Below, piece after piece: positions 1-64,000 of a DNA stretch of 64,000 nt. Position 1 is the first letter of the stretch, and the number at the start of each line of letters is the position of its first letter. The notes beneath the pieces are model-generated. The model saw only the letters and a program-made list of their open reading frames with translations. It did no database searches and was not told where the DNA came from. This DNA is from Methanosarcina sp. MTP4. GTDB taxonomy: Archaea; Halobacteriota; Methanosarcinia; Methanosarcinales; Methanosarcinaceae. The position numbers were made by a program, and so were the translations under genes. The DNA is taken from assembly GCF_000970045.1 (NCBI RefSeq), contig NZ_CP009505.1:992001-1056000 (forward strand), written 5' to 3'.

Positions 1-1
1 A

Positions 2-1168
2 ACTGTTGTCCTCGGAGTGACTGGCAGCATTGCAGCTGTCAGGGTGGTGGAACTTGCTCGGGAACTGATCCGGAATGGGGCGGAAGTCCATGCGGTCATG
101 ACCGATGCGGCCAGGCACATTCTTCATCCCGACGCCATGTACTATGCCACCGGGAACCCGGTGATTACGGAACTGGGAGGCAGGGTCGAACATGTGGAAT
201 TTTGCGGGCTCAAAGGAAGGGCAGACCTCCTCCTGATAGCCCCCGCAACCGCAAATACCATAGGGAAAATCGCTCACGGGATCGACGACACATCAGTCAC
301 ATCCTTTGCTACAACGGCACTTGGCTCAAACGTCCAGGTCATGATCGTTCCAGCAATGCACGAGTCCATGTACCGGCACCCTGCAGTTGTGGAAAACATC
401 CGGAAACTAAAAGGGTGGGGAATTCCCTTCGTGGGGCCCAAAATCGAAGAGGGGATTGCGAAAATTTCCCCTAACGAAGAAATAATACTTGAAACGGAAA
501 GGGCACTTTGCGGGGAAGAGTTAAAAGGGAAGCGAATCCTCATCACAAGCGGTTCCACTGCTGAAAGTCTTGATCCGATCCGCATTCTTACAAACCGTGC
601 CTCCGGAAAAACGGGGAGGGAACTCGCCCTTGAAGCCTACCGGAAGGGGGCGGAAGTCACCCTCGTGCACCGGGACAGGCTCGGTTTTTCCGGGATTATG
701 GAAATTTTTGCCGAAAGCGCTGAGGAAATGACCGAAGCCGTACAAAAAGAGCTGGAAAAAGGGTACGACGTCCTGATAAGCTCGGCTGCCATTGCCGATT
801 ACACCGTCGAACAGGCTCCAGAAAAAATTAAATCCGGAGGGGAGCTTGAACTGAAACTGCGACCCACCCGCAAAGTTATAAAGGAATGCCGGGAAAGGCA
901 CCCCGCTCTTTTGATCGTGGGCTTTAAAGCCGAAACCGGAGTCCCGAAAGAAGAACTGCTCCGAAGAGCAGCCGCAACTCTGGAAAGTTCAAAGCTGGAC
1001 ATGATAGCTGCAAACGACGTCTTGAAAGGCGGAATGGGCACGGAAGAGAACGAAATTTACCTTATAAGGAAGGGGAAATGCGACCCTCTCCATGTAAGCG
1101 GAAACAAGCGAAAAATCGCGGCCTCTATCCTGAAAGAGGTAGCCGGGATTCTGATTCCGCAAAAATGA
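2..1168 (+). CDS. coaBC: Bifunctional phosphopantothenoylcysteine decarboxylase / phosphopantothenate-cysteine ligase, 5' end cut by window edge
   Basis: This enzyme joins cysteine to 4'-phosphopantothenate (CoaB half) and decarboxylates the product (CoaC half, FMN-dependent) to 4'-phosphopantetheine in coenzyme A synthesis. The first codons read TVVLGVTGSIAA, the typical flavin-binding start of CoaC, and are open to the window edge, so the true start lies upstream; the GTG at 17 is internal. PAMHESMY matches the conserved PAMN-type motif of the decarboxylase, with His in place of the usual Asn. The ligase half starts near residue 175 with SGSTAESLDPIR and NRASGKTG, the CoaB nucleotide and dimer motifs, and the AADY-like segment AIADYTVEQAPEKIKS carries the lysine-containing KIK motif. 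Pantoate kinase follows 19 bp downstream, so the two are probably one operon. Identification is firm; only the extreme N-terminus is missing. Confidence 0.95.
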   Translation, partial: TVVLGVTGSIAAVRVVELARELIRNGAEVHAVMTDAARHILHPDAMYYATGNPVITELGGRVEHVEFCGLKGRADLLLIAPATANTIGKIAHGIDDTSVTSFATTALGSNVQVMIVPAMHESMYRHPAVVENIRKLKGWGIPFVGPKIEEGIAKISPNEEIILETERALCGEELKGKRILITSGSTAESLDPIRILTNRASGKTGRELALEAYRKGAEVTLVHRDRLGFSGIMEIFAESAEEMTEAVQKELEKGYDVLISSAAIADYTVEQAPEKIKSGGELELKLRPTRKVIKECRERHPALLIVGFKAETGVPKEELLRRAAATLESSKLDMIAANDVLKGGMGTEENEIYLIRKGKCDPLHVSGNKRKIAASILKEVAGILIPQK

Positions 1169-1187
1169 GCTAAAAAAGGCGTTTTAT

Positions 1188-2093
1188 ATGTATGAATACG
1201 AAAATGAAGGGGCAGACGTTTCAGCAAAAGCTTATGCTCCCGGGCACATCACAGGTTTTTTTCAGATCCACGAGCATGAAGACCCACACCATAAAGGTTC
1301 TACCGGCTGTGGGATCGTCCTGAACGGGGGAGTGACCACCGAGGTAAAGGTGGGGGAATCGGTTGACGAAACCGAAATCTTCCTGAACGGGAAAAGAGTC
1401 GAAGGCAAAACCACCAGGACTGTGATCGATCTGATAACTGACGTACCTGTTAGGGTTAAAAGCTGGGCTGAAATTCCGGTGGGCTGCGGGTTTGGAGCTT
1501 CCGGAGCCGGGGCTATCGGAGCCGCTTATTCCCTCAACAGGGCGCTGTCCCTGAACCAAACGGCAAAAAATCTGACCGAATATGCCCATGTGGCTGAAGT
1601 AGTCAACAGGAGCGGACTCGGGGATATTGCAGCCCAGTCCAACGGAGGGGTGGTGATAAGGCTCAGGCCGGGAGGGCCTTTCTTTGGCAGTGTGGACAGG
1701 ATTCCCGCACCTGAAGCTCAGGTCTTTTGCATCGTGCTGGGGGAAATTTCCACCGACACCGTGCTGAGCGACGGAGCTACAGCCAGCAAGATCAACTCAG
1801 CCGGGAGAACTGCAATGTCCGAACTGCTTGAAAAGCCCACCCTGGAGAACTTCATGCTCCATGCAAAGGACTTTGCCAGCAAAACAGGTCTCCTGAGCGA
1901 CCGGGCAAGGGACGTTATCGAAGCTGTAGAAGCCGCAAACTGTGGGTATGCCTCCCAGGCAATGCTCGGGGATACGATTTTTGCAGTTAATCCCGACGGT
2001 CAGGAATTCGAGCTCTACGAAACCCTCGAGGAATTCGGAGAAGTCCTTGAATTCGGGATCAGCACCTGCGTACCAAAACTGATTGTTGAATAA
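1188..2093 (+). CDS. pok: Pantoate kinase (archaeal GHMP kinase)
   Basis: Predicted to phosphorylate pantoate to 4-phosphopantoate, the archaeal alternative to the bacterial order of steps in CoA synthesis. The 301-residue protein has AYAPGHITGFF near residue 15, characteristic of the pantoate kinase family, and the GHMP ATP-binding loop PVGCGFGASGAGAIGAAY at about residues 97-114. The ATG at 1188 sits 19 bp after coaBC with only a weak ribosome site, which fits translation from the same mRNA. The partner ligase (phosphopantothenate synthetase) is encoded 1.5 kb downstream, and the three genes together cover pantoate to phosphopantetheine. GHMP kinases of other pathways (mevalonate, homoserine) lack the APGHITGFF start, so this assignment is preferred. 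Confidence 0.92.
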   Translation: MYEYENEGADVSAKAYAPGHITGFFQIHEHEDPHHKGSTGCGIVLNGGVTTEVKVGESVDETEIFLNGKRVEGKTTRTVIDLITDVPVRVKSWAEIPVGCGFGASGAGAIGAAYSLNRALSLNQTAKNLTEYAHVAEVVNRSGLGDIAAQSNGGVVIRLRPGGPFFGSVDRIPAPEAQVFCIVLGEISTDTVLSDGATASKINSAGRTAMSELLEKPTLENFMLHAKDFASKTGLLSDRARDVIEAVEAANCGYASQAMLGDTIFAVNPDGQEFELYETLEEFGEVLEFGISTCVPKLIVE

Positions 2094-2403
2094 CTTCCCC
2101 TTTTTGAGTGATATCGGGATGGGGGGAAACCAGTTTTACTTTACAGGTTTAACTTTTTACCCGATCATATCATTCTACACTTACAACCCCAAATCACGTT
2201 TTATATTTTATTCCATCTCAGTTTCTATATTTTATACCAAAATCTTTATTATATCTTCTATTTCACTTCCTTTCTGACCCCTGAGCTCCCATTCTGAAGC
2301 AGATGCTTCTTTCTGAGCCACAGAAATCCTGAACCAGGGCTGAAAATGACTTTTTTCAGGGAGCCCCACAGCTTAAATAGTATCGGATTGCAAAAGGTAT
2401 TAG

Positions 2404-2414
2404 TGTTATATAAA
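2404..2414 (+). promoter_or_regulatory. Candidate archaeal TATA box upstream of the SPFH gene
   Basis: The 457-bp gap after pantoate kinase (2094-2550) is AT-rich and shows no convincing gene; a 64-codon open frame inside it begins within the pantoate kinase gene and has no family resemblance. The element GTTATATAAATG at about 2405-2416 fits an archaeal TATA box and is the best promoter candidate for the SPFH gene starting at 2551, implying a leader of roughly 110 nt. This is a match by eye only. Confidence 0.4.
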
Positions 2415-2550
2415 TGAAAGAATGTGTATAACAAGACATTCGCTGCTTTTTTGGATCTTCATGAAGAATTAACAGGGAGATTCCGGGAAAGAAAACAACA
2501 TATTTCAAAGAGTATATTGCATTTTATTCACCGAGCGGAAGGTAAAATTA

Positions 2551-3495
2551 ATGGATCTTAATGACGACTGGGAAGACAAAGGCAACTCAAGACCGATTAA
2601 CCCGCTTAATAAAATACCTGAATCTATAGGCCCGATTATCCGCATAATTGCGATAATCTTCACGATCCTTATCGTCTTTTCCGTAGCCTTTGGGTCGATT
2701 TTCGTATCCATTGGTGCAGGAGAGGTAGGAGTGAAATTCAGCCAGTTCGGAGGGGTACAGCCCGATGAACTCGGAGAAGGGTTGCACATTGTACCGCCCT
2801 GGATATCGGTAACCAAGTATTCCGTGCAGAGCCAGGTCTATACTATGAGTTCTCAGGCTTCTGAAGGGGAAAGGGTAGGAGATGACCGGATCAATGCCCT
2901 AACCTCTGAAGGTTTGACCCTTGGCATGGATATTTCGATCCGTTACAGACTGATTCCTGCAGATGCAAGCAGTGTGCACCAGAAACTTGGTCCCTCTTAT
3001 GCCGAAAAGATCCTGCGGCCTACTATCAAGTCCGTGATCAGAGAAGTGGTCTCAAAGCATACGGCAATGGAAATTTACGGGACGCAGAGGCAGCTTGTGG
3101 CAGAAGAGATGCAAAACGAGCTTGAAGCTCGCCTGAGTGATGACGGGTTCATTGTCGAAGAAGTCCTGCTCCGGAACGTGAAGCTCCCGGAAAGGGTTGC
3201 AACGGCAATCGAAGAGAAACTCCAGGCTGACCAGGAAGCCCAGAGGATGATTTTCGTGAAACAGAAGGAAGAACTCGAGGCTGAGAGGAAGATCATCGAA
3301 TCCAATGGGGTAGCCAATGCCACGATCATCAGAGCTCGCGGGGAAGCTGAATCCCTCAGGATCATCAATGAGGAAATCAAGAAAAACCCTGACCTCATCA
3401 ACTACAAATATATTCAGATGCTTGAAGGCCAGGACCTCCAGACCATGATCGTCCCGACCGACCAGGGGATCATCCTGGATGCCACGAACGCGTAA
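2551..3495 (+). CDS. SPFH/band 7 (stomatin-prohibitin family) membrane protein
   Basis: A 314-residue SPFH protein, a family of membrane-anchored scaffolds that form large ring or cage oligomers and often sit beside membrane proteases. One hydrophobic segment at about residues 29-53 anchors the protein; the band-7 domain follows (GAGEVGVKFSQFGGV through about residue 210). A charged, Glu/Lys/Gln-rich helical stretch follows, predicted coiled coil at about 215-265 (LQADQEAQRM, QKEELEAERK). The C-terminus ends with a short hydrophilic tail. It lies between the two archaeal CoA genes in the same direction but has its own 5' gap with a TATA-like element, so it need not be part of that pathway. 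No NfeD or FtsH partner is adjacent, and the function here is unknown. Confidence 0.88.
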   Translation: MDLNDDWEDKGNSRPINPLNKIPESIGPIIRIIAIIFTILIVFSVAFGSIFVSIGAGEVGVKFSQFGGVQPDELGEGLHIVPPWISVTKYSVQSQVYTMSSQASEGERVGDDRINALTSEGLTLGMDISIRYRLIPADASSVHQKLGPSYAEKILRPTIKSVIREVVSKHTAMEIYGTQRQLVAEEMQNELEARLSDDGFIVEEVLLRNVKLPERVATAIEEKLQADQEAQRMIFVKQKEELEAERKIIESNGVANATIIRARGEAESLRIINEEIKKNPDLINYKYIQMLEGQDLQTMIVPTDQGIILDATNA

Positions 3496-3632
3496 AACAT
3501 CAGCCGGAAAATGTTGGCCTGAATATATACCTGTTAACAAAACGGCTAATAACCTATGAACAAAACGGCTAATTCACAAAATAATGTAAACAGGAAAAAT
3601 TGTAAAATAAGTACAAAAGGTAAGCGACCGAT

Positions 3633-4394
3633 ATGACTGACATACCCCCAGACCACCCGAGGTACGAATCCCTGCTCGCCCGTGAAAAGGTTGCAGCCGG
3701 AGTAAAGATGGGATTTACCAGCATCCAGGGGCTGATCGCCCAGGGAAGAGGTGAGAGCTTCGACTATTTGCTGGGTGAACGGAGCACGGAATCAGCTCTC
3801 TATGCCGAGCGAGCGGCCGTGGCTGCCCTTCTCCTGGCAGAGAATCCTGTGATCTCCGTAAACGGAAACGTTGCGGCTCTTGCTCCGGAAAAGGTTGTTG
3901 CCCTGGCAGACCTTACCGGGGCAAAGATTGAGGTTAACCTCTTTCACAGGACCGAGACCAGGATGCACCTGATCATCGAACAGCTAAAGGCCTGCGGGGC
4001 CTCTGAGGTACTCGGGAAAAACCCGGATGCCAGCCTTGACCTTTCCCATGATAGGAGGTTGGTTGAGAGCAGAGGTATCTACAGCGCAGACGTCGTGCTC
4101 GTGCCCCTTGAAGATGGCGACCGCTGTGAGAAACTGGTGGAAATGGAAAAAATTGTCATAACAATCGACTTAAACCCCCTTTCCCGGACCTCCAGGATGG
4201 CCACGATCTCAATTGTAGATAACCTTACCCGGGCTCTCGGGAACATGGCAAAGTTTGCAGGGGAAATGAGAAACGAAAGGAAGGATGAACTTGTAAACCT
4301 GATCACGTCTTACGACAACAAAAAGGTCCTTTCCGAAGCCATATCCGAAATCCAGGAACACCTCAAAAACCTGGCTGCAGAAGTGGAATATTGA
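3633..4394 (+). CDS. 4-phosphopantoate-beta-alanine ligase (archaeal phosphopantothenate synthetase)
   Basis: Predicted to condense 4-phosphopantoate with beta-alanine using ATP, giving 4'-phosphopantothenate, the substrate of CoaBC encoded at the start of the window. The 253-residue protein matches the archaeal family formerly called DUF137: DHPRYESLLAREKVAAGVK at the N-terminus, GRGESFDYLLGERST at about 39-53, NLFHRTETR near 103, and IDLNPLSRTSRMATISIVDN near 177. Length is normal for the family. The family is restricted to archaea, supporting the taxonomic call. The ATG at 3633 is preceded by a weak ribosome site. The upstream gap has a 15-bp direct repeat (AACAAAACGGCTAAT) at about 3536 and 3559. 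Confidence 0.93.
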   Translation: MTDIPPDHPRYESLLAREKVAAGVKMGFTSIQGLIAQGRGESFDYLLGERSTESALYAERAAVAALLLAENPVISVNGNVAALAPEKVVALADLTGAKIEVNLFHRTETRMHLIIEQLKACGASEVLGKNPDASLDLSHDRRLVESRGIYSADVVLVPLEDGDRCEKLVEMEKIVITIDLNPLSRTSRMATISIVDNLTRALGNMAKFAGEMRNERKDELVNLITSYDNKKVLSEAISEIQEHLKNLAAEVEY

Positions 4395-4428
4395 AAGCCT
4401 AAGTGGAATACTTAACTTAAACGGAACA

Positions 4429-4491
4429 CTGAATCCGGAAACAGTATCCTGATAACTTAAATGGGTGCTGAATCCGGAAACAGTATCCTGA
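4429..4491. repeat. 24-bp exact direct repeat, part of a degenerate 39-bp tandem array
   Basis: A 24-bp sequence at 4429-4452 recurs exactly at 4468-4491, a period of 39 bp; a decayed third copy continues towards 4525. The array fills the gap between phosphopantothenate synthetase and the HD-domain gene. Both copies contain GAATCCGGAAAC. No gene or clear regulatory signal is visible in it. Confidence 0.8.
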
Positions 4492-4546
4492 ACGCTTAAC
4501 CGGATGCTGAGTGCAGAAACGGGATGCCAAAAACAGGGTGATGTAA

Positions 4547-5200
4547 ATGGAACTGATCGAAAAGACCCGGGAATTCGTGACCACTTTCCTTGAAGATGAG
4601 CCGAGTTCCCATGACATGTCCCACATCAACAGGGTGGAAGCCCTCTGCATGGAAATCCGGGAAGAAGAAGGCGGGGACCCCTTGGTCCTCCACCTGGCAG
4701 CCCTGCTCCACGATGTGGGAGTAATAAAGGAACATGAAGAGGGAGGGGACCACGCCGAGTACAGCGCGGAAATTGCTTCTGAATTCCTTGGAAAAGCAGG
4801 CGTCCCGAAAAAGGTGATAGGAGAAGTGACATACTGCATCCGGACCCACCGCTTCAGCGGAGGGCACAGCCCAAAAACCATCGAAGCCCGGATATTGCAG
4901 GACGCCGACAGGCTCGATGCCCTGGGAGCTATTGGGATTTTCAGGGCGGTCCTTTCCATGGGAGCCCTCAGGATGCTCAAGCACACCACGGGAATCGATA
5001 AGGGAGCGTCCAAAAAAACCGTGTACAAAAAAGACCCTGTTGCCGGCTTTAACGAATACATGCACTACAAGCCCTTCACAATTCCCGAAAAACTGAATAC
5101 TGATTCCGCAAAAAGGATCGGCGAAGAAAGGCTGAAGATCATGCGCCTTTACCTTGAGGCCCTGAACCGGGAATCAGGACTGGAAAGGAACATTCCCTGA
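4547..5200 (+). CDS. HD-domain phosphohydrolase
   Basis: A 217-residue HD-superfamily metal-dependent phosphohydrolase. The metal ligands are visible: H26 in SHDMSHINR, the H55-D56 pair in AALLHDVG, a His in RTHRFSGGH, and an Asp in LQDADRLDALGAIG. This arrangement matches small YedJ/YpgQ-like HD proteins, some of which hydrolyse nucleotides, but the substrate cannot be told from sequence. The start at 4547 has GGGTGATG a few bases upstream. It stands alone between two repeat-filled gaps; proximity to the CoA genes is not evidence of a shared role. Confidence 0.85.
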   Translation: MELIEKTREFVTTFLEDEPSSHDMSHINRVEALCMEIREEEGGDPLVLHLAALLHDVGVIKEHEEGGDHAEYSAEIASEFLGKAGVPKKVIGEVTYCIRTHRFSGGHSPKTIEARILQDADRLDALGAIGIFRAVLSMGALRMLKHTTGIDKGASKKTVYKKDPVAGFNEYMHYKPFTIPEKLNTDSAKRIGEERLKIMRLYLEALNRESGLERNIP

Positions 5201-5255
5201 TAAGGCATGTCTCCTTTTTTTATCCGGGCAGGCATTGCAGTAACTGTTAAATATA

Positions 5256-5540
5256 CTGTGGTAACTTTGAATGGGTATACAATAGCTTCAAAGGTTACTG
5301 CTTAGACTTTTAAGTGCAATACAATAACTTCAAACGTCACTGTGGGGACCTTAAAGGTAATACCATAACTTTTAAAGTTACTGTGGGAACCTTCGTCGAT
5401 ATTTCGGCAACTTCAAAAGTTATCGTGTAAACCTTGAACGGTATTACAGCAACTTTGACGGTATTACAGCAACTTTAAAAGTTACTGTGGAAACCTTACA
5501 AGGTAACACAGCGACCTCAATGGTAATATGGCAACCTTAT
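5256..5540. repeat. Degenerate tandem array, about 41-bp unit with nested inverted repeats
   Basis: Most of the 499-bp gap between the HD gene and the deaminase gene is a tandem array. Units begin at 5256, 5298, 5340, 5381, 5423 and 5485, spaced 41-42 bp except one of 62 bp that carries an extra half unit. Each unit is two related halves of about 20-21 bp, and each half carries a small inverted repeat of the type AACTT-N-AAGTT or ACCTT-N-AAGGT. Consensus halves are CTGTGGAAACCTTAAAGGTA and TTACAGCAACTTTAAAGTTA. No open frame runs through it. The rest of the gap (5541-5699) is AT-rich leader of the next gene. Confidence 0.85.
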
Positions 5541-5699
5541 TCGTAACTCTCCCGGCCACAAAACTAGCAACAACTTTTTTATGATATGGTCTTAAATTCC
5601 TGTTCAATATTTAATTGAAGTTGGGTTCCCATTCGAATTCTGGAAATAGCTATAATTCAAGATCCAAAAAAGTTTCACAGACCAATCAGGTGTGATCAC

Positions 5700-6998
5700 A
5701 TGGCTGACATAATCATAAAGAACGCTTACGTTTTAACGATGGACCCTGAGGCAGGCGACCTCAAGCAGGGATGCGTTGTAGTCGAAGACGGAAAGATTAC
5801 GGAAATAGGAGAAAGTACGGGAGAAAGTGCCGACACAGTAATCGATGCAAAAGGCTCGGTGCTGATGCCCGGACTCGTAAACACCCATACCCACGCGGGG
5901 ATGACCCTTTTCCGGGGCTACGCCGATGACCTCCAGCTTGCCGAATGGCTCCAGGGACACATCTGGCCGGCTGAAGCCCAGCTCCAGGCTTCGGATGTTT
6001 ACGCAGGCACACTGCTCGCCTGCCTGGAGATGATCAGGTCAGGGACAACCTCTTTTGCTGACATGTACTTCTTCATGGACGAAACCGCAAAAGCTGTGGA
6101 CGAAGCCGGGCTTCGGGCTGCCCTTTCCCACGGCATGATCGAGCTCTGGAATGAAGAGAAGGGAGCAGCCGACCTCAAGGAAGGCAAGCGCTTTGTCCGG
6201 GAATGGAAAGGGGCAGCCAGCGGTAGGATCACTCCTATGTACGGGCCCCACGCCCCGAACACCTGCTCGAAAGAGTTCCTCACGAAAGTCAGGGAAGAAG
6301 CAAACAAAGACGGGGTTGGCATCCACATCCACGTCCTGGAAACCGAAGCCGAGCTTAACGAGATGAAAGGGCGCTACGGGAAGTGTTCCGTGAACATGCT
6401 CGAAGACATCGGCTTTTTCGGCCCGGACGTGCTTGCAGCCCACTGTGTCTGGCTCTCGGACGGGGACATTGAAATCCTGAGGAAGAGGGGAGTCAACGTC
6501 TCCCACAATGCAGTAAGCAACATGAAACTGGCTTCCGGAATCGCTCCCATCCACAAGATGCTCGATAAAGGGGTAAACGTCACCCTGGGGACCGACGGCT
6601 GCGCCTCCAACAACAACCTGGACCTTTTCGGGGAGATGAAAACCGCTGCCCTCCTCCACAAGGTAAACACCTTTGACCCGACAGTTCTTCCTGCACGGAA
6701 GGTGCTGGAGATGGCAACCGTAAACGGGGCAAAGGTCCTCGACCCCGAGACCGGCATGCTGAAAGTCGGGAAGAAAGCGGACATGATCCTTGTGGATATG
6801 AAAAAACCGCACCTGACCCCCTGTTTCGACGTGCCTTCGCACCTTGTGTACTCCGCAAGTGGCTGCGACGTCCGGACCACGATTGCGGACGGGAAAGTCC
6901 TGATGGACGATTACAAAGTGCTTGCACTTGATGAAGAAAAGGTAATCGAAGAAGCCCGGAAAGCCGCTGAAGCCCTTGTGGACAGGGTCAACGCCTGA
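5700..6998 (+). CDS. dadD: 5'-deoxyadenosine / S-adenosylhomocysteine deaminase (amidohydrolase family)
   Basis: A 432-residue zinc amidohydrolase of the MtaD/SahA/DadD group, which deaminate 5'-modified adenosines (S-adenosylhomocysteine, methylthioadenosine, 5'-deoxyadenosine) to the inosine forms. Motifs in order: THTHAGMTLFRGYADD at residues 62-77 (H63 and H65 metal ligands), HIHVLETEAEL near 206, AAHCVWL near 247, and LGTDGCASNNNLD near 297. Length is typical. The start ATG has AGGTG seven bases upstream. The next gene encodes an S-adenosylhomocysteinase-family enzyme. In Methanocaldococcus jannaschii homologues of these two act in sequence on S-adenosylhomocysteine, so the pairing supports that role. 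Which substrate is preferred cannot be read from the sequence. Confidence 0.88.
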   Translation: MADIIIKNAYVLTMDPEAGDLKQGCVVVEDGKITEIGESTGESADTVIDAKGSVLMPGLVNTHTHAGMTLFRGYADDLQLAEWLQGHIWPAEAQLQASDVYAGTLLACLEMIRSGTTSFADMYFFMDETAKAVDEAGLRAALSHGMIELWNEEKGAADLKEGKRFVREWKGAASGRITPMYGPHAPNTCSKEFLTKVREEANKDGVGIHIHVLETEAELNEMKGRYGKCSVNMLEDIGFFGPDVLAAHCVWLSDGDIEILRKRGVNVSHNAVSNMKLASGIAPIHKMLDKGVNVTLGTDGCASNNNLDLFGEMKTAALLHKVNTFDPTVLPARKVLEMATVNGAKVLDPETGMLKVGKKADMILVDMKKPHLTPCFDVPSHLVYSASGCDVRTTIADGKVLMDDYKVLALDEEKVIEEARKAAEALVDRVNA

Positions 6999-7146
6999 AA
7001 TTATCCCGGGACACCGGAAAGATAAATACATAAAAACTGAAATTAACCACCATTCAGGTTCAATTTACTGCCGCTTAATCACTGGCAAACCGAACTAAAT
7101 ACTACCTATCCGACTTAACCGCTTATCCGATATCAACGGGATTACC

Positions 7147-8382
7147 ATGAACGAGAAAGAACTCATAGAATCCGGGAACATGAAGATGGAATGGGCCAGG
7201 AACCACATGCCTGTGCTCGCAATTATCAGGGAACAGTTCATAGAAGAAAAACCCCTGAAAGGACACACCATCGGGATGGCCCTCCACGTGGAAGCAAAGA
7301 CCGCTGTCCTGGTGGAAACCCTTGCAGCAGGAGGAGCAAAAGTAGCGATCACGGGCTGCAACCCTTTAAGCACCCAGGACGACGTCGCCATGGCGCTTGA
7401 CACCAGGGAAAACGTTTCCTGTTTTTCAAGATACGGGTGCAGTTCCCAGGAGTATTACGACGCCATTGACAAAGTGCTGGACTTCGAACCCGATATCACC
7501 ATCGATGACGGGGCAGACCTGATATTCAAGCTCCACATGGAAAGGACCGACCTCCTCCCCAACATCCTGGGAGGCTGTGAGGAGACCACAACAGGGGTCC
7601 ACAGGCTGCATGCGATGGATAAAGAAGGGGCCCTGAAAATGCCCGTTATTGCCGTAAACGACGCCATGACAAAGTACCTCTTTGACAACCGCTACGGGAC
7701 AGGGCAGTCAGCCTGGGACGGGATCAACCGGACCACAAACCTCCTGGTAGCCGGCAAAAACGTGGTCGTGGGTGGCTACGGCTGGTGCGGAAGGGGAGTT
7801 GCCATGCGGGCAGCAGGTCTCGGGGCAAACGTCATCGTCACGGAAGTCGATCCCATCAGGGCTCTTGAAGCCAGGATGGACGGGTACAGGCCCATGAAAA
7901 TGAGTGAAGCTGCAAAGCTCGGGGATATTTTCGTGACCACCACCGGAAACAGGGATATCCTTACCGCAGAACACTTCAAGGTCATGCGGGACGGGGCAAT
8001 CCTTGCAAACTCCGGGCACTTCAACGTGGAAATTGACATGGAAGCCCTGGCATCCCTTGCAAAATCCGTCAGGACCGTCCGGCAGAACATCAAGGAATAC
8101 GATATCGGGAACCGCCGGATTAACGTAATCGCCGATGGCAGGCTCGTGAACCTTGCAGCAGGCGACGGGCACCCTGCCGAAGTCATGGACATGAGCTTTG
8201 CCGACCAGGCCCTCTGCGTCCGCCACATCGCCGAAAACAAGCTTTTGAACGGTGTCCACCGGGTCCCCCTGGAGCTCGATACCTACGTTGCAAAACTAAA
8301 GCTCGAGTCCATGGGCATCAGCATAGACGAATTCACCCGGGAACAGGAAAAGTACATGAATGGTTGGGAGTGCGGGACGTAA
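7147..8382 (+). CDS. ahcY: S-adenosylhomocysteinase family enzyme, probably S-inosyl-L-homocysteine hydrolase
   Basis: A 411-residue NAD-dependent hydrolase of the AhcY family. It has NMKMEWARNHMPVLA at the N-terminus, the substrate region EETTTGVHRL near 145, NDAMTKYLFDNRYGTGQS near 171, and the NAD-binding loop GGYGWCGRG at 209-217. The C-terminal part includes GDGHPAEVMDMSFADQ. It releases homocysteine from the product of methyl transfer reactions. The gene upstream encodes a deaminase that can convert S-adenosylhomocysteine to S-inosylhomocysteine. In methanogens the AhcY homologue has been shown to prefer the inosyl form, so that is the likely substrate here (inference). A 148-bp gap separates the two genes; they may have separate promoters. 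Confidence 0.92.
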   Translation: MNEKELIESGNMKMEWARNHMPVLAIIREQFIEEKPLKGHTIGMALHVEAKTAVLVETLAAGGAKVAITGCNPLSTQDDVAMALDTRENVSCFSRYGCSSQEYYDAIDKVLDFEPDITIDDGADLIFKLHMERTDLLPNILGGCEETTTGVHRLHAMDKEGALKMPVIAVNDAMTKYLFDNRYGTGQSAWDGINRTTNLLVAGKNVVVGGYGWCGRGVAMRAAGLGANVIVTEVDPIRALEARMDGYRPMKMSEAAKLGDIFVTTTGNRDILTAEHFKVMRDGAILANSGHFNVEIDMEALASLAKSVRTVRQNIKEYDIGNRRINVIADGRLVNLAAGDGHPAEVMDMSFADQALCVRHIAENKLLNGVHRVPLELDTYVAKLKLESMGISIDEFTREQEKYMNGWECGT

Positions 8383-8669
8383 TTTGCAAATGGAGCAAAA
8401 GAGATTATTTTCAGTAACCCTGCATTTCTGACCCTTTTGCAGTGAATACTGAATTGCTTTCCATTTTTTGGAAAAGTAACGGTATTTACTGCACTTATTT
8501 TTAAATTATTTTCCGCAATCAGGAAATACTTTTAAGATTTATTTCAGTCGAATACCCCGCTAGCTTGCTGTGTGGTAGACACTTCTCCAAGAATTATAAT
8601 AATATTCTCATTTAAATCGATAATATTCGCTTCTTTTTAAAATAAGTTTGTTTCCAGAACCATGATCAT

Positions 8670-8713
8670 GTGTATGGTCACGTGTATGGTCACGTGTATG
8701 GTCACGTGTATGG
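8670..8713. repeat. 12-bp tandem repeat in a 793-bp non-coding gap
   Basis: GTGTATGGTCAC occurs three times exactly (8670, 8682, 8694) with a partial fourth copy from 8706. An open frame over it encodes repeated MYGHVYGHVYGH and is a by-product of the repeat, not a gene. The surrounding gap 8383-9175 is AT-rich; 8555-8660 and 8860-9150 show no gene, tRNA or clear regulatory structure by eye, apart from a short duplicated phrase just before the kinase (CACTGGAGATTNCTCACTGG type). Confidence 0.85.
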
Positions 8714-9175
8714 ATACGTAGCCACCTGTGGTTACTACTCAAATGTACTACTGATCACCTGTGGCCGGGAAGTGATACGCATTGGAAGTCAGAGCTTTAG
8801 CTATAGTCGTGATCAGCTCACCTATAATATCGGGATGGTGGCGAAGTGTCGAAAAAAGGTTTGATCCATTTAAAATTATTTAAATTTGTTTTTATAGGAT
8901 GAGAATTTACGTAAAATCGTAACAAAAATGAAGCTCCGAGTTGACGGACCTCTGCCCAGCAGATCGTTACCTTTTGAAAATAGATCGTGTGATACGTCCA
9001 GTTTCCTTCCAGAAAAGGGGTCCTGTGACACGCCCTGCTTGATGTGGCATGAATTTCAGTAAAGTTTGCCGAGCCCTGGAATGAGAAGTTACTCACTGGA
9101 GATTTCCCACTGGAGATTACTCACCGGAGATTAAGCATAATTTTTAGGAAAATTTTGACAGCCGGAGAAGATGGA

Positions 9176-11977
9176 ATGAGAGGAAACCTGAGAAAATCCG
9201 GTATTGACATTATAGGAGATGTACCCTGGGGGACACACTTCTGCCAGTTTTACCAGACAAAAGAAGATTTAACGGAGATACTTGTCCCTTACTTCAAAGC
9301 AGGGCTGGAAAATAACGAATTCTGTATGTGGGTCACATCAGAGCCTCTTGATGCAGAAGACGCAAAAGAAACCCTTAGAAGGGCTGTTCCGGATGTTGAT
9401 GTTTACCTGGAGAAGGGGCAAATCAGAATTATTTCTTACATTGATTGGTGTATGAAAGATGGAGTTTTCGATTCGGAGAAGGTAATAAACCAGTGGGTCG
9501 AAAAAATCGAGCAATCCCTGTCCAGTGGCTATGACGGTTTGAGGATGACGGGGAACATTTCCTGGCTGGAAAAAAAGGATTGGAAGGATTTCGTTGATTA
9601 TGAAAAAGACGGAGACAGAATTATCAGTAACTACCGGATCGTGGCTCTCTGCACCTATTGCCTTGACAGGTGCAACGCAAGCGAGATTATCGACGTGGTC
9701 ACAAACCATCAATTTGCTTTGATTAAAAGGGGAGGGGAATGGGATCAGATAGAAAGCTCCAGGCAAAAAAGGGTGCAAGAGGAGCTTTTCCAGAGCGAAC
9801 AGCGCGTCAGGCTGAAGCTGGAGAGTGTTCTCTCGCCTGATGGGGAGATGGAGAAACTGGAACTTTCTGATATCATTAATTCCCGGGAGATCCAGTCCCT
9901 CATGGATGATTTTTATGAGTTTGTACATATTGCCATGGCCCTGGTCGATCTCAAAGGTAACGTTCTGGTAGGCGTTGGATGGCAGGATATCTGCACTAAA
10001 TTCCATAGGGTCCACCCCGAAGCCTGCAAGCACTGCGTAGAAAGCGACACAAAGCTGACTGCAGGGGTTGCCCCTGGAGAGTTTAAGCTGTACAGGTGCA
10101 AGAACAATATGTGGGACATAGCGACCCCAATCATGGTGGGAGGCCAGCACATCGGCAATCTCTTTTCAGGGCAGTTCTTTTTTGAGGGCGAGACTCCGGA
10201 CTATGAGCTATTCCGGGCCCAGGCAAGGCAATACGATTTCAACGAGGGGGAATATACAACAGCGCTTGATAAAGTTCCACGGCTAAGCAGGGAGGCGGTG
10301 GACACATCTATGGCCTTCTTAATGAAGCTTGCTCACATGATCTCACAGCTAAGCTACAGCAATATCAAGTTGACCCGGACACTGGCGGAACGTGATACCC
10401 TGGTGGATGCGCTTACGAAGAGTGAGGAAAAGTACCGCAATTTCATGGAGACAGCTAACGAAGGTATATGGATACTTGATACTGAACCCAGGACCACTTA
10501 TGTTAATGAGAAAATGGCAGAGATGTTAGGACACAGTCAAGAAGCAATTATTGGTAAATCTGTAAGGGATTTTACCGATGAAGAGGGAAAGGCTATTTTC
10601 GAGCTGAATATGGAAAAAAGGCGGCAGGGTATCAATGAGAGCCATGAATTCAAATTACTACGTAAAGATTGCTTACCTTTGTGGGTTCTTGTAAATTCAA
10701 AAGCCCTTTTTGATAAGGATGGAAAGTTTACTGGTTCTATTAGCATGCTTACTGATATCACTAAGCGAAAAGAAGCAGAAGCCAAGTTGAAAGAAGCATA
10801 TGAAAGTTCTGAAAAGTTAGTTGAAGAACGAACAACTCAGCTTAAGGAGGCTTATAACTCGTTAAAAGAAAGTGAAAGAGGTCTTGCTGAAGCTCAAAAA
10901 ATGGCTCATATTGGAAACTGGGAGTGGGATATTGCAACTGATAAAACATACTGGTCTGAGGAAATGTATCGTATTTTCGAACGTGATCCCAAAAAATTAG
11001 CACCGTCTTACAATGAATATTTAAGCTACATACATCCCGATGACCAGGACTACTATGAGAATGGCCTTAAAATAGCTGTAACTGGAAGTCCCTTTAGAAT
11101 TGATTACAGGATTGTCTTAGATAATGGAGAAGAACGTATAGTCCACCTTGAATCGGAATTTATTTTGAATAATATAAATATCCCTGTTCGAATAAAAGGA
11201 ATAGTTCAGGATATCACCGAACGAAAAAAAGTTGAAAAAACTCTGGAAAATCTTGAGACTGCCCGCAAAAAGGAAATTCATCACAGGATCAAGAATAACC
11301 TGCAGGTAATCTCCTCCCTTCTTGACCTTCAGGCTGAAAAGTTCAACAACAGAGAATGTGTTGAGGATTCGGAAGTTCTGAAAGCTTTCAGGGAAAGCCA
11401 GGACAGGGTAATGTCCATTGCCCTGATCCACGAAGAACTGCACGAAGGCAAAGGCAACAATACACTTAATTTTTCACCATACCTGAAGAGGCTTTCCAGG
11501 AACCTTTTCCAGACTTACAGACTTGAAAATGCCGATACAAGATTGAATGTCGATCTGGAGGAAAACATTTTCTTTGACATGGATACAGCAGTTCCATTGG
11601 GCATAATCATTAGCGAACTTGTTTCAAACTCCCTCAAACACGCATTTCAAGGCAGGGATAGAGGGGTAATCCAGATTAAACTTTGCAGGGAAGAAACTGC
11701 AGGATGTACAAACAATGCAGGATGTATAAGCAATAGCAATATAAAGGGAAGCAAGAAAGAAGGGAGTAAAGGCGCTAATTTTGTTCTAACAGTTTCGGAT
11801 AATGGGGTGGGTATGCCTGAAAACTTTAATCCGGAAAATTCTGATACTCTTGGAATACAACTGGTGTCCATTCTGGTAGGTCAGTTAGATGGCGAACTTG
11901 AGTTAAAAAGAGATTCCGGAACAAAGTTCATTATAAGGTTCACAGTAGCAGAAAAGAGTAATAATCTTCATCTGTAA
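9176..11977 (+). CDS. Multi-sensor histidine kinase: MEDS, PocR, two PAS, HisKA_2 and ATPase domains
   Basis: A soluble sensor kinase of 933 residues. In order: a MEDS domain at about 10-185 (GTHFCQFYQTKEDL); a PocR ligand domain at about 225-395 (SLMDDFYEFVHIAMALVD, and paired cysteines in EACKHCVES); PAS at about 420-545; a helical linker; a second PAS at about 610-715; the dimer/phospho-acceptor region with EIHHRIKNNLQVISSLLDLQ near 725, where His is the phosphorylation site; and a C-terminal ATPase with SELVSNSLKHAF and DNGVGMP. The ATG at 9176 is chosen because GGAG lies nine bases upstream; a TTG at 9155 is in frame but has no such site. No membrane segment or receiver domain is visible and no response regulator is adjacent. 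MEDS and PocR domains are linked in other methanogens and methylotrophs to sensing of C1 compounds and hydrocarbon-like ligands, so a substrate-sensing role is plausible but unproven. Confidence 0.9.
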   Translation: MRGNLRKSGIDIIGDVPWGTHFCQFYQTKEDLTEILVPYFKAGLENNEFCMWVTSEPLDAEDAKETLRRAVPDVDVYLEKGQIRIISYIDWCMKDGVFDSEKVINQWVEKIEQSLSSGYDGLRMTGNISWLEKKDWKDFVDYEKDGDRIISNYRIVALCTYCLDRCNASEIIDVVTNHQFALIKRGGEWDQIESSRQKRVQEELFQSEQRVRLKLESVLSPDGEMEKLELSDIINSREIQSLMDDFYEFVHIAMALVDLKGNVLVGVGWQDICTKFHRVHPEACKHCVESDTKLTAGVAPGEFKLYRCKNNMWDIATPIMVGGQHIGNLFSGQFFFEGETPDYELFRAQARQYDFNEGEYTTALDKVPRLSREAVDTSMAFLMKLAHMISQLSYSNIKLTRTLAERDTLVDALTKSEEKYRNFMETANEGIWILDTEPRTTYVNEKMAEMLGHSQEAIIGKSVRDFTDEEGKAIFELNMEKRRQGINESHEFKLLRKDCLPLWVLVNSKALFDKDGKFTGSISMLTDITKRKEAEAKLKEAYESSEKLVEERTTQLKEAYNSLKESERGLAEAQKMAHIGNWEWDIATDKTYWSEEMYRIFERDPKKLAPSYNEYLSYIHPDDQDYYENGLKIAVTGSPFRIDYRIVLDNGEERIVHLESEFILNNINIPVRIKGIVQDITERKKVEKTLENLETARKKEIHHRIKNNLQVISSLLDLQAEKFNNRECVEDSEVLKAFRESQDRVMSIALIHEELHEGKGNNTLNFSPYLKRLSRNLFQTYRLENADTRLNVDLEENIFFDMDTAVPLGIIISELVSNSLKHAFQGRDRGVIQIKLCREETAGCTNNAGCISNSNIKGSKKEGSKGANFVLTVSDNGVGMPENFNPENSDTLGIQLVSILVGQLDGELELKRDSGTKFIIRFTVAEKSNNLHL

Positions 11978-12191
11978 ATTTTATTCGTTGGTCACATTTT
12001 TTATACAGTGCCATTCGAAAGGCAAGAGTTTCCATGAAAAAATGTATACTCTTCCGTAGTAACAAAACCTTGAATGATTTGAATACTTACTTTCGAGCTT
12101 AAGTGAACCAATAACTAATTTTAAGGCTCATGTAATAGTTAATTAACAGGCAACCATTAATAATCTGAATTTGTATGGGTCAGACTTAACT

Positions 12192-12364
12192 CAGTTATTC
12201 CTTTAGCTGATTCCTTTAACTTATTCCTTTAACCAAGTTATTCCTTTAATTTATTCCTTTAGCTGATTCCTTTAACTTATTCCTTTAACCAAGTTATTCC
12301 TTTAACTTATTCCTTTAACCAAGTTATTCCTTTAATTTATTCCTTTAACCAAGTTATTCCTATA
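12192..12364. repeat. AT-rich tandem array of TTATTCCTTTAA-type units
   Basis: About twelve copies of a 12-17 bp element with core TTATTCCTTTAA, with alternating tails (ACCAAG, AT, AGCTGA), fill 12192-12364 and form higher-order units of about 30 bp. The array lies in the 766-bp gap between the sensor kinase and tRNA-Lys. The rest of that gap (11978-12191 and 12365-12617) shows no gene that I can support. Confidence 0.85.
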
Positions 12365-12617
12365 TACTAAGTGGTTTATTTTTGGAGGGGGAAACGCCCG
12401 GACTCGATGCGCCACCTTCGAAATAGGGTCAGACACATTCGTTCACCCGGACATGGAAAAAATCATCTCATTTTCTTGGGCCTACTTTATAAAAAGTGAA
12501 AATTCTCTTACTTATAACTTTCCGGCAAAAGGGGCGAAAATCGGGATAAAAATTCAAACTTGACTAATATATTTGTACTCCTATCAATCGAATTCGTAAA
12601 ATAAAGTCAGGCCCATC

Positions 12618-12634
12618 AAAAACTATATATATCA
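12618..12634 (+). promoter_or_regulatory. Candidate TATA box for the tRNA-Lys / RNA polymerase cluster
   Basis: The run AAAACTATATATATCAT at 12619-12635 is a good archaeal TATA box. It lies about 110-120 bp before the tRNA, so either the tRNA is made from a longer precursor or another start lies closer. The stretch between (12636-12743) contains CACCGGTG and a GGGGG run but no recognised RNA. Confidence 0.4.
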
Positions 12635-12743
12635 TAGCTATAATTAGAGGGTTGCACCGGTGTAAGAAGTACACCTCGATTCAGGGGGTAAATGTGCTTT
12701 GGATGCCGTTGAAATGTCAGAAAATAATCGGAATAAACAGAAG

Positions 12744-12820
12744 GGGCCCGTAGCTCAGTCAGGCAGAGCGTCTGGCTTTTAACCAGACGGCCTAGGGTTC
12801 AAATCCCTACGGGCTCGCCA
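12744..12820 (+). tRNA. tRNA-Lys (anticodon UUU), CCA encoded
   Basis: A full cloverleaf can be drawn. The acceptor GGGCCCG pairs with CGGGCTC, including one G-U pair. The anticodon stem TCTGG/CCAGA encloses the loop CTTTTAA with anticodon TTT. The T arm is TAGGG-TTCAAAT-CCCTA. The discriminator base is G and the terminal CCA is encoded in the DNA. Anticodon UUU reads lysine AAA/AAG codons. It sits just ahead of rpoH, in the same direction. Confidence 0.97.
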
Positions 12821-12923
12821 TACTTCACACTAGCCAAATTATGCTAAAACCCACCGGAAAGGCCATCCGTGAGGGTATGCTTGGGCAATGCTTTTTGATA
12901 CGTTTTGTTTTGGAGGAAAGGAT

Positions 12924-13160
12924 TTGATAAAATTCAGCCTGCTCGACCATGAGTTAGTCCCTAAACATGAGATCATGTCTGAGGGCGAGTTAAAGTCTGT
13001 TTTAAGCAAGTATTCCATTGAAAAGGAGCAACTGCCAAAAATTAAAGTTCATGACCCTGTTATAAAAGAGATCGGAGCCACAGTAGGGGAAGTTGTAAAG
13101 ATTGCGAAAAAGAGTCATACTGCAGGGGAGGCAGACTATTACAGGCTCGTAATTGAGTGA
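12924..13160 (+). CDS. rpoH: DNA-directed RNA polymerase subunit H (Rpb5 C-terminal homologue)
   Basis: A 78-residue RpoH subunit, the archaeal counterpart of the C-terminal domain of eukaryotic Rpb5; it binds near the downstream DNA jaw of the polymerase. The sequence KFSLLDHELVPKHEIMSE is family-typical, and the end GEADYYRLV matches the conserved C-terminus. The TTG at 12924 is taken as start because GGAGG (12912-12916) lies seven bases upstream and it gives the normal length; an ATG at 12888 would add 12 unrelated residues. It leads the polymerase operon. Confidence 0.93.
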   Translation: MIKFSLLDHELVPKHEIMSEGELKSVLSKYSIEKEQLPKIKVHDPVIKEIGATVGEVVKIAKKSHTAGEADYYRLVIE

Positions 13161-13325
13161 TTTTGGGGGAGTTTAACAGTTACGTAATTTAAATTTTCCA
13201 TATTATACACCTTTTTGAATCAATGCGCCGGCCTTACTGGATGAATATTCAGCGGCTGTTCACAAAATTTGGAAAATTATTGATTATCGATTTTCACCGC
13301 AACTTAAAGCAAAGAGGGTGCTATC

Positions 13326-14975
13326 ATCGCTTTAGACAACAGTATACTGTCGCAGGCTTATTTTACACGGGATAAGATAGTGCAGCACCATATCGACTCA
13401 TTTAACAAATTCATAGATCATGGGCTGCAGAAGATCATTGATGAGCAGAATATAATAGAAACGGACATTGAGGATACCTATCTCAAACTTGGGAGGATCC
13501 GGGTAGAACATCCGGTGGTGAAGGAAGCCGATGGGGCAATCGAGAAACTTTACCCCAACGAAGGCAGACTCCGGAACCTCTCCTACTCCGGCCCCCTTTA
13601 CCTGGAGATGAGTGTTGTCAAGGACGGGATTGAATCCGAGGTATTGGAGGCAAAAATAGGGCAACTCCCTATTATGACCAAGTCAAAGGTCTGTAACCTC
13701 CTTGGACTGAGCGATCCTGAAAAAGTCCGCTATGGTGAAGATCCCCTGGACTCCGGAGGGTATTTCATCATAGGGGGGACTGAAAGAGTTGTCATGACCC
13801 TTGAAGACCTTGCTCCGAACAAGATCCTTGTGGAGTACGGGGAACGCTACGGGGACAACATCGAAGTTGCAAAGGTCTTCTCCCAGAAGCGGGGGTACAG
13901 AGCCCTCGTAATCGTGGAAAGAGGCCGAAAATCCCTGCTTGAAGTGTCCTTCCCTTCTATTTCGGGAAGAGTATACTTCATCACCCTGATGCGGGCCCTT
14001 GGCGTTGTTACTGACGAAGATATCGTAAATGCAGTCTCAAGCGACCCCGAAATCATCAAGTTCATGCTGGAAAACCTTGAAGAAGCCGAAGTCGAGACCC
14101 AGCAGGAAGCAATTGAGAAGATAGGGGCGAGGGTTGCAGCAGGGCAGGCCAAGGAATACCAGATCAAGAGAGCAAACTACGTTATTGACAGGTACCTCTT
14201 CCCTCACCTTGGGAACGACGTGGCCGACAGGATCGCAAAGGCTCATTTCCTGGCAAGGATGGCAGAGTCCTGTTTCGAACTGGCGCTTGGCAAAAGGGCT
14301 GAAGACGATAAAGACCACTATGCCAACAAAAGGCTGAAACTTGCGGGAGACCTGATGGAAGACCTCTTCAGGGTATCCTTCAACAGGCTGGCAAGGGACA
14401 TCAAGTACCAGCTAGAGCGCGCAAACATGAGGAACAGGGAACTCAACGTAGCCACAATTGTCAGGGCGGACGTCCTGACAGACCGCCTGCAGCACCCCCT
14501 GGCAACCGGAAACTGGGTTGGAGGGAGGACCGGGGTTTCCCAGCTCCTCGACAGGAACGACTACATTTCTACCCTTTCCCACCTGCGGCGCGTAATCTCT
14601 CCGCTTTCCCGGGCTCAGCCGCACTTCGAGGCAAGAGACCTGCACCCCACCCAGTGGGGAAGGCTCTGTCCCTCTGAGACTCCTGAAGGTCCCAACTGTG
14701 GACTGGTGAAAAACTTCGCCCAGATGGTGGAGCTGTCCACGGGCACGGAAGAGATCGACAGCATAAAGAAAATACTCTATGACTTTAATGTCGAGCCTGT
14801 AGTCATCAAGGTGCCCGAGGTGCCTGCAGCCCTTGATCTGGAAATTTCCGAATTTGAAGAAGAGGTCATAGAAGAGCTGGAAGTAGTGCCTGAGGGGAGC
14901 AAGTTTAAAGATGACGATTATTTGGATTATTCGGGCGATAACCTGGAAGAAGGCGGGTCGATACTAAATGACTAA
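13326..14975 (+). CDS. rpoB2: DNA-directed RNA polymerase subunit B'' with apparent non-standard ATC start
   Basis: N-terminal half of the archaeal beta subunit, split in methanogens; 549 residues if begun at 13326. It contains [15 protein letters not shown] and the fork-loop region [25 protein letters not shown] near its end. The first ordinary start codon, GTG at 13380, lies after [16 protein letters not shown], which belongs to the expected AYF-x-KIVxxHIDSFN start of the family. Upstream in frame there is a TAA at 13305 and no ATG, GTG or TTG between it and 13380. GAGGGTG at 13314-13320 lies five bases before ATC at 13326, so AUC initiation is the best fit. CTG at 13347 is an alternative, and a base error is possible. 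The gene overlaps rpoB1 by 8 bp. Confidence 0.93.
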
Positions 14976-16782
14976 AGCAAAAATATTCATCAACGGAGAG
15001 CTTGTCGGAACCCATGACAACCCTGCGGAACTGGTGGAAGAACTCCGAAAAATGAGGCGTCAGGGTTTCATCTCCAAGCAGGTCAACATAGCCCTGAACG
15101 ACAATACCAGGGAAGTAGTCATCAGCTCCGATATGGGCAGGGCCAGAAGGCCCATGGTAGTTGTGGAAAACGGGGTTCCACTGGTTACGGAAGAGCAGAT
15201 AGCGAAACTGAAGAATAAAGAAATCGGCTTTGAGGACCTGGTAAAGGGAGGTTGTGTGGAGTATCTGGACGCCGAGGAAGAGGAAAACGCCTACATTGCC
15301 CTCTACGAGTCCCAACTTAACTCAAGGCATACCCACATGGAACTCGATCCCGAACTCATGCTCGGGATCTGCACGGGAATGGTCCCGCATCCGGAACACA
15401 ACGCTTCCCCGCGTAACACAATGGGGGCAGCGATGATCAAGCAATGTATCGGGGTTTCCACGGCGAACCAGAAACTCCGGCCCGATACCCGTGCCCACGT
15501 CCTGCACTATCCACAGAGGGCAATGACAAGGACAAGGACCTGTGAAGCCATTGGTTTTGATGACAGGCCTGCAGGCCAAAACTTTGTGGTGGCAATCCTT
15601 TCCTATGAAGGGTACAACATTGAAGATGCCCTTATTTTCAACAACGGGTCAATTGAAAGAGGCCTTGGAAGGAGCCACTTCCTCAGGACATTTGAGGGTG
15701 AAGAGCGGAGATACCCCGGTGGTCAGGAAGACAAGTTCGAGATCCCCGACTCCGAATTCCGTGGAGCTCGCAGTGCAGATGCCTATGCGAACCTGGACAT
15801 TGACGGGCTTGTAAACCCCGAGACCCCTGTGGGTCCTAACGACGTGCTTATCGGAAAGACCAGTCCTCCGAGGTTCCTGGAAGAACCTTCGGAATTCGGG
15901 ATTGCCGTAGAGCAGCGGAGAGAAAGCTCGATTACCATGCGGTCCAACGAAAAGGGAATCGTGGACACTGTCATTCTTACAGAATCCATCAACGGGACTC
16001 GCCTTGCCAAAGTCAAGGTCAGGGACGAGAGGATCCCGGATATCGGGGACAAGTTTGCATCCCGGCACGGGCAAAAAGGAGTTATCGGACTGAAAGTCCC
16101 GATCGCTGATATGCCCTTTACGGAATCTGGCCTGACCCCCGACCTTATGATCAACCCGCACGCCATTCCTTCCCGTATGACTGTCGGGCACGTGCTTGAA
16201 ATGATCGGGGGAAAAGTCGGGTCCATGGAAGGCAGAAGGGTGGACGCTACAGCCTTTTCCGGAGAAAATGAAGAAGACTTAAGGGAAGCTCTGAAAAGCC
16301 ACGGTTTTGCCCATACCGGTAAAGAGGTATTCTACGATGGCGCAACCGGCAGAATGATCCCTGCTGATGTCTTTGTTGGAGTAATCCTTTATCAGAAACT
16401 GCACCACATGGTTACTTCCAAGATGCACGCCCGTTCCCGCGGTCCCGTGCAGGTGCTTACCCGCCAGCCCACCGAAGGTAGGGCAAGGGAAGGAGGTCTG
16501 AGGTTCGGAGAAATGGAGCGTGACGTGCTGGTAGGGCACGGGGCTGCCATGTCCCTGAAAGAAAGGCTGCTGGACGAGTCGGACAAGGTTGTGGAACTTG
16601 TCTGCTCCCATTGCGGTATGATAGCAACTTTTGACAAGCAGAGGAACGTCTCTTTCTGTGCTGCCTGCGGGGCTGACACGGATATCTATCCCGTGGAGAT
16701 GAGCTACGCATTCAAACTGTTACTGGACGAAATCAAGTCCCTGGGTGTTGCACCCAGGCTCAATTTGGAAGATGCGGTATGA
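14968..16782 (+). CDS. rpoB1: DNA-directed RNA polymerase subunit B'
   Basis: C-terminal half of the archaeal beta subunit, 604 residues. It includes the active-centre region [11 protein letters not shown] near 212, [13 protein letters not shown] near 363, and the hybrid-binding/clamp segment with [24 protein letters not shown] near 490. A zinc site is formed by CSHCGM and CAACGAD near 548-574. The ATG overlaps the last codons of rpoB2 (ATGACTAA), so translation is coupled. Length and motifs are normal. Confidence 0.97.
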
Positions 16783-16796
16783 GGTGAGGTGAAAAT

Positions 16797-19442
16797 ATGG
16801 CAAACGTCCCTCCAATTCCGAAAAGAATTTCTGCTATTAAGTTTGGCTTAATGTCTCCGAAAGAAGTCCGGAAGATGAGTGCAACCCCGATCATTACGGC
16901 AGATACCTATGATGATGACGGGTTCCCTATTGACATGGGACTCATGGACACGAAACTCGGGGTCATCGACCCGGGGCTTCGCTGCAAGACCTGTTCCGGG
17001 AGAGCCGGAGAATGCCCGGGACACTTCGGGCACATCGAACTTGTGGCTCCTGTTGTACACGTAGGGTTTAACAAGATTATTCGGAAGCTGCTCAGGGCAT
17101 CCTGCCGGAAATGCAGCCGGATCCTGCTGGACCCCGCACAAAAACAGCATTTCCTGGAGCAGCTGGCAGCTGTTGAAGAAATCGGGCACAGGCCTGATGA
17201 CCTTATCAATGAGGTCTACAAGGAAGCAAGCAAAGTCAAGACCTGCCCCTACTGTAATGAGGAGCAGCTCGACATCAAGTTCGAAAAGCCCAGCGAGTAC
17301 CTTGAAAACGGGGAGAAGCTTACTCCCACAGAGATCAGGGACCGCTTCGAAAACATTCCGGACGAGGACATCCGGGTCATTGGGATGGATCCCAATAACG
17401 CAAGGCCCGAATGGATGATCCTCACCGTCCTGCCCGTTCCCCCGGTAACGGTGCGCCCTTCCATTACCCTTGAATCCGGGCAGCGCAGTGAAGACGACCT
17501 GACCCACAAGCTTGTGGACATCATCAGGATCAACCAGCGCTTCCAGGAAAACAGGGAAGCAGGTGCGCCCCAGCTGATCATTGAAGACCTATGGGAGCTT
17601 CTGCAATATCACGTTACTACTTTCTTTGACAACTCTGTCTCCGGTATCCCCCCGGCAAGGCACAGGTCAGGAAGGCCCTTAAAGACCCTCTCCCAGCGTC
17701 TGAAAGGAAAAGAAGGCCGTTTCAGGGGCAGTCTCTCGGGTAAACGTGTAAACTTCTCGGCTCGTACCGTGATTTCTCCTGACCCGAACCTGAGCATCAA
17801 CGAAGTCGGGGTCCCGATTCCAATCGCAAGGATCCTGACAGTTCCTGTAATCGTAACTCCCAGGAACATCGAGCAGCTCAAGGTTTATATCCGGAACGGG
17901 ACTCTTATCCATCCCGGGGCAAACTACGTGTTCAGGCCCGACGGGCGTCGCATTAAAGTTACTGAGATCAACAAGGAAGACCTGGCAGAGAAAATCGAGT
18001 ATAGCTGGATGGTCGAACGTCAGCTAAAAGACGGGGACATCGTGCTTTTCAACAGGCAGCCTTCCCTTCACAAGATGAGTATCATGGCTCACTCGGTCAA
18101 GGTGCTCCCGAACAAAACCTTCAGGCTCAACCCTGCAGTCTGTCCCCCTTACAACGCTGACTTTGACGGGGACGAGATGAACATGCACGCCCTCCAGACC
18201 GAAGAGTCCAGGGCTGAGGCAAAGATCCTCATGAGGGTCCAGGAAAATATCCTCTCCCCGCGTTTCGGAGGTCCCATTATCGGCGGGATCCACGACCACA
18301 TCTCGGGGCTTTTCCTGCTAACCCGTTTTGAGAATCATATCTCTGCGAAGGACGCCTTTGACATCCTCAGGAAGGCGAAAGCTCACGAACTACCCGATCC
18401 GGCGGGCCACGATGAAAACGGGATACCTTTCTGGACAGGAAAACAGATTTTCAGCCAGATCCTGCCCGAAGCCCTGAACATGGGATTCCCGGCTCAGGTC
18501 TGTTCGCACTGTGATGTCTGCCAGGAAGAGGAATGCCCAAACGACGCCTATGTGGTAATCCGTGACGGGGTCCTCATCAAAGGTACCATCGACGAGGCAG
18601 CTATCGGGGCGTTCAAAGGAAAAATCCAGGACCGGATCATCAAGGAGATCAGCGCCGAAGCCGGGGCTAAGTTCATAGACGACATGACCAAGCTTGCAAT
18701 CCGGGCAATCATGCGGACTGGCCTGAGTTTCGGGATCGCCGACGAAGATATCCCCAAGGAAGCAAGGATCCAGATCAACGAAGTCCTCGGCACAGCTGAA
18801 GATGCCGTTCAAAACCTAATCAGGTCCTACGAGAACAAGGAACTCGAGCCCCTCCCCGGAAGGACCCTGGACGAAACTATCGAGATGAGCATCATGCAAA
18901 AACTCGGTAAAGCCAGGGACGAGACCGGGAACATAGCAGACAGCCACATGGGGCTTGAGAACTCGGCAGTTATCATGGCCCGTTCGGGTGCCAGAGGTTC
19001 TATCCTGAACCTTACCCAGATGGCAGCCTGTGTGGGCCAGCAGGCAGTGCGTGGTGAGCGCATTCGCAGAGGATACGCAGGCAGGACACTCCCTCACTTT
19101 GAAGCAGGGGACCTGGGTTCGGATGCTCACGGTTTCGTCAAGGCAAGCTACAAGAGCGGGCTGAACCCGACGGAATATTTCTTCCACGCCATCGGTGGTA
19201 GGGAAGGGCTTGTGGACACTGCGGTCAGGACGTCCCAGTCAGGGTACCTCCAGCGCAGGCTTGTTAACGCCCTCCAGGACCTTGAAGTCCATTACGACCT
19301 TACGGTCAGGGACACTCGAGGCGTGGTTGTGCAGTTCAAGTACGGAGAAGACGGGATCGACCCCACAAAGAGCGATTTTAGCAAACCCGATGCGATCCAG
19401 CGGATTATCCGCTCTGTTATGAACAAGGAGGCGGCTGAATGA
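16797..19442 (+). CDS. rpoA1: DNA-directed RNA polymerase subunit A'
   Basis: The N-terminal two thirds of the archaeal largest subunit, 881 residues. A zinc site CKTCSGRAGECPGHFGHIEL lies near residues 63-82, followed by a second CxxC pair (CRKCSR, CPYCNEE). The catalytic magnesium loop NADFDGDEMNMH is near 453-465. Bridge-helix sequence GLNPTEYFFHAIGGREGLVD is near 782. The gene is 14 bp after rpoB1 and overlaps rpoA2 by 4 bp (ATGA). The split between A' and A'' is at the usual archaeal position. Confidence 0.97.
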   Translation: MANVPPIPKRISAIKFGLMSPKEVRKMSATPIITADTYDDDGFPIDMGLMDTKLGVIDPGLRCKTCSGRAGECPGHFGHIELVAPVVHVGFNKIIRKLLRASCRKCSRILLDPAQKQHFLEQLAAVEEIGHRPDDLINEVYKEASKVKTCPYCNEEQLDIKFEKPSEYLENGEKLTPTEIRDRFENIPDEDIRVIGMDPNNARPEWMILTVLPVPPVTVRPSITLESGQRSEDDLTHKLVDIIRINQRFQENREAGAPQLIIEDLWELLQYHVTTFFDNSVSGIPPARHRSGRPLKTLSQRLKGKEGRFRGSLSGKRVNFSARTVISPDPNLSINEVGVPIPIARILTVPVIVTPRNIEQLKVYIRNGTLIHPGANYVFRPDGRRIKVTEINKEDLAEKIEYSWMVERQLKDGDIVLFNRQPSLHKMSIMAHSVKVLPNKTFRLNPAVCPPYNADFDGDEMNMHALQTEESRAEAKILMRVQENILSPRFGGPIIGGIHDHISGLFLLTRFENHISAKDAFDILRKAKAHELPDPAGHDENGIPFWTGKQIFSQILPEALNMGFPAQVCSHCDVCQEEECPNDAYVVIRDGVLIKGTIDEAAIGAFKGKIQDRIIKEISAEAGAKFIDDMTKLAIRAIMRTGLSFGIADEDIPKEARIQINEVLGTAEDAVQNLIRSYENKELEPLPGRTLDETIEMSIMQKLGKARDETGNIADSHMGLENSAVIMARSGARGSILNLTQMAACVGQQAVRGERIRRGYAGRTLPHFEAGDLGSDAHGFVKASYKSGLNPTEYFFHAIGGREGLVDTAVRTSQSGYLQRRLVNALQDLEVHYDLTVRDTRGVVVQFKYGEDGIDPTKSDFSKPDAIQRIIRSVMNKEAAE

Positions 19443-20635
19443 GTATCAGCGAAACCACGATCGAAAGCATGACTAAAGACCTTCCTCTCCCTTCAAACAT
19501 AATGAAGGCCCTCCGGAATGAAGCGCTCAATGCCGGGGTAAGCAAGAAGGAAATGGAAGAAATAATAGAGCAGGTCATGGAAGAATACAAAGAGTCGTGC
19601 ATCGAGCCCTGTGATGCCGCAGGGGTAGTTGCCGCCCAGTCCATAGGGGAACCGGGTACCCAGATGACCATGCGTACCTTCCACTATGCGGGTGTGGCTG
19701 AAATTAACGTTACCCTGGGTCTGCCCCGCCTGATCGAAATCGTGGATGCCCGGAAGATCCCGAGCACCCCGATGATGACGATTGCCCTTTCCAAGGAAAA
19801 CGCGGATGATTACGCCTACAACAGGGAGAAAACAAGGGCCCTTGCCTGGGAGATCGAAGCTACCAGGATCGACCATATTGCGGACGTGACCACTGACCTT
19901 TCCCAGATGAAGCTCATCATCGACATGCATGAAAAGGCCATGGAAGGCAGGAATATTACCATCGAACAGATCAAGGAGAAGTTCAGTGAAGAAATGAACG
20001 TAATGGTGAGCATCTCCCCTGACATCGATAATCAGATCATTATAACCCCTAACGAGCCGTCCTACAGAGAACTCCTCCAGCTTGCAAAGAACATCCACGA
20101 CGTCACCCTGAAAGGAATTGAGGGGATCAAGAGGGTTGTTGTCAGGAAAGAAGGGGAAGAGTATACCCTTTACACCGAAGGTTCGGCCCTTCGCGAGGTG
20201 CTTCAGTTCGAAGGTGTGGACAGGACAAGAACCAGTACCAACAATATCAACGAGATCTATGAGGTGCTGGGAATCGAGGCCGCCAGGAATTCGATCATAA
20301 AGGAAGCCACCGACACCCTCAGGGAACAGGGGCTTACCGTAGACATTCGCCACATCATGCTGGTGTCTGACCTCATGACCTGTGACGGGGAAGTGAAACA
20401 GATCGGAAGGCACGGCATTTCCGGTGAAAAGGCCAGTGTCTTTGCACGTGCGGCTTTCGAAGTTACGGTCAGCCACCTGCTGGACGCCGGGATGCGCGGA
20501 GATGTGGACGAACTCAAAGGCGTTACTGAAAACATCATTGTCGGCCAGCCTATCCGGATGGGTACTGGTGATGTCCACCTGGTCAGCAGAAAGAAGGAAG
20601 ATAAGATCGAAGTTGAAGACGAATGCGGGGTCTGA
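19439..20635 (+). CDS. rpoA2: DNA-directed RNA polymerase subunit A''
   Basis: C-terminal third of the largest subunit, 398 residues. The trigger-loop region CDAAGVVAAQSIGEPGTQMT is near residues 58-77 and continues as MRTFHYAGVAEINVTLGLPR. The C-terminal jaw follows. Translation is coupled to rpoA1 through an ATGA overlap. The gene ends 210 bp before rpl30e with a hairpin just after its stop codon. Confidence 0.97.
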   Translation: MSISETTIESMTKDLPLPSNIMKALRNEALNAGVSKKEMEEIIEQVMEEYKESCIEPCDAAGVVAAQSIGEPGTQMTMRTFHYAGVAEINVTLGLPRLIEIVDARKIPSTPMMTIALSKENADDYAYNREKTRALAWEIEATRIDHIADVTTDLSQMKLIIDMHEKAMEGRNITIEQIKEKFSEEMNVMVSISPDIDNQIIITPNEPSYRELLQLAKNIHDVTLKGIEGIKRVVVRKEGEEYTLYTEGSALREVLQFEGVDRTRTSTNNINEIYEVLGIEAARNSIIKEATDTLREQGLTVDIRHIMLVSDLMTCDGEVKQIGRHGISGEKASVFARAAFEVTVSHLLDAGMRGDVDELKGVTENIIVGQPIRMGTGDVHLVSRKKEDKIEVEDECGV

Positions 20636-20647
20636 AGGGGCTATAAG

Positions 20648-20665
20648 CCCGGATTCCCCTCCGGG
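20648..20665 (+). terminator. Hairpin after rpoA2
   Basis: CCCGGA (20648-20653) and TCCGGG (20660-20665) form a 6-bp stem with a TTCCCC loop, 13 bp after the rpoA2 stop. No long T run follows, so it may be a processing site or a weak terminator between the polymerase genes and rpl30e. The rest of the 210-bp gap is AT-rich and probably holds a promoter. Confidence 0.4.
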
Positions 20666-20845
20666 GGACCTTCAGATTACCACTGTAATACCTGATACTA
20701 ATATGATTCCTGTATAGAGCCGGGAAGCCTATAACCAGAAAATAGATATAAGGAATCAAGTATTAAGAGTACCAGATATTCACCGAGCTTGGAAATCTTT
20801 ATTGAGAATGAGATCGAGTAGACGAGCTAATCTGAGATAGAGTTG

Positions 20846-21142
20846 ATGAAAATGAAGATTAATGTTGATAAATCCCTGATTAAGGCTGTGAAAACAGGAA
20901 CGGTTATCATTGGAAGCAACCTGACCATAGATGCAGCGGTAGATGGCAGCGCAAAACTGGTCGTGCTTGCATCAAATTGTCCTGAAAACGTAAAGAAGAA
21001 ACTCCAGACAACAAATGTCCCTATTCTCGAATACGGCGGCACCAGTGTAGAACTGGGACCTGTCTGCGGAAAGCCCTTCACGATTGCTGCAATGGCAATC
21101 CTTGACGCAGGAGAATCCGATATCCTGGCAGTTACAGCCTGA
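20846..21142 (+). CDS. rpl30e: 50S ribosomal protein L30e
   Basis: An L30e/L7Ae-fold ribosomal protein of 98 residues (96 if ATG 20852 is used). [35 protein letters not shown] and [14 protein letters not shown] are family signatures of L30e at this archaeal locus. A TTG at 20843 is also in frame; the ATG is preferred for lack of any clear ribosome site favouring the TTG. It precedes nusA by 19 bp, the usual archaeal order. Confidence 0.93.
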
Positions 21143-21161
21143 TGAAAGGAGTTGCAGCGTT

Positions 21162-21587
21162 TTGGGTGAAATAAAACTTACGGCGAACACCATCCAGTAC
21201 ATTGCACTATTTGAAAATATGACCCGGGCCAAAATCCTCGACTGCATTATAGAAGAGGAACGGCTCGTATGCGTCGTAAAGCAGGGCGACATGGGACTTG
21301 CCATAGGCAAGAGCGGCGAAAATATCAACCGCGTTAAAAAAGCCCTGGACAAGCCCATCGAACTTGTGGAATACTCAGAGGACCAGGTCACATTTATAAA
21401 GAACGCGTTCGGCCCCGTATCCGTCAGTTCTGTAAACATTGTAAACAAAAATGGCAAGCGATTAGCTTATGTAGAGGTACCCAATAAGGAGAAGGGGCTT
21501 GCCATCGGGCGCAGCGGCAGAAACATTGAAAAAGTGAAAATACTTGCTCGTCGCCACCATGACATTGACGATGTAATCCTGCAGTAA
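21162..21587 (+). CDS. nusA: NusA-like transcription factor (two KH domains)
   Basis: Archaeal NusA is a short protein with only the two KH RNA-binding domains. This one has 141 residues, with GxxG loops in GLAIGKSGENINRVKKAL and GLAIGRSGRNIEKVKILA. The TTG at 21162 is chosen because GGAG (21148-21151) lies ten bases upstream and the family sequence begins there (LGEIKLT); a longer frame from 21084 lies inside rpl30e and is spurious. The gene is located between rpl30e and rps12, as in other euryarchaea. Confidence 0.93.
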   Translation: MGEIKLTANTIQYIALFENMTRAKILDCIIEEERLVCVVKQGDMGLAIGKSGENINRVKKALDKPIELVEYSEDQVTFIKNAFGPVSVSSVNIVNKNGKRLAYVEVPNKEKGLAIGRSGRNIEKVKILARRHHDIDDVILQ

Positions 21588-21688
21588 TCCCACATAAATA
21601 TTCAGCACATAGATTTTCAGTTTACTTTGATCATTTCAACCGGCGTTGAGGACAAATTTCGGCACTAACTACCTTAGAAGGAAAATAA

Positions 21689-22147
<459 letters not shown>

Positions 22148-22714
22148 TTGGTTTTGTACAAGATTTTCGGCAAATGGGACTCTTCTGAAGTAGAAATCAA
22201 AGATCCCGGGATCAAGCGCTATGTGAGCCTTACTCCGGTCATTGTCCCTCACAGCAGTGGGAGGCACGCAAGGCAGCAGTTTAACAAGTCCGAGATTTCC
22301 ATCGTGGAACGCCTTGTCAACAACATCATGAGGGCAGAGCAAAACACCGGCAAAAAGCAGCTTACTCTCAGGATCGTAGAAGAAGCCTTTGATATCATTA
22401 ACAAGAAGACCCAGCAGAACCCGATCCAGGTCCTTGTGGACGCCATTGGCAACGCAGGCCCCAGGGAAGAAGTTGTGAGGCTCAAGTACGGTGGAATCTC
22501 CGTGCCAAAAGCAGTGGACACTGCTCCCCAGAGGCGTGTTGACACGGCTCTTCGCTACATCAGCATGGGTACAAAAAATGCTTCCTTCAAGTCCAAGCGC
22601 TCGGCCGCAGAATGCCTGGCTTCCGAACTCATAGGAGCCGCAAACCGCGATGCAAAGTGTTTCTCCATCAACAGGAAGGATGCAAAGGAAAGAGTTTCAA
22701 AGGCAGCCCGTTAA
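22148..22714 (+). CDS. rps7: 30S ribosomal protein S7
   Basis: uS7 of 188 residues, containing [20 protein letters not shown], a conserved [18 protein letters not shown] segment, and the [13 protein letters not shown] motif near 129. The gene directly abuts rps12. Two TTG codons can start it, at 22148 or 22154; GAGGAG at 22138-22143 lies four or ten bases upstream, so 22154 (beginning LYKIFGKW) is possible. No ATG is available at the N-terminus. Function is certain; only the start is uncertain by two codons. Confidence 0.95.
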
Positions 22715-22723
22715 TCATTTCTA

Positions 22724-22742
22724 CGGGGTTGCCCCGATTTTT
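22724..22742 (+). terminator. Hairpin with T-rich tail between rps7 and EF-2
   Basis: CGGGG (22724-22728) and CCCCG (22732-22736) form a perfect 5-bp stem with a 3-nt loop, followed by ATTTTTATATTT. The position 10 bp after the rps7 stop suggests a terminator or attenuator that lets EF-2 levels differ from those of the ribosomal proteins. The T-rich tail also looks like a TATA element (TTTATATTTATC) for the EF-2 gene. Confidence 0.5.
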
Positions 22743-22794
22743 ATATTTATCAATTTAAAATAAATCAAAATATCTGTTTACAAAAGGTATTAGC

Positions 22795-24987
22795 ATGGGA
22801 CGAAGGAAGAAAATGGTCGAGCGTGTGACAACGCTTATGACTGATCCCGAAAGGATCAGAAACATCGGAATCGTTGCTCACATCGACCACGGTAAAACAA
22901 CATTAAGTGACAACTTGCTGGGAGGCGCTGGAATGATTTCCAAGGAGCTTGCCGGCAGACAGTTATTCATGGATTCCGACGAGGAAGAACAGGAACGCGG
23001 AATCACCATTGATTCATCCAACGTATCAATGGTTCACACTTACAACGATGAAGACTACCTGATCAACCTGATCGATACCCCCGGGCACGTCGACTTCGGT
23101 GGGGACGTTACTCGTGCCATGAGGGCCGTAGACGGTGCCGTAGTGGTCGTGGACGCTGTAGAAGGTACCATGCCCCAGACCGAAACCGTGCTGAGGCAGG
23201 CTCTCAGGGAACACGTAAAACCCGTACTTTTCATCAACAAGGTCGACAGGCTCATCAACGAGCTTCAGGTGGACTCCCAGGAAATGCAGGTCCGTCTCGG
23301 AAAGCTCATTGATCACGTTAACAAGCTGATCAAGAACATGAACGAGGAGAAGTTCAAGGCAGGCTGGAGGGTCGACGCAGCAAACGGGACCGTAGCCTTC
23401 GGATCAGCTCTTTACAACTGGGCCATCAGCGTGCCCATGATGCAGAAGACCGGGATCTCCTTTAAGGACGTCTATGATTACTGTAAGGCTGAGGACATGA
23501 AAGCCCTGGCAGAGAATTGCCCCCTGCACGAGGCCGTCCTTGACATGGTAATCCGCTACCTTCCAAACCCGATTGAAGCCCAGAAAGACAGGGTAAAGGT
23601 CATCTGGCACGGGGATGAAAGTACCGAAATCGGGCAGTCCATGACCCACGCAAACGCAGACGGAGACCTTGCCTTTATGGTAACGGACATTTCCATGGAC
23701 CCCCATGCAGGAGAAGTAGCAACCGGAAGGCTCTTTAGTGGGTCCTTCTACCGTGGGCTGGAAGTCTACACCTCAGGCACTGCCAAGAAAAGCAGGGTCC
23801 AGCAGGTAGGAATCTTTATGGGCCCCGAAAGGCTCGAAGTGGAAACGATCCCTGCAGGAAACATTGCCGCAGTTACGGGCCTGAAAGAGGCGTTCGTCGG
23901 TTCCACTGTTACCACCCTTGACGGCATGATCCCCTTCGAGAGCATCAGGCACGTAAGCGAGCCTGTGGTGACCGTGGCTGTGGAAGCCAAGCACACAAAG
24001 GACCTTCCCAAGCTTGTGGAAGTCCTCAGGCAGGTCGCAAAGGAAGACCCGACTCTCCAGATCACCCTTGACGAGGAAACCGGGGAACACCTGATGGCAG
24101 GGATGGGAGAACTCCACCTCGAAGTCATCGGCCACAGGATTGAAAGGGACAAGAACGTAGAAATCACCACCAGTCAGCCTATTGTGGTTTACAGGGAAAC
24201 CATCAAGAAGAAAACCGAACCCGTGGAAGGAAAGTCCCCTAACAGGCACAACAGGTTCTACATCTATGTGGAACCCCTTGATGATGCCACTGTCGAGCTT
24301 ATCAAGTCCGGCGAGATTTCCATGCGCATGCCCGAGCTCGAACGCAGGGAGAAGCTCATGGCTGTCGGCATGGACAAGGACCAGGCAAAGAAAATTGCCG
24401 GAATCTACGGCTCAAACATCTTCATCGACATGACCAAGGGTATCCAGTACCTGAATGAAACCATGGAACTGGTGCTCGACGGGTTTGAAGAAGTCATGAA
24501 GGCAGGCCCACTTTCCAGGGAACCTGTGGCAAACGTTAAATGTGTGCTTGTGGACGCAAAACTCCACGAAGACGCAATCCACAGGGGTCCTGCTCAGGTC
24601 ATTCCGGCTTCCAGACAGGCTATCCAGGCAAGTTTGCTCCTGGCAGAAGACAGCTTACTTGAGCCCTACCAGAAGGTCTTTGTTCAGGTCCCCCAGCTTA
24701 ACATGGGCGGAGCTACCAAGGAACTGCAGGGCCGCCGTGGCTTGATCATGAACATGACCACTGAAGGTGACCTGGCTATTATCGAATCCAGGGTGCCTGT
24801 GGCCGAGTTGTTCGGGTTCGCCGGGGAAATCAGGTCTGCAACTGAAGGGCGTGCCATGTGGAGCACGGAATTCGGAGGCTTTGAAATCGTACCGACCAAC
24901 ATCATGGTCGAAATCGTGGCCCAGATCAGGGAAAGGAAAGGCCTGAAGAAGGAACTTCCAAAGCCCACTGATTTCCTTGGGATGTGA
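22795..24987 (+). CDS. fusA: Translation elongation factor EF-2
   Basis: The ribosomal translocase, 730 residues. GTPase motifs are [15 protein letters not shown] (G1), RGITID (G2), DTPGHVDF (G3) and NKVDR (G4). [17 protein letters not shown] near residue 594 contains the His that is modified to diphthamide in archaea and eukaryotes. The start [11 protein letters not shown] is typical for the archaeal protein. It lies 80 bp after rps7, with a hairpin in the gap. Confidence 0.97.
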
Positions 24988-25007
24988 AGCGGGATTTTTC
25001 CGCTTTT
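24987..25007 (+). terminator. Hairpin overlapping the EF-2 stop codon
   Basis: AAGCGG (24987-24992) and CCGCTT (25000-25005) form a 6-bp stem with a T-rich 7-nt loop, followed by TT and a run of C. The 185-bp gap to EF-1A also contains AT-rich DNA around 25110-25140 that could hold the EF-1A promoter. Confidence 0.4.
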
Positions 25008-25172
25008 CCCCCCCTTGAAGGAGAAAGCTTTAAACCGAAGTATGTCTATAATGGGGGAAAAACATTCCTGGCAGCTGGAAATTCACAAAGATCCTGCTCT
25101 AATCAAGAGTGATGTTAATATAGTAATTACATGATATAGCAATGAAACTCATCCATTACAGGAGAATTTAAT

Positions 25173-26441
25173 ATGGCAGCAGAAAAACCACACATGAACT
25201 TAGCAGTCATTGGTCACATTGACCACGGAAAGTCCACCCTTGTGGGTCGCTTAATGTATGAAGCCGGTGCTGTTCCGGCCCACGTTATCGAGAAATACAA
25301 GGCAGAAGCAAAAGAGAAGGGTAAAGAATCTTTCGCCTTCGCATGGGTCATGGACTCTCTCAAGGAAGAGCGTGAAAGAGGTATCACAATCGATATCGCT
25401 CACAAGAGGTTCGACACAGACAAGTACTACTTTACAGTTGTGGACTGCCCAGGTCACCGTGACTTCGTCAAGAACATGATCACCGGTGCCTCCCAGGCAG
25501 ACGCAGCAATCCTTGTGGTCGCAGCTCCTGATGGTGTAATGGCCCAGACCAGGGAACACATCTTCCTTTCCAGGACCCTTGGTATCAGCCAGCTCATCAT
25601 CGCCGTGAACAAGATGGATGCCGTGAACTACAGTGAAGACAGGTACAAGGAAGTTGTAGCCCAGGTTTCCGAACTTCTCAAGATGATCGGCTTCAAGCCA
25701 AAGGACATTCCCTTCATCCCGACCTCCGCTTTCGAGGGCGACAACATCACAAAGGCCAGCGAGAACACACCCTGGTACAAGGGCCCCGGAATCATGCAGG
25801 CCCTCGACCAGCTCAAGCAGCCCGAAAAGCCGGACACCCTCCCGCTCAGGATCCCTGTGGAAGACGCATACACCATCTCCGGTATTGGTACCGTGCCTGT
25901 GGGCAGGGTCGAGACCGGTGTCATGAAGAAGGGCGACAAGGTCGTCTTCATGCCTGGTGGAACAGAAGGAGAAGTCAAGTCCATCGAGATGCACCACGAA
26001 GAAATTCCGCAGGCAGTCCCCGGTGACAACATCGGCTGGAACGTCCGTGGTATCGGCAAGAGCGACGTCCGCAGAGGAGACGTTTGTGGTCTTGTGAGCA
26101 ATCCACCATCCGTTGCTGACGAGTTCGTGGGCCAGATCGTGGTTCTCCAGCACCCCTCCGCAATCACCGCAGGATACACCCCTGTGTTCCACGCCCACAC
26201 TTCCCAGACCGCATGCCAGCTGATTTCTCTTGACAAGAAGCTGGACCCCAAGAGCGGGCAGGTTAAGGAAGAGAACCCGACCTTCATCAAGGCCGGAGAC
26301 GCAGCAATCGTCACAATCAAGCCGACAAAGCCGATGGTCATGGAGCCTGTAAAGGAAATTCCGCAGCTCGGCAGATTCGCCATCCGCGACATGGGTATGA
26401 CCATTGCCGCCGGTATGTGCATGAGTGTTAAGCAGAAATAA
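25173..26441 (+). CDS. tuf: Translation elongation factor EF-1 alpha
   Basis: Delivers aminoacyl-tRNA to the ribosome. 422 residues with [17 protein letters not shown] (G1), [20 protein letters not shown] (G3) and NKMDAVNY (G4), then beta-barrel domains 2 and 3. AGGAG lies upstream of the ATG (ACAGGAGAATTTAATATG). The gene is followed by CTCCTTTTTTTTATTTTT, a T-rich archaeal termination-type signal, before rps10. Confidence 0.97.
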
Positions 26442-26467
26442 ACACTCTCCTTTTTTTATTTTTATAA

Positions 26468-26788
<321 letters not shown>

Positions 26789-26952
26789 TGTGAAAAGATC
26801 CAGGTTACAGAACTCTTCTGTAACTGGACTTACAAACTCCTTTTCACCTTCCATTATTTTAGAAACCTTTCATCAATCTTTATATCAATTTTCATATAGT
26901 TGCCGGCGGCTGCATATGGATTTTTCCAGCACGCCGGAAAACTTAGCACTAT

Positions 26953-27040
26953 CTTTTCAATCAAGCTACTTTTCCAATCAATCTTACTTTTCCAATCAAT
27001 CTTACTTTTCCAATCAATCTTACTTTTCCAATCAAGCCTT
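26953..27040. repeat. 18-bp tandem repeat after rps10
   Basis: TTTTCCAATCAATCTTAC occurs three times exactly (26970-26987, 26988-27005, 27006-27023) with diverged copies on either side. An 84-codon frame reads through it as repeated SYFSNQ and is a product of the repeat, not a gene. The array lies in the 372-bp gap between rps10 and the convergent DUF4139 gene; apart from a T-rich stretch after rps10 nothing else is visible at 26789-26950. Confidence 0.85.
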
Positions 27041-27058
27041 TTGAAACATTAATCGCTT

Positions 27059-27091
27059 ACTTTCCAGGATTTCCCACTGCCCGAAGAGATG
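27059..27091 (-). pseudogene. Remnant of a duplicated DUF4139 gene 3' end
   Basis: These 33 bp are identical to 27266-27298 inside the neighbouring DUF4139 gene. On the minus strand they encode the same HLFGQWEILES stretch, and the offset is 207 bp, so the copy is in the same frame as the parent. Just before it on the minus strand, CTGGAACATCTC also parallels the parent. The rest is unrecognisable. It is best explained as the decayed end of a tandem partial duplication. A stem at 27123-27148 (GTCCGTTT/AAGCGGAC) lies between the two copies. Confidence 0.65.
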
Positions 27092-27160
27092 TTCCAGCAG
27101 AGTTGCGGCTCTGCAGTGCGCGGTCCGTTTCGCTTCGCTCAAGCGGACTATGTTGCTTAA

Positions 27161-28702
27161 TCAAAACCGCCTTTCCACCCTGTAGGAAACTGTCTTTGTG
27201 CCCTTTGCCGGAACCGTTACCCTGAATTCAACTGTGAAGGCATCGGTTTTGTCATATTCGTCGGAACTTTCCAGGATTTCCCACTGCCCGAAGAGATGCT
27301 CCACAACCGTTACTGCTTGGGCTTCGGATTTGCTGTTTGCAAGTTCGATCTCGTAACTGACTCTTTCCACATTGTCGCTGACACGTTCATAATCAGTTTC
27401 TGTCCTGGCAGCCGTGACATCAAAGGAAGTCCCGACAGCTGCCCTGATTTCTCCTTCCTAGGGGGTGTGCTCGATCCGGTCTTCTCCGAGGAACTGCAGG
27501 TCTCCTGCAGAATCGGTTTTGTATGTCCTGAATACACCTGCCGGAAGAGGCATTCCAAGCCCGTTTTCTTTGGAATTGTCCAGAGTCAGGAAAACCCGGA
27601 CCCTGTCTCCGGAAAAGCTGTCATAAATTAGTTCTTTTTTTATGGGTACGGAATCCGCAGTGAAAAGGGAGATCTGCTTTTCCTGGTTGTTTTTAAGGGT
27701 CGCCGTTTTTTCAAGGGTGTACAGGTGGTACTCAAAGAAACCCTCTTCAGTGAAGGGGCTTCCCACCAGGGCTTCTTCAGCCACTGCTTCGTCCTCAACG
27801 GCTTCATATACCGGCTGTGGGGTGGAAACCCGGTTGATTTCCCCGGAAACCAGTTTCAGGCCAGCGTCCTCAAAGTCAATCCCTGCCCGGTTGTCAATGC
27901 TTACCCAGCCCCGGATGTCGGCCCTGGTATCGTCCGCATTGCTAATCAGGGCATAATCCGCGTTCCAGCTTATGCCCCCGGTTAGGTAGGAGGTCAAAAG
28001 TTCCCTCTTCCCGGAAACAGGAGAGTAGAGCTGCCAGACGAGAGTTGGCTTTGTCGAAAGCCCTGAAGCGTCCGGAACTTCTACCTTCAGGACCTCCTGC
28101 AGCATCAGGACGTTTCCGTCTTTCCCCTCAAGGATAACGCCGTTTCCTTCATAGTTAAGCAGCTTTCCGCTGTAGCTCTCCCCGTCCCCGGCAGTAACGG
28201 TGATTTCCTTTTCCAGGTATTTCTCAAGTAATGAAAAACTGCTCACAAGGTCATACTCATAATTTTGTTCGATAACAGCGGTGTCCCTGTTTTCCGGGTC
28301 CTCAACCATAACCGAGGCAGGATCTATCATGGCTGCAACATTGCCGTACTCCACAAGGTTGACTCCGCTCTCGAGCTCGAATTCCCGCCGCTCTTTTACG
28401 AGAGCAAAGTCCTGCTCGTAAATAGTAATCTCAAGAGCTCCGGCTGCTCCTCCTGTCCCTCCTGTTCCTCCTGTTCCTGAGCTCAAAAACCCGATAGGGT
28501 CCGCAGGCTGAACTTTTGCATCAATGTAAGCCCCGGGTTCAACCCTCTCCCCGTCAACTGCAGATTCGATTTCATCCCCGTTAACTGCAGGATCATATGC
28601 CCGGGCCATGTTTCCGAATTCCTGGGGGAAACAGGCTGAAAAAACGAACATAACCCCGAAAAATGCCACCATAATCCATAATAAGCGCTTTTTCACTCCC
28701 AT
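27161..28702 (-). CDS. DUF4139 lipoprotein-like protein with one in-frame UAG (possible pyrrolysine)
   Basis: Reads from 28702 down to 27161 as 514 codons with a single internal TAG (plus-strand CTA at 27458-27460). Upstream of TAG are 414 residues ending FLGEDRIEHTP; downstream the same frame continues EGEIRAAVGTSFDVT and ends TVSYRVERRF at a TGA. The paralogue at 31739-33238 aligns across the site without gaps, with Lys where TAG stands (HTPKDEE). The N-terminus has a signal sequence ending in a lipobox-like FSAC, so the protein is probably exported and membrane-tethered. DUF4139 has no established role in archaea. Three readings are possible: pyrrolysine insertion or read-through, a truncated but functional 414-residue form, or a recent nonsense mutation (AAG to TAG is one change). 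The clean downstream frame favours read-through or a very recent event. Confidence 0.75.
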
Positions 28703-29003
28703 GTAATATAATGTGGTTTATATTTATTTATATATGACTTTGCTGCAGATTTAAGCTGGCTTGTGCCCGAAAAAAACCTTGTTTTTCAAAAAAAGTCTTT
28801 AAAATCAGATCTCATCCCGGTAAGTAAATACATTTATCCGAAATCACTGTCCTTACAAATGATGGGGAAGAACGTTTATATAAAATAAGTATATGTGAAA
28901 ATCCTGCCACATTGCTTTAAAAGGCCCCGGGTTTTGTGATAAGATTTAATCCTGACTCTAATTCCGGGTATTTCCTTTTTCGTATCGATACCAGGGGCCC
29001 TCA

Positions 29004-29022
29004 CCGCTTGCGAAGCAAGCGG
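29004..29022. other. Perfect palindromic hairpin in the 557-bp gap 28703-29259
   Basis: CCGCTTGCGAAGCAAGCGG forms an 8-bp perfect stem with a GAA loop. A hairpin with the same CGCTTGCGA core lies at 35205-35222. The rest of the gap between the upstream end of the first DUF4139 gene and the unknown minus-strand gene holds AT-rich DNA, including the probable DUF4139 promoter near 28720-28735 (TATTTATTTATATATG on the plus strand), and no gene that I can support. Confidence 0.6.
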
Positions 29023-29259
29023 CCCTTCCCGAAATTAATGAAAAAGAGCGATTGCAAAATAAACTGCAACTATTGGCTTTTATTTTGATTCGATTCACTT
29101 AACGTCAATATTCTGCCTTTACATCTAATTTTCGACATTACATCTTATTGTGTTTCTAACTTGTATTGATTGAGGAATAAGAGCTTCAATAAATCCTAAA
29201 TAACTTACATTGATTGATGATTCCAAATGCAGATCATAATTTTGCGAAATTAGAAAATC

Positions 29260-29931
29260 TCACTTGATTTTCTTTTTGGTATTCATATTCCTTAGGTAAT
29301 ATTTTTGAAATAATACTACTAGTTCTCCTAAAAATTCCTTGTCGCTTATAATTTCCTTGATTTCATAATTGTTAAATTTCTTGATCCATTCTATTTCACT
29401 AGCTTGAGCCGAAAATGAAATTGCTTCTGTTTTTTGATTCAATTCTTCAATAAAACTGGTATCAAAATCTTTCCCAAAGAAGTTATCAACCAAGCTTTTT
29501 TTATTCCCCAAATAAAGAAAATCAATATTTTTTTCATCATCCACACTGTTCACAAGATCTTCAAATTGTATTTGTAGTTCAGGGTCTGATTCATATAAAA
29601 GTTTGAATTGATCTTTATGAATTCTCATTGTTTTGGTAACTTGCAATAAATGAGCTTCTAAATTAGAATAAGAACTATTTATGCGATCTATTATTTCATC
29701 AGATGCACAGGCAGGATTCATTGGATTCAGTTTTAAACCCAGAATGTATGCCCCCATTAAAGTGTATACATTCAGTAGCAACTCATCATATGCCTTTGAA
29801 AGATTCTGAACTTCAGGTTCAAAATCTATAAATAGAGCTTCTCGAAGTTTATTTTTATATGAAGAATTTTTTTGTTTTTGAATAATAAATTCAATAAAAT
29901 TTATAATTGATAAACCTATACCAATGTCCAT
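29260..29931 (-). CDS. Unknown protein next to a nucleoside-deoxyribosyltransferase-like gene
   Basis: A 223-residue protein that I do not recognise. The ATG at 29931 is chosen over an in-frame TTG at 29949 because GGAGG (complement of 29938-29942) lies six bases upstream. The first 15 residues (MDIGIGLSIINFIEF) are hydrophobic and could be a short membrane anchor. The remainder is acidic and helical with no cysteine motif or nucleotide-binding loop. It is AT-rich compared with the flanking DUF4139 genes and is transcribed divergently from the broken gene at 30163. The pair sits between two DUF4139 paralogues as if inserted. A defence or toxin-antitoxin-like role is conceivable from context only. 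Confidence 0.6.
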   Translation of the reverse strand: MDIGIGLSIINFIEFIIQKQKNSSYKNKLREALFIDFEPEVQNLSKAYDELLLNVYTLMGAYILGLKLNPMNPACASDEIIDRINSSYSNLEAHLLQVTKTMRIHKDQFKLLYESDPELQIQFEDLVNSVDDEKNIDFLYLGNKKSLVDNFFGKDFDTSFIEELNQKTEAISFSAQASEIEWIKKFNNYEIKEIISDKEFLGELVVLFQKYYLRNMNTKKKIK

Positions 29932-30162
29932 TAGTTCCCTCCTTTCCAAACTCTATATTATTCAAACATCTATGTCAAATCAAAGATAATTTCGTATAGC
30001 ATTGTTTTTTATAGCATCATTTAAATATTTTAGTAGAATTTCCTTTTGTTATTTTTAGAAGCCAGAATAACAAGGTATTTTTACCAACTTATTGAAATAC
30101 TCATTGTCCGAATAGTCCAGAAAAAATACAAAAATGTTATATTTCTATTATACATTGCTAAT

Positions 30163-31571
30163 ATGATTGTAATGAATGATGAAAGATTTTCTACTGTCCC
30201 AAAGCCATTTGTTTTTGTCCTCATGCCTTTCGACGAGGATTTTGACGATATCTACAAATATGGGATTAAGGAAACTGCAAAAGAAATAGGTGCGTATGCT
30301 GAAAGAGTAGATGAGCAAAATTACAAAGAAGGAATGCTTGAAAGAATATTTAATCAAATAAATAAAGCAGATGTAATAGTCGCGGATATGACTGGTCGAA
30401 ATCCAAATGTATTCTATGAAGTAGGTTATGCACCCTGGATTCCCGGTGGATCATAACGAGCCCAGCAATATTTGATTGTATAGTCCCTGAAATTTGAAAA
30501 GATTATCACATACAAGCGTATTGATTATATAAATATTAAAAATGTAATTATTTATCGGAATGTTAATATCTTCATCGTTAGGTGGTGTATTACACATGAC
30601 GATGAAGGAACTTGCGTGGCGACAAACTCGATGTCATTGAATGCTTCGAACAGCCAGGAAAATCGCTTTGAGTAGGCGAGATGCTGAAAAAACAAAAACA
30701 TCTGTATGCCATGATCTGGAGGTGAACTCGCCTACCTCGTTACGAATGGGCGGGAATCCAGGATGCACATTCCTTAGGAAAAATAGTATTGTTATTAACT
30801 CAAAAGGTTGAAGATATTCCATTTGATCTAAAGCATAGGCAACATATTGTTTACGGCAATGATGGTAACAAAATTCAGAGTTTATGTAATCAATTGATCC
30901 CAAAGTTAACTTGGGCAATTAATGAATCAAAAAAAGGAAAAGAGAATACAAAAAACATTTTAATTTCGATATCTGATTGTTTAAGTTCAATGTCTTTGGT
31001 AAACAAATATGGCATAATTCATGATGAATATGATATTAGCATAAGTTTTAATAAAAATGAAAATTTTACTGAGATTCCAGAGGATTGCCTTTCAAAGTCT
31101 ATTCCAATCGTAAACATTTATAATTTTGAACCTTTTCCTTTAAGCTGTACTGATCATATCATCAGTGTCGATGAAAAAGGACAGCTTTGCAACTATGAAG
31201 AAAAAAGACATGTTTATGCTCTCAAGTTCCAAATCCATAACAATTCTTCACAGGCACTCCCAATTATCACGCACATTTATTTGTTTACCGATAACCTTAA
31301 ACTTCTATGTTTCTCAAGATATTGTGATATTGAATTGGTTTACAGTCCTGAAATAGATGATGAATTTCCAAATAAATATCGTTTAAAAACAACTGTTCCA
31401 TCTATACCTGCTGGTGCCGTTGAAGCATTTAGGCTCGTTTTGGTCACGGAAGATGAAGTATTTCAATATAACAACAAGCTCCGAATTCACATTTTAAATG
31501 ATTGTTATGAATTCCCATTCAGGCTCTGCAGGTCGGGCTCGACCCTACGCGACTCAGGAAAAGAAAACTGA
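30163..31571 (+). pseudogene. Nucleoside 2-deoxyribosyltransferase-like gene broken by an insertion
   Basis: The left part (30163-30433) encodes KPFVFVLMPFDEDFDDIYKY and MTGRNPNVFYEVGYA, motifs of the nucleoside 2-deoxyribosyltransferase/TIR-like nucleotide-binding fold. The right part (from 30765) continues AHSLGKIVLLTQKVEDIPFD and then about 230 residues of unrecognised domain. Removing the 329-bp element and one 6-bp duplicate restores one frame of about 357 codons across the join (GYAHSLGK). The original start is ATG 30163 or 30172; no ribosome site is seen, and a TATA-like TTCTATTATAC about 25 bp upstream would fit a leaderless mRNA. As it stands the gene stops at 30456 after 98 residues. 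Such N-glycosidase-like folds occur in several anti-phage effectors, but this assignment of role is inference. Its C-terminal half is unclassified. Confidence 0.8.
30434..30762. mobile_element. 329-bp MITE-like element with 12-bp terminal inverted repeats and 6-bp target duplication
   Basis: The ends CCTGGATTCCCG (30434-30445) and CGGGAATCCAGG (30751-30762) are perfect inverted repeats. ATGCAC flanks both sides (30428-30433 and 30763-30768) as a target duplication. Subterminal AACGAG/CTCGTT extends the symmetry to about 27 bp with mismatches, and a second inverted pair (TAGGCGAG near 30674 and CTCGCCTA near 30728) lies inside. No transposase frame is present, so it depends on a transposase elsewhere. 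Removing it with one duplicate restores the host gene frame exactly. Confidence 0.88.
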
Positions 31572-31649
31572 AAAATTCTTTCTGGATTTCGAAATTGACC
31601 AATCAATCACTCTATTTCAGAAAAAAGTATCAGAAGCCCATTTAAAAAG

Positions 31650-31670
31650 TAAGAGGGCAAAGCCCCCTTA
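31650..31670 (+). terminator. Hairpin downstream of the broken deoxyribosyltransferase-like gene
   Basis: TAAGAGGGC (31650-31658) pairs with GCCCCCTTA (31662-31670) around an AAA loop, with one mismatch. A T-rich run follows at about 31676-31697. It lies between the end of the broken gene and the convergent second DUF4139 gene and could terminate either transcript. Confidence 0.45.
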
Positions 31671-31738
31671 CAGGGTATTTTTCCAGATTTTTACCTTAAA
31701 CCGGCTTCCGGGAATTTTTCAGACTCTAGTCTGGGAAC

Positions 31739-33238
31739 TCAGAACCTGCGTTCCACGGTATAGGAAACGGTCTTTTCCCCATCTGCAGGCACGCTTATTT
31801 TCCATTCTGCGGTGAAAGCATCCGTCTTCTCATACTCATCGGAACTGCTGGTAATTTCCCAGTCCCCGTAGAAGTGCTCAACAACCGTGACGTCCTGGGC
31901 TGCGGACTTGTGGTTCTTGATCTGGATCTCGTAGCTTTCCCGCCAGACATCGTCACTGACTCTCTTATAGTTGGTCTGGGTCCTCGTACCGGTTACATCG
32001 AAGGCGTTTCCTACCGTAACCTCGACTTCTTCGTCCTTTGGGGTATGGTCGATGCTGTCTTCTCCAAGGAACTGGAGTTGGCCTTCGGAGTCTGCTTTAT
32101 ACACCCTGACAACGCCTGCGGGGAGGGGCATTCCCAGGCCTTTATCCTTTGAGTTTTCTAGGTTAAGGACTACCCGGACCTTGTCGCTCCTCGCCCCGTC
32201 AAAGATGAGTTCCTTTTCAACGGGCACAGAGTCCGCGGAGAGGAGGGAGAGCTGTTTGACCTGATTGTTCTTCAGGGTAGCCGGTCTTTCCAGGGTGTAG
32301 AGGTGGTACTCGAAGAGGGACTCTTCGGCAAAGGCTTCCTTTGTTGACCCTCCGTACGCTGCTTCTTCCTCGACCATATCATAAGCGACCCTCTGCTGGG
32401 GCACGAAGACCTGGTGGACTTCCCCTGCGACCAGCTTCAGTTTTGCGTCTTCGAAAGTGGTTCCGGCATTGTTATCAACACTGACCCAGCCCTGGATGTC
32501 AGCCTTCGTATCATCGGCATTGGCTTTCACTATATAGTCCGCCCTCCAGCTCATGCCTTCGGTCAGGTAGGAGGTCAGGACGTCCCGTGTGCCTCCCACA
32601 GGAGAGTAGACCTGCCAGACCAGGGTCGGCTTCGTGAGGAGCCCTGCAGAGTCCGGGAATTCCACTTTTGAAACCTCGGAGAGGGTCACGACTTTTCCGT
32701 CTTCGAGTTTGAGCACCACTCCGCCGTCATGGCTGAGAAGAATGCCGGTGTAGCTTTTTCCTTCCTCATCGGTAACCGTGATTTCCCTGTCAAGGAATTT
32801 GTCCAGAAGTTTGTAACTGCTTACAAGGTCGTACTCATAGTTCTGTTCCAGTACCACGGTATCTTTGCTCTTCGTATCCTCGAACATGACCGACGTCGGG
32901 TCTATGAGAGCGGCTACGTCCGTATACTCAACCTGGTTGACCCCGGCTTTTAGTTCAAGTTTCCGCTGTTCTTTCACAAGGGCAAGGTTCTGGTTATAGA
33001 CCGTAACTTCAGTCCCCGAATCCGTCCCTGCGGCTCCTGCGGAGATGAACCCCAGCGGGTCTGCAGGTTCTACTTTCGTCACCACAGCTTCATGGGACTC
33101 GATCCCGTTTGCAGCAAGTTCGATCTCATCTGCCGGAGTGAGTTCCCCGGTGGAAGTCGGACAGAAGAAAGCTGCAGCCACAGCTGCAACTCCAAGAAAT
33201 GCCAGCATAAAACAGACATAACTTCTTTTCATTCTCAT
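31739..33238 (-). CDS. DUF4139 lipoprotein-like protein, intact paralogue
   Basis: A 499-residue exported protein of the DUF4139 family. The N-terminus MRMKRSYVCFMLAFLGVAA is a signal sequence followed by FFC, a possible lipid-attachment cysteine near residue 26. The body contains TEVTVYNQNLALVKEQRKLEL, and KPTLVWQVYSPVGGTRDVLTS before the DUF4139 core (LTEGMSWRADYIVKAN). The end is KTVSYTVERRF. It is paralogous over its whole length to the gene at 27161-28702 but has no internal stop and carries Lys at the position of the UAG there. Probably a surface-associated beta-rich protein; the reaction or partner is unknown. It is transcribed divergently from the PKD-domain surface protein gene. Confidence 0.85.
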   Translation of the reverse strand: MRMKRSYVCFMLAFLGVAAVAAAFFCPTSTGELTPADEIELAANGIESHEAVVTKVEPADPLGFISAGAAGTDSGTEVTVYNQNLALVKEQRKLELKAGVNQVEYTDVAALIDPTSVMFEDTKSKDTVVLEQNYEYDLVSSYKLLDKFLDREITVTDEEGKSYTGILLSHDGGVVLKLEDGKVVTLSEVSKVEFPDSAGLLTKPTLVWQVYSPVGGTRDVLTSYLTEGMSWRADYIVKANADDTKADIQGWVSVDNNAGTTFEDAKLKLVAGEVHQVFVPQQRVAYDMVEEEAAYGGSTKEAFAEESLFEYHLYTLERPATLKNNQVKQLSLLSADSVPVEKELIFDGARSDKVRVVLNLENSKDKGLGMPLPAGVVRVYKADSEGQLQFLGEDSIDHTPKDEEVEVTVGNAFDVTGTRTQTNYKRVSDDVWRESYEIQIKNHKSAAQDVTVVEHFYGDWEITSSSDEYEKTDAFTAEWKISVPADGEKTVSYTVERRF

Positions 33239-33389
33239 AGCAGAAGATAGGGCACTGTTTTATTTATATCTGACTTTGACTGCGGATTCATTCGAAGTTA
33301 TCTCTCTTGTTTTCGTTTTTTTCAGGGGCTCCGAAAATCTGGAAATAGCTCCCCCCTGATAAAGTTATAAAAATATATATTAAGACCGG

Positions 33390-33480
33390 ATATAGTGTAA
33401 ACAGAATACATTGTGAACAAAATGCAGTGCAGATAGAATACAGTGTAAACAGATTCAGTGTAGATAGAATAAAGTGTAAA
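33390..33480. repeat. Degenerate 15-19 bp repeats upstream of the PKD protein gene
   Basis: Variants of AGTGTAAACAGAATACA recur five to six times in the divergent gap 33239-33550. Spacing is irregular and the copies differ, so boundaries are approximate. A TATA-like run lies at about 33372-33380 (AAATATATATT). Confidence 0.55.
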
Positions 33481-33550
33481 GCCTTCGGTGCAAAAAACTC
33501 GGAAAGCTAAACCCGGGACACCAGGAAAGAATGACAGGGAAGGCATTCTC

Positions 33551-35062
33551 ATGAAAATCATCGGAAGTCTGGAAATGAAAAACGTAAGAATTACCAGAAG
33601 TTTTATCCTGAGCCTCCTGGCTCTCCTGTTCCTCACCGGAACAACAATCTCTGCCTCAGCCTCAGGGCTTACGGCAAGCAGGGAAATATCTACCGACCCG
33701 GTCTATCCCGGGGAGAGCTTTACCGTAAGTGTGCAGATCCAGGCAGGACATTACCTTGAAGCTCCTGCCCTGGACGAAAACCTGCCAGCCGGCTGGAGCA
33801 TAAGCCCGGTTGATAATGACGGAGCCGTGTTCCGGGAAAGCGGCACTTTCAAAGCTTCCACCCTGGAATGGGTCTGGGTCGAAAGCCTTTCCGAAGGGGA
33901 AGGGAAGACCGTCATATACGAAGTTACCGTGCCTCCTGACTCCGAACCCGGGACGTACTCCATCACGGGCGCCGTCTCCGCGTATTCGGTCTCTGCTGTC
34001 CCTGTGGCAGGAGACTCGCGGGTCCTTGTAACCCTCCCTCCCCCGGAAGCCCTATTTTCCGCAAGCCCGCTCTCCGGTACCGCACCCCTGACCGTCACCT
34101 TTACGGACCTCTCAACCGGGAACCCGGACTCCTGGGAATGGGACTTTGAAGGGGACGGGGTTTTTGATTCCGCCGAAAGAAACCCAAGCCATACCTACGA
34201 AACCCCGGGAAGCTATACTGTCACCCTCCGGGCAAGCAACAGCAGCTATGGGAGCGATACCGAGACCAGAACGGGGTATGTTAGTGTAACGGAGAAAACC
34301 ACAGTTAAAACCACATCTTCCGGAGGAGGGGGTGGAGGCGGAGGAGGCGCAGGGTCCCCGGAACCTAACAGCAACATTGGGCTCAAGGAGATTTCGAGCG
34401 GGCAGGTCTTCAAAGGAACCCACGCCAGCTACATCTTCAAAGCCGAAACAAATGATATAGTGACTGTGGAATTTGACCCGAAGAGGAGTTTCGGGAAAAC
34501 AACCGCTATCGTGGAGATGCTTAAAAACACATCAGCAATGGTTGAGGAGCCGGCTCCCGGGACTGTCTATAAAAACATGAACATCTGGGTCGGCAATAGC
34601 GGCTTTTCTAGCCCTGAAAACCTTGAAAACGCCAAAATCAGTTTCCGGGTAAACAGGACCTGGATCTATGAAAACGGTATCAATGAAAGTATGATAACCC
34701 TCTACCGCTACAATGAAGAGGACTGGAACTCCCTTTCCACATCCCTGATAGGGGATGATGAAAACTACCTTTACTTTACTTCCGAAACCCCTGGCTTTTC
34801 ACCCTTTGCAATAGCAGGTAGAGAAGAAGGTGTCCAGAAGATGGAAATTTTCCCTCTGGAATCGGAAAGCCAGGTAGTGAACGGAGAGAAATTAACTGAA
34901 GAAGAAAAAGAAAATGGAGTGGGAGAAAAAGAGGGAGAAGAAATAGAGAATCCCGCTTCTGAGACGGAAAAAGAAGGGAAAACGAAAAGCACCCCGGGCT
35001 TTGAAGCATTATTTGCGGCAACAGGCACGATGGTTTCATATGCATTTCTGAAAAAAAGATAA
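33551..35062 (+). CDS. Exported PKD-domain protein with PGF-pre-PGF domain and PGF-CTERM anchor
   Basis: A surface protein of 503 residues from ATG 33551, the start chosen because it directly precedes the signal peptide (SFILSLLALLFLTGTTI); an earlier in-frame GTG at 33488 lies in repeat DNA. After the signal is a beta-sandwich of about 110 residues (DPVYPGESFTVSVQIQ). A PKD domain follows at about 161-245 (FTDLSTGNPDSWEWDFEGDG), then a glycine run, and a domain matching the archaeal PGF-pre-PGF family at about 274-425. An acidic Glu/Lys-rich spacer leads to the C-terminus STPGFEALFAATGTMVSYAF followed by basic residues. That is a PGF-CTERM signal, expected to be cut by an archaeosortase and joined to a membrane lipid. 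Its ligand is unknown; PKD domains usually mediate binding at the cell surface. Confidence 0.88.
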   Translation: MKIIGSLEMKNVRITRSFILSLLALLFLTGTTISASASGLTASREISTDPVYPGESFTVSVQIQAGHYLEAPALDENLPAGWSISPVDNDGAVFRESGTFKASTLEWVWVESLSEGEGKTVIYEVTVPPDSEPGTYSITGAVSAYSVSAVPVAGDSRVLVTLPPPEALFSASPLSGTAPLTVTFTDLSTGNPDSWEWDFEGDGVFDSAERNPSHTYETPGSYTVTLRASNSSYGSDTETRTGYVSVTEKTTVKTTSSGGGGGGGGGAGSPEPNSNIGLKEISSGQVFKGTHASYIFKAETNDIVTVEFDPKRSFGKTTAIVEMLKNTSAMVEEPAPGTVYKNMNIWVGNSGFSSPENLENAKISFRVNRTWIYENGINESMITLYRYNEEDWNSLSTSLIGDDENYLYFTSETPGFSPFAIAGREEGVQKMEIFPLESESQVVNGEKLTEEEKENGVGEKEGEEIENPASETEKEGKTKSTPGFEALFAATGTMVSYAFLKKR

Positions 35063-35204
35063 ATGAGTAACTTGAAAAGCGGCTTTAAATAATGTCCTGC
35101 TCGAAATCCGGAATTCTGGCCCATAAAATCGGATTTGGGGTTTCGCTTCTTTTTTACTCCATGGGACATATTTCAATTTGCCTTTTCAGGTTCCAGCACT
35201 ATCA

Positions 35205-35222
35205 CCGGTCGCTTGCGACCGG
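35205..35222. terminator. Perfect hairpin followed by CCTTTTCC
   Basis: CCGGTCGCTTGCGACCGG is a perfect 8-bp stem with a 2-nt loop, 140 bp after the PKD protein gene. The T-rich tail on the plus strand makes a terminator plausible. It shares CGCTTGCGA with the hairpin at 29004-29022. Confidence 0.5.
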
Positions 35223-35272
35223 CCTTTTCCATAAAGAGGGATAATATATGGATAAGTAAAAGAGTAGCTGGG

Positions 35273-35407
35273 TGACTGTGGAGATGTATTGGGATGACTG
35301 ATAAAGTCGCCATTATGACTGTGGAGCTATATTGGAATGACCATTAAGGTCTCCAGTATGACTGTGGAGCTATATTGGAATGATCAATAAAGTCACCATG
35401 ATGACTG
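35273..35407. repeat. 43-bp tandem repeat, three copies plus partial
   Basis: Units at 35273-35315, 35316-35358 and 35359-35401 each begin TGACTGTGGAG and include ATATTGGAATGA or a close variant; a fourth breaks off after TGACTG. It lies in the 649-bp gap 35063-35711 between the PKD protein and the convergent nucleotidyltransferase. The remainder of the gap (35408-35711) has an open frame on the plus strand that I do not accept as a gene. Confidence 0.85.
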
Positions 35408-35711
35408 AAAAACATATTGAGTTAACCGAAGGCAAAAAGCAAAATATGCCAGAAAAATGGTAAAAACGAATGTAGAACAGAAACAAATACAACTCAAAAG
35501 ATATTCTTTTTCAGATTCAATTTTATTCCTTTTTGGGGAGGTGCCGCCAGACAAGCTGGCGGGTGTATTCCTGTCAACGTTTAAACTAAAAAAGGTTTCA
35601 TGGGGTAAGGAGAAGTACTTCTTGTCATGCAGAGTACTTTTCGGATCAGGCAGAGTACTTCTCGATAGCATTCAGTTTCTCTTGACAGTGTATATTTCAT
35701 ACGTTATTTTT

Positions 35712-36653
35712 TTACCTGTACCCGCACTGCTCAAGCCAGCTAAGGGACCTTATCCATTCTCCTTTTGGCTCCCTTGAGGTGCCCACAACAAGCCTTTTCA
35801 TATCTCCCAGCTCTTCGACCACACCCCGGGCTTCGATTATCTCTCCGGGAAGGGCCTGGCCGGCATAGGTGTGGGTGTAGGAGAGCACGTGGTCGATTTC
35901 CTCGTGGTCGACTTTATAGTACGAAGGGTTGTCAAAGGCAAAATCGGCATTCGTGACCTCAGCTTCGATTTTCAGCTTGACGGTGTCCGTGCCCCGCTGG
36001 AGAGGTTCTTTTATCTGGTCCCATTCCCGGGTGAAGAGGAGGTCGAAATAGGTGCCATCCACCATGCCCCGGTTGCCTTTCCTGGATTCGTGGAGCATGA
36101 ATTCCTCGAAGGAAATTTCGGGAATTCTTTTCCTGTAAATCCTCTGCCACATCTCCTCATCAATATCCTCGATAGGTCCCTCTCCCTTTTTTGCAGCCGC
36201 TATTGCGTCCCTGGCTTTGAACCAGGCAGGGCCGTAGACGACAAAATCGATGTCCGAACTCTCGTTCTGGAGCCCCGCGACCATCGAGCCCGTGACCCCC
36301 ATGCTCGACCTGGCAAGCCCGGCTTTGTCCAGGGTTTTAACGATTTCAGCTACCCGGCTGTCGCTTTCAACCAGTTCCGGGATCCGGTCAGAGGGGCGCA
36401 GCAGTTGCTTGACCTCGGCTTCAGGGACAACGTGCACGTCCTGTACCCATTCGGGCTTGTGCTCCCGCATGAACTCGAAAGCCGGGCCAAAATCTAATTT
36501 TTTGTAGCGGATCCCGTTTAATTCCCGGTCTCCGGTTTCATCCGGTACGTAGCGGAGGGTGGCTCTTATCCCGTCTTTATGGAAGTAATCAACAACGGCA
36601 AAGAGCCAGTTGTCCTTTGTTAGAAGAAAATCCCTGAGGCGTGTTTTGAGCAT
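35712..36653 (-). CDS. Predicted nucleotidyltransferase (polymerase beta fold)
   Basis: A 313-residue protein with the nucleotidyltransferase signature: GVTGSMVAGLQNESSDIDFVVYG near residues 119-141, where GS and the DxD acidic pair (SDIDFVV) would bind metal and NTP. The N-terminal 110 residues (YVPDETGDRELNGIRYKKLDF) and the C-terminal region (DHVLSYTHTYAGQALPGE) are conserved in an archaeal group of predicted nucleotidyltransferases with no known substrate. It is divergent from the M20 amidohydrolase gene, with a shared 200-bp promoter region. Confidence 0.8.
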   Translation of the reverse strand: MLKTRLRDFLLTKDNWLFAVVDYFHKDGIRATLRYVPDETGDRELNGIRYKKLDFGPAFEFMREHKPEWVQDVHVVPEAEVKQLLRPSDRIPELVESDSRVAEIVKTLDKAGLARSSMGVTGSMVAGLQNESSDIDFVVYGPAWFKARDAIAAAKKGEGPIEDIDEEMWQRIYRKRIPEISFEEFMLHESRKGNRGMVDGTYFDLLFTREWDQIKEPLQRGTDTVKLKIEAEVTNADFAFDNPSYYKVDHEEIDHVLSYTHTYAGQALPGEIIEARGVVEELGDMKRLVVGTSREPKGEWIRSLSWLEQCGYR

Positions 36654-36853
36654 GGGTACCAGTCCTTAAATTTCATAAGCAGCAAATTAGTTTTAGTAGC
36701 TGTCTCAAGATTATATAAGAAAGACAAAAATGTATTGTACCGGTCATGTATATAATTATCGAGTAGTTTTCTGGCAGCCGACGGGGAGTTATCCGGCAGC
36801 AAATTTTGAGGCATCCGGAAAAACCGGAAGCTACGAAAGCCCGAGGAATATCC

Positions 36854-38152
36854 ATGAGTGAAGACCTGAAGAGTGCAGACTCGAAGAATACAGACCCTGA
36901 GGGCGCAAACCCGAAGAGTACAGACTCGAAGGATGCGGACCCGAATAGAGAAGCGCTTGAAGCCTGGATAATTGGGCTGCGGCGTGAGTTTCACCGCCAC
37001 CCGGAACTAAGTTTCGAAGAGTATGGGACCCAGAAGCGAATCCTGAAAACCCTGGCAGAGCTTGGAATCGAAGCCCGGAAAATTGCGGATACCGGGGTGC
37101 TGGCAAGCATCCGCGGCACGAAACCCGGGCCCTGCATTGCCCTTCGCACGGACACGGACGGGCTCGAAGTCCGGGAAGAGGCCACGGAGCGGAATGGGGA
37201 ATATATTTCCCTAAACGAGGGGGTCATGCACGCCTGCGGGCACGACGGGCATATGGCAATGCTCTTTGGGGCTGCCCGGCTTTTCCAGGAGCAAAGGGAC
37301 TTTCCCGGAGAGGTCCGCCTGATCTTCCAGCCAGCAGAAGAAATCCCCCCCGGAGGGTCGGAAAGGGTGATTGCCGAAGGCGGGCTCGAAGGTGTGGACG
37401 CGGTCCTGGGGATGCATATCTTCACCAACCATGAGTCAAACAGTGTGGGCTTTCGCCCCGGACCTTTTATGGCAAGCACCAATAGGTTCGAGGTCTTCCT
37501 GAAGGGAAAAGGGGGACACATCTCAAAACCCGAAAGCTGCATAGACCCTGTCTTGATGGCTACGGACTTCCTGAACGCCCTTTACCCTGCCCTGGAAGCA
37601 AAGCTTGATCCGGAAAAATACGTGCTTGGGGTTGGAAGAATCCGGGGAGGCGCCCAGTTCAACCGGACCCCGGATATTGTCGAGATCCTCGGAAGCTATC
37701 GGACCTTTGATGAGGAGACCACAAAAACAATTGACGAGACGATAAAAGAATGTCTTGGGGTAATCATGGAAAAATACGTGAAAAGCGGGAAAGAGTTCGA
37801 AGGCTTCCCGACTTACGACCTTGATGTCCTCCACGGCTACCCCGTTCTCGTAAACGAACCCGGGTTCACAGAAGCGGTACATTCGAAACTGAAAGAAAGC
37901 CTTCCGAAACTCACGATTTATCCTGAAATGGAAAAGACCTTTGCTGCAGAGGACTTTGCAAGCTACCTGCAAAAAGTACCCGGGATTTTCATCTCCCTGG
38001 GCACCCGGAACCCGGAAAAAGGGATCCTGGAAATCAACCACTCCTCCAGGTTCGACATCGACGAAGACATCCTGCCGCTGGGCACGAAGATCTTCCGCAC
38101 CCTTGCCCTGGACTTCCTGAACTTCCCTGAAAAATACCTCGGGTCTGCCTGA
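36854..38152 (+). CDS. M20-family metallo-amidohydrolase (N-acyl amino acid hydrolase type)
   Basis: A 432-residue zinc hydrolase of the M20D type, which cleave N-acyl or indole-acetyl amino acids. RREFHRHPELSFEEYGTQ opens the catalytic domain. HACGHDGHMAMLFGAA carries metal-binding Cys and His. FQPAEEIPPGGSERVIAEGG carries the catalytic Glu pair, and AEDFASYLQKVPG a further ligand. The ATG at 36854 has GAGGA upstream; an earlier in-frame TTG at 36806 lacks one. The first 35 residues are unusual: they are five repeats of a five-residue unit (LKSAD, SKNTD, PEGAN, PKSTD, SKDAD) encoded by 15-bp DNA repeats and precede any known M20 sequence. The GNAT acetyltransferase gene follows 78 bp downstream in the same direction. 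Confidence 0.88.
   Translation: MSEDLKSADSKNTDPEGANPKSTDSKDADPNREALEAWIIGLRREFHRHPELSFEEYGTQKRILKTLAELGIEARKIADTGVLASIRGTKPGPCIALRTDTDGLEVREEATERNGEYISLNEGVMHACGHDGHMAMLFGAARLFQEQRDFPGEVRLIFQPAEEIPPGGSERVIAEGGLEGVDAVLGMHIFTNHESNSVGFRPGPFMASTNRFEVFLKGKGGHISKPESCIDPVLMATDFLNALYPALEAKLDPEKYVLGVGRIRGGAQFNRTPDIVEILGSYRTFDEETTKTIDETIKECLGVIMEKYVKSGKEFEGFPTYDLDVLHGYPVLVNEPGFTEAVHSKLKESLPKLTIYPEMEKTFAAEDFASYLQKVPGIFISLGTRNPEKGILEINHSSRFDIDEDILPLGTKIFRTLALDFLNFPEKYLGSA
36866..36940 (+). repeat. 15-bp tandem repeat inside the M20 gene
   Basis: Five in-frame 15-bp units (36866-36880, 36881-36895, 36896-36910, 36911-36925, 36926-36940) of the type CTGAAGAGTGCAGAC or TCGAAGAATACAGAC. They encode a hydrophilic, acidic five-residue repeat at the very N-terminus of the amidohydrolase. 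Confidence 0.9.
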
Positions 38153-38230
38153 AGGAATAGGGAGAAAAGCCGGGGAAAATGAAGGAAAAGCCTGAATGAA
38201 AAATCTGAAGAGGAAAGTCCGGGGAAAAAT

Positions 38231-38704
38231 ATGATTATCCAGACATACGACAGTTCTAAAAAAGACGAGGTCCGGGAAGTGGTGCTTGGAGTGCTGCTGG
38301 AGCATGGCTTTGAGTACGACAGGCTTAAAGACGGCGACCTCAAGGACATCGAAGGCTACTACTTTGCAAAAGGAGGCACCTTTTTCGTAGGCCTTTCGGA
38401 AGACGGCAGGGTTGTGGGGACAGCCGGGGTCAGAAGTCTCGGGGAAGGCCGCTGCGAAATCAGGCGCATCTACCTGAAAAAGGAGTTCAGGAACAAAGGT
38501 TACGGAAAACAGCTTTTCCTGGCTTCCCTGGACTTCGCCGAAAAGAACTTTTCGAGCGCGGTGCTGAAGACTGACGCCACCCTGAAAAAAGCTATTGATA
38601 TGTACCTGAAGCAGGGTTTTTCCCTTCTGAAAGAAGAAAAAGGAGCTTCAAACGAAGAATTTGAATATCTTTATTTTGAAAAAAGCTTTGATAAGAGGCA
38701 GTGA
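38231..38704 (+). CDS. GNAT-family N-acetyltransferase
   Basis: A 157-residue acetyltransferase using acetyl-CoA. The central strand and loop read VGLSEDGRVVGTAGVRSL, then CEIRRIYLKKEFRNKGYGKQ, where RNKGYGK is the Q/RxxGxG/A pyrophosphate-binding loop. The C-terminal AIDMYLKQGFSLLKEE is the usual helix-strand after motif A. Substrate unknown. It lies directly after the M20 amidohydrolase in the same direction, and acylation and deacylation of the same compound class is possible but speculative. Confidence 0.88.
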   Translation: MIIQTYDSSKKDEVREVVLGVLLEHGFEYDRLKDGDLKDIEGYYFAKGGTFFVGLSEDGRVVGTAGVRSLGEGRCEIRRIYLKKEFRNKGYGKQLFLASLDFAEKNFSSAVLKTDATLKKAIDMYLKQGFSLLKEEKGASNEEFEYLYFEKSFDKRQ

Positions 38705-38748
38705 AATTCAGCTTTTTTCCCGGACTTTCATTTTTCCTCTTTCTACCT

Positions 38749-40764
38749 TCAAATTTCTTTTTCCTGATAAGTACAGGCGGGACCTTCCTCCTTTCCAAGG
38801 GCTTGCAGGTACTCGAGCACTGCCAGCACGAAGGCTGAATGGGACCAGGCAAGGGGAAGGACCGAAAGGGACCTGCCCTTATCATCTATCTGTTCGGACA
38901 TGAGACCTGTGGGGTGGGCATGAGCGGCGCACCAGTTAATGAGTTCAAGAGCCCGGTCCAGGTTTCCGACTGCAGAGTGCCATTGGGAGAGCCAGAGGGT
39001 GCAGATGATCCAGCTGTTCATGTACCCGTAATAGCTGTCATGCTGGTAGCGGGCAATGCCCCCGGAGGGGCGGGTGAGTTCGCGTTCAATGGCTTCCATT
39101 GTCCTGACAACTTTCGGGTCATCCGGAGGAAGGATCCCGAAATACCAGACCGCAAAAACCGAGGAGTCGAGAGTCGGGTCGTCCAGGGAGCGCACGAAAC
39201 GTTTCAACTTCTCATCGTAAAGCTTATCCCGGACTGCCTGTTTAACGCGGCTTGCGGCCTCTTCCCAGACATCCGCGTTGTCATAGTCCCCCAGGGAACG
39301 GGCCAGTTCGGAGGCTCCCTGGAGGCCCGCATAGACCGTGCAGGCGCTGTAGGTGTGCACACCTTTCCGCTCTTCCCATAGGTCAAAACTTGAGATCGGA
39401 AGCCCTGTTTTTTCGTCCAGAGCCTTTGCAAGGTAGTTTGCGGCGGGAAGCAGGAGGGACCTGCTGTAGCGGCCCGTGGTCCAGACGTTCCTTGCAATTT
39501 TCCAGTTGTGGTAAAGGGCATAGAGGGGAAGGCCCGTCTCATCTATCTGGATCATAGGGACAGGGTGCCAGGTGCTTCCGAAATCCCCTGCAGGGGTATA
39601 CTTGTGCAGGAAGTTGCCTTTGTTTGTGAGAATTTTTGAAAAAAACTCAAAGGTTTCCCTGCTCAGGTAATGGTAGCGCGCCCTGTCTAGGGCAAGGCAG
39701 ATCCAGGCAGCGTCTCTCGGCCAGCAGTAAGTGTAAAGGTCAGCCCCGAACTGCTTGATATCCGAATCACAGGAAGCAATCACCGAACCCGAGATGTCCA
39801 TATGGGCGACCACCGCAAGCAGGCTTCGGTAAAAGCAGCGAACAACCCTTTCGGGGAGCTGTGTCATCCTGGAAAATTCAGGAAGGACGGACACCCTTTC
39901 GGTAAAGGAGTTCCAGAAATTGAAGTTGTGGTGAAAAAGAGTGCTTTTCCCGGCTGCCTTCACCCGCTTATGTATCTTGAGCACATTGCAGTACTTTTTC
40001 CCAAGCACGATCCAGAAATACACCCTTGCGGATTCCCCTTGTTTCAGTTCGGGCAGGGTCCAGCCAAGGGTGGAATCCACCGAACCGTGGGCCACGGGGT
40101 TACCGCTTAGATGAGCGTCATTTTCCATGTCTTTCCAGGTGCCTTCCATCCCTTTCCATTCCGCAGTCCCGACCGCGTACTGGTCAAATTCCGGTTCGCT
40201 CCCGTGCAGGAAATAGCGGTCGCGCTTATAATGGATCAAAGCTTGCTTATCGATTACTGCCGTTTCCCCTATCTTGGTTTCAAGAATCCGGTAATTCTGG
40301 TTGGAAAAAAGGCGCAGGTTTCGCGGGGAGTCTGAAATGTTCTTAACCTCAAATGCCCGGTAGAAGATATTTGTCGAGGGGTGAACTGCTTCCCATACCG
40401 TTACCCTGACCCCGATATCCGGGTTTTCGAATACCGATTCCCCGATGTTGGAGACCACTTCCTGGCAGGTATCCGCTCCTTTTAGGGAAATTTTTCTTTC
40501 CCCTTTTTCTTCCGGAAAGGGTGCACTTCCTGATATTTCCAAAAAGCGTTCACAAAAATTTTCCTCAAACACGGACTTATACTGCTGCCGGACCTTCCAG
40601 TTTTCAAGCCAGGTGCAGTAGAGGGAGTCCAGGTCGCAGATGCCAACTCTTATTGAGTTCCCGTGGTTCTCAAGCCCTACGTACGGAGAATAAATGTCCC
40701 TTATAATCCCCTTTTCATCTTCACAGATAAGGATTCTTCCGTTTCCGAAGATAAGCGGCCTCAT
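38749..40764 (-). CDS. Glycoside hydrolase family 15 (glucoamylase-like)
   Basis: A 671-residue protein with an N-terminal beta-sandwich domain (about 1-270) and a C-terminal (alpha/alpha)6 barrel. The barrel contains YTYCWPRDAAWICLALDRAR near 340. The catalytic region MIQIDETGLPLYALY and a second acidic motif SSFDLWEERKGVHTYSACT near 455 contain candidate catalytic Glu residues, and PLAWSHSAFVLAVLEYL closes the barrel. There is no signal peptide, so it probably acts inside the cell on glycogen-type glucans or on trehalose-like sugars. Enzymes of this layout occur in many Methanosarcina. The gene is convergent with the acetyltransferase. Confidence 0.88.
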   Translation of the reverse strand: MRPLIFGNGRILICEDEKGIIRDIYSPYVGLENHGNSIRVGICDLDSLYCTWLENWKVRQQYKSVFEENFCERFLEISGSAPFPEEKGERKISLKGADTCQEVVSNIGESVFENPDIGVRVTVWEAVHPSTNIFYRAFEVKNISDSPRNLRLFSNQNYRILETKIGETAVIDKQALIHYKRDRYFLHGSEPEFDQYAVGTAEWKGMEGTWKDMENDAHLSGNPVAHGSVDSTLGWTLPELKQGESARVYFWIVLGKKYCNVLKIHKRVKAAGKSTLFHHNFNFWNSFTERVSVLPEFSRMTQLPERVVRCFYRSLLAVVAHMDISGSVIASCDSDIKQFGADLYTYCWPRDAAWICLALDRARYHYLSRETFEFFSKILTNKGNFLHKYTPAGDFGSTWHPVPMIQIDETGLPLYALYHNWKIARNVWTTGRYSRSLLLPAANYLAKALDEKTGLPISSFDLWEERKGVHTYSACTVYAGLQGASELARSLGDYDNADVWEEAASRVKQAVRDKLYDEKLKRFVRSLDDPTLDSSVFAVWYFGILPPDDPKVVRTMEAIERELTRPSGGIARYQHDSYYGYMNSWIICTLWLSQWHSAVGNLDRALELINWCAAHAHPTGLMSEQIDDKGRSLSVLPLAWSHSAFVLAVLEYLQALGKEEGPACTYQEKEI

Positions 40765-41046
40765 CCAGGAATACCCCCTGTATTCATCTTACACCTTCTA
40801 TCCCATGTTTCTAGCATGAGAATTGAATTTATTCCTTCAAATAATTTCGGTAAAGGAGAAACCCTTTTCCAAAGAGATATAAATGGCTAAAAAAACTTTG
40901 ATTTCTTCCAATATGATTTCTTTAAATAAATATATATAAATTTCATAAGAAAGTTTATATTTTATCATGTCCATCTTACTTATGCATTATAAAAACGATG
41001 AATCATCAGAAAAAATCACATACAAAAAAAATGTGTGTGTTTCCAA

Positions 41047-41199
41047 ATGGTTTACGTGAAAAAAATCTGTCCCGTCTGCGGGAGCGAATTTTTTGTCCTT
41101 AAGAATGCTGAGGAAAAAGCTGTGTACTGCACTCTGGCATGCCTGACAAAAGCCCAGGAAAATCTGGAGCAAAAGGCTCTCTGCATGGGCACAGCCTGA
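41047..41199 (+). CDS. 50-residue zinc-ribbon protein
   Basis: A short gene reading MVYVKKICPVCGSEF and ending KALCMGTA. Four cysteines at positions 8, 11, 28 and 32 (CPVCG and YCTLAC) make a treble-clef or zinc-ribbon knuckle, followed by a charged helix. It is preceded by an AT-rich promoter-like stretch near 40935-40970 (AAATATATATAAATTTC). Small archaeal zinc fingers of this kind have no assigned function. The 282-bp gap upstream holds no other gene. Confidence 0.7.
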   Translation: MVYVKKICPVCGSEFFVLKNAEEKAVYCTLACLTKAQENLEQKALCMGTA

Positions 41200-41398
41200 A
41201 GCGTTTATTAAGGGGGTAAAAGGGGATAACAGTTAGGGGGAAATACACTCGGATATAAGGAAAGTGTTTTCCCATATCTTTTATTCAAAAACCTCTTTAG
41301 TAAAAATCTCTTTATTATAAACCTCTTTTATTCAAAAACTGTTTTTCAAAAAAATAAAGAAAATTCTTTTTAAAGCTCTTAAGTTCCTATCCTAATCA

Positions 41399-42028
41399 TT
41401 ATTTTTTAGCCAGTTTCTTTGCTATTTCGGCCACATGCCGTCCCTGGTAGCGAGCCATTGCAAGTTCATTTTCGGAAGGCTGGCGACTCCCGTCCCCACC
41501 TGCAATGGTTGATGCCCCATAGGGGCTTCCTCCAGTGATTTCATCCATTCTGGTCTGCCTTTTCTCCGCATAGGGCAAGCCCACAATAACCATCCCGTGG
41601 TGAAGCAGGGTAAAATGGAAACTGATAATTGTGGATTCCTGTCCGCCGTGCTGGGTGCCGCTGGAAGTAAACACGCTTCCTACTTTTCCTACAAGGGCGC
41701 CCCTCCCCCACAGTCCTCCTGTTCCGTCCAGCATGGCCCTCATCTGGGCAGGCATGTTTCCGAAGCGAGTGGGACTTCCAAAAATCAGCGCATCAGCACC
41801 TGAAAGCACCTTCTCATACATATCCCGGGTGAGAAACGGGATGTGGGCAAAAGCTTTTTTAGTCTCGGTTGCCCCCATCTTCGCGATTACCTCCTCAGGC
41901 AGGGTTTCAGGGACCTGATAGATTCCTACTTCCGCCCCTTCGACTTCCCGCGCTCCTTCGGCAACCGCTTCTGCCATTTTGTGAATGTGACCGTACAGAC
42001 TGTAGAATATGACGTTTACTTTAACCAT
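41399..42028 (-). CDS. wrbA: WrbA-type NAD(P)H:quinone oxidoreductase
   Basis: A 209-residue flavodoxin-like protein of the WrbA family, which reduces quinones with NAD(P)H using FMN and protects against oxidative stress. The FMN phosphate loop is [17 protein letters not shown] at residues 9-25. [20 protein letters not shown] near 77 and [13 protein letters not shown] near 117 are WrbA signatures. GGAGG lies just upstream of the ATG. Two tandem TATA-like elements lie 65-100 bp upstream (see 42090-42143). Confidence 0.93.
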
Positions 42029-42089
42029 ACTACCCCTCCATCCGAATCTGTTAGAAAAAGTTAAATAATAGCCTAAAATCCGTTAACCT

Positions 42090-42143
42090 CGGACTACTAT
42101 ATATACCGGTAAACTCCGGACCACTATATATGCCGGTAAACTC
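42090..42143 (-). promoter_or_regulatory. Tandemly duplicated 27-bp TATA-containing element upstream of wrbA
   Basis: Two adjacent 27-bp copies (42090-42116 and 42117-42143) each contain ACTATATATACC or ACTATATATGCC followed by GGTAAACTC. Read on the minus strand, each gives a TATA box for the wrbA gene starting at 42028. They could act as two promoters in tandem or as a protein-binding pair. Confidence 0.5.
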
Positions 42144-42244
42144 TGGATTTCCCTTAAAAAATAGCTTTTCAATTCCTTATATACGTTGTCAGCAAAGAGA
42201 ATTTTCTGCTTTCCAGGTTCAGCGCTTCATAGTTCACAAAAAAC

Positions 42245-42350
42245 CTTCTGCTTCAGGTCGTTGCTTCCAATAAAACCAGCCTCCTGCTTCAGGGCTTTGT
42301 TTCCAATAAAACCAGCCTCTTGCTTACGGACTCTGCTTTCAGCAAAACGG
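42245..42350. repeat. 36-bp tandem repeat in the wrbA-GT2 gap
   Basis: Units at 42245-42279 and 42280-42315 share TTCCAATAAAACCAG and TGCTTCAGG; a decayed third copy runs to about 42350. It lies in the 448-bp divergent gap between wrbA and the first glycosyltransferase. No gene is seen there. Confidence 0.75.
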
Positions 42351-42476
42351 TAAATCTCACTTCGGGTTTAATTACACTTGTTCCCAGCCTGCAGGTCGAT
42401 GACCCTTTTAATAATCAAATTCCGGAATCGAGTTATTATTGAGACCACGACATCAAAATAGTTATTAAGTAACACG

Positions 42477-43622
42477 ATGTATAAGCCGGGTATGCCTTCA
42501 CTTTCTATCGTCATGCCCTCTATGAACGAAGAAGAAACAATAAAAATCTGCATAGAGAAAGCCCATGAAATATTCAAAAAATATGAGATAGAAGGGGAGG
42601 TTATACTGGCTGACAATTCTTCGGACAGGACCGCCGAGATTGCGGCGGCTATGGGGGCAAAGGTGATAGGTCCGGTCAAAGGCTATGGAAACGCTTACCT
42701 CAAGGGCCTTGCTCATGCAAAAGGAGATTACATAGCCATTGCTGATGCGGACAATACCTACGATTTGCTGGAACTGTCGGACTTTCTGGAACCTCTTATG
42801 GACGGTGAAGCGGATTTTGTAATCGGAAGCCGCCTCAAAGGAACCATTAAAAAAGGGTCCATGCCCTGGTTGCACCAGTACATCGGAAATCCTCTCCTGA
42901 CAGCCATGCTCAACCTGCTTTTCAATACAAGTATATCGGATGCCCACTGTGGAATGAGGGCTTTTACAAAAGATGCCCTGGAAAAAATGAACCTTAAAAC
43001 CCGGGGGATGGAACTGGCATCCGAAATGATAATAGAGGCTTCCAAAAGCGGGCTCAGGATTATGGAAGTCCCGATAACCTACCATCCCCGGAAGACTCCT
43101 TCCAAACTGCGCTCCTTCCAGGACGGCTGGCGGCATGTGCGCTTCATGATGCTGTATCGTCCCCTCCCGTTCCTGTTAATACCTGGATCTGTGGTTTTCA
43201 TCCTGGGGGCTCTCATAACAGGAACTCTCCTGCTGAACGGAAATGCGGTAGAAAACAGGATGCATTCCTTCATCCTGGGCAGCATGTTCCTTGTCATAGG
43301 TGGACAGACCCTGGCAACCGGCGGCTACATTAAGACATATGGCCTGGTCCATGGCATGTACCGGGAAGGCGATGAGGGGTCAAGGAAATTGCTCAATTAC
43401 CATTCCCTTGAAAAAGAACTGGTTGCTGGCTCCCTTATCCTGGGGGCGGGCATCCTCCTGGGGCTGAAAGTTGCATGGAGCTGGGCCAGTTCCGGCTACG
43501 GCTCCCTTGCAGAAGTGGAAAGTGCGGTCGTTGCCATGGTTCTTGCCTTCATAGGGCTCCAGCTTATTTTTTCCGCAATTATCCTGAGTGTAATGCTTCT
43601 TGAAGTTGACACTGAATGGTGA
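42477..43622 (+). CDS. Membrane-anchored family 2 glycosyltransferase (dolichyl-phosphate hexose synthase type)
   Basis: A 381-residue GT2. The catalytic domain runs from LSIVMPSMNEEETIKICIEK through EVILADNSSDRTAEIAAAMG to the acidic metal-binding motif IADADNTYD near residue 97; GSRLKG and ISDAHCGMRAF follow. Four hydrophobic segments lie between about residue 225 and the end (LLIPGSVVFILGALITG, FILGSMFLVIGG, LVAGSLILGAGILLG, VVAMVLAFIGLQLI). It probably loads a sugar from a nucleotide donor onto a dolichyl-phosphate carrier at the inner membrane face, feeding the GT39-like enzymes encoded further on. An alternative start is ATG 42492. Confidence 0.88.
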   Translation: MYKPGMPSLSIVMPSMNEEETIKICIEKAHEIFKKYEIEGEVILADNSSDRTAEIAAAMGAKVIGPVKGYGNAYLKGLAHAKGDYIAIADADNTYDLLELSDFLEPLMDGEADFVIGSRLKGTIKKGSMPWLHQYIGNPLLTAMLNLLFNTSISDAHCGMRAFTKDALEKMNLKTRGMELASEMIIEASKSGLRIMEVPITYHPRKTPSKLRSFQDGWRHVRFMMLYRPLPFLLIPGSVVFILGALITGTLLLNGNAVENRMHSFILGSMFLVIGGQTLATGGYIKTYGLVHGMYREGDEGSRKLLNYHSLEKELVAGSLILGAGILLGLKVAWSWASSGYGSLAEVESAVVAMVLAFIGLQLIFSAIILSVMLLEVDTEW

Positions 43623-43671
43623 AGCGATAAAGAGGGACGAAAGAAGGAAAAAAGGATTAAAGAGGGACTGG

Positions 43672-44835
43672 ATGAAAATTGCCTTTGTCTACGACGCTGT
43701 CTATCCCTGGGTCAAAGGTGGCGCAGAGATGCGCATCCATGAACTTGGAAAGCACCTCACAGCCCAAGGACACGAAGTGCACCTCTTCGGGATCAAATGG
43801 TGGGAAGGCAAAGACATTATCGAGTACGAGGGGATGACCCTGCACGGGGTCTGCGAAGCGAGAGAATTGTACGTAGGCGGCAAGCGCTCGATCTCCGAAG
43901 CAATCGTGTTTTCCCTGAAACTTTTTCCCAGGCTCCGGAAAGAAAAGTTCGACCTTATCGATGTGAGTGTCTTTCCCTACTTTTCCTGTTTTACCGTGAA
44001 AGCAGTATCCGTATTGAGTAAAACTCCGGCAGTGTTCACCTGGCACGAAGTCTGGGACGGGTACTGGTATGAATACCTCGGGTACTGGAAGGGTTTTTTC
44101 GGACAAATGGTCGAAAAAGCGGTTGCAAAAATTTCAAGCAATAACATCGCAGTTTCTGGCTGGACAAAAAACAGGCTCGAAGCCCTCGGGGTCCTCGGAG
44201 AAGAAATTGCAGTTGTCCCGAACGGGATTGACTTAAAAAGGATTTCTGAAATCGAACCTGAAGGCGGCTGGACTTTTGCCAACCCGGAGAGGAAGATTTA
44301 CGGTACAATCTTTGCCGGCAGGCTCATAAAAGAGAAAAACGTCGATGTCCTGCTCCGGGCGGTGGCCCTCCTTAAAGCCGATTTTCCGGGTATCAGGTGC
44401 TGCATTGTCGGTGACGGTCCTGAAAGGGAGGCACTCCTGAGACTCACAGATGAACTCGGAGTTCGGGGTCATGTGGATTTTGCAGGCTTTCAGGAATACG
44501 AGGCACTGATAGGGAAGATAAAGGCTTCAAAGGTCCTTGTGCTGCCATCTTCCAGGGAAGGGTTTGGGATGGTTGTGATCGAGGCTTTTGCGTGCGGGGT
44601 GCCGGTGGTGACGGTGAGGGAGAGGTATAATGCGGCGCAGGGGTTGGTTGAGGACGGAGTGGATGGTTTTGTTGTGGGGCTGGGGGAGAGGGAGCTTGCG
44701 GAAGGGGTGAGAAAGGTACTTTGGGAGAGTTCCAGTTATAATAAGATGTCAGAATATGCAACAAGGAAAACCGAAAAATATGAATGGGAAGAAGTTCTCA
44801 GAAAACTTAATTCTTTTTATGAGGAATTGATGTGA
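43672..44835 (+). CDS. Family 4 glycosyltransferase
   Basis: A 387-residue retaining GT-B glycosyltransferase. The N-terminal domain has KGGAEMRIHELGKHLTAQGH, and the C-terminal donor domain has FAGRLIKEKNVDVLLRAVAL, VGDGPEREALLRL, and the E-x7-E motif SSREGFGMVVIEAFACGVPV. ATG 43672 is chosen because the family start MKIAFVYDAVYPWVKGG begins there; an earlier in-frame TTG adds 24 charged residues. It overlaps the next glycosyltransferase by 4 bp (GTGA), so the two are co-translated. The sugar and acceptor are unknown. Confidence 0.9.
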   Translation: MKIAFVYDAVYPWVKGGAEMRIHELGKHLTAQGHEVHLFGIKWWEGKDIIEYEGMTLHGVCEARELYVGGKRSISEAIVFSLKLFPRLRKEKFDLIDVSVFPYFSCFTVKAVSVLSKTPAVFTWHEVWDGYWYEYLGYWKGFFGQMVEKAVAKISSNNIAVSGWTKNRLEALGVLGEEIAVVPNGIDLKRISEIEPEGGWTFANPERKIYGTIFAGRLIKEKNVDVLLRAVALLKADFPGIRCCIVGDGPEREALLRLTDELGVRGHVDFAGFQEYEALIGKIKASKVLVLPSSREGFGMVVIEAFACGVPVVTVRERYNAAQGLVEDGVDGFVVGLGERELAEGVRKVLWESSSYNKMSEYATRKTEKYEWEEVLRKLNSFYEELM

Positions 44836-45926
44836 AAGTTGCAATCTTCCATGACTACATCGGCGCGATAGGGGGAGGAGAGAAACTGGTCCTGACCCTT
44901 GCGAGAGGACTCGGGGCTGATGTCATTACGACGGATGTGGACATGGATTCTGTTAAGAAGATGGGATTTGAGGACATAAATATCATAAGCCTCGGAACTA
45001 CCTTGAAGATGCCACCCTTAAAGCAGATAGATGCTTCTATTAAGTTTGCAACCTCTAATTATTCAAAAGAATACGAATTTTTTATTTTTTCCGGCAACTG
45101 GGCGCCTTTTGCAGCGAAAAAGCATAAACCAAACCTTTATTATTGCCATACGCCTACGAGGGCGTTTTATGACCTTTACGATAATTATTTGAAAAAACAT
45201 TCTTTTTTTATCGCTGTACCATTTGTTATCTGGGTGTATTTCCATAAAAAATTCTCTGAAAATTATCTTGGGCATGTGTGTAAGATTGTAACGAATTCGG
45301 AAAACACAAAAAGAAGAATTAGGAAATATTTGCATAGAGAATCAGAAGTTATCTATCCCCCGATCGATGTTTCAAGATTTAAATTAAAAGAATACGGGGA
45401 TTTCTGGCTCTCGGTAAACCGGCTCTACCCCGAAAAGCGGGTTGAACTGCAAATTGAAGCTTTCAGAAAAATGCCGGACAAAAAACTGCTTGTCGTTGGG
45501 GGATATGCAACAGGGGATCATGCATCCGGATACGCATCAGAGGTCACGGATAATCTCCCTGGGAACATAAAATTACTCGGAAGTGTTTCGGAAGAAAAAC
45601 TTCTTGAATTGTATGCTAGCTGCAAAGGGTTCTTAACGACCGCAATGGATGAGGATTTTGGAATGACACCGGTTGAAGCCATGGCTTCAGGCAAACCTGT
45701 TGTAGCTGTAAAGGAAGGAGGATATCTGGAGAGTGTAAGCGATGGTAAAACAGGAATTCTTACAAAACCATATGTAGAAAACATAATTGAAGCCGTAATA
45801 ACTGTTTCTAAAAATCCTGAAACTTATAAAAACGCATGTATCGAAAGGGCAAAAATGTTTGATAAATCAATATTTGTCAAAAAAATAATTGAAGCTGTGA
45901 ATCAGGTAAAAGACAGTAATAAATAA
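44832..45926 (+). CDS. Family 4 glycosyltransferase with GTG start
   Basis: A 364-residue GT4 starting MKVAIFHDYIGAIGGGEKLV; the GTG overlaps the previous stop. The segment YYCHTPTRAFYDLYDNYL near 99 and the donor-site end TTAMDEDFGMTPVEAMASGK near 275 are typical. This resembles mannosyl or galactosyl GT4s that build membrane-linked glycans. The DNA is richer in A and T than the preceding gene. Confidence 0.88.
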   Translation: MKVAIFHDYIGAIGGGEKLVLTLARGLGADVITTDVDMDSVKKMGFEDINIISLGTTLKMPPLKQIDASIKFATSNYSKEYEFFIFSGNWAPFAAKKHKPNLYYCHTPTRAFYDLYDNYLKKHSFFIAVPFVIWVYFHKKFSENYLGHVCKIVTNSENTKRRIRKYLHRESEVIYPPIDVSRFKLKEYGDFWLSVNRLYPEKRVELQIEAFRKMPDKKLLVVGGYATGDHASGYASEVTDNLPGNIKLLGSVSEEKLLELYASCKGFLTTAMDEDFGMTPVEAMASGKPVVAVKEGGYLESVSDGKTGILTKPYVENIIEAVITVSKNPETYKNACIERAKMFDKSIFVKKIIEAVNQVKDSNK

Positions 45927-45994
45927 TTTAATATTCAATAGGTGTTGTCCTAATAATTATACATAATTACCACTTGAAGTAAGGTTGTGTCCCT

Positions 45995-47098
45995 ATGAGG
46001 TCTTTGATGAATTCAACAAAGAGGTCCGTAATTCTTATTTTAACCATATTATTGATTCCTTCTCCGGTAATAGCAGGTGGAGTAGGAGAAAATCATATAT
46101 TCTTTGATCTTTCAACGGAAGGTTTTTTCGGGCTTCAAAGCAGAGGACCCGCCGGTTTCAGTGAACTTGCAGAAGATCTTGAAAGTTTTGGATATATTGT
46201 GAATGACAATTTTATGAGTAACTCAAACTTTGGTTATTTAGCAGAACCGAGTCTGCATGAATCTGACATTGTTGTAATTATTAATCCAAAAAGAAGTCTT
46301 GACAATATCGAAACTTTATACTTAATGAATTTTGTTGAAAATGGCGGAAATTTGATCGTAATATGTGATTCTCCTGACTCCGTATTCAATTCCAATCTGA
46401 TTCTTGATCCGTATGACATCTATTTCAAACGGGAATATCTTTTGAATACGCACGTTAACATTTCCAGTAACAAATCTATAAATTTAGGCTATTCCATTCC
46501 CCTGGATGAATGGGAAGTTTACACGGGTCATCCGAAGGAATTTGATGAAAATCCTCTCAGATTAAAGGGAATTTCCGAGGTTTCAAGAGACCTGTTCTCT
46601 GAAGAAATATCTGGGGAAGAGTACACAATACTTATGGCAAAAAATTTCCAGCAAGGAAAGGTAATTGCTCTGGGGAACAAGGATTTTCTTACGAACTACA
46701 GATTCAATGAAAATAAAGAGCTTTTGTATTTTATCCTGAATTACATTGAATGTGAAGATGAGGAAGGGATGCAGGGATTGTCATATAACCCTTCCGAACT
46801 TTACATTCCGCTTAAAGATGGAAAAATAAGTTTTGTGGGATTATCCCTGGAAAACAAAAACAATAAAAGCGCCGCATACGTATCTGTGGAAATACCGGGA
46901 ATTCTTAAAGACGTCGTGGTACCCGTTGAAAGTAACTTCACAATAGGCCCGGATGAAATTCTCGATCTTAACTTCCCGTGCCAGAATTTAAGCAGTGAAT
47001 ACTGGTACATCAAAACTAAAATCGCGCTTAAAGTCCGCTACAATGAATTCAGCGAACCCTGTATATATAAAATACCTATCGAGGTAGTCCGTAAATGA
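45995..47098 (+). CDS. Exported protein with DUF4350-like (glutamine amidotransferase-fold) domain
   Basis: A 367-residue protein with an N-terminal signal (SVILILTILLIPSPVIAGG). The region of residues about 27-240 resembles the DUF4350 type of GATase-like fold: FFDLSTEGFFGLQSRGPAGF, SDIVVIINPKRSLDNIETL and FVENGGNLIVICDS. No catalytic Cys-His pair is obvious, so it is probably a binding domain. The last 120 residues look like an immunoglobulin-like beta domain (LYIPLKDGKISFVGLSLENK). It overlaps the next gene by 4 bp (ATGA), and that gene overlaps a GT4 the same way, so the three are one translation unit within the glycan locus. The precise job is unknown. Confidence 0.7.
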   Translation: MRSLMNSTKRSVILILTILLIPSPVIAGGVGENHIFFDLSTEGFFGLQSRGPAGFSELAEDLESFGYIVNDNFMSNSNFGYLAEPSLHESDIVVIINPKRSLDNIETLYLMNFVENGGNLIVICDSPDSVFNSNLILDPYDIYFKREYLLNTHVNISSNKSINLGYSIPLDEWEVYTGHPKEFDENPLRLKGISEVSRDLFSEEISGEEYTILMAKNFQQGKVIALGNKDFLTNYRFNENKELLYFILNYIECEDEEGMQGLSYNPSELYIPLKDGKISFVGLSLENKNNKSAAYVSVEIPGILKDVVVPVESNFTIGPDEILDLNFPCQNLSSEYWYIKTKIALKVRYNEFSEPCIYKIPIEVVRK

Positions 47099-48240
47099 AG
47101 AAATACTCTGTAGTGATTTGCGCTTTGATTCTTTTATCCATGATGATTACAGTGGCTTCAGCTTCTGAAGACATCAGCATCAATTATTATCAGGCAGATA
47201 TCGGGGACGTAAATCGATACTGGTATGGGGAAGGAGAAATCTTTGTCACCGATCTTGGAAATTCTTTTGAACTATACAAAAACGGAAATGAGATCATATC
47301 CTATGCCTCAGAAGCAAATGTAGTTAATGTCTCTGAAGAACAAATCCGATTTCTGGCCGATAAAGATGAGAATGAACTACACGCACTCTTCATGAGTCAA
47401 AAGCCGGGAGGGCACGGTTTATTTACACTTGAGTTTTCGAACCCTTACGTATCTGAAAACGGGAAAAAGAACATAACCATAAGTATTGAAAATGCGGAAA
47501 GGGTCCTTTATCTTAACGGTCCTGTATTTTTTGAAAGAGAAAATATTTATTCGGAAGGTAATTTCAAGATCATCCAGCTTGAAACTTCACAAAAAGACTT
47601 TAAGATCATATACATGACCGAACTTGCCTACGGGCTCTTTTCAAGCATAATCGGGATCTCGGTGTTCGGTTTTGTACTTTTTATTCTGATGATTCTCAGA
47701 AGAAAGGCAATAACGCACAAAATGAAAAAGAGGCTCCAGGCATTAATCAGGAGCTCCCCTATTGGCATTTCTGAAATGGATAACGGGATCGAATTTAAGC
47801 TTAAAAGAAAAAGCTCCCCCTTATTTTCAAATTATATAAAGAAGGAAGATATAGGAAATGGCAAAAGCAACACTTCACTAAATGTTCCCAGGGAGATCAT
47901 TGCAGGCATTTTTGTGCTGATGCTTTCATACATAATTTACAGGTCACTGGTTGCAATGATTACCTCTTATGTTGCGGATATGGGGGCAGTAACCTACCTG
48001 ATCCTGGCGATGCTTGCTGGTGTGAGTTTAATGATGTTCCTCCTGCTTTTAAGCATTGAAAGCGCAAAGGAATTCAACGTAACCATGTCTGTATTTGTGG
48101 GTGGGATTATGCTTGTCATGTTCAGCCGGCTTGGCATTATTATGATTCCTGTGGCAGTCCTCACGGCTCTGGCGGTCTACGGGTTTAGCAAAGCGGTCTT
48201 TCTTAATCTTGATGATCCGGATGAGGAGCCAAATGAATGA
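47095..48240 (+). CDS. Unknown membrane protein with exported N-terminal domain
   Basis: A 381-residue protein that I cannot place in a named family. It has a signal sequence (ALILLSMMITVASASE), about 150 residues outside the membrane, and a membrane segment at about 181-203 (SSIIGISVFGFVLFILMILR). A basic cytoplasmic stretch of about 65 residues follows, then three or four further segments between 262 and 372 (IIAGIFVLMLSYIIY, VTYLILAMLAGVSLMM, VFVGGIMLVMFSRLGIIMI). It is translationally coupled to the DUF4350-like gene before it and to a GT4 after it. It may tether or regulate the assembly machinery, but this is conjecture. Confidence 0.65.
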   Translation: MKKYSVVICALILLSMMITVASASEDISINYYQADIGDVNRYWYGEGEIFVTDLGNSFELYKNGNEIISYASEANVVNVSEEQIRFLADKDENELHALFMSQKPGGHGLFTLEFSNPYVSENGKKNITISIENAERVLYLNGPVFFERENIYSEGNFKIIQLETSQKDFKIIYMTELAYGLFSSIIGISVFGFVLFILMILRRKAITHKMKKRLQALIRSSPIGISEMDNGIEFKLKRKSSPLFSNYIKKEDIGNGKSNTSLNVPREIIAGIFVLMLSYIIYRSLVAMITSYVADMGAVTYLILAMLAGVSLMMFLLLLSIESAKEFNVTMSVFVGGIMLVMFSRLGIIMIPVAVLTALAVYGFSKAVFLNLDDPDEEPNE

Positions 48241-49346
48241 AAATTTTTGCATCAGAAGAAAATCTCCTTATCCCTCTGGGAGGAGGAGAACTTTCTTTTG
48301 AAACACTTATATCCGGGCTCAGTAAAAATAATGAGATATTTACAGTCGGAAAGCACGTAAAAAACCCGCATACAGTACCTTTTCCCTCATCCTCCGTCCG
48401 CCTTTTTGAAACAAATACTCACATGTTCAACAAATACTTCGTTTTTAAACAGCTTGAAGGCTCCTTAAGCCGGAAAATCAAGAACTTTTCCCCGGACCTC
48501 GTCATCACACAGCAGGACTTTGCAGCCCCTACAATAAAAACCGCTTATGAAAAAAAGATACCTTCCATAGTTTTCATGCGAAACTACGAACATATCTGTC
48601 TCTGCGCAAACCCCGACAGCAACTGCAGCAGGAGATGTTCGGTTTGCTATGGCTATTCTTTTCTAAACCCTTACAGGTATTTTGTAGACGCCGTTTTCCG
48701 GTACGAAAAAAAATGGATTTCCAGAGCATCACTTATTATTTCAAATAGTCAGTATATGGCTTCGGTTGTTAAAGATTGGCTTGGTGTGGAATCCCAGGTA
48801 ATCTATCCTTTCGTAAGGGAGATCAGTGTTAGAGCGCAGCATCCTGAATACATCACATTGATCAGCGCCGCAAAGCATAAGGGAATCGGGACCTTTTTGG
48901 AAATTGCAAAAATACTCCCTGATAAAAAATTCCTGGTTGTGGGGCACAATCCCGAATCAATCGATTTTTCAGTTTTTCCCAATATCACATACATGCCCTG
49001 GGCAGCCGATCCCGAAACCTTCTATTCAAAGACAAAAATCCTGCTCGTTCCCTCCCTGTGGCCGGAACCTTTCGGAAGAGTCTGCGTGGAAGCTGCCTTT
49101 TGCGGGATTCCTTCGATTGCAAGCAAAATCGGAGGACTTCCGGAGGCAGTGGGGGAGGGAGGGATATTGATTGATAATTTTAAGGACCCTGAGCAATGGG
49201 TAAAAGCTATCAATCTGCTGGAGAACGATGAGGCATATAGGGAATACTCAGAAAAAGCCAGAATTCATTCCCGAAGATTTACGGTCGAAAACACACTGGG
49301 ACAATTCAAATCCCTGCTCCGGAATACCCTTGCATTAAAAATTTAA
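48237..49346 (+). CDS. Family 4 glycosyltransferase
   Basis: A 369-residue GT4 that overlaps the membrane protein gene by 4 bp. It has PLGGGELSFETLISGLSKNN at the N-terminus. A cysteine-rich insertion, CLCANPDSNCSRRCSVCYGY (five cysteines near residues 121-140), is uncommon for the family and might bind a metal. The donor-site motif is PSLWPEPFGRVCVEAAFCGI near 263. The specific sugar is unknown. The gene ends 16 bp before the convergent flippase gene. Confidence 0.88.
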   Translation: MKIFASEENLLIPLGGGELSFETLISGLSKNNEIFTVGKHVKNPHTVPFPSSSVRLFETNTHMFNKYFVFKQLEGSLSRKIKNFSPDLVITQQDFAAPTIKTAYEKKIPSIVFMRNYEHICLCANPDSNCSRRCSVCYGYSFLNPYRYFVDAVFRYEKKWISRASLIISNSQYMASVVKDWLGVESQVIYPFVREISVRAQHPEYITLISAAKHKGIGTFLEIAKILPDKKFLVVGHNPESIDFSVFPNITYMPWAADPETFYSKTKILLVPSLWPEPFGRVCVEAAFCGIPSIASKIGGLPEAVGEGGILIDNFKDPEQWVKAINLLENDEAYREYSEKARIHSRRFTVENTLGQFKSLLRNTLALKI

Positions 49347-49361
49347 CTTTGCAGGCAGGGG

Positions 49362-50870
49362 TCACTTGACGTCCTGTTTAAGACTCAGATCACCATGAGC
49401 TATTTTTAACAGGTCATTAAAAGATATTGTTTTTGTGAGGTCAAGCAGCACAACGTAAATAAGCACTCCGGATCCGATTGTTAGCACAAGGCCTGGTATG
49501 CCTCCCCCGGAAACAATCATTATGATATGGCAGAGAACTGCCATGACCACTGATGAAGCAACTATCTTGAGATCCTTTATAATTGACTCCCCTTCGATCC
49601 GGATCCGGAAAGCCCTGATTATATAGAGTAGCATTGAAAATGTAAGAACCGCGTGGGAAATTATCCTGGCTAATGCTGCCCCGTAAACTCCGTAAACAGG
49701 GACAAGAGTCCCGAGTAAAAAGAGGTTTAGAAGCATTGCTCCAAAGGTATAGTTCATAAACGTTTTCGCTTTGTTTGCTCCTATAAGATATGCGCCGTTT
49801 AAAACTGCCAGAGTCTTTGTAAGTATGAAAGGGGTTAGTGCCATCAGTATCAGGCCTGAATCCATAAACTCCGGGCCGTATACCTCTGTAACAAAGCTGC
49901 GTGCCACCACCAGCAGGCCGAAAATTACCGGCATCATAAAAAAGAAACCGTTTGTAAGGGTCTGGTTAAAAAGCCTGCTTAAATTTGCTCTGCTTTCTTT
50001 TTTACCGTAAAGGGAAGCCGCAATTGGCATAACTGCTGTTTCAATGGCTGCCACGGGGATTAACAGGTTATCGATTAAACCCACTGCAAGACTGTAATGT
50101 CCTACGTCAGTCGTTTCTCCGAAATATCCAAGGGCAAGGATGTCAAACCTTGTGTACATTATAAAGAATATCGTTGAGAGTAGAATTGGAGGGCTATATC
50201 TAATAATTTCTCCGGTAAGGTTTCTATGGGACCGGTTAATATTTCCCGGTTTAACAACCCCAAAATATACAACGATGGTCAGGATTATGGAAACCGCCAG
50301 GGTCGAGGCAGCATAACCGGCTATAATGCCAGCTACGTCCAGACCCATGTAAATGATTATAACCGTAAATATTAGCTTTAAACCAGCTTCCAGCACGTTT
50401 GCCAGGCAGATCTTCTTAAAGCACTCATACCCCTGAAGCACTGTCTGGTTGAATTCCAGGAAAATGATGGCTGCAAGCAGCAAAGCTCCTATTTTTATGA
50501 CTGGTTCCAGGGTCTCTGTATGAAAGACCCCTGAAAAGACCGGAGCGCCTGCGTAAAGAATGATTAAGCCGGCTAAACCTGAAAGGGCCTTTATTGATAA
50601 TATGCTCTTGTAAGCCCGCTGTATGGACTCCCGATCTTCTCCGAGGTACTGAGATATATGCTTTTGAACGGACCTGTTGATTCCGGCATCGCTTATGACT
50701 GAGGCAAATGCTATGATTGTCAGTGCCAGGGAAAGCTCTCCAAAAGCTTCCGCTCCAAGATACCTGGCCACGATTATCGAGAGCAGGAAAAGGGTAGCAG
50801 AGGATATTGTCCTTCCTATAAATGAATATCTTGTACCTGCAATATTTCTCTGTTCGATATCAGCTGTCAT
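49362..50870 (-). CDS. Polysaccharide flippase (Wzx / MATE-like)
   Basis: A 502-residue integral membrane protein with about fourteen hydrophobic segments and the family start RYSFIGRTISSATLFLLSII. LGAEAFGELSLALTIIAFAS near residue 39 and the central motif of MOP exporters (ILALGYFGETTDVGHYSLAV) are present. It would move lipid-linked glycans across the membrane. Its start codon overlaps the end of the upstream GT39-like gene by 11 bp, so the pair is one operon on the minus strand. Confidence 0.9.
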   Translation of the reverse strand: MTADIEQRNIAGTRYSFIGRTISSATLFLLSIIVARYLGAEAFGELSLALTIIAFASVISDAGINRSVQKHISQYLGEDRESIQRAYKSILSIKALSGLAGLIILYAGAPVFSGVFHTETLEPVIKIGALLLAAIIFLEFNQTVLQGYECFKKICLANVLEAGLKLIFTVIIIYMGLDVAGIIAGYAASTLAVSIILTIVVYFGVVKPGNINRSHRNLTGEIIRYSPPILLSTIFFIMYTRFDILALGYFGETTDVGHYSLAVGLIDNLLIPVAAIETAVMPIAASLYGKKESRANLSRLFNQTLTNGFFFMMPVIFGLLVVARSFVTEVYGPEFMDSGLILMALTPFILTKTLAVLNGAYLIGANKAKTFMNYTFGAMLLNLFLLGTLVPVYGVYGAALARIISHAVLTFSMLLYIIRAFRIRIEGESIIKDLKIVASSVVMAVLCHIIMIVSGGGIPGLVLTIGSGVLIYVVLLDLTKTISFNDLLKIAHGDLSLKQDVK

Positions 50871-52413
50871 TATTATCCTGCTCTGCTTTCTTTTCGAACC
50901 TGTAAACTTTGATTGTATCGTCCGAACCTTCCGGAATAAAGGTCATATTTTCATAGACATATGAAAGAACATCAGGGTCCGTGAAATATGAGTCAAGTTT
51001 CTGGTCCCCGATCACCCACCCGTTTTTCCCTTCAATCTCCTTCCTGAACGCAGGATAGTCTTTGAGAATAAGTGCCCCTGTGTACCGGTCCCTCAACACC
51101 CCTTCGGCATCCTCGAAAGAATAATATTCGTTCTGCCTGAGCCAGTAATCGGTCTGCCCCAGGTAATACAAAGTGCATATGGGCATCGTGCTGAGCACTA
51201 CATCTCCCTCATTTGCATTTTTTTGCACATATTCCGAAGCATACTGCCAGTGGGGATGGGGGTCTTCGAAAGGAATCGGCTGGTAATCATCACATGCAAC
51301 CCTGTAGAGCCCTGCTCCCGTCCGTACCAGAAGGACCGTGATCATGAAAACCAGAAAATATTTTGCAGCCCTTTTGTGCCTGACAGTTTTAATGTATTCC
51401 CACGCTTCAAGAATTCCGTTTGAGGCGAGAGCGATAAACAGAGGAAACGCGAAGAACAGGTACCTTGAATTTTTTGCATCAAGGAAGAGTGTAAGCAGAA
51501 TAAAAGGAACAAAAAAACCCAAAACAAGTAAAGCCCCCTGATTTTCTCTGTTCCCTGCTCCCAGTCCTGATACCAGAACGGAAAAAAAAGCAAATACTGA
51601 GAGTACCGTGAAATACCTGGCAAGTAGCAGAACATAGAAGCCTGTGCCAAATTGCATGCCTATAGGAGCAAAGGCAGGAACAAAAGGAATTTTTGGGAAC
51701 ACTGCAGGAATAAATATCAAAAGCACGGAAAACAGGAAAATAAACCGGATCAGATGATTTCCTTTTTCAAACAGTTTTTTTCCAGATATAAACTTCCCGG
51801 AAACCAAATAAATAAAGTAAGCAAGCCATGTAGCGATAAAGAGTTGATAAAACTGATGAATGTAAGAACTCAGGAACACAACAAGAACCGAAGCCACAAA
51901 AAAAAGTACCATTTTCTTTTTGTTATAAGTACTATTTGCAAGCTTTAAATCAACCTCTCTGAAAAAACCATATCCCAAAAGCAGGAACAAGACGTAAAAA
52001 AACTGCAAAAGGATATACATCCGGGCATTCAAAGCCCAGTGAAGCTGCCACGAAGAGAGAGACAATAGAATAACAGTTAGAAGTGCCGTATTCCGGTCGA
52101 AAGCGTTCTTTACCAGATAGTATGTGGCTACTATCGAAAAAACACCAATCACCAGAAAAGGCAACCTGCCCGTAAGCTCTGAGATCCCGAATAATTTGAA
52201 AGAAGCAGCAACAAGTAAAGTAGTGGGCAGGGAACGTCCGTAAGGAAGCCCTGATGGAAGCATCGGCTGACCGGTTTCAATCATACTTTCAGCCGCAAAG
52301 ACATGGAACATTTCATCGACCCAGAAGTTGAGGGGGTGGACGAACCTGATCAAAGCAAGAATCAGGAAGATAGAAAGAGGAATGAGTATTAGGGGATCTC
52401 TCTTGTTTTTCAT
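50860..52413 (-). CDS. GT39-like membrane glycosyltransferase
   Basis: A 517-residue multispanning protein of the dolichyl-phosphate-sugar-dependent transferase group (ArnT/PMT-like). The first outer loop contains the acidic motif FWVDEMFHVFAAESMIETG at residues 30-48, expected to be catalytic. About ten to twelve membrane segments follow, then a C-terminal domain of about 130 residues outside the membrane (VLSTMPICTLYYLGQTDYWL). Its likely donor is a lipid-linked sugar made by a GT2 such as the one at 42477. It is transcribed with the flippase. Confidence 0.85.
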   Translation of the reverse strand: MKNKRDPLILIPLSIFLILALIRFVHPLNFWVDEMFHVFAAESMIETGQPMLPSGLPYGRSLPTTLLVAASFKLFGISELTGRLPFLVIGVFSIVATYYLVKNAFDRNTALLTVILLSLSSWQLHWALNARMYILLQFFYVLFLLLGYGFFREVDLKLANSTYNKKKMVLFFVASVLVVFLSSYIHQFYQLFIATWLAYFIYLVSGKFISGKKLFEKGNHLIRFIFLFSVLLIFIPAVFPKIPFVPAFAPIGMQFGTGFYVLLLARYFTVLSVFAFFSVLVSGLGAGNRENQGALLVLGFFVPFILLTLFLDAKNSRYLFFAFPLFIALASNGILEAWEYIKTVRHKRAAKYFLVFMITVLLVRTGAGLYRVACDDYQPIPFEDPHPHWQYASEYVQKNANEGDVVLSTMPICTLYYLGQTDYWLRQNEYYSFEDAEGVLRDRYTGALILKDYPAFRKEIEGKNGWVIGDQKLDSYFTDPDVLSYVYENMTFIPEGSDDTIKVYRFEKKAEQDNNDS

Positions 52414-52618
52414 GGCTCGTGGTAATATTCGCCTATTACTTAAAATAATTTAGGGAAGAGTTTCTGTTTTCGTGAGTTAATTGACTGATTCACCAATCAA
52501 ATTTAACGGCAACATGACAAAACTTCAGAGGATGTTTCACTCCCTATTATGTTGTAGTTTTTCTGATGATTTTCCTGATTTGAAATTCCTTCCATTCTTT
52601 TTAAGAATTTGAAATGCA

Positions 52619-53218
52619 CTATAAACTTTTAAAATTAATTTTAAAATTGACCTTCAATGAGTATTGGCTGAAAAGAGAAGCCATAACTATCCAGATATCC
52701 TGAAAAAGCGCACATAAAACCAGAAGTATTAGAGGACTCCTTTTTTCGGCAAACTTTTGGTATATACTTATTATAGCCGGGTACAGGACATAAAACTGAA
52801 GAATCAGGGGTATATACCGCAGGTGCACGTAACTGTTTCCTGAAAAAAGGTTTATGAAAAATTCTTCAACTGAAGGAAATTTCAACTGCCCGTTGAACAA
52901 ATACCGGGGAACAATGAGATAAATCGCAGAAAATATAACATATGGAGGTATAACTGCCCTGGCCCTATTTACAAAAAAAGTTTTCTTTGAAAAGTTGGTC
53001 CCATACTTCAAAGCCAGGACAAAACCCGATACAAATACGAATAAGGGAACAGCAAACCTTACAAATACCTAAAAGATCAGATATGTAATGACCAGAGCGT
53101 TAACCTCGGGAACATATCTAAAATAATCTAAAGTATGAATGGTGATTACTGCAAGTATGGCAAAGGCCCGAAGATAGTAAACTTCTATGATTATTTTGGT
53201 CTGTATTTACAGCTCCAT
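52619..53218 (-). pseudogene. Degenerate acyltransferase 3 (membrane O-acyltransferase) gene
   Basis: Reading the minus strand from ATG 53218: the fourth codon is TAA (53209-53207), then IEVYYLRAFAILAVITIHTL follows in frame, then a TAG (53071-53069). After it comes FVRFAVPLFVFVSGFVLALK and the rest to a stop at 52619. These are the first transmembrane helices and HxH-type loop of acyltransferase 3 proteins, which add acyl groups to surface sugars. The family usually has about 340 residues and ten helices; here only about 195 codons remain, with an early ochre stop, an amber stop and no C-terminus. It is therefore a dead gene rather than another UAG-reading gene. It lies in the AT-rich 1.2-kb gap 52414-53606, otherwise empty except for a doubtful small frame. 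Confidence 0.8.
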
Positions 53219-53398
53219 TATAAAGAATAAATCAATGTAAAAGGACATGACAAATATAAATAGTTCGAAAGTATTATAGATAAAGGGCAACTTATAAGAC
53301 TTCAGACCGGATCAATATTTTGTATTAGAGAAATCAATTGGAAACTGGTACTTTTACAGGTTAGAATGACACCTTTTTTATTATCTTAATTTAAGTTC

Positions 53399-53608
53399 TC
53401 AAATTAACTTTAACTTATAAACTGTTTGACAACCCATAATATCAGAATGAATTAATGGATTAATGGAAGATCTTTTAATTGATATAGAAGACTTTAAATA
53501 ATCCTTATTATCATTTTTAGGAGGATTAGCATATAATTCAAAAAAGAGTTCACTTAAATTTTCAAGTGAAATATTTATCTCATACGTTGGGGTTTCAGTG
53601 TCTGACAT
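53399..53608 (-). CDS. Doubtful 69-residue open frame
   Basis: The frame reads MSDTETPTYEINISLENLSE and is divergent from, and just overlaps, the start of the GT39-like gene at 53607. It has an amphipathic, acidic composition and resembles no family that I know. With AT-rich DNA here, open frames of this length arise by chance. It is listed only because it starts exactly in the divergent intergenic position. Confidence 0.2.
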   Translation of the reverse strand: MSDTETPTYEINISLENLSELFFELYANPPKNDNKDYLKSSISIKRSSINPLIHSDIMGCQTVYKLKLI

Positions 53609-55547
53609 GAAAATTGTTTTCATAATTTCAGCAATTACAGGTCTTCTAATATTTTATCTCTATAGAGACCGATTTTCAAGCCTCTATGATTTAGGAAATG
53701 ATTATAAAAAAGAAAAATATGAAGAATCTATAAGATTAAAAGAGTTTGAGATAAAATATCCCAAAATCAAAAGGATTCCGCTACTTAATATTTTAGCAAA
53801 GTGGGCGTATAAAGAGGGACTTTTTTACAGCATTATATTAGTGTTTCTAGTAGTCATTGGATTCTGCTTACGGGTCTACAATCTGGATTATCTTAGTCCT
53901 TCAGTAGATGAATATTTCCATCTTGTTGGTGCAAAAAGATTGATGATTGAAGATACATTTAACTACTCGAGAGCTGCTTTTCTTACATATATAATTGGTA
54001 TTTTATTCAAATATTATGGAGAACCGTCCTTATTTTTAGCAAGGTTGCCATCTGTAATAGCTGGAACCTTTTCAATAATTGCTATTTATATATTTGCTAA
54101 AAATATCAATAAGAATATAGGTTTAATCTCTTCCTACTTGCTAACCTTTTCGCCCATGGCAATAGGAATGTCAAGGTTTATAAGAGAATATCAAATATAC
54201 TTTTTGTTCATTATTATATATTTAACGGGATTACTTTATTTGTCAAGAAATGTGGATTTATTCAAAGTTTTTAAAAAGCCATTGAAGCTTTTTGCCATAA
54301 CATTATATTTAGTTCTTCCATTTGTATATTACATATACGTCGAAAAAGTTCATATGATTTTAGAATTATATGTAGCATCTGGTATTTTTTTGACATTTTC
54401 TTTTATTTTCTCAATTAATAAATCAGAACACAAAAAGTATGTCTTAGAAATCTTGCATAGTGGTAAAACACACATAATTTTTGGACTCTTTCTCTTTATA
54501 GCCATGCCGAGTGTTTATATTTTTGTAGACCGTTACAGTTGGTTATTAAGCTTGGCAGACAACAAACTTTATGGAGAATTGTTTTTTAGCGCTAACTTCC
54601 TTTCTCATGGCTCGTACCTACAATGGTTTTCAGGCATGAACGTACCTAACTCGGTTATAATATTACTTTTTATTTTACCGATTGCAACTTATTATAAAAA
54701 CAAATATTTCCTTGCTTCCTTTTTTGTTTTTTCGATTATATATATTACATTCACATTTCTAATAGAACGTTATTATCAGCCAAGATATGTATTTTATGCG
54801 TTTCCTTTTTACATAATAATTTATGCCTGTTCAATACATACTTTAATAGCTACTAGAAGTATATTTAAAAAATTAAGCAGAAACTTAATAGTCTACAATT
54901 TTTTGATATTAATGGTTTTAATGTACATTTTCAGTCCAGTTAATGCATTTGCAGGACTGATAAATGAAAAAAACGGGCAAACTGACCCAAAAGCTGATAT
55001 GACCCACAGAGATGTATCTGAATTAATGGATTTTTTGGAGAAAAATAATTTTAGTGAAAAAGATATCTTGATAACTTCAAATCCACTGATTTTTCAATAT
55101 TATTATAGCTATACATATGTAGATGAATCCTCTGCTTCCAAATGGCCCTTAAAAAGATTCGACTATAAGAATAACAAATTCGTTTATGATTATGGCTCTA
55201 TTTATCACTACTATTATGAGGCAGCACAACTATCAGATCCTCAAGCAGCCTACCTATATAAACCAATGGACAAGATCTTCAATCTAGATGAAAATGAAAG
55301 AATGAATCAAATAATCATGAAGTACGACAGCGGATGGATTGTTATTGATAAAGATCGAAACAGGTACTGGAATGATAAAGGCTTTCCTCTAAGTGATTAT
55401 GTTATTAAAAACAAGGAAGTAAAGTACCTGGGATGTGTACCAGAATGGAACTATAAAATGTTAGAAAAATACCAAAGTATACCTGAAGTACGTAGAGGTT
55501 TTGATATATATAGATGGCAAAAAATGGATTCTCAAACCAATTATTGA
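53607..55547 (+). CDS. GT39-like membrane glycosyltransferase, AT-rich
   Basis: A 646-residue multispanning enzyme (start ATG 53607; an in-frame GTG at 53598 would add three residues). After one N-terminal helix and a charged loop, the second membrane segment leads to SPSVDEYFHLVGAKRLMIED, the acidic donor motif of the PMT/ArnT group. LARLPSVIAGTFSIIAIYIF and SRFIREYQIYFLFIII follow. The C-terminal 160 residues are soluble (ITSNPLIFQYYYSYTYVDES). It probably transfers a sugar from a dolichyl-phosphate donor outside the membrane. Codon use is far more AT-rich than in the first half of the window, indicating separate acquisition. A flippase gene follows 31 bp downstream. Confidence 0.85.
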   Translation: MKIVFIISAITGLLIFYLYRDRFSSLYDLGNDYKKEKYEESIRLKEFEIKYPKIKRIPLLNILAKWAYKEGLFYSIILVFLVVIGFCLRVYNLDYLSPSVDEYFHLVGAKRLMIEDTFNYSRAAFLTYIIGILFKYYGEPSLFLARLPSVIAGTFSIIAIYIFAKNINKNIGLISSYLLTFSPMAIGMSRFIREYQIYFLFIIIYLTGLLYLSRNVDLFKVFKKPLKLFAITLYLVLPFVYYIYVEKVHMILELYVASGIFLTFSFIFSINKSEHKKYVLEILHSGKTHIIFGLFLFIAMPSVYIFVDRYSWLLSLADNKLYGELFFSANFLSHGSYLQWFSGMNVPNSVIILLFILPIATYYKNKYFLASFFVFSIIYITFTFLIERYYQPRYVFYAFPFYIIIYACSIHTLIATRSIFKKLSRNLIVYNFLILMVLMYIFSPVNAFAGLINEKNGQTDPKADMTHRDVSELMDFLEKNNFSEKDILITSNPLIFQYYYSYTYVDESSASKWPLKRFDYKNNKFVYDYGSIYHYYYEAAQLSDPQAAYLYKPMDKIFNLDENERMNQIIMKYDSGWIVIDKDRNRYWNDKGFPLSDYVIKNKEVKYLGCVPEWNYKMLEKYQSIPEVRRGFDIYRWQKMDSQTNY

Positions 55548-55578
55548 GCCTCATTAGATAACATAGAACCAAGATACC

Positions 55579-56865
55579 ATGATAAACAGTTTAATAAAAA
55601 ACCTCAAGCAATCAAATAGTTTTCTTTCATTTACCTCTCTGAGCGCCTTAGCTCAAGGAATTGGTTTCATATTGCCTCTGATAATTGCAAAAATACTGTC
55701 ACCAGAAGGCTTTGGTTCTTATTCTTTGAGTATGATGATCGTTTTTTTCTTTACAACTGCAATTGTTTCATCATCACAAACACCATTTATTGTATATTCA
55801 AACGAAGAATTAAAAAAAAATAATAAAATAAATAAAGCATTTACAGCTCAACTAATGATGTTTCTGTCTTCAATTTTGATATTCGCATTTTTGTTGCTTG
55901 CTTTTTCAAATCCCATAGCAAAGTTTGCTCAAATTTCATTCAATCAGTTAATATTATTGTACTTTGCATTTTTGGGTATAGGATCAAGAGAATTGTTTAA
56001 AAATTTGTTTCTAGCATTGGACAAAAAAATATTTAATGCTTTATATATTCTAATTGTTGGAATTATTAATATTATTTTCCTAGGAATATATCACCAACTG
56101 AATTTCTTAAACTTGAACTCTATATTTATTATTTACTTTCTATCACCTTTAATTTCGATAATTTTCCTTGCTCACAAAATAGAATTCAAGAAAATCTCCT
56201 CTTTTAGTTATGATAATGAAATATTTAAAAGAATGATTACATGGACTACTTGGCAGATTTTTGGTCTAACTGCCGTTTACTTGATTAACTGGGGAGACAA
56301 CCTCATCTTAAGATACTTTGTTTCTCTAAGTGAAATCGGAATTTACAATCTAGGTTATCAAATATTCAAAGGATTGATTTCCTTAACTTTTATATTGAAT
56401 TCATATTTTCTTCCATATATCACAAAAAACATAAATAATGAAAGAAAAATTCAAAATTATCTTTACGTAAAAAGACCAAAAATAATGTTAGCAGGGACTT
56501 TCGGAATTATTATTATATTCCTACTAATCCCTTACGTTTTTGGTTACATATACGGTGATATCTACAAAGAATCTGTAACTATTGTAAGAATATTACTTAT
56601 AGGGGCCATAATCGCCTTGTATAACGTTTTTTACACACCTATTCTAAACTCTCTTAAAATGTATAAATTCTACCAAATATCAAACATAATCCATGTGCTC
56701 ATAAATATTTTACTAAATATTATTTTTATACAAATAATTGGCATATATGGGGCTGCTGTAGCAACGGTAATTGCATATTTTTGTAAAACAGTTATGTTCG
56801 AACTATATATCTATAAAAAAGTACAGCACTATTCAATTTTTTCAAGGTTAAAAAAACAAATATGA
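55579..56865 (+). CDS. Polysaccharide flippase (Wzx-like)
   Basis: A 428-residue membrane protein with about twelve hydrophobic segments. The start FLSFTSLSALAQGIGFILPL and the following AKILSPEGFGSYSLSMMIVF match flippases of the polysaccharide biosynthesis family. DNLILRYFVSLSEIGIYNLG is the central family motif. It belongs with the upstream GT39-like gene and duplicates the function of the flippase at 49362, suggesting two separate glycan export routes. Strongly AT-rich. Confidence 0.87.
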   Translation: MINSLIKNLKQSNSFLSFTSLSALAQGIGFILPLIIAKILSPEGFGSYSLSMMIVFFFTTAIVSSSQTPFIVYSNEELKKNNKINKAFTAQLMMFLSSILIFAFLLLAFSNPIAKFAQISFNQLILLYFAFLGIGSRELFKNLFLALDKKIFNALYILIVGIINIIFLGIYHQLNFLNLNSIFIIYFLSPLISIIFLAHKIEFKKISSFSYDNEIFKRMITWTTWQIFGLTAVYLINWGDNLILRYFVSLSEIGIYNLGYQIFKGLISLTFILNSYFLPYITKNINNERKIQNYLYVKRPKIMLAGTFGIIIIFLLIPYVFGYIYGDIYKESVTIVRILLIGAIIALYNVFYTPILNSLKMYKFYQISNIIHVLINILLNIIFIQIIGIYGAAVATVIAYFCKTVMFELYIYKKVQHYSIFSRLKKQI

Positions 56866-56900
56866 AAATCTCCGAATTACAGGCACAAAAATGAAAGTAC

Positions 56901-57923
56901 TCACGATACTTCCTCACTATATAATCTTTTTTTAACGATCCTAATCGGCATTACAGAGTAATACGTCATCTTAACATAGAATGAATAAAGAGCATAAAAT
57001 ATTGAATAAATATATTCATTGCTAAACAAATAGCGATTATATATACCATTAACCGAATTATCAACTTCCAATTCAAATTTTTTATTTGCTTTTATTGAAA
57101 TTAAGTTATCCAAAACAATACCTGTTTTACTAATATTAAAAATTGGTATTATAGACATTCTATTTTTTTTTGATTGCGGCAAATAATATATTTTTTGTTT
57201 TATATGTAATTTAAGATTAGGGAATAAAAAATTACCTAAAGAATAAAAAATCCATTTATTTTTGTACATTTCATAACCTTGAATCACATGGGAATGATTA
57301 CCAATAATTAAATCAACACCACAATCAACTAATTTTCTAGCAATTTTTCTTTGTTCTGGTAATGGATAATGTTTTTGCTCTAAGCCCCAATGCAATAATA
57401 CGATTTTCGTATAATCGGTATAATCTTCGATCTGTTTTTTTAACAAATCCAAATTCAGTTCTTTTGGCCCAATAAAATTTTTTTCATCAAATAGTTTTGA
57501 TTTAGTCGAATCACAACTTCTTGTTGCATAACTTAAAAATACAACATTTTGGTCTTTTAAAACAAAGACATTGTGATTTTCATTATTAAATCCTGCACCA
57601 AAATAGCTGATTTTTTCAGATTCTAAAATTTGTTGAGTGTACTTTGCACCAAAATTGCCATAATCATTAATATGATTATTAGACAAATTTATAAGAAAAG
57701 GATTTATTTTTATTAAATGATTTATTGCGGAATCATCTTGTCTTAAACAAATTTTTTTTTTGATTGGATCTTGAGTATAGCTTTTTGGTAAAAAAACTGA
57801 TTCTAAATTTACAACACAATTTAGATTGAATAAATTATGGGCAACATTTTTAAAGGGATCATTTGTATACTTTTCAATATTGTGGAAGCTTAAATCTCCA
57901 GTAAAAGCTAATTTTGTACTCAT
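56901..57923 (-). CDS. capA: CapA-like protein (poly-gamma-glutamate capsule family, metallophosphatase fold)
   Basis: A 340-residue protein of the CapA family. Expected metal-site motifs are present in order: FTGDLSFHN at residues 8-16, NLESVF near 38, LSNNHINDYGNFGAKY near 78, LLHWGLEQ near 170 and IGNHSHVIQG near 198. CapA proteins take part in polyglutamate capsule assembly in bacilli; archaeal members occur in surface polymer loci without known chemistry. There is no N-terminal signal, but a hydrophobic stretch near the C-terminus (IFYALYSFYVKMTYYSVM) could attach to the membrane. It overlaps the upstream CapK-like gene by 4 bp and ends the minus-strand operon. Confidence 0.85.
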   Translation of the reverse strand: MSTKLAFTGDLSFHNIEKYTNDPFKNVAHNLFNLNCVVNLESVFLPKSYTQDPIKKKICLRQDDSAINHLIKINPFLINLSNNHINDYGNFGAKYTQQILESEKISYFGAGFNNENHNVFVLKDQNVVFLSYATRSCDSTKSKLFDEKNFIGPKELNLDLLKKQIEDYTDYTKIVLLHWGLEQKHYPLPEQRKIARKLVDCGVDLIIGNHSHVIQGYEMYKNKWIFYSLGNFLFPNLKLHIKQKIYYLPQSKKNRMSIIPIFNISKTGIVLDNLISIKANKKFELEVDNSVNGIYNRYLFSNEYIYSIFYALYSFYVKMTYYSVMPIRIVKKRLYSEEVS

Positions 57924-59266
57924 TTTACCTCATTTATAGTATACAAATACTTACCACTTTTTGTTGGTTCGATGTCTTCAACAAATTCAAATTCAACTTT
58001 GCAATCTTGGCCCATAACGTATTTAATACTCTTTATTATATCTTCTTTGTAGCAATTAAATTGCACTTCATTTTTCAAAACTAACTTTATTAATACAAAG
58101 TCATAATCCTTCTGTATTACCTGAAATTTGGAAATATAATCTTTGTTATAAACAACTCCTATGAAATGTATAAAAAATTCACCCGGAATTACTCTCCCAT
58201 CCTTCATTCTGAATACATCGGTTTGCCTACCAACTACTGTTTCGATTAAAGGCAAACCCCTCCCACAGGAACACTGTTCGTTTTTTGCTGGTATTGCCAT
58301 ATCTCCGATTTGGTATCTTATCAGCGGCATCACATAATTATTAAGTGTTGTAACATAGACTTTCCCAATTTTTCCAGCTTCGCAGGGTTCTAGATCATCA
58401 TCCAATATCTCTACATATTGGTTGAAGATATTAAGGTGCAATCCCTCATCTTTATCGCAGGAACAAGCAACATCTCCAACTTCCCTAGTACCATACCGAT
58501 TGAAAACTTTTGTTCCGAAAACTTCTTCAATTAATTTTTTATTATCCGAATAAAGAGTACTAGCCGAAGTTATGATACCATTTGGAGAAAAAACATTTAA
58601 GTCATTACTTTTTATAAATTTTGACAACTCATAAATTGATTGGGCATAAGCTTCAATAATTTTTGGTTGTTCTTGGTTGATGATTTCAACATATTTAGCC
58701 ATGTCTGATTCTAGCATTTTAAATGAATTTAACATCTTGATATTGAGTAAATTTTCGTTAACCCAACCATTAATGCCATCATGCCCTTTAATTATATCTC
58801 TTTCAGAACCCCATAACCTTACCATTTTTTCTCCTTCAATTCTTCCTGCCCATTCATCAAGGAATAATTTAAACGCTTTTCCTTTTTCTCTGTGACTCAT
58901 ATCTTGGAGAAAAGTTACAGGTTCTCCCGTAGATCCACCGGAAGTGTTTTTGATGTAGCTCCCATCAAAAGTATCAGATTTAAGGACATCAAAGTTTTCA
59001 CTCAATAAATTTTTAGTCATGGCCGGAAATTTTTTAATATCCTCAAAAATACTGTTCTTTGATATTTTTATGTTTTCTTTGCTTGCAAATTCTCTATAAT
59101 AGGGAATAGTTTTTAATGAATAGTTCAAAATATTAAATAGAAGTTCTTTTTGTAATTCTCTACATTCAGGAATCGATTTATACTCATAATCCTTTATAAT
59201 AGAAAGATGCTCATATCTCCCTTTCGATATAGCTTTCGTTATTGCCCTCGCTACTACAGAGTTCAT
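57920..59266 (-). CDS. CapK-like adenylate-forming enzyme (phenylacetate-CoA ligase family), copy 2
   Basis: A 448-residue member of the ANL superfamily. The ATP loop NTSGGSTGEPVTF is near residue 107, the adenine-binding YGTREVGDVAC near 258, and the C-terminal catalytic lysine motif EPTKSGKYLY at the end. Cys residues in CSCDKDE and CSCGRGLPLIE may bind zinc, as in PaaK-like proteins. Such CapK proteins activate acyl or amino acids that are added to polysaccharides. It is closely related to the gene at 60378, and each is paired with a similar GT4, so the module has duplicated. Confidence 0.85.
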   Translation of the reverse strand: MNSVVARAITKAISKGRYEHLSIIKDYEYKSIPECRELQKELLFNILNYSLKTIPYYREFASKENIKISKNSIFEDIKKFPAMTKNLLSENFDVLKSDTFDGSYIKNTSGGSTGEPVTFLQDMSHREKGKAFKLFLDEWAGRIEGEKMVRLWGSERDIIKGHDGINGWVNENLLNIKMLNSFKMLESDMAKYVEIINQEQPKIIEAYAQSIYELSKFIKSNDLNVFSPNGIITSASTLYSDNKKLIEEVFGTKVFNRYGTREVGDVACSCDKDEGLHLNIFNQYVEILDDDLEPCEAGKIGKVYVTTLNNYVMPLIRYQIGDMAIPAKNEQCSCGRGLPLIETVVGRQTDVFRMKDGRVIPGEFFIHFIGVVYNKDYISKFQVIQKDYDFVLIKLVLKNEVQFNCYKEDIIKSIKYVMGQDCKVEFEFVEDIEPTKSGKYLYTINEVK

Positions 59267-59273
59267 AGTTTAC

Positions 59274-60374
59274 TTACAACTCCAATAATATTTTCTCAAA
59301 TTTCTCTGAAATTTTATTAATATCTCTTTCTCTTCTCACATATTCGATAGAACTTCTTGAATACTCAATCATTTTTTGGCAGTCGCCCTCTAATTCACAA
59401 AACACTGTATTAAGCTTCTCTTCATCACCATTCAAAAAAACACCGATTTTTTCACTCGTAATAACATTCTCAGGGTTAATGTGCACAGAAATTATAGGGG
59501 TTCCACAAGAGAAAGCTTCCAATGCTGTCATAGGTAATTCCCCTTCACTCAAAGAGGTGAGTATAAAAGTTTTTGAATTTTTAAAAAGATCTACTACTTC
59601 ATTATTAGGAATCTTCTCCTCAAAACCGAGGTTTAGGATTTGAGAAGCTTTTTCTCTAATTTTTTCAAAATATAAAGGATCGCTGTATGAAGGAGAACAA
59701 ACCATTAAGAAATTTTTATCTTTATTCTGATCAGCCAAATGCAAAAATAACTCTGGCCTTTTCCATTTTTCACATCTACCTACCCAAATAGCATCAATTT
59801 CTTTTTTATGGGCATAACTCTGTTCAGATAACTGTAATCCCTTCTTCAAGATTCGGATTTTTTTTGAAGGAATTTTCTTAAAAGATAATAGATTTTCTTT
59901 TTCTTCAGAACTCTGACAAATTATAACGCTTGAAAATCTCAGTCCAAAATCAGAAATAACTCTTGAAAACAAATCTTTACTTCGCTTGAATGAATCATCG
60001 GTTTGAGAATCATGAGAAATCATGAATATGAATTTTTTTCTGAGAAGTTTGCAAAACAAAGAAATTATCAATGTTCCTCTATTTAAACCACGTTGAATGT
60101 AAAAGTCTGAGTTTGATTTAAATAAGGAATTAATTAACTTAATAATTTGGGATGGTTGGCTGTCCAATGGTTTAAAATATTTTATAACTCTTATACCATT
60201 AAAAAATTCAACATTTTGTTGGCCAAAGTCACCTACAATATAATCTACATTGTTTTTTTGCTTCAATTCATTGGCAAGAAGGTATGTTTGAAGTTCAGCC
60301 CCTCCGTGAACAACTCTGGCATTTTTATTAAATAGAGGGTAAGCATAAGTTTGAATGAAACATATTTTTTTCAT
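59274..60374 (-). CDS. Family 4 glycosyltransferase, paired with CapK copy 2
   Basis: A 366-residue GT4 with the start KICFIQTYAYPLFNKNARVV followed by HGGAELQTYLLANEL. The donor site reads LTSLSEGELPMTALEAFSCG near 271. It is clearly paralogous to the GT4 at 61745 (shared AYPLFNKN, GGAE, WVGR/WVSR K-W, C-terminal donor motif). It lies 7 bp from the CapK gene downstream and 3 bp from the one upstream. Confidence 0.87.
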   Translation of the reverse strand: MKKICFIQTYAYPLFNKNARVVHGGAELQTYLLANELKQKNNVDYIVGDFGQQNVEFFNGIRVIKYFKPLDSQPSQIIKLINSLFKSNSDFYIQRGLNRGTLIISLFCKLLRKKFIFMISHDSQTDDSFKRSKDLFSRVISDFGLRFSSVIICQSSEEKENLLSFKKIPSKKIRILKKGLQLSEQSYAHKKEIDAIWVGRCEKWKRPELFLHLADQNKDKNFLMVCSPSYSDPLYFEKIREKASQILNLGFEEKIPNNEVVDLFKNSKTFILTSLSEGELPMTALEAFSCGTPIISVHINPENVITSEKIGVFLNGDEEKLNTVFCELEGDCQKMIEYSRSSIEYVRRERDINKISEKFEKILLEL

Positions 60375-60377
60375 AGA

Positions 60378-61748
60378 TTATTCCACTTCGCTAATAGTGT
60401 ACATATACTTCCCATTTTTGTTAGGCTCAATATCATCTAAAATATTAAAATCAAATTTCACATTGTTGCCAAGCGCTTTTTTTAATTTTGCCTCAATTAA
60501 CTTTTTTTCAAGGGACCATATGTTTTCATCGGTTGGTACAATCTTTATTAAGATATAATCTTTCTTTTTCTGAATAATCTGATATTTTTTTATGGATTCA
60601 AAAACCTGATGTTTTTTTGGATCCTTGAAATAGAGAAGTGACCCTATAGCAGCACTATCAAAGACACCATTTTCAGTTTTGATCATGCTATTACTTCTTC
60701 CTATGACGTTTTCAATCAATGGCAATCCTCTTCCACAAGAACATAGTTCTTTTTTTGATGGAGAAGCCATGTCTCCGATCCGATATCTTATAAGAGGCAT
60801 AGCATAGTTGTTGAGCGCAGTGACATAGACTTCACCTATTTCTCCAGGTTTACACGGCTCTAAACTTTCGTTTAAAATCTCGATATAATGATCGAAAATA
60901 TTCAAATGCAAACCCTCGTCCCTCTCACAAGAACAGGCTATATCTCCAACTTCTCTAGAACCATACCTATTGTATACTTTTGTTTTAAAGACATCCTGTA
61001 TCGTCTCTTTAAATTCAGGATGAAGTGTACCAGTAGATGTGATGATTCCCCTTGGTGAATAAATTTTTAAATTATTGTTCAGAATGAATTTTGATAATTC
61101 ATAAATTGATTGAACATAGGCCTCAAAAAGCACAGGCTTTTTTTGATTAATCAATTCTACATACTTTTCCATATCTTCTTCAGTCATCTTAAAAGAATTC
61201 AATAAAATTCTATTGAAAATCAAGTTTTTGATTTTGGCTTCAAAGCCAATAGACCCTTTAAGAAGATCTGTTTCAGATCCCCATAATTTAATTTCTTTAT
61301 CCCCGAGATCTTTTCCTGTAAAAGTGGAAAAAAACCACTTGCCTGCCATTCCATGATCCCAGCTTACTTGATCTTGTATAAATATTGAAGGTTCTCCAGT
61401 ACTACCACCAGATGTATTAAAATACCACTTTCTAGACTCCAAATCCCTACACTTAAAACGTTCAAAATTATCTCTGAGAATATCTTTTGTGAGTATGGGT
61501 ATTCTGGAAAAATTGTTAAAATAAACTTTATTATTGACAACTACTTCAGATTCGGCTAATAAATTCCTATAATACGGAACATTTTCATAGCAATGTAGTA
61601 ACAACTTTTCTATAAGTTTTTGTTGAATCTCTTTATTGCTTTCTAGTGATTGAAATTCCCTTTTTTTAAGTAATTTTAGAATTTGAGACACTTGACTCCC
61701 AGAGAATCTCAACAACAGTAAAGTTAAATGCTTGTTCAATAAAGTCAT
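60378..61748 (-). CDS. CapK-like adenylate-forming enzyme, copy 1
   Basis: A 456-residue paralogue of the protein encoded at 57920. It carries NTSGGSTGEPSIF (ATP loop), RYGSREVGDIACSCERDEG, CSCGRGLPLIENVIG and a closing EPNKNGKYMYTISEVE with the lysine motif. The main difference is in the region after the CSCGRG motif, where GVFDSAAIGSLLYFKDP replaces GRVIPGEFFIHFIGVV of the other copy. That segment helps form the acyl pocket in related enzymes, so the two may activate different acids. It overlaps its GT4 partner by 4 bp. Confidence 0.85.
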   Translation of the reverse strand: MTLLNKHLTLLLLRFSGSQVSQILKLLKKREFQSLESNKEIQQKLIEKLLLHCYENVPYYRNLLAESEVVVNNKVYFNNFSRIPILTKDILRDNFERFKCRDLESRKWYFNTSGGSTGEPSIFIQDQVSWDHGMAGKWFFSTFTGKDLGDKEIKLWGSETDLLKGSIGFEAKIKNLIFNRILLNSFKMTEEDMEKYVELINQKKPVLFEAYVQSIYELSKFILNNNLKIYSPRGIITSTGTLHPEFKETIQDVFKTKVYNRYGSREVGDIACSCERDEGLHLNIFDHYIEILNESLEPCKPGEIGEVYVTALNNYAMPLIRYRIGDMASPSKKELCSCGRGLPLIENVIGRSNSMIKTENGVFDSAAIGSLLYFKDPKKHQVFESIKKYQIIQKKKDYILIKIVPTDENIWSLEKKLIEAKLKKALGNNVKFDFNILDDIEPNKNGKYMYTISEVE

Positions 61749-62875
61749 TTCAACCCCGTGAATAGATTATATAATTGTTCTGCGCTTTTCATTATATTAT
61801 GATTTTCTACCGCATATTCATATGCATTTTTTGACATTTTATTATGTAAAGTTACATCCCCAATTAGTAAGTTTAATTTCTCATTCAGTTTGTCAAATTC
61901 ATTATTGCAAAAATAACCACAACTATATTCATCAAGAAAATTATCTGGATTCACATTAAGGGATAATATAGGAGTACCGTTTTTTGTAGCTTGGATATAA
62001 GTGTTTGGAAACCCTTCGTTTAAGGATGTATTCACAAAAATGCTAGCATTTCTAAAATATATGTCAATTTCGTCAAACGGTACAAATTCAATAAATTCTA
62101 GGTTAAAAACATTACCTGCTTTTTGTTTGAGATGGTTATACCATTCATCGGTATCGTCAAACGCTTTTGGACATATCATCTTAAATTGAAATTTAGGATT
62201 ACAACTAGCTAACTGAATAAAAATTTCAGGCTGCTTCCATTTTTTAGAACGACTAACCCAAAGTACATAATCAAGTTCACTTTTTTTAGAAGGAGTAAAT
62301 TTGCTTAAAAAATAACCAGATTTAATAAGGAAAGAAGTTCTGTTTTTATTTTTGAGTAACAGTTCTTTTTGTGTGACGTTTTGGACGATGACGAGGTCCG
62401 AAAATTTGAAAACAGCATTGGCTAATAATCTTTTCAGAAACCCTATGTTTTTTTCATATAAGCCGTTTGTTTCGTTATCGTGGGCAACCATATAAATAAA
62501 TTTTGCTCCACGAATTCTGCAGATTAAAGATAAGATTCCTGAAGCAGGATCAAGCGTCCTCTGTACAAAAATATTAGAATTCGAGAGTAATAAGGAATTT
62601 AAGAATTTCAGATTCTTTGATAATGCATTATCTTCAAAACGGAATGATTTGATTATTTTTATCTCATTAAACATTTCTATTTTTTTTCCACCATAATCTG
62701 CTACAATAAAACTGATGTCCAAATCCTCATGTTTAGAAAGAGCTTGAGCAAGTAAATATAACTGTACTTCTGCACCACCGAAAATTCCATTACAATTTTT
62801 GTTGAATAATGGATAAGCCTTTAAAGACACGATACATAGTTTCTTTTTTGACGTTGACATTACACAAACTTCCAT
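61745..62875 (-). CDS. Family 4 glycosyltransferase, paired with CapK copy 1
   Basis: A 376-residue GT4. The family start lies at KKLCIVSLKAYPLFNKNCNG after nine extra residues, so an ATG at about codon 6 (MSTSKKK) may be the real start. GGAEVQLYLLAQAL and the donor motif NTSLNEGFPNTYIQATKNGT near 281 are present. It is paralogous to the GT4 at 59274. The gene lies 6 bp after the next glycosyltransferase in the same operon. Confidence 0.86.
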   Translation of the reverse strand: MEVCVMSTSKKKLCIVSLKAYPLFNKNCNGIFGGAEVQLYLLAQALSKHEDLDISFIVADYGGKKIEMFNEIKIIKSFRFEDNALSKNLKFLNSLLLSNSNIFVQRTLDPASGILSLICRIRGAKFIYMVAHDNETNGLYEKNIGFLKRLLANAVFKFSDLVIVQNVTQKELLLKNKNRTSFLIKSGYFLSKFTPSKKSELDYVLWVSRSKKWKQPEIFIQLASCNPKFQFKMICPKAFDDTDEWYNHLKQKAGNVFNLEFIEFVPFDEIDIYFRNASIFVNTSLNEGFPNTYIQATKNGTPILSLNVNPDNFLDEYSCGYFCNNEFDKLNEKLNLLIGDVTLHNKMSKNAYEYAVENHNIMKSAEQLYNLFTGLK

Positions 62876-62881
62876 TAGCCA

Positions 62882-64000
62882 TTACACATTTTTAAGAGCT
62901 GATTTTAACACATCGTTATACAGATTTACATATTCAATAGTAATTATCTTCCAATCGAAATTATTTTCAGCTCTTACTCTAGCTTTGTGACCTAACTCAG
63001 ACATTAGTTCATCGTCATTGATCAGACAGAGTAAAGCATCCCTAATTTCTTCAGGATCATTGGGTTTAACGAGTAAAGCTGTATCTCCTACAATTTCAGC
63101 ACAACCTGTGTTTTTTGTTGTAATAATAGCACAACCTGAAGACATTGCTTCTTGTAATACCACAGGGCAATTTTCAGCGGAGGAAGGATGAACGAAAATA
63201 GATGAAGTTTTAAATAATTCGTTATAAGTCTGGGTTTGATTATCCACCCACCCCAAAAAGTTCACTTTATTGGATATCATCTTCGATTTATTTACTAAAG
63301 TGTCTTTATATGGTCCGTCCCCTACAATATTTATTTCACAATTAATATTAATATCTTTTATTGCTTCGAGAAAATGCTGAAACCCTTTAAATTCAAAAAG
63401 GCGACTTACAAGCAAAACTTTTTTATCTTTTTTAATAGGACCAAATGAATAAACATTGCACCCATTATTGATTACTTTGACATTGTTAAAAACCATATTT
63501 TGAAGAATTAAGTCTTTAAGATATGTGGAGGGAGCAATCAACAAATGCGCATCGTTTACTACTTTTTTCCAAATAGGGTTCACTAATTTGTGTTGAAATG
63601 AAAAACGATCAGGGTTATGTCCGGGGACATCAGTCCCATGTGACGTAATAACATATGGCAACTTATTCTTCAATAAATAGGCTACGATGCCCGTAGGTAG
63701 GATAAAATGAGTATGATTAATGTCATAATGATTCAACTTATTCAGTTTATCCACAAATGGGACAGCTGAAATACAATATGAAAGCATCTCGTGTGTCTTG
63801 CACATTTCTTTTTTTTTCCTTATGCACGGAACTCTATATATAGTAACTCCATTAATAATTTCCATTTTTTTTAAACCCTTAAATCCCATGGTTACAACGT
63901 CAACAGAATGACCCAAAGCGACTAACTCTTCTGAAAGTGCTTTTGTTACAACACCCCCTCCCCCTCCAAGAGGTGGATACTCATAATTCAGCATCAGTAT
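62882..64000 (-). CDS. Family 4 glycosyltransferase, 5' end cut by window edge
   Basis: The frame is open to the window end: two more codons (ATA CTG) precede the ATG at 63994, so the start MxILMLNYEYPPLGGGGGVV lies outside the window. It has more than 370 residues. The segment HFILPTGIVAYLLKNKLPYV and the donor site VHPSSAENCPVVLQEAMSSG near 270 are typical of GT4. It heads the minus-strand operon seen here, which continues with GT4, CapK, GT4, CapK and CapA; further genes may lie beyond the window. Confidence 0.9.
   Translation of the reverse strand: MLMLNYEYPPLGGGGGVVTKALSEELVALGHSVDVVTMGFKGLKKMEIINGVTIYRVPCIRKKKEMCKTHEMLSYCISAVPFVDKLNKLNHYDINHTHFILPTGIVAYLLKNKLPYVITSHGTDVPGHNPDRFSFQHKLVNPIWKKVVNDAHLLIAPSTYLKDLILQNMVFNNVKVINNGCNVYSFGPIKKDKKVLLVSRLFEFKGFQHFLEAIKDININCEINIVGDGPYKDTLVNKSKMISNKVNFLGWVDNQTQTYNELFKTSSIFVHPSSAENCPVVLQEAMSSGCAIITTKNTGCAEIVGDTALLVKPNDPEEIRDALLCLINDDELMSELGHKARVRAENNFDWKIITIEYVNLYNDVLKSALKNV

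Follow-up and report, generated by a model that had tools for sequence, protein, structure and literature searches.

Conserved start codons other than AUG are known in bacteria, the AUU of Escherichia coli infC among them. In Staphylococcus aureus, infC starts with AUA, and three AUU or AUA sites showed about 10% of AUG activity in poor medium, according to excerpts of PMC13009471. For archaea, passages of two papers state that aIF1, aIF1A and aIF2 take part in start selection (PMC7531240) and that aIF1 reportedly favours the rejection of non-canonical starts (PMC8211752). A passage of PMC2678158 proposes, from an alignment, that rpl12ae of Staphylothermus marinus begins with ATC. In Methanosarcina mazei, 79% of the longer genes use ATG, and rpoB/A show a lower ribosome-footprint level under nitrogen limitation, as given in excerpts of a Ribo-seq paper (PMC11456600). 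Here we describe rpoB″, the gene of RNA polymerase subunit B″, in a 64,000-nt stretch of DNA from Methanosarcina sp. MTP4 (the window, meaning the whole stretch analysed). The comparison across Methanosarcinaceae shows an AUH codon (AUC, AUA or AUU), conserved in position and frame behind an ordinary Shine–Dalgarno (SD) sequence, as the apparent first codon of this gene.

In the window, rpoB″ follows rpoH and is itself followed by rpoB′, rpoA′ and rpoA″ (Table 1); we take rpoH, rpoA′ and rpoA″ to be the genes so named on the grounds of homology. A tRNA-Lys (TTT) gene lies directly upstream of rpoH, at 12744–12820. The rpoB″ product scored 850.7 bits against the NCBIfam equivalog model for B″ (NF007175; cut-off, 355), with positions 3–492 of the 496-position profile aligned to residues 4–493, and it contains the Pfam domains RNA_pol_Rpb2_1, RNA_pol_Rpb2_2 and RNA_pol_Rpb2_3. 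Its N-terminal homology to solved archaeal RNA polymerases begins at query residue 7 or 8. The gene is present as a single copy in the genome, with 100% identity to the window across the query.

Table 1. Positions of rpoB″, its start region and the neighbouring genes in the window.
Feature	Position	Strand	Remarks
rpoH	12924..13160	+	TTG start behind GGAGG; 165 nt before rpoB″; name presumed from homology
In-frame TAA	13305..13307	+	Closes the frame upstream of rpoB″ (window sequence)
SD-like GAGGGTG	13314..13320	+	GGTG core ends 5 nt before ATC 13326
Proposed AUC start codon of rpoB″	13326..13328	+	From family comparison
rpoB″ (RNA polymerase subunit B″)	13326..14975	+	549 codons counted from ATC
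GCT, codon next to ATC 13326	13329..13331	+	Where the other four families of the order have their canonical ATG/GTG/TTG start, and Methanomicrobiales CTG/TTG
CTG, rejected as start	13347..13349	+	Not conserved
GTG, first usual start in frame	13380..13382	+	Internal Val codon 19, within the aligned conserved protein
rpoB′	14968..16782	+	ATG start; 8-nt overlap with the end of rpoB″
rpoA′	16797..19442	+	ATG start; name presumed from homology
rpoA″	19439..20635	+	ATG start; 4-nt overlap with rpoA′; name presumed from homology

From position 13305 the window reads TAA AGC AAA GAG GGT GCT ATC (13323) ATC (13326) GCT TTA GAC AAC AGT ATA CTG (13347), and so on to ATA GTG (13380). The original prediction held that this interval offers no ATG, GTG or TTG in frame, and the window sequence bears this out from the TAA at 13305–13307 up to GTG 13380. 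It also held that GAGGGTG is correctly placed for ATC 13326, and the ribosome-binding site indeed stands at normal spacing, with GGTG ending 5 nt before the codon, an arrangement shared by 94 of 99 family genomes. The duplex of this site with the 3′ end of the genome's own 16S rRNA was calculated at −7.4 kcal/mol, weaker than that of 37% of 108 ATG genes in 464 kb of the same genome; the SD in the window is thus ordinary and not extended. The leader appeared unstructured in the 81-nt fold (z = 0.07), an Rfam search matched nothing but the tRNA, and the leader sequences beyond the SD looked unlike between genera on inspection by eye. Two other codons were considered as starts and rejected. The first ATC of the tandem (13323) is not conserved, other genera having AGT, ACC, ACT, AAC or AGC in its place, and CTG 13347, put forward earlier as the next candidate, was dropped because it is not kept as CTG (it is ATC, for example, in genus g10).

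The alignment with other Methanosarcinales that had been proposed as a check on ATC 13326 was then read across the family. A search of 111 Methanosarcinaceae genomes found the rpoB″ N-terminus in 107, and all 107 loci were read; one (L035, genome G098) was masked, which left 106 readable genomes in 14 genera. Four of the genus labels used here were tied to named genera: g13 to Methanosarcina, g10 to Methanolobus, g6 to Methanococcoides and g9 to Methanohalophilus. At the codon matching 13326, 61 genomes have ATC, 33 ATA, 11 ATT and one CCA, so that 105 of the 106 readable genomes keep an AUH codon and none has ATG, GTG or TTG: the position is conserved across species while the usual codons are avoided, in agreement with the proposed start. 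A base error at 13326, which the original prediction had wished to see excluded, is ruled out because independent genomes carry AUH. By genus, ATC is fixed in the readable genomes of g1, g6 and g13, ATA in g10, g12 and g8, and ATT in g5; g9 and g14 are mixed. All 106 readable genomes have an in-frame stop 12–96 nt upstream of the codon. For the remaining counts, the six g11 genomes and genome G105 were left out, giving 99 genomes. The GGTG motif lies at −9 to −6 in the 94 already mentioned, and no usual start occurs between the upstream stop and AUH in 94 of 99; of the other five, four have one at −6 or −9, within the SD or adjoining it, and the fifth has one at −21. Downstream, no canonical start occurs before +54 in 79 of 99 genomes, before +87 in 25 and before +162 in 13. 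A usual in-frame start could therefore not encode the conserved N-terminus, from upstream in 94 of 99 genomes or from before +54 in 79 of 99.

The pattern of substitution around the codon was examined in 32 genomes from g1 and g13. No changes were found at any of the three positions of the start codon or in the 15 bases before it; extending this stretch to 19 bases adds a single change, and each position from −30 to −21 has one to five. Codons 11–18 change almost solely at third positions, and are therefore translated. This bears directly on the alternative in which translation starts at GTG 13380 and everything upstream is an untranslated leader. That codon is the first ATG, GTG or TTG in frame, and many relatives also have a GTG at +54; however, the codons before it are under coding constraint and match the B″ family model as well as the solved polymerases, which upholds the earlier claim that they encode the conserved N-terminus. 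Moreover, many genomes of g10, g5 and g14 lack a GTG at +54 and have their first usual start at +87 or beyond, and by eye nothing but a weak GGGA precedes GTG 13380. We regard a start at this GTG as extremely improbable.

Another alternative is that AUH is an internal isoleucine codon, reached from a start upstream, or from the out-of-frame GTG within GGTG followed by a frameshift into rpoB″. ATC, ATT and ATA are exactly the pattern of a conserved Ile codon, and most genomes have the out-of-frame GTG at −8, from which the window reads the short frame GTG CTA TCA TCG CTT TAG. Against an upstream start stands the in-frame stop at 12–96 nt, with no canonical start in between in 94 of 99 genomes, and since a conserved Ile codon would need a start ahead of it, which is lacking, we do not take AUH for one. 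The frameshift route was rejected, since the GTG is missing from L036 and L045 (both g5) and no consistent short frame exists: by eye, the frame lacks a stop at this point in g9 and ends at different codons in other genera. A start at the out-of-frame GTG would also leave no room for an SD. On these grounds an internal isoleucine codon is very unlikely, if slightly less so than a start at GTG 13380.

The absence of AUG was assessed at the third base of the codon in 105 rows, counting the six of g11 and the one with CCA; another readable genome was omitted because bases farther inside are masked. C occupies this base in 60 rows, A in 34, T in 11 and G in none, whereas not one of 34 control columns (first two bases conserved, fourfold freedom, same rows) lacks G. 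Fitch parsimony gave 7–8 changes at the codon vs a median of 23.5 at the 34 control columns; the third base thus changes more slowly than neutral sites, so that C, A and T cannot replace one another freely. Under this constraint it alternates between C, A and T from genus to genus but is never G. This is the pattern expected of a start kept non-AUG, and also that of a conserved Ile codon. Conservation of AUH without AUG suggests a start kept weak by evolution, and the earlier proposal that a weak start keeps the level of B″ low would fit this avoidance of ATG.

A few members of the family depart from the pattern. The six g11 genomes (L067, L074, L080, L083, L102 and L103) keep ATC, and all six have a GTG at +21, preceded by what looks by eye like an SD (GAGGG); two of the six carry an in-frame TAA at +6. 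Because of this TAA and of the GTG in 6/6, g11 has probably switched to the downstream GTG, a natural reversal of the AUH trait. The former AUH site is still recognisable in these genomes. Genome G105 (L073) is the sole one in the family to read CCA at the start position. This results from a short deletion, which may be an assembly error or reflect an ACG start. In addition, the two g8 genomes have GTG at +3 and the eight g9 genomes TTG at +6; a usual start is therefore possible there, and these codons might be used in place of AUH.

Among the neighbouring genes, rpoB′ starts with ATG in 44 of the 45 family loci counted (46 were given); it overlaps rpoB″ in 18 of the 45 and starts 13–14 nt after it in 27. 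The rpoH start is TTG in 86 of 106 family loci and GTG in 8, the remaining 12 being rows in which the aligned codon is not the start. As a further AUH case rpoK was considered and rejected, TTG being the likely start, by eye, in most rows of the 25 loci checked out of 30 (L341–L370); the M. mazei Ribo-seq excerpts describe rpoK as N-terminally extended (PMC11456600). When 464 kb of the same genome was scanned by hexamer score for genes without a usual start, gaps of at least 12 codons were seen in 83 of the 291 putative genes, and rpoB″ itself scored only 0.03.

Outside the family, 30 genomes were chosen from the other four families of the order. All 30 loci read start with ATG, GTG or TTG at the place of GCT 13329, the codon following AUH. 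At that position Methanothrix-like loci have TTG and Methanoperedens ATG; haloarchaeal rpoB″ starts lie elsewhere, near by. For Methanomicrobiales, a search with the L230 protein gave 68 genomes (30 + 40 loci, minus two from another family), and in these (L230, L248–L315) the same ancestral start position holds CTG in 54, TTG in 13 and ATG in one. SD pairing, calculated with the anti-SD of the window genome in place of their own, was very strong, −16.9 to −19.4 kcal/mol, at three of five CTG sites tested (L256, L273 and L304), and weaker at L251 (−8.9 kcal/mol) and L264 (−10.1 kcal/mol). In some CTG rows a TTG, GTG or ATG stands a few codons further upstream, in or near an SD-like stretch, and may be the start there. 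CTG in Methanomicrobiales is apparently another conserved, non-canonical start of rpoB″.

As a whole, the best explanation, to which we assign a probability of roughly 0.8, is that AUC 13326 is the start of rpoB″, held weak by selection and gating the B″–B′–A′–A″ operon. The comparisons argue strongly for the start assignment; the function as a weak gate is what we infer from them. The AUH start would have arisen in the common ancestor of Methanosarcinaceae, directly before the codon that had served as an ATG, GTG or TTG start. AUC would be read by initiator Met-tRNA with a third-position mismatch, giving Met-Ala-Leu-Asp and so on, and initiation would be less efficient than at AUG. Selection for this weakness would make B″ the limiting first cistron of a closely packed operon, and the later cistrons B′, A′ and A″, which have AUG starts and overlap or lie within about 14 nt, would be partly coupled to it. 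The AUH codon may also be a genuine start whose weakness serves nothing, an accident fixed once in the ancestor of the family and kept as adequate. A single origin accounts for the family-wide distribution, and the ribosome-binding site of a neighbouring gene, that of the rpoH TTG, is likewise conserved. This account must nevertheless explain why 7–8 changes at the codon never gave ATG although G is present in 34/34 fourfold columns, and why a separate second shift, to CTG or TTG, took place in Methanomicrobiales; we consider it rather unlikely, though the most plausible of the alternatives to selected weakness. Beyond the gate itself, one could imagine that Methanosarcinaceae (with AUH) and Methanomicrobiales (with CUG) separately made the first codon of rpoB″ a translational governor, in which the fidelity of aIF1, aIF1A and aIF2 sets the coupled synthesis of the RNA polymerase core. 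If so, the capacity for transcription would depend on the condition of the translation machinery. We hold this to be an improbable extension, and regulation of rpoB″ by these three factors is a guess.

If selected weakness is the correct reading, this archaeal family has a non-AUG start, with AUG apparently selected against, in a gene of the core transcription enzyme. Gene callers limited to ATG, GTG and TTG would truncate B″ by 18 residues or place its start wrongly in Methanosarcinaceae and in much of Methanomicrobiales. Methanosarcina is genetically tractable, and would offer a setting for asking whether the strength of an archaeal start codon sets RNA polymerase levels; the locus also bears on the in vivo discrimination of near-cognate codons by aIF1 and aIF1A. 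The literature searched, which lacked many subscription papers, yielded no account of archaeal rpoB″ starting at a codon other than AUG, and the rpoB″ start is not discussed in section 7 or the excerpted passages of the M. mazei Ribo-seq paper (PMC11456600). What seems new is that a conserved weak start codon, a known kind of element, occurs in an archaeal RNA polymerase gene.

Bacterial infC (AUU or AUA, with IF3 autoregulation) resembles rpoB″ in having a conserved AUH codon behind an SD, and the excerpted accounts describe its start as limiting initiation. However, the infC product discriminates against its own start, whereas the product of rpoB″ is not an initiation-fidelity factor but RNA polymerase subunit B″, and archaea use aIF1, aIF1A and aIF2; the autoregulatory loop of infC can therefore not apply. 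The S. aureus genes ccpN (AUA) and cvfC1 (AUU) likewise have a conserved weak start in the excerpted description, weakness being deduced for rpoB″. Those genes have extended SD pairing, which is absent from the window, where the pairing (−7.4 kcal/mol) is exceeded by that of 37% of the 108 ATG genes. The rpl12ae gene of Staphylothermus marinus is, like rpoB″, an essential archaeal gene with an ATC start assigned by alignment, but the passage concerns one genome and gives no conservation or function, in contrast to the family-wide occurrence at rpoB″. A further parallel lies in the same gene in Methanomicrobiales, with a non-canonical start in 54 of 68 genomes, which differs from that of Methanosarcinaceae in its codon (CTG), its place one codon downstream and its predicted SD pairing of −8.9 to −19.4 kcal/mol, below −16 in three of five sites.

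Follow-up and report, generated by a model that had tools for sequence, protein, structure and literature searches.

The DUF4139 gene and its surroundings

The 64,000-nt stretch of the Methanosarcina sp. MTP4 genome analysed here (the window) carries, on the minus strand, a DUF4140/DUF4139 gene interrupted by an amber codon. Its open reading frame (28702-27458, amber codon included) encodes a membrane-anchored protein with an N-terminal hydrophobic helix at residues 3-24 and runs for 414 codons to a TAG at 27460-27458, which is codon 415. The same frame remains open for a further 98 codons up to a TGA (27457-27161, minus strand), and the C-terminal end reads VERRF. We found no second lesion in the part before the TAG (the head) or in the part after it (the tail). 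These boundaries agree with an earlier sequence-only reading of the locus, which described a single in-frame TAG with 414 codons before it, 98 after it and no shift of frame.

The read-through protein aligns with the Pfam family DUF4139 (PF13598) over residues 237-509, a match that spans the TAG and scores 31.1 bits against a curated cut-off of 31.8, and the 414-residue truncated product gave no DUF4139 match in Pfam. An intact paralogue lies at 31739-33238 on the same strand. It scores 37.4 bits against PF13598, aligns with the read-through protein along its length (∼60% identity) as far as the shared VERRF end and, as the sequence-only reading had stated, has a Lys at the TAG site, encoded by AAG. 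In the predicted structure, codon 415 falls into a loop between two strands within a well-modelled region (pLDDT around 90). The 98 residues past the TAG form seven predicted strands, so that truncation would remove a whole C-terminal beta domain. A fold search of the PDB returned chains of the yeast oligosaccharyltransferase as best hits for the DUF4139 protein, with TM-scores near 0.12; these weak matches were not used.

The DNA upstream of the gene is conserved in congeners over 118 bp (28703-28820, genome G001) or 161 bp (G002) and contains an apparently TATA-like stretch near 28735-28722, which suggests that the gene keeps its own promoter. Farther upstream, the two paralogues are separated by ∼2.9 kb (28821-31742), where a congener has ∼0.4 kb instead. 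This insert contains short ORFs without a clear Pfam family, and its segment 28899-29115 is 75-80% identical to other places in the genome, as a dispersed repeat would be. We considered the insertion as a cause of silencing and rejected it: it sits past the conserved upstream DNA, and nothing indicates that it disrupts the promoter. On the other side of the gene, 27059-27109 (minus strand) is a vestige of another copy of its 3' end, of which G001 retains a 58-residue copy (L044, 6665-6879). Another congener, G003, has a third DUF4139 copy (C85:3631-4278) with a TAA three codons past the position of the MTP4 TAG.

Origin of the codon and selection on the tail

A genome search identified an intact orthologue in each of the three congeneric species, with 90, 90 and 84% identity, and all three have a Glu codon at position 415 (GAG, GAG and GAA). 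Hence, the sequences indicate that the TAG arose by one G>T change from GAG on the branch to this species, and that Lys at this site belongs to the paralogue only. This replaces the AAG-to-TAG route, proposed earlier because the TAG had been aligned with Lys; the recent mutation that had been offered as the simpler rival to pyrrolysine keeps its recent origin but not its source codon. Orthologues with Lys throughout had been named as evidence against pyrrolysine; the residue is Glu instead, and no orthologue has the TAG. Homologues elsewhere in the family have GAA, CAG or CTG at this position (Glu, Gln or Leu). Of the full-length homologues matched in 101 family genomes, none but this one contains a TAG, and the few further TAGs are confined to short decayed fragments. 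The TAG of the DUF4139 gene was thus not found in related species.

On the branch to this species, the tail shows no sign of the relaxed selection that would point to an inactive gene. Among the changes unique to this species, 13 are synonymous and 3 non-synonymous in the tail, compared with 21 and 8 in the head. The corresponding omega values on this branch are ∼0.07 for the tail and 0.12 for the head, the tail being no looser than the head, and neutrality of the tail is rejected (p = 1.8e-6). Because of this constraint, had the tail turned neutral when the TAG appeared, the neutral period could account for no more than ∼4-12% of the branch. Continued constraint on the tail is favoured by a likelihood ratio of 13-22 when the age of the TAG is given a uniform prior, and of 1.2-5 under a prior weighted towards recent events. 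The age of the TAG within the branch is undated, and the constraint may predate it.

Pyrrolysine machinery and other in-frame TAG codons

The host is a member of the Methanosarcinaceae with a 4.2 Mb genome, assembled as one finished contig and 99.9% complete. A search for the pyl genes and an amber-suppressor tRNA, which had been suggested from the window, found pylT, pylS, pylB, pylC and pylD complete and in this order in one cluster (C1 about 4,048,145-4,053,264). The tRNA-Pyl encoded by pylT has a CUA anticodon (CTA in the DNA), and PylS scores 415 bits, above its curated cut-off. The genome also contains the TAG-containing methylamine methyltransferase genes mtmB, mtbB (two copies) and mttB. 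TAG is a rare stop codon in this genome. The intact genes called in the window end with TGA (16) or TAA (12), as observed before, and the DUF4139 gene has the sole TAG. This count carries little weight by itself because TAG ends only ∼1.8% of the called ORFs anyway (2.46 Mb of this genome). We do not claim a stronger depletion of TAG here, since the same method applied to 400 kb of a 5.75 Mb genome of another family member gave 2 TAG stops among 225, which is no different (Fisher p = 0.41). Some ORFs do end with UAG, such as a SerB-like one at C1:275670, for which we saw no need of an extension.

We scanned 2.48 Mb (∼58% of the genome) for stop codons with coding-like sequence on both sides. 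The clear cases outside the methyltransferases include genes for a Cation_efflux/ZT_dimer transporter (C1:312386), for a PAS sensor kinase (C1:3384944) and for a PspC protein (C1:364171). In each of the four species of the genus, with 84-94% protein identity, these genes hold one TAG apiece, past which the homologous sequence continues in full. Outside the genus, the closest homologues of the three proteins lack a TAG. Pattern searches placed the TAG at the same codon in 4/4 species for the transporter and the PAS kinase, and the Pfam matches to Cation_efflux and PAS_3 span the TAG codon in the respective gene. In the transporter, the TAG codon stands directly before the metal-ligand Asp of an ADAxxSxxD-like motif. 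The frame of the PAS kinase stays open for 755 codons past the TAG in this genome and is 977-987 codons long in all four species; such a frame, conserved past a TAG midway through a PAS fold, would be difficult to account for unless UAG is translated. In the PspC gene, the TAG is immediately followed by a start codon, so translation might restart there.

Since these three genes keep an in-frame TAG in every species, the genus evidently uses UAG as a sense codon outside the methylamine methyltransferase genes too, and they provide stronger evidence for this than the DUF4139 codon does. The broader part of the sequence-only reading, that UAG encodes pyrrolysine outside the methylamine methyltransferases, is supported by the pyl cassette and the three genus-wide genes.

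In-frame stops of other kinds were also seen. An HTH-type gene (C1:557129), which served as a negative control, is interrupted by one TAA in this species, its counterparts in the three congeners being intact; as TAA is not readable by tRNA-Pyl, nonsense changes limited to this species do occur without suppression. An endonuclease-like gene with a TAG is probably broken, its homology stopping 27 residues past the codon. In two DUF1699 paralogues, the 15 codons past a TAG are still similar; other paralogues end there with TGA or lack the extension, and an ordinary stop is as likely. A large TPR-repeat gene (C1:1647924-1649030 onwards) has a TAG inside a repeat, and no orthologue of it was found in the congeners.

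How codon 415 may be read

The full pyl machinery, together with the retention of UAG inside unrelated genes across the genus, leads us to favour, with moderate confidence, the reading of codon 415 as pyrrolysine. In the proposed course of events, the GAG codon for a Glu in a loop of the DUF4139 protein became TAG through one G>T substitution. At this UAG, tRNA-Pyl would compete with the release factor without needing a special signal, and ribosomes would insert pyrrolysine part of the time, yielding full-length protein and some truncated product. The exchange of Glu for pyrrolysine would be neutral or nearly so, and tolerated because suppression is context-free. The pyrrolysine probably has no catalytic role in the DUF4139 protein, because the residue at this site varies, being Glu, Gln or Leu among homologues and Lys in the paralogue. 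In Methanosarcina acetivorans, an amber codon introduced into uidA was read through at 20-30% (PMC2933860). According to the same source, UAG translation does not require a PYLIS stem-loop. By analogy, some full-length product would be expected by default if the DUF4139 gene is transcribed. We tested the sequence 3' of its UAG for a PYLIS-type stem-loop and obtained no clear signal (fold z-score -1.36; 18/200 shuffles equally stable).

The most serious alternative is a recent nonsense mutation, with UAG acting as a stop, the gene inactivated or shortened by its C-terminal beta domain, and a tail too young to have decayed. The restriction of the TAG to one species, its undated origin, the comparable TAA singleton and the probably broken endonuclease-like gene all fit this explanation, as does the fact that UAG closes the SerB-like ORF; moreover, because the paralogue nearby is intact, loss of the TAG gene could be tolerated. 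The mutation would, however, have to fall within the short neutral period left by the tail, neither head nor tail has acquired a further lesion, and the genus retains UAG inside other genes. We regard this alternative as unlikely, though well short of negligible. Far less probable is a regulatory gene with two products, in which the pyrrolysine supply during growth on methylamines would set a useful ratio of the 414-residue to the full-length protein. In one pyrrolysine-using bacterium, UAG suppression depends on the growth substrate (PMC8211752), and truncation would occur just ahead of a complete beta domain, but no relative conserves the TAG and the site is variable. An error in the deposited genome is equally improbable: TAG is one base apart from the ancestral GAG, but the assembly is finished, finished genomes seldom contain base-substitution errors, and nearby codons also differ by ordinary substitutions.

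Read as pyrrolysine, codon 415 differs from the UAG codons of MtmB, MtbB and MttB. All of them are in-frame, occur in this genome and depend on the same decoding cassette, but in the methyltransferases pyrrolysine is catalytic and conserved across genera, whereas the DUF4139 site is variable and its TAG confined to one species. The case instead appears to follow the pattern of Thg1, the tRNA-His guanylyltransferase of M. acetivorans, for which a neutral evolutionary gain of pyrrolysine is described (Heinemann et al. 2009, as cited in PMC2933860). According to that account, Thg1 likewise has a single in-frame UAG in one species, with sense codons in the orthologues and a residue that is not needed for activity. 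The difference is that pyrrolysine was physically observed in Thg1, and the evidence for the membrane-anchored DUF4139 protein comes from its sequence.

For the genus as a whole, we tentatively raise the possibility, which we consider somewhat less probable than not, that UAG has come to serve chiefly as a pyrrolysine codon. In that case, the transporter, the PAS kinase and the PspC protein would need it in every species, new UAGs such as that of the DUF4139 gene would be absorbed as ordinary substitutions, and growth would depend on the pyl cassette even without methylamines. Archaea that use all their TAG codons as pyrrolysine were reportedly described in 2025. The locus offers a case with known ancestral codon, in which a new UAG has entered a coding gene in the presence of an amber-suppressing tRNA and beside older, genus-wide UAGs, and the new and old codons together make it possible to test directly whether UAG has a dual meaning or has been reassigned in this genus. 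The DUF4139 case alone would leave the picture drawn from Thg1 and 'Candidatus Methanomethylophilus alvus' unchanged. The latter resembles the present genome in its share of TAG stops (1.6%, compared with 1.8% of called ORFs here) and in having TAG within genes that have no link to methylamines (Borrel et al. 2014, PMC4153887). It belongs to a different order of methanogens, and 16 genes for putative pyrrolysine proteins are listed for it, compared with at least three genus-conserved ones in ∼58% of the genome here.
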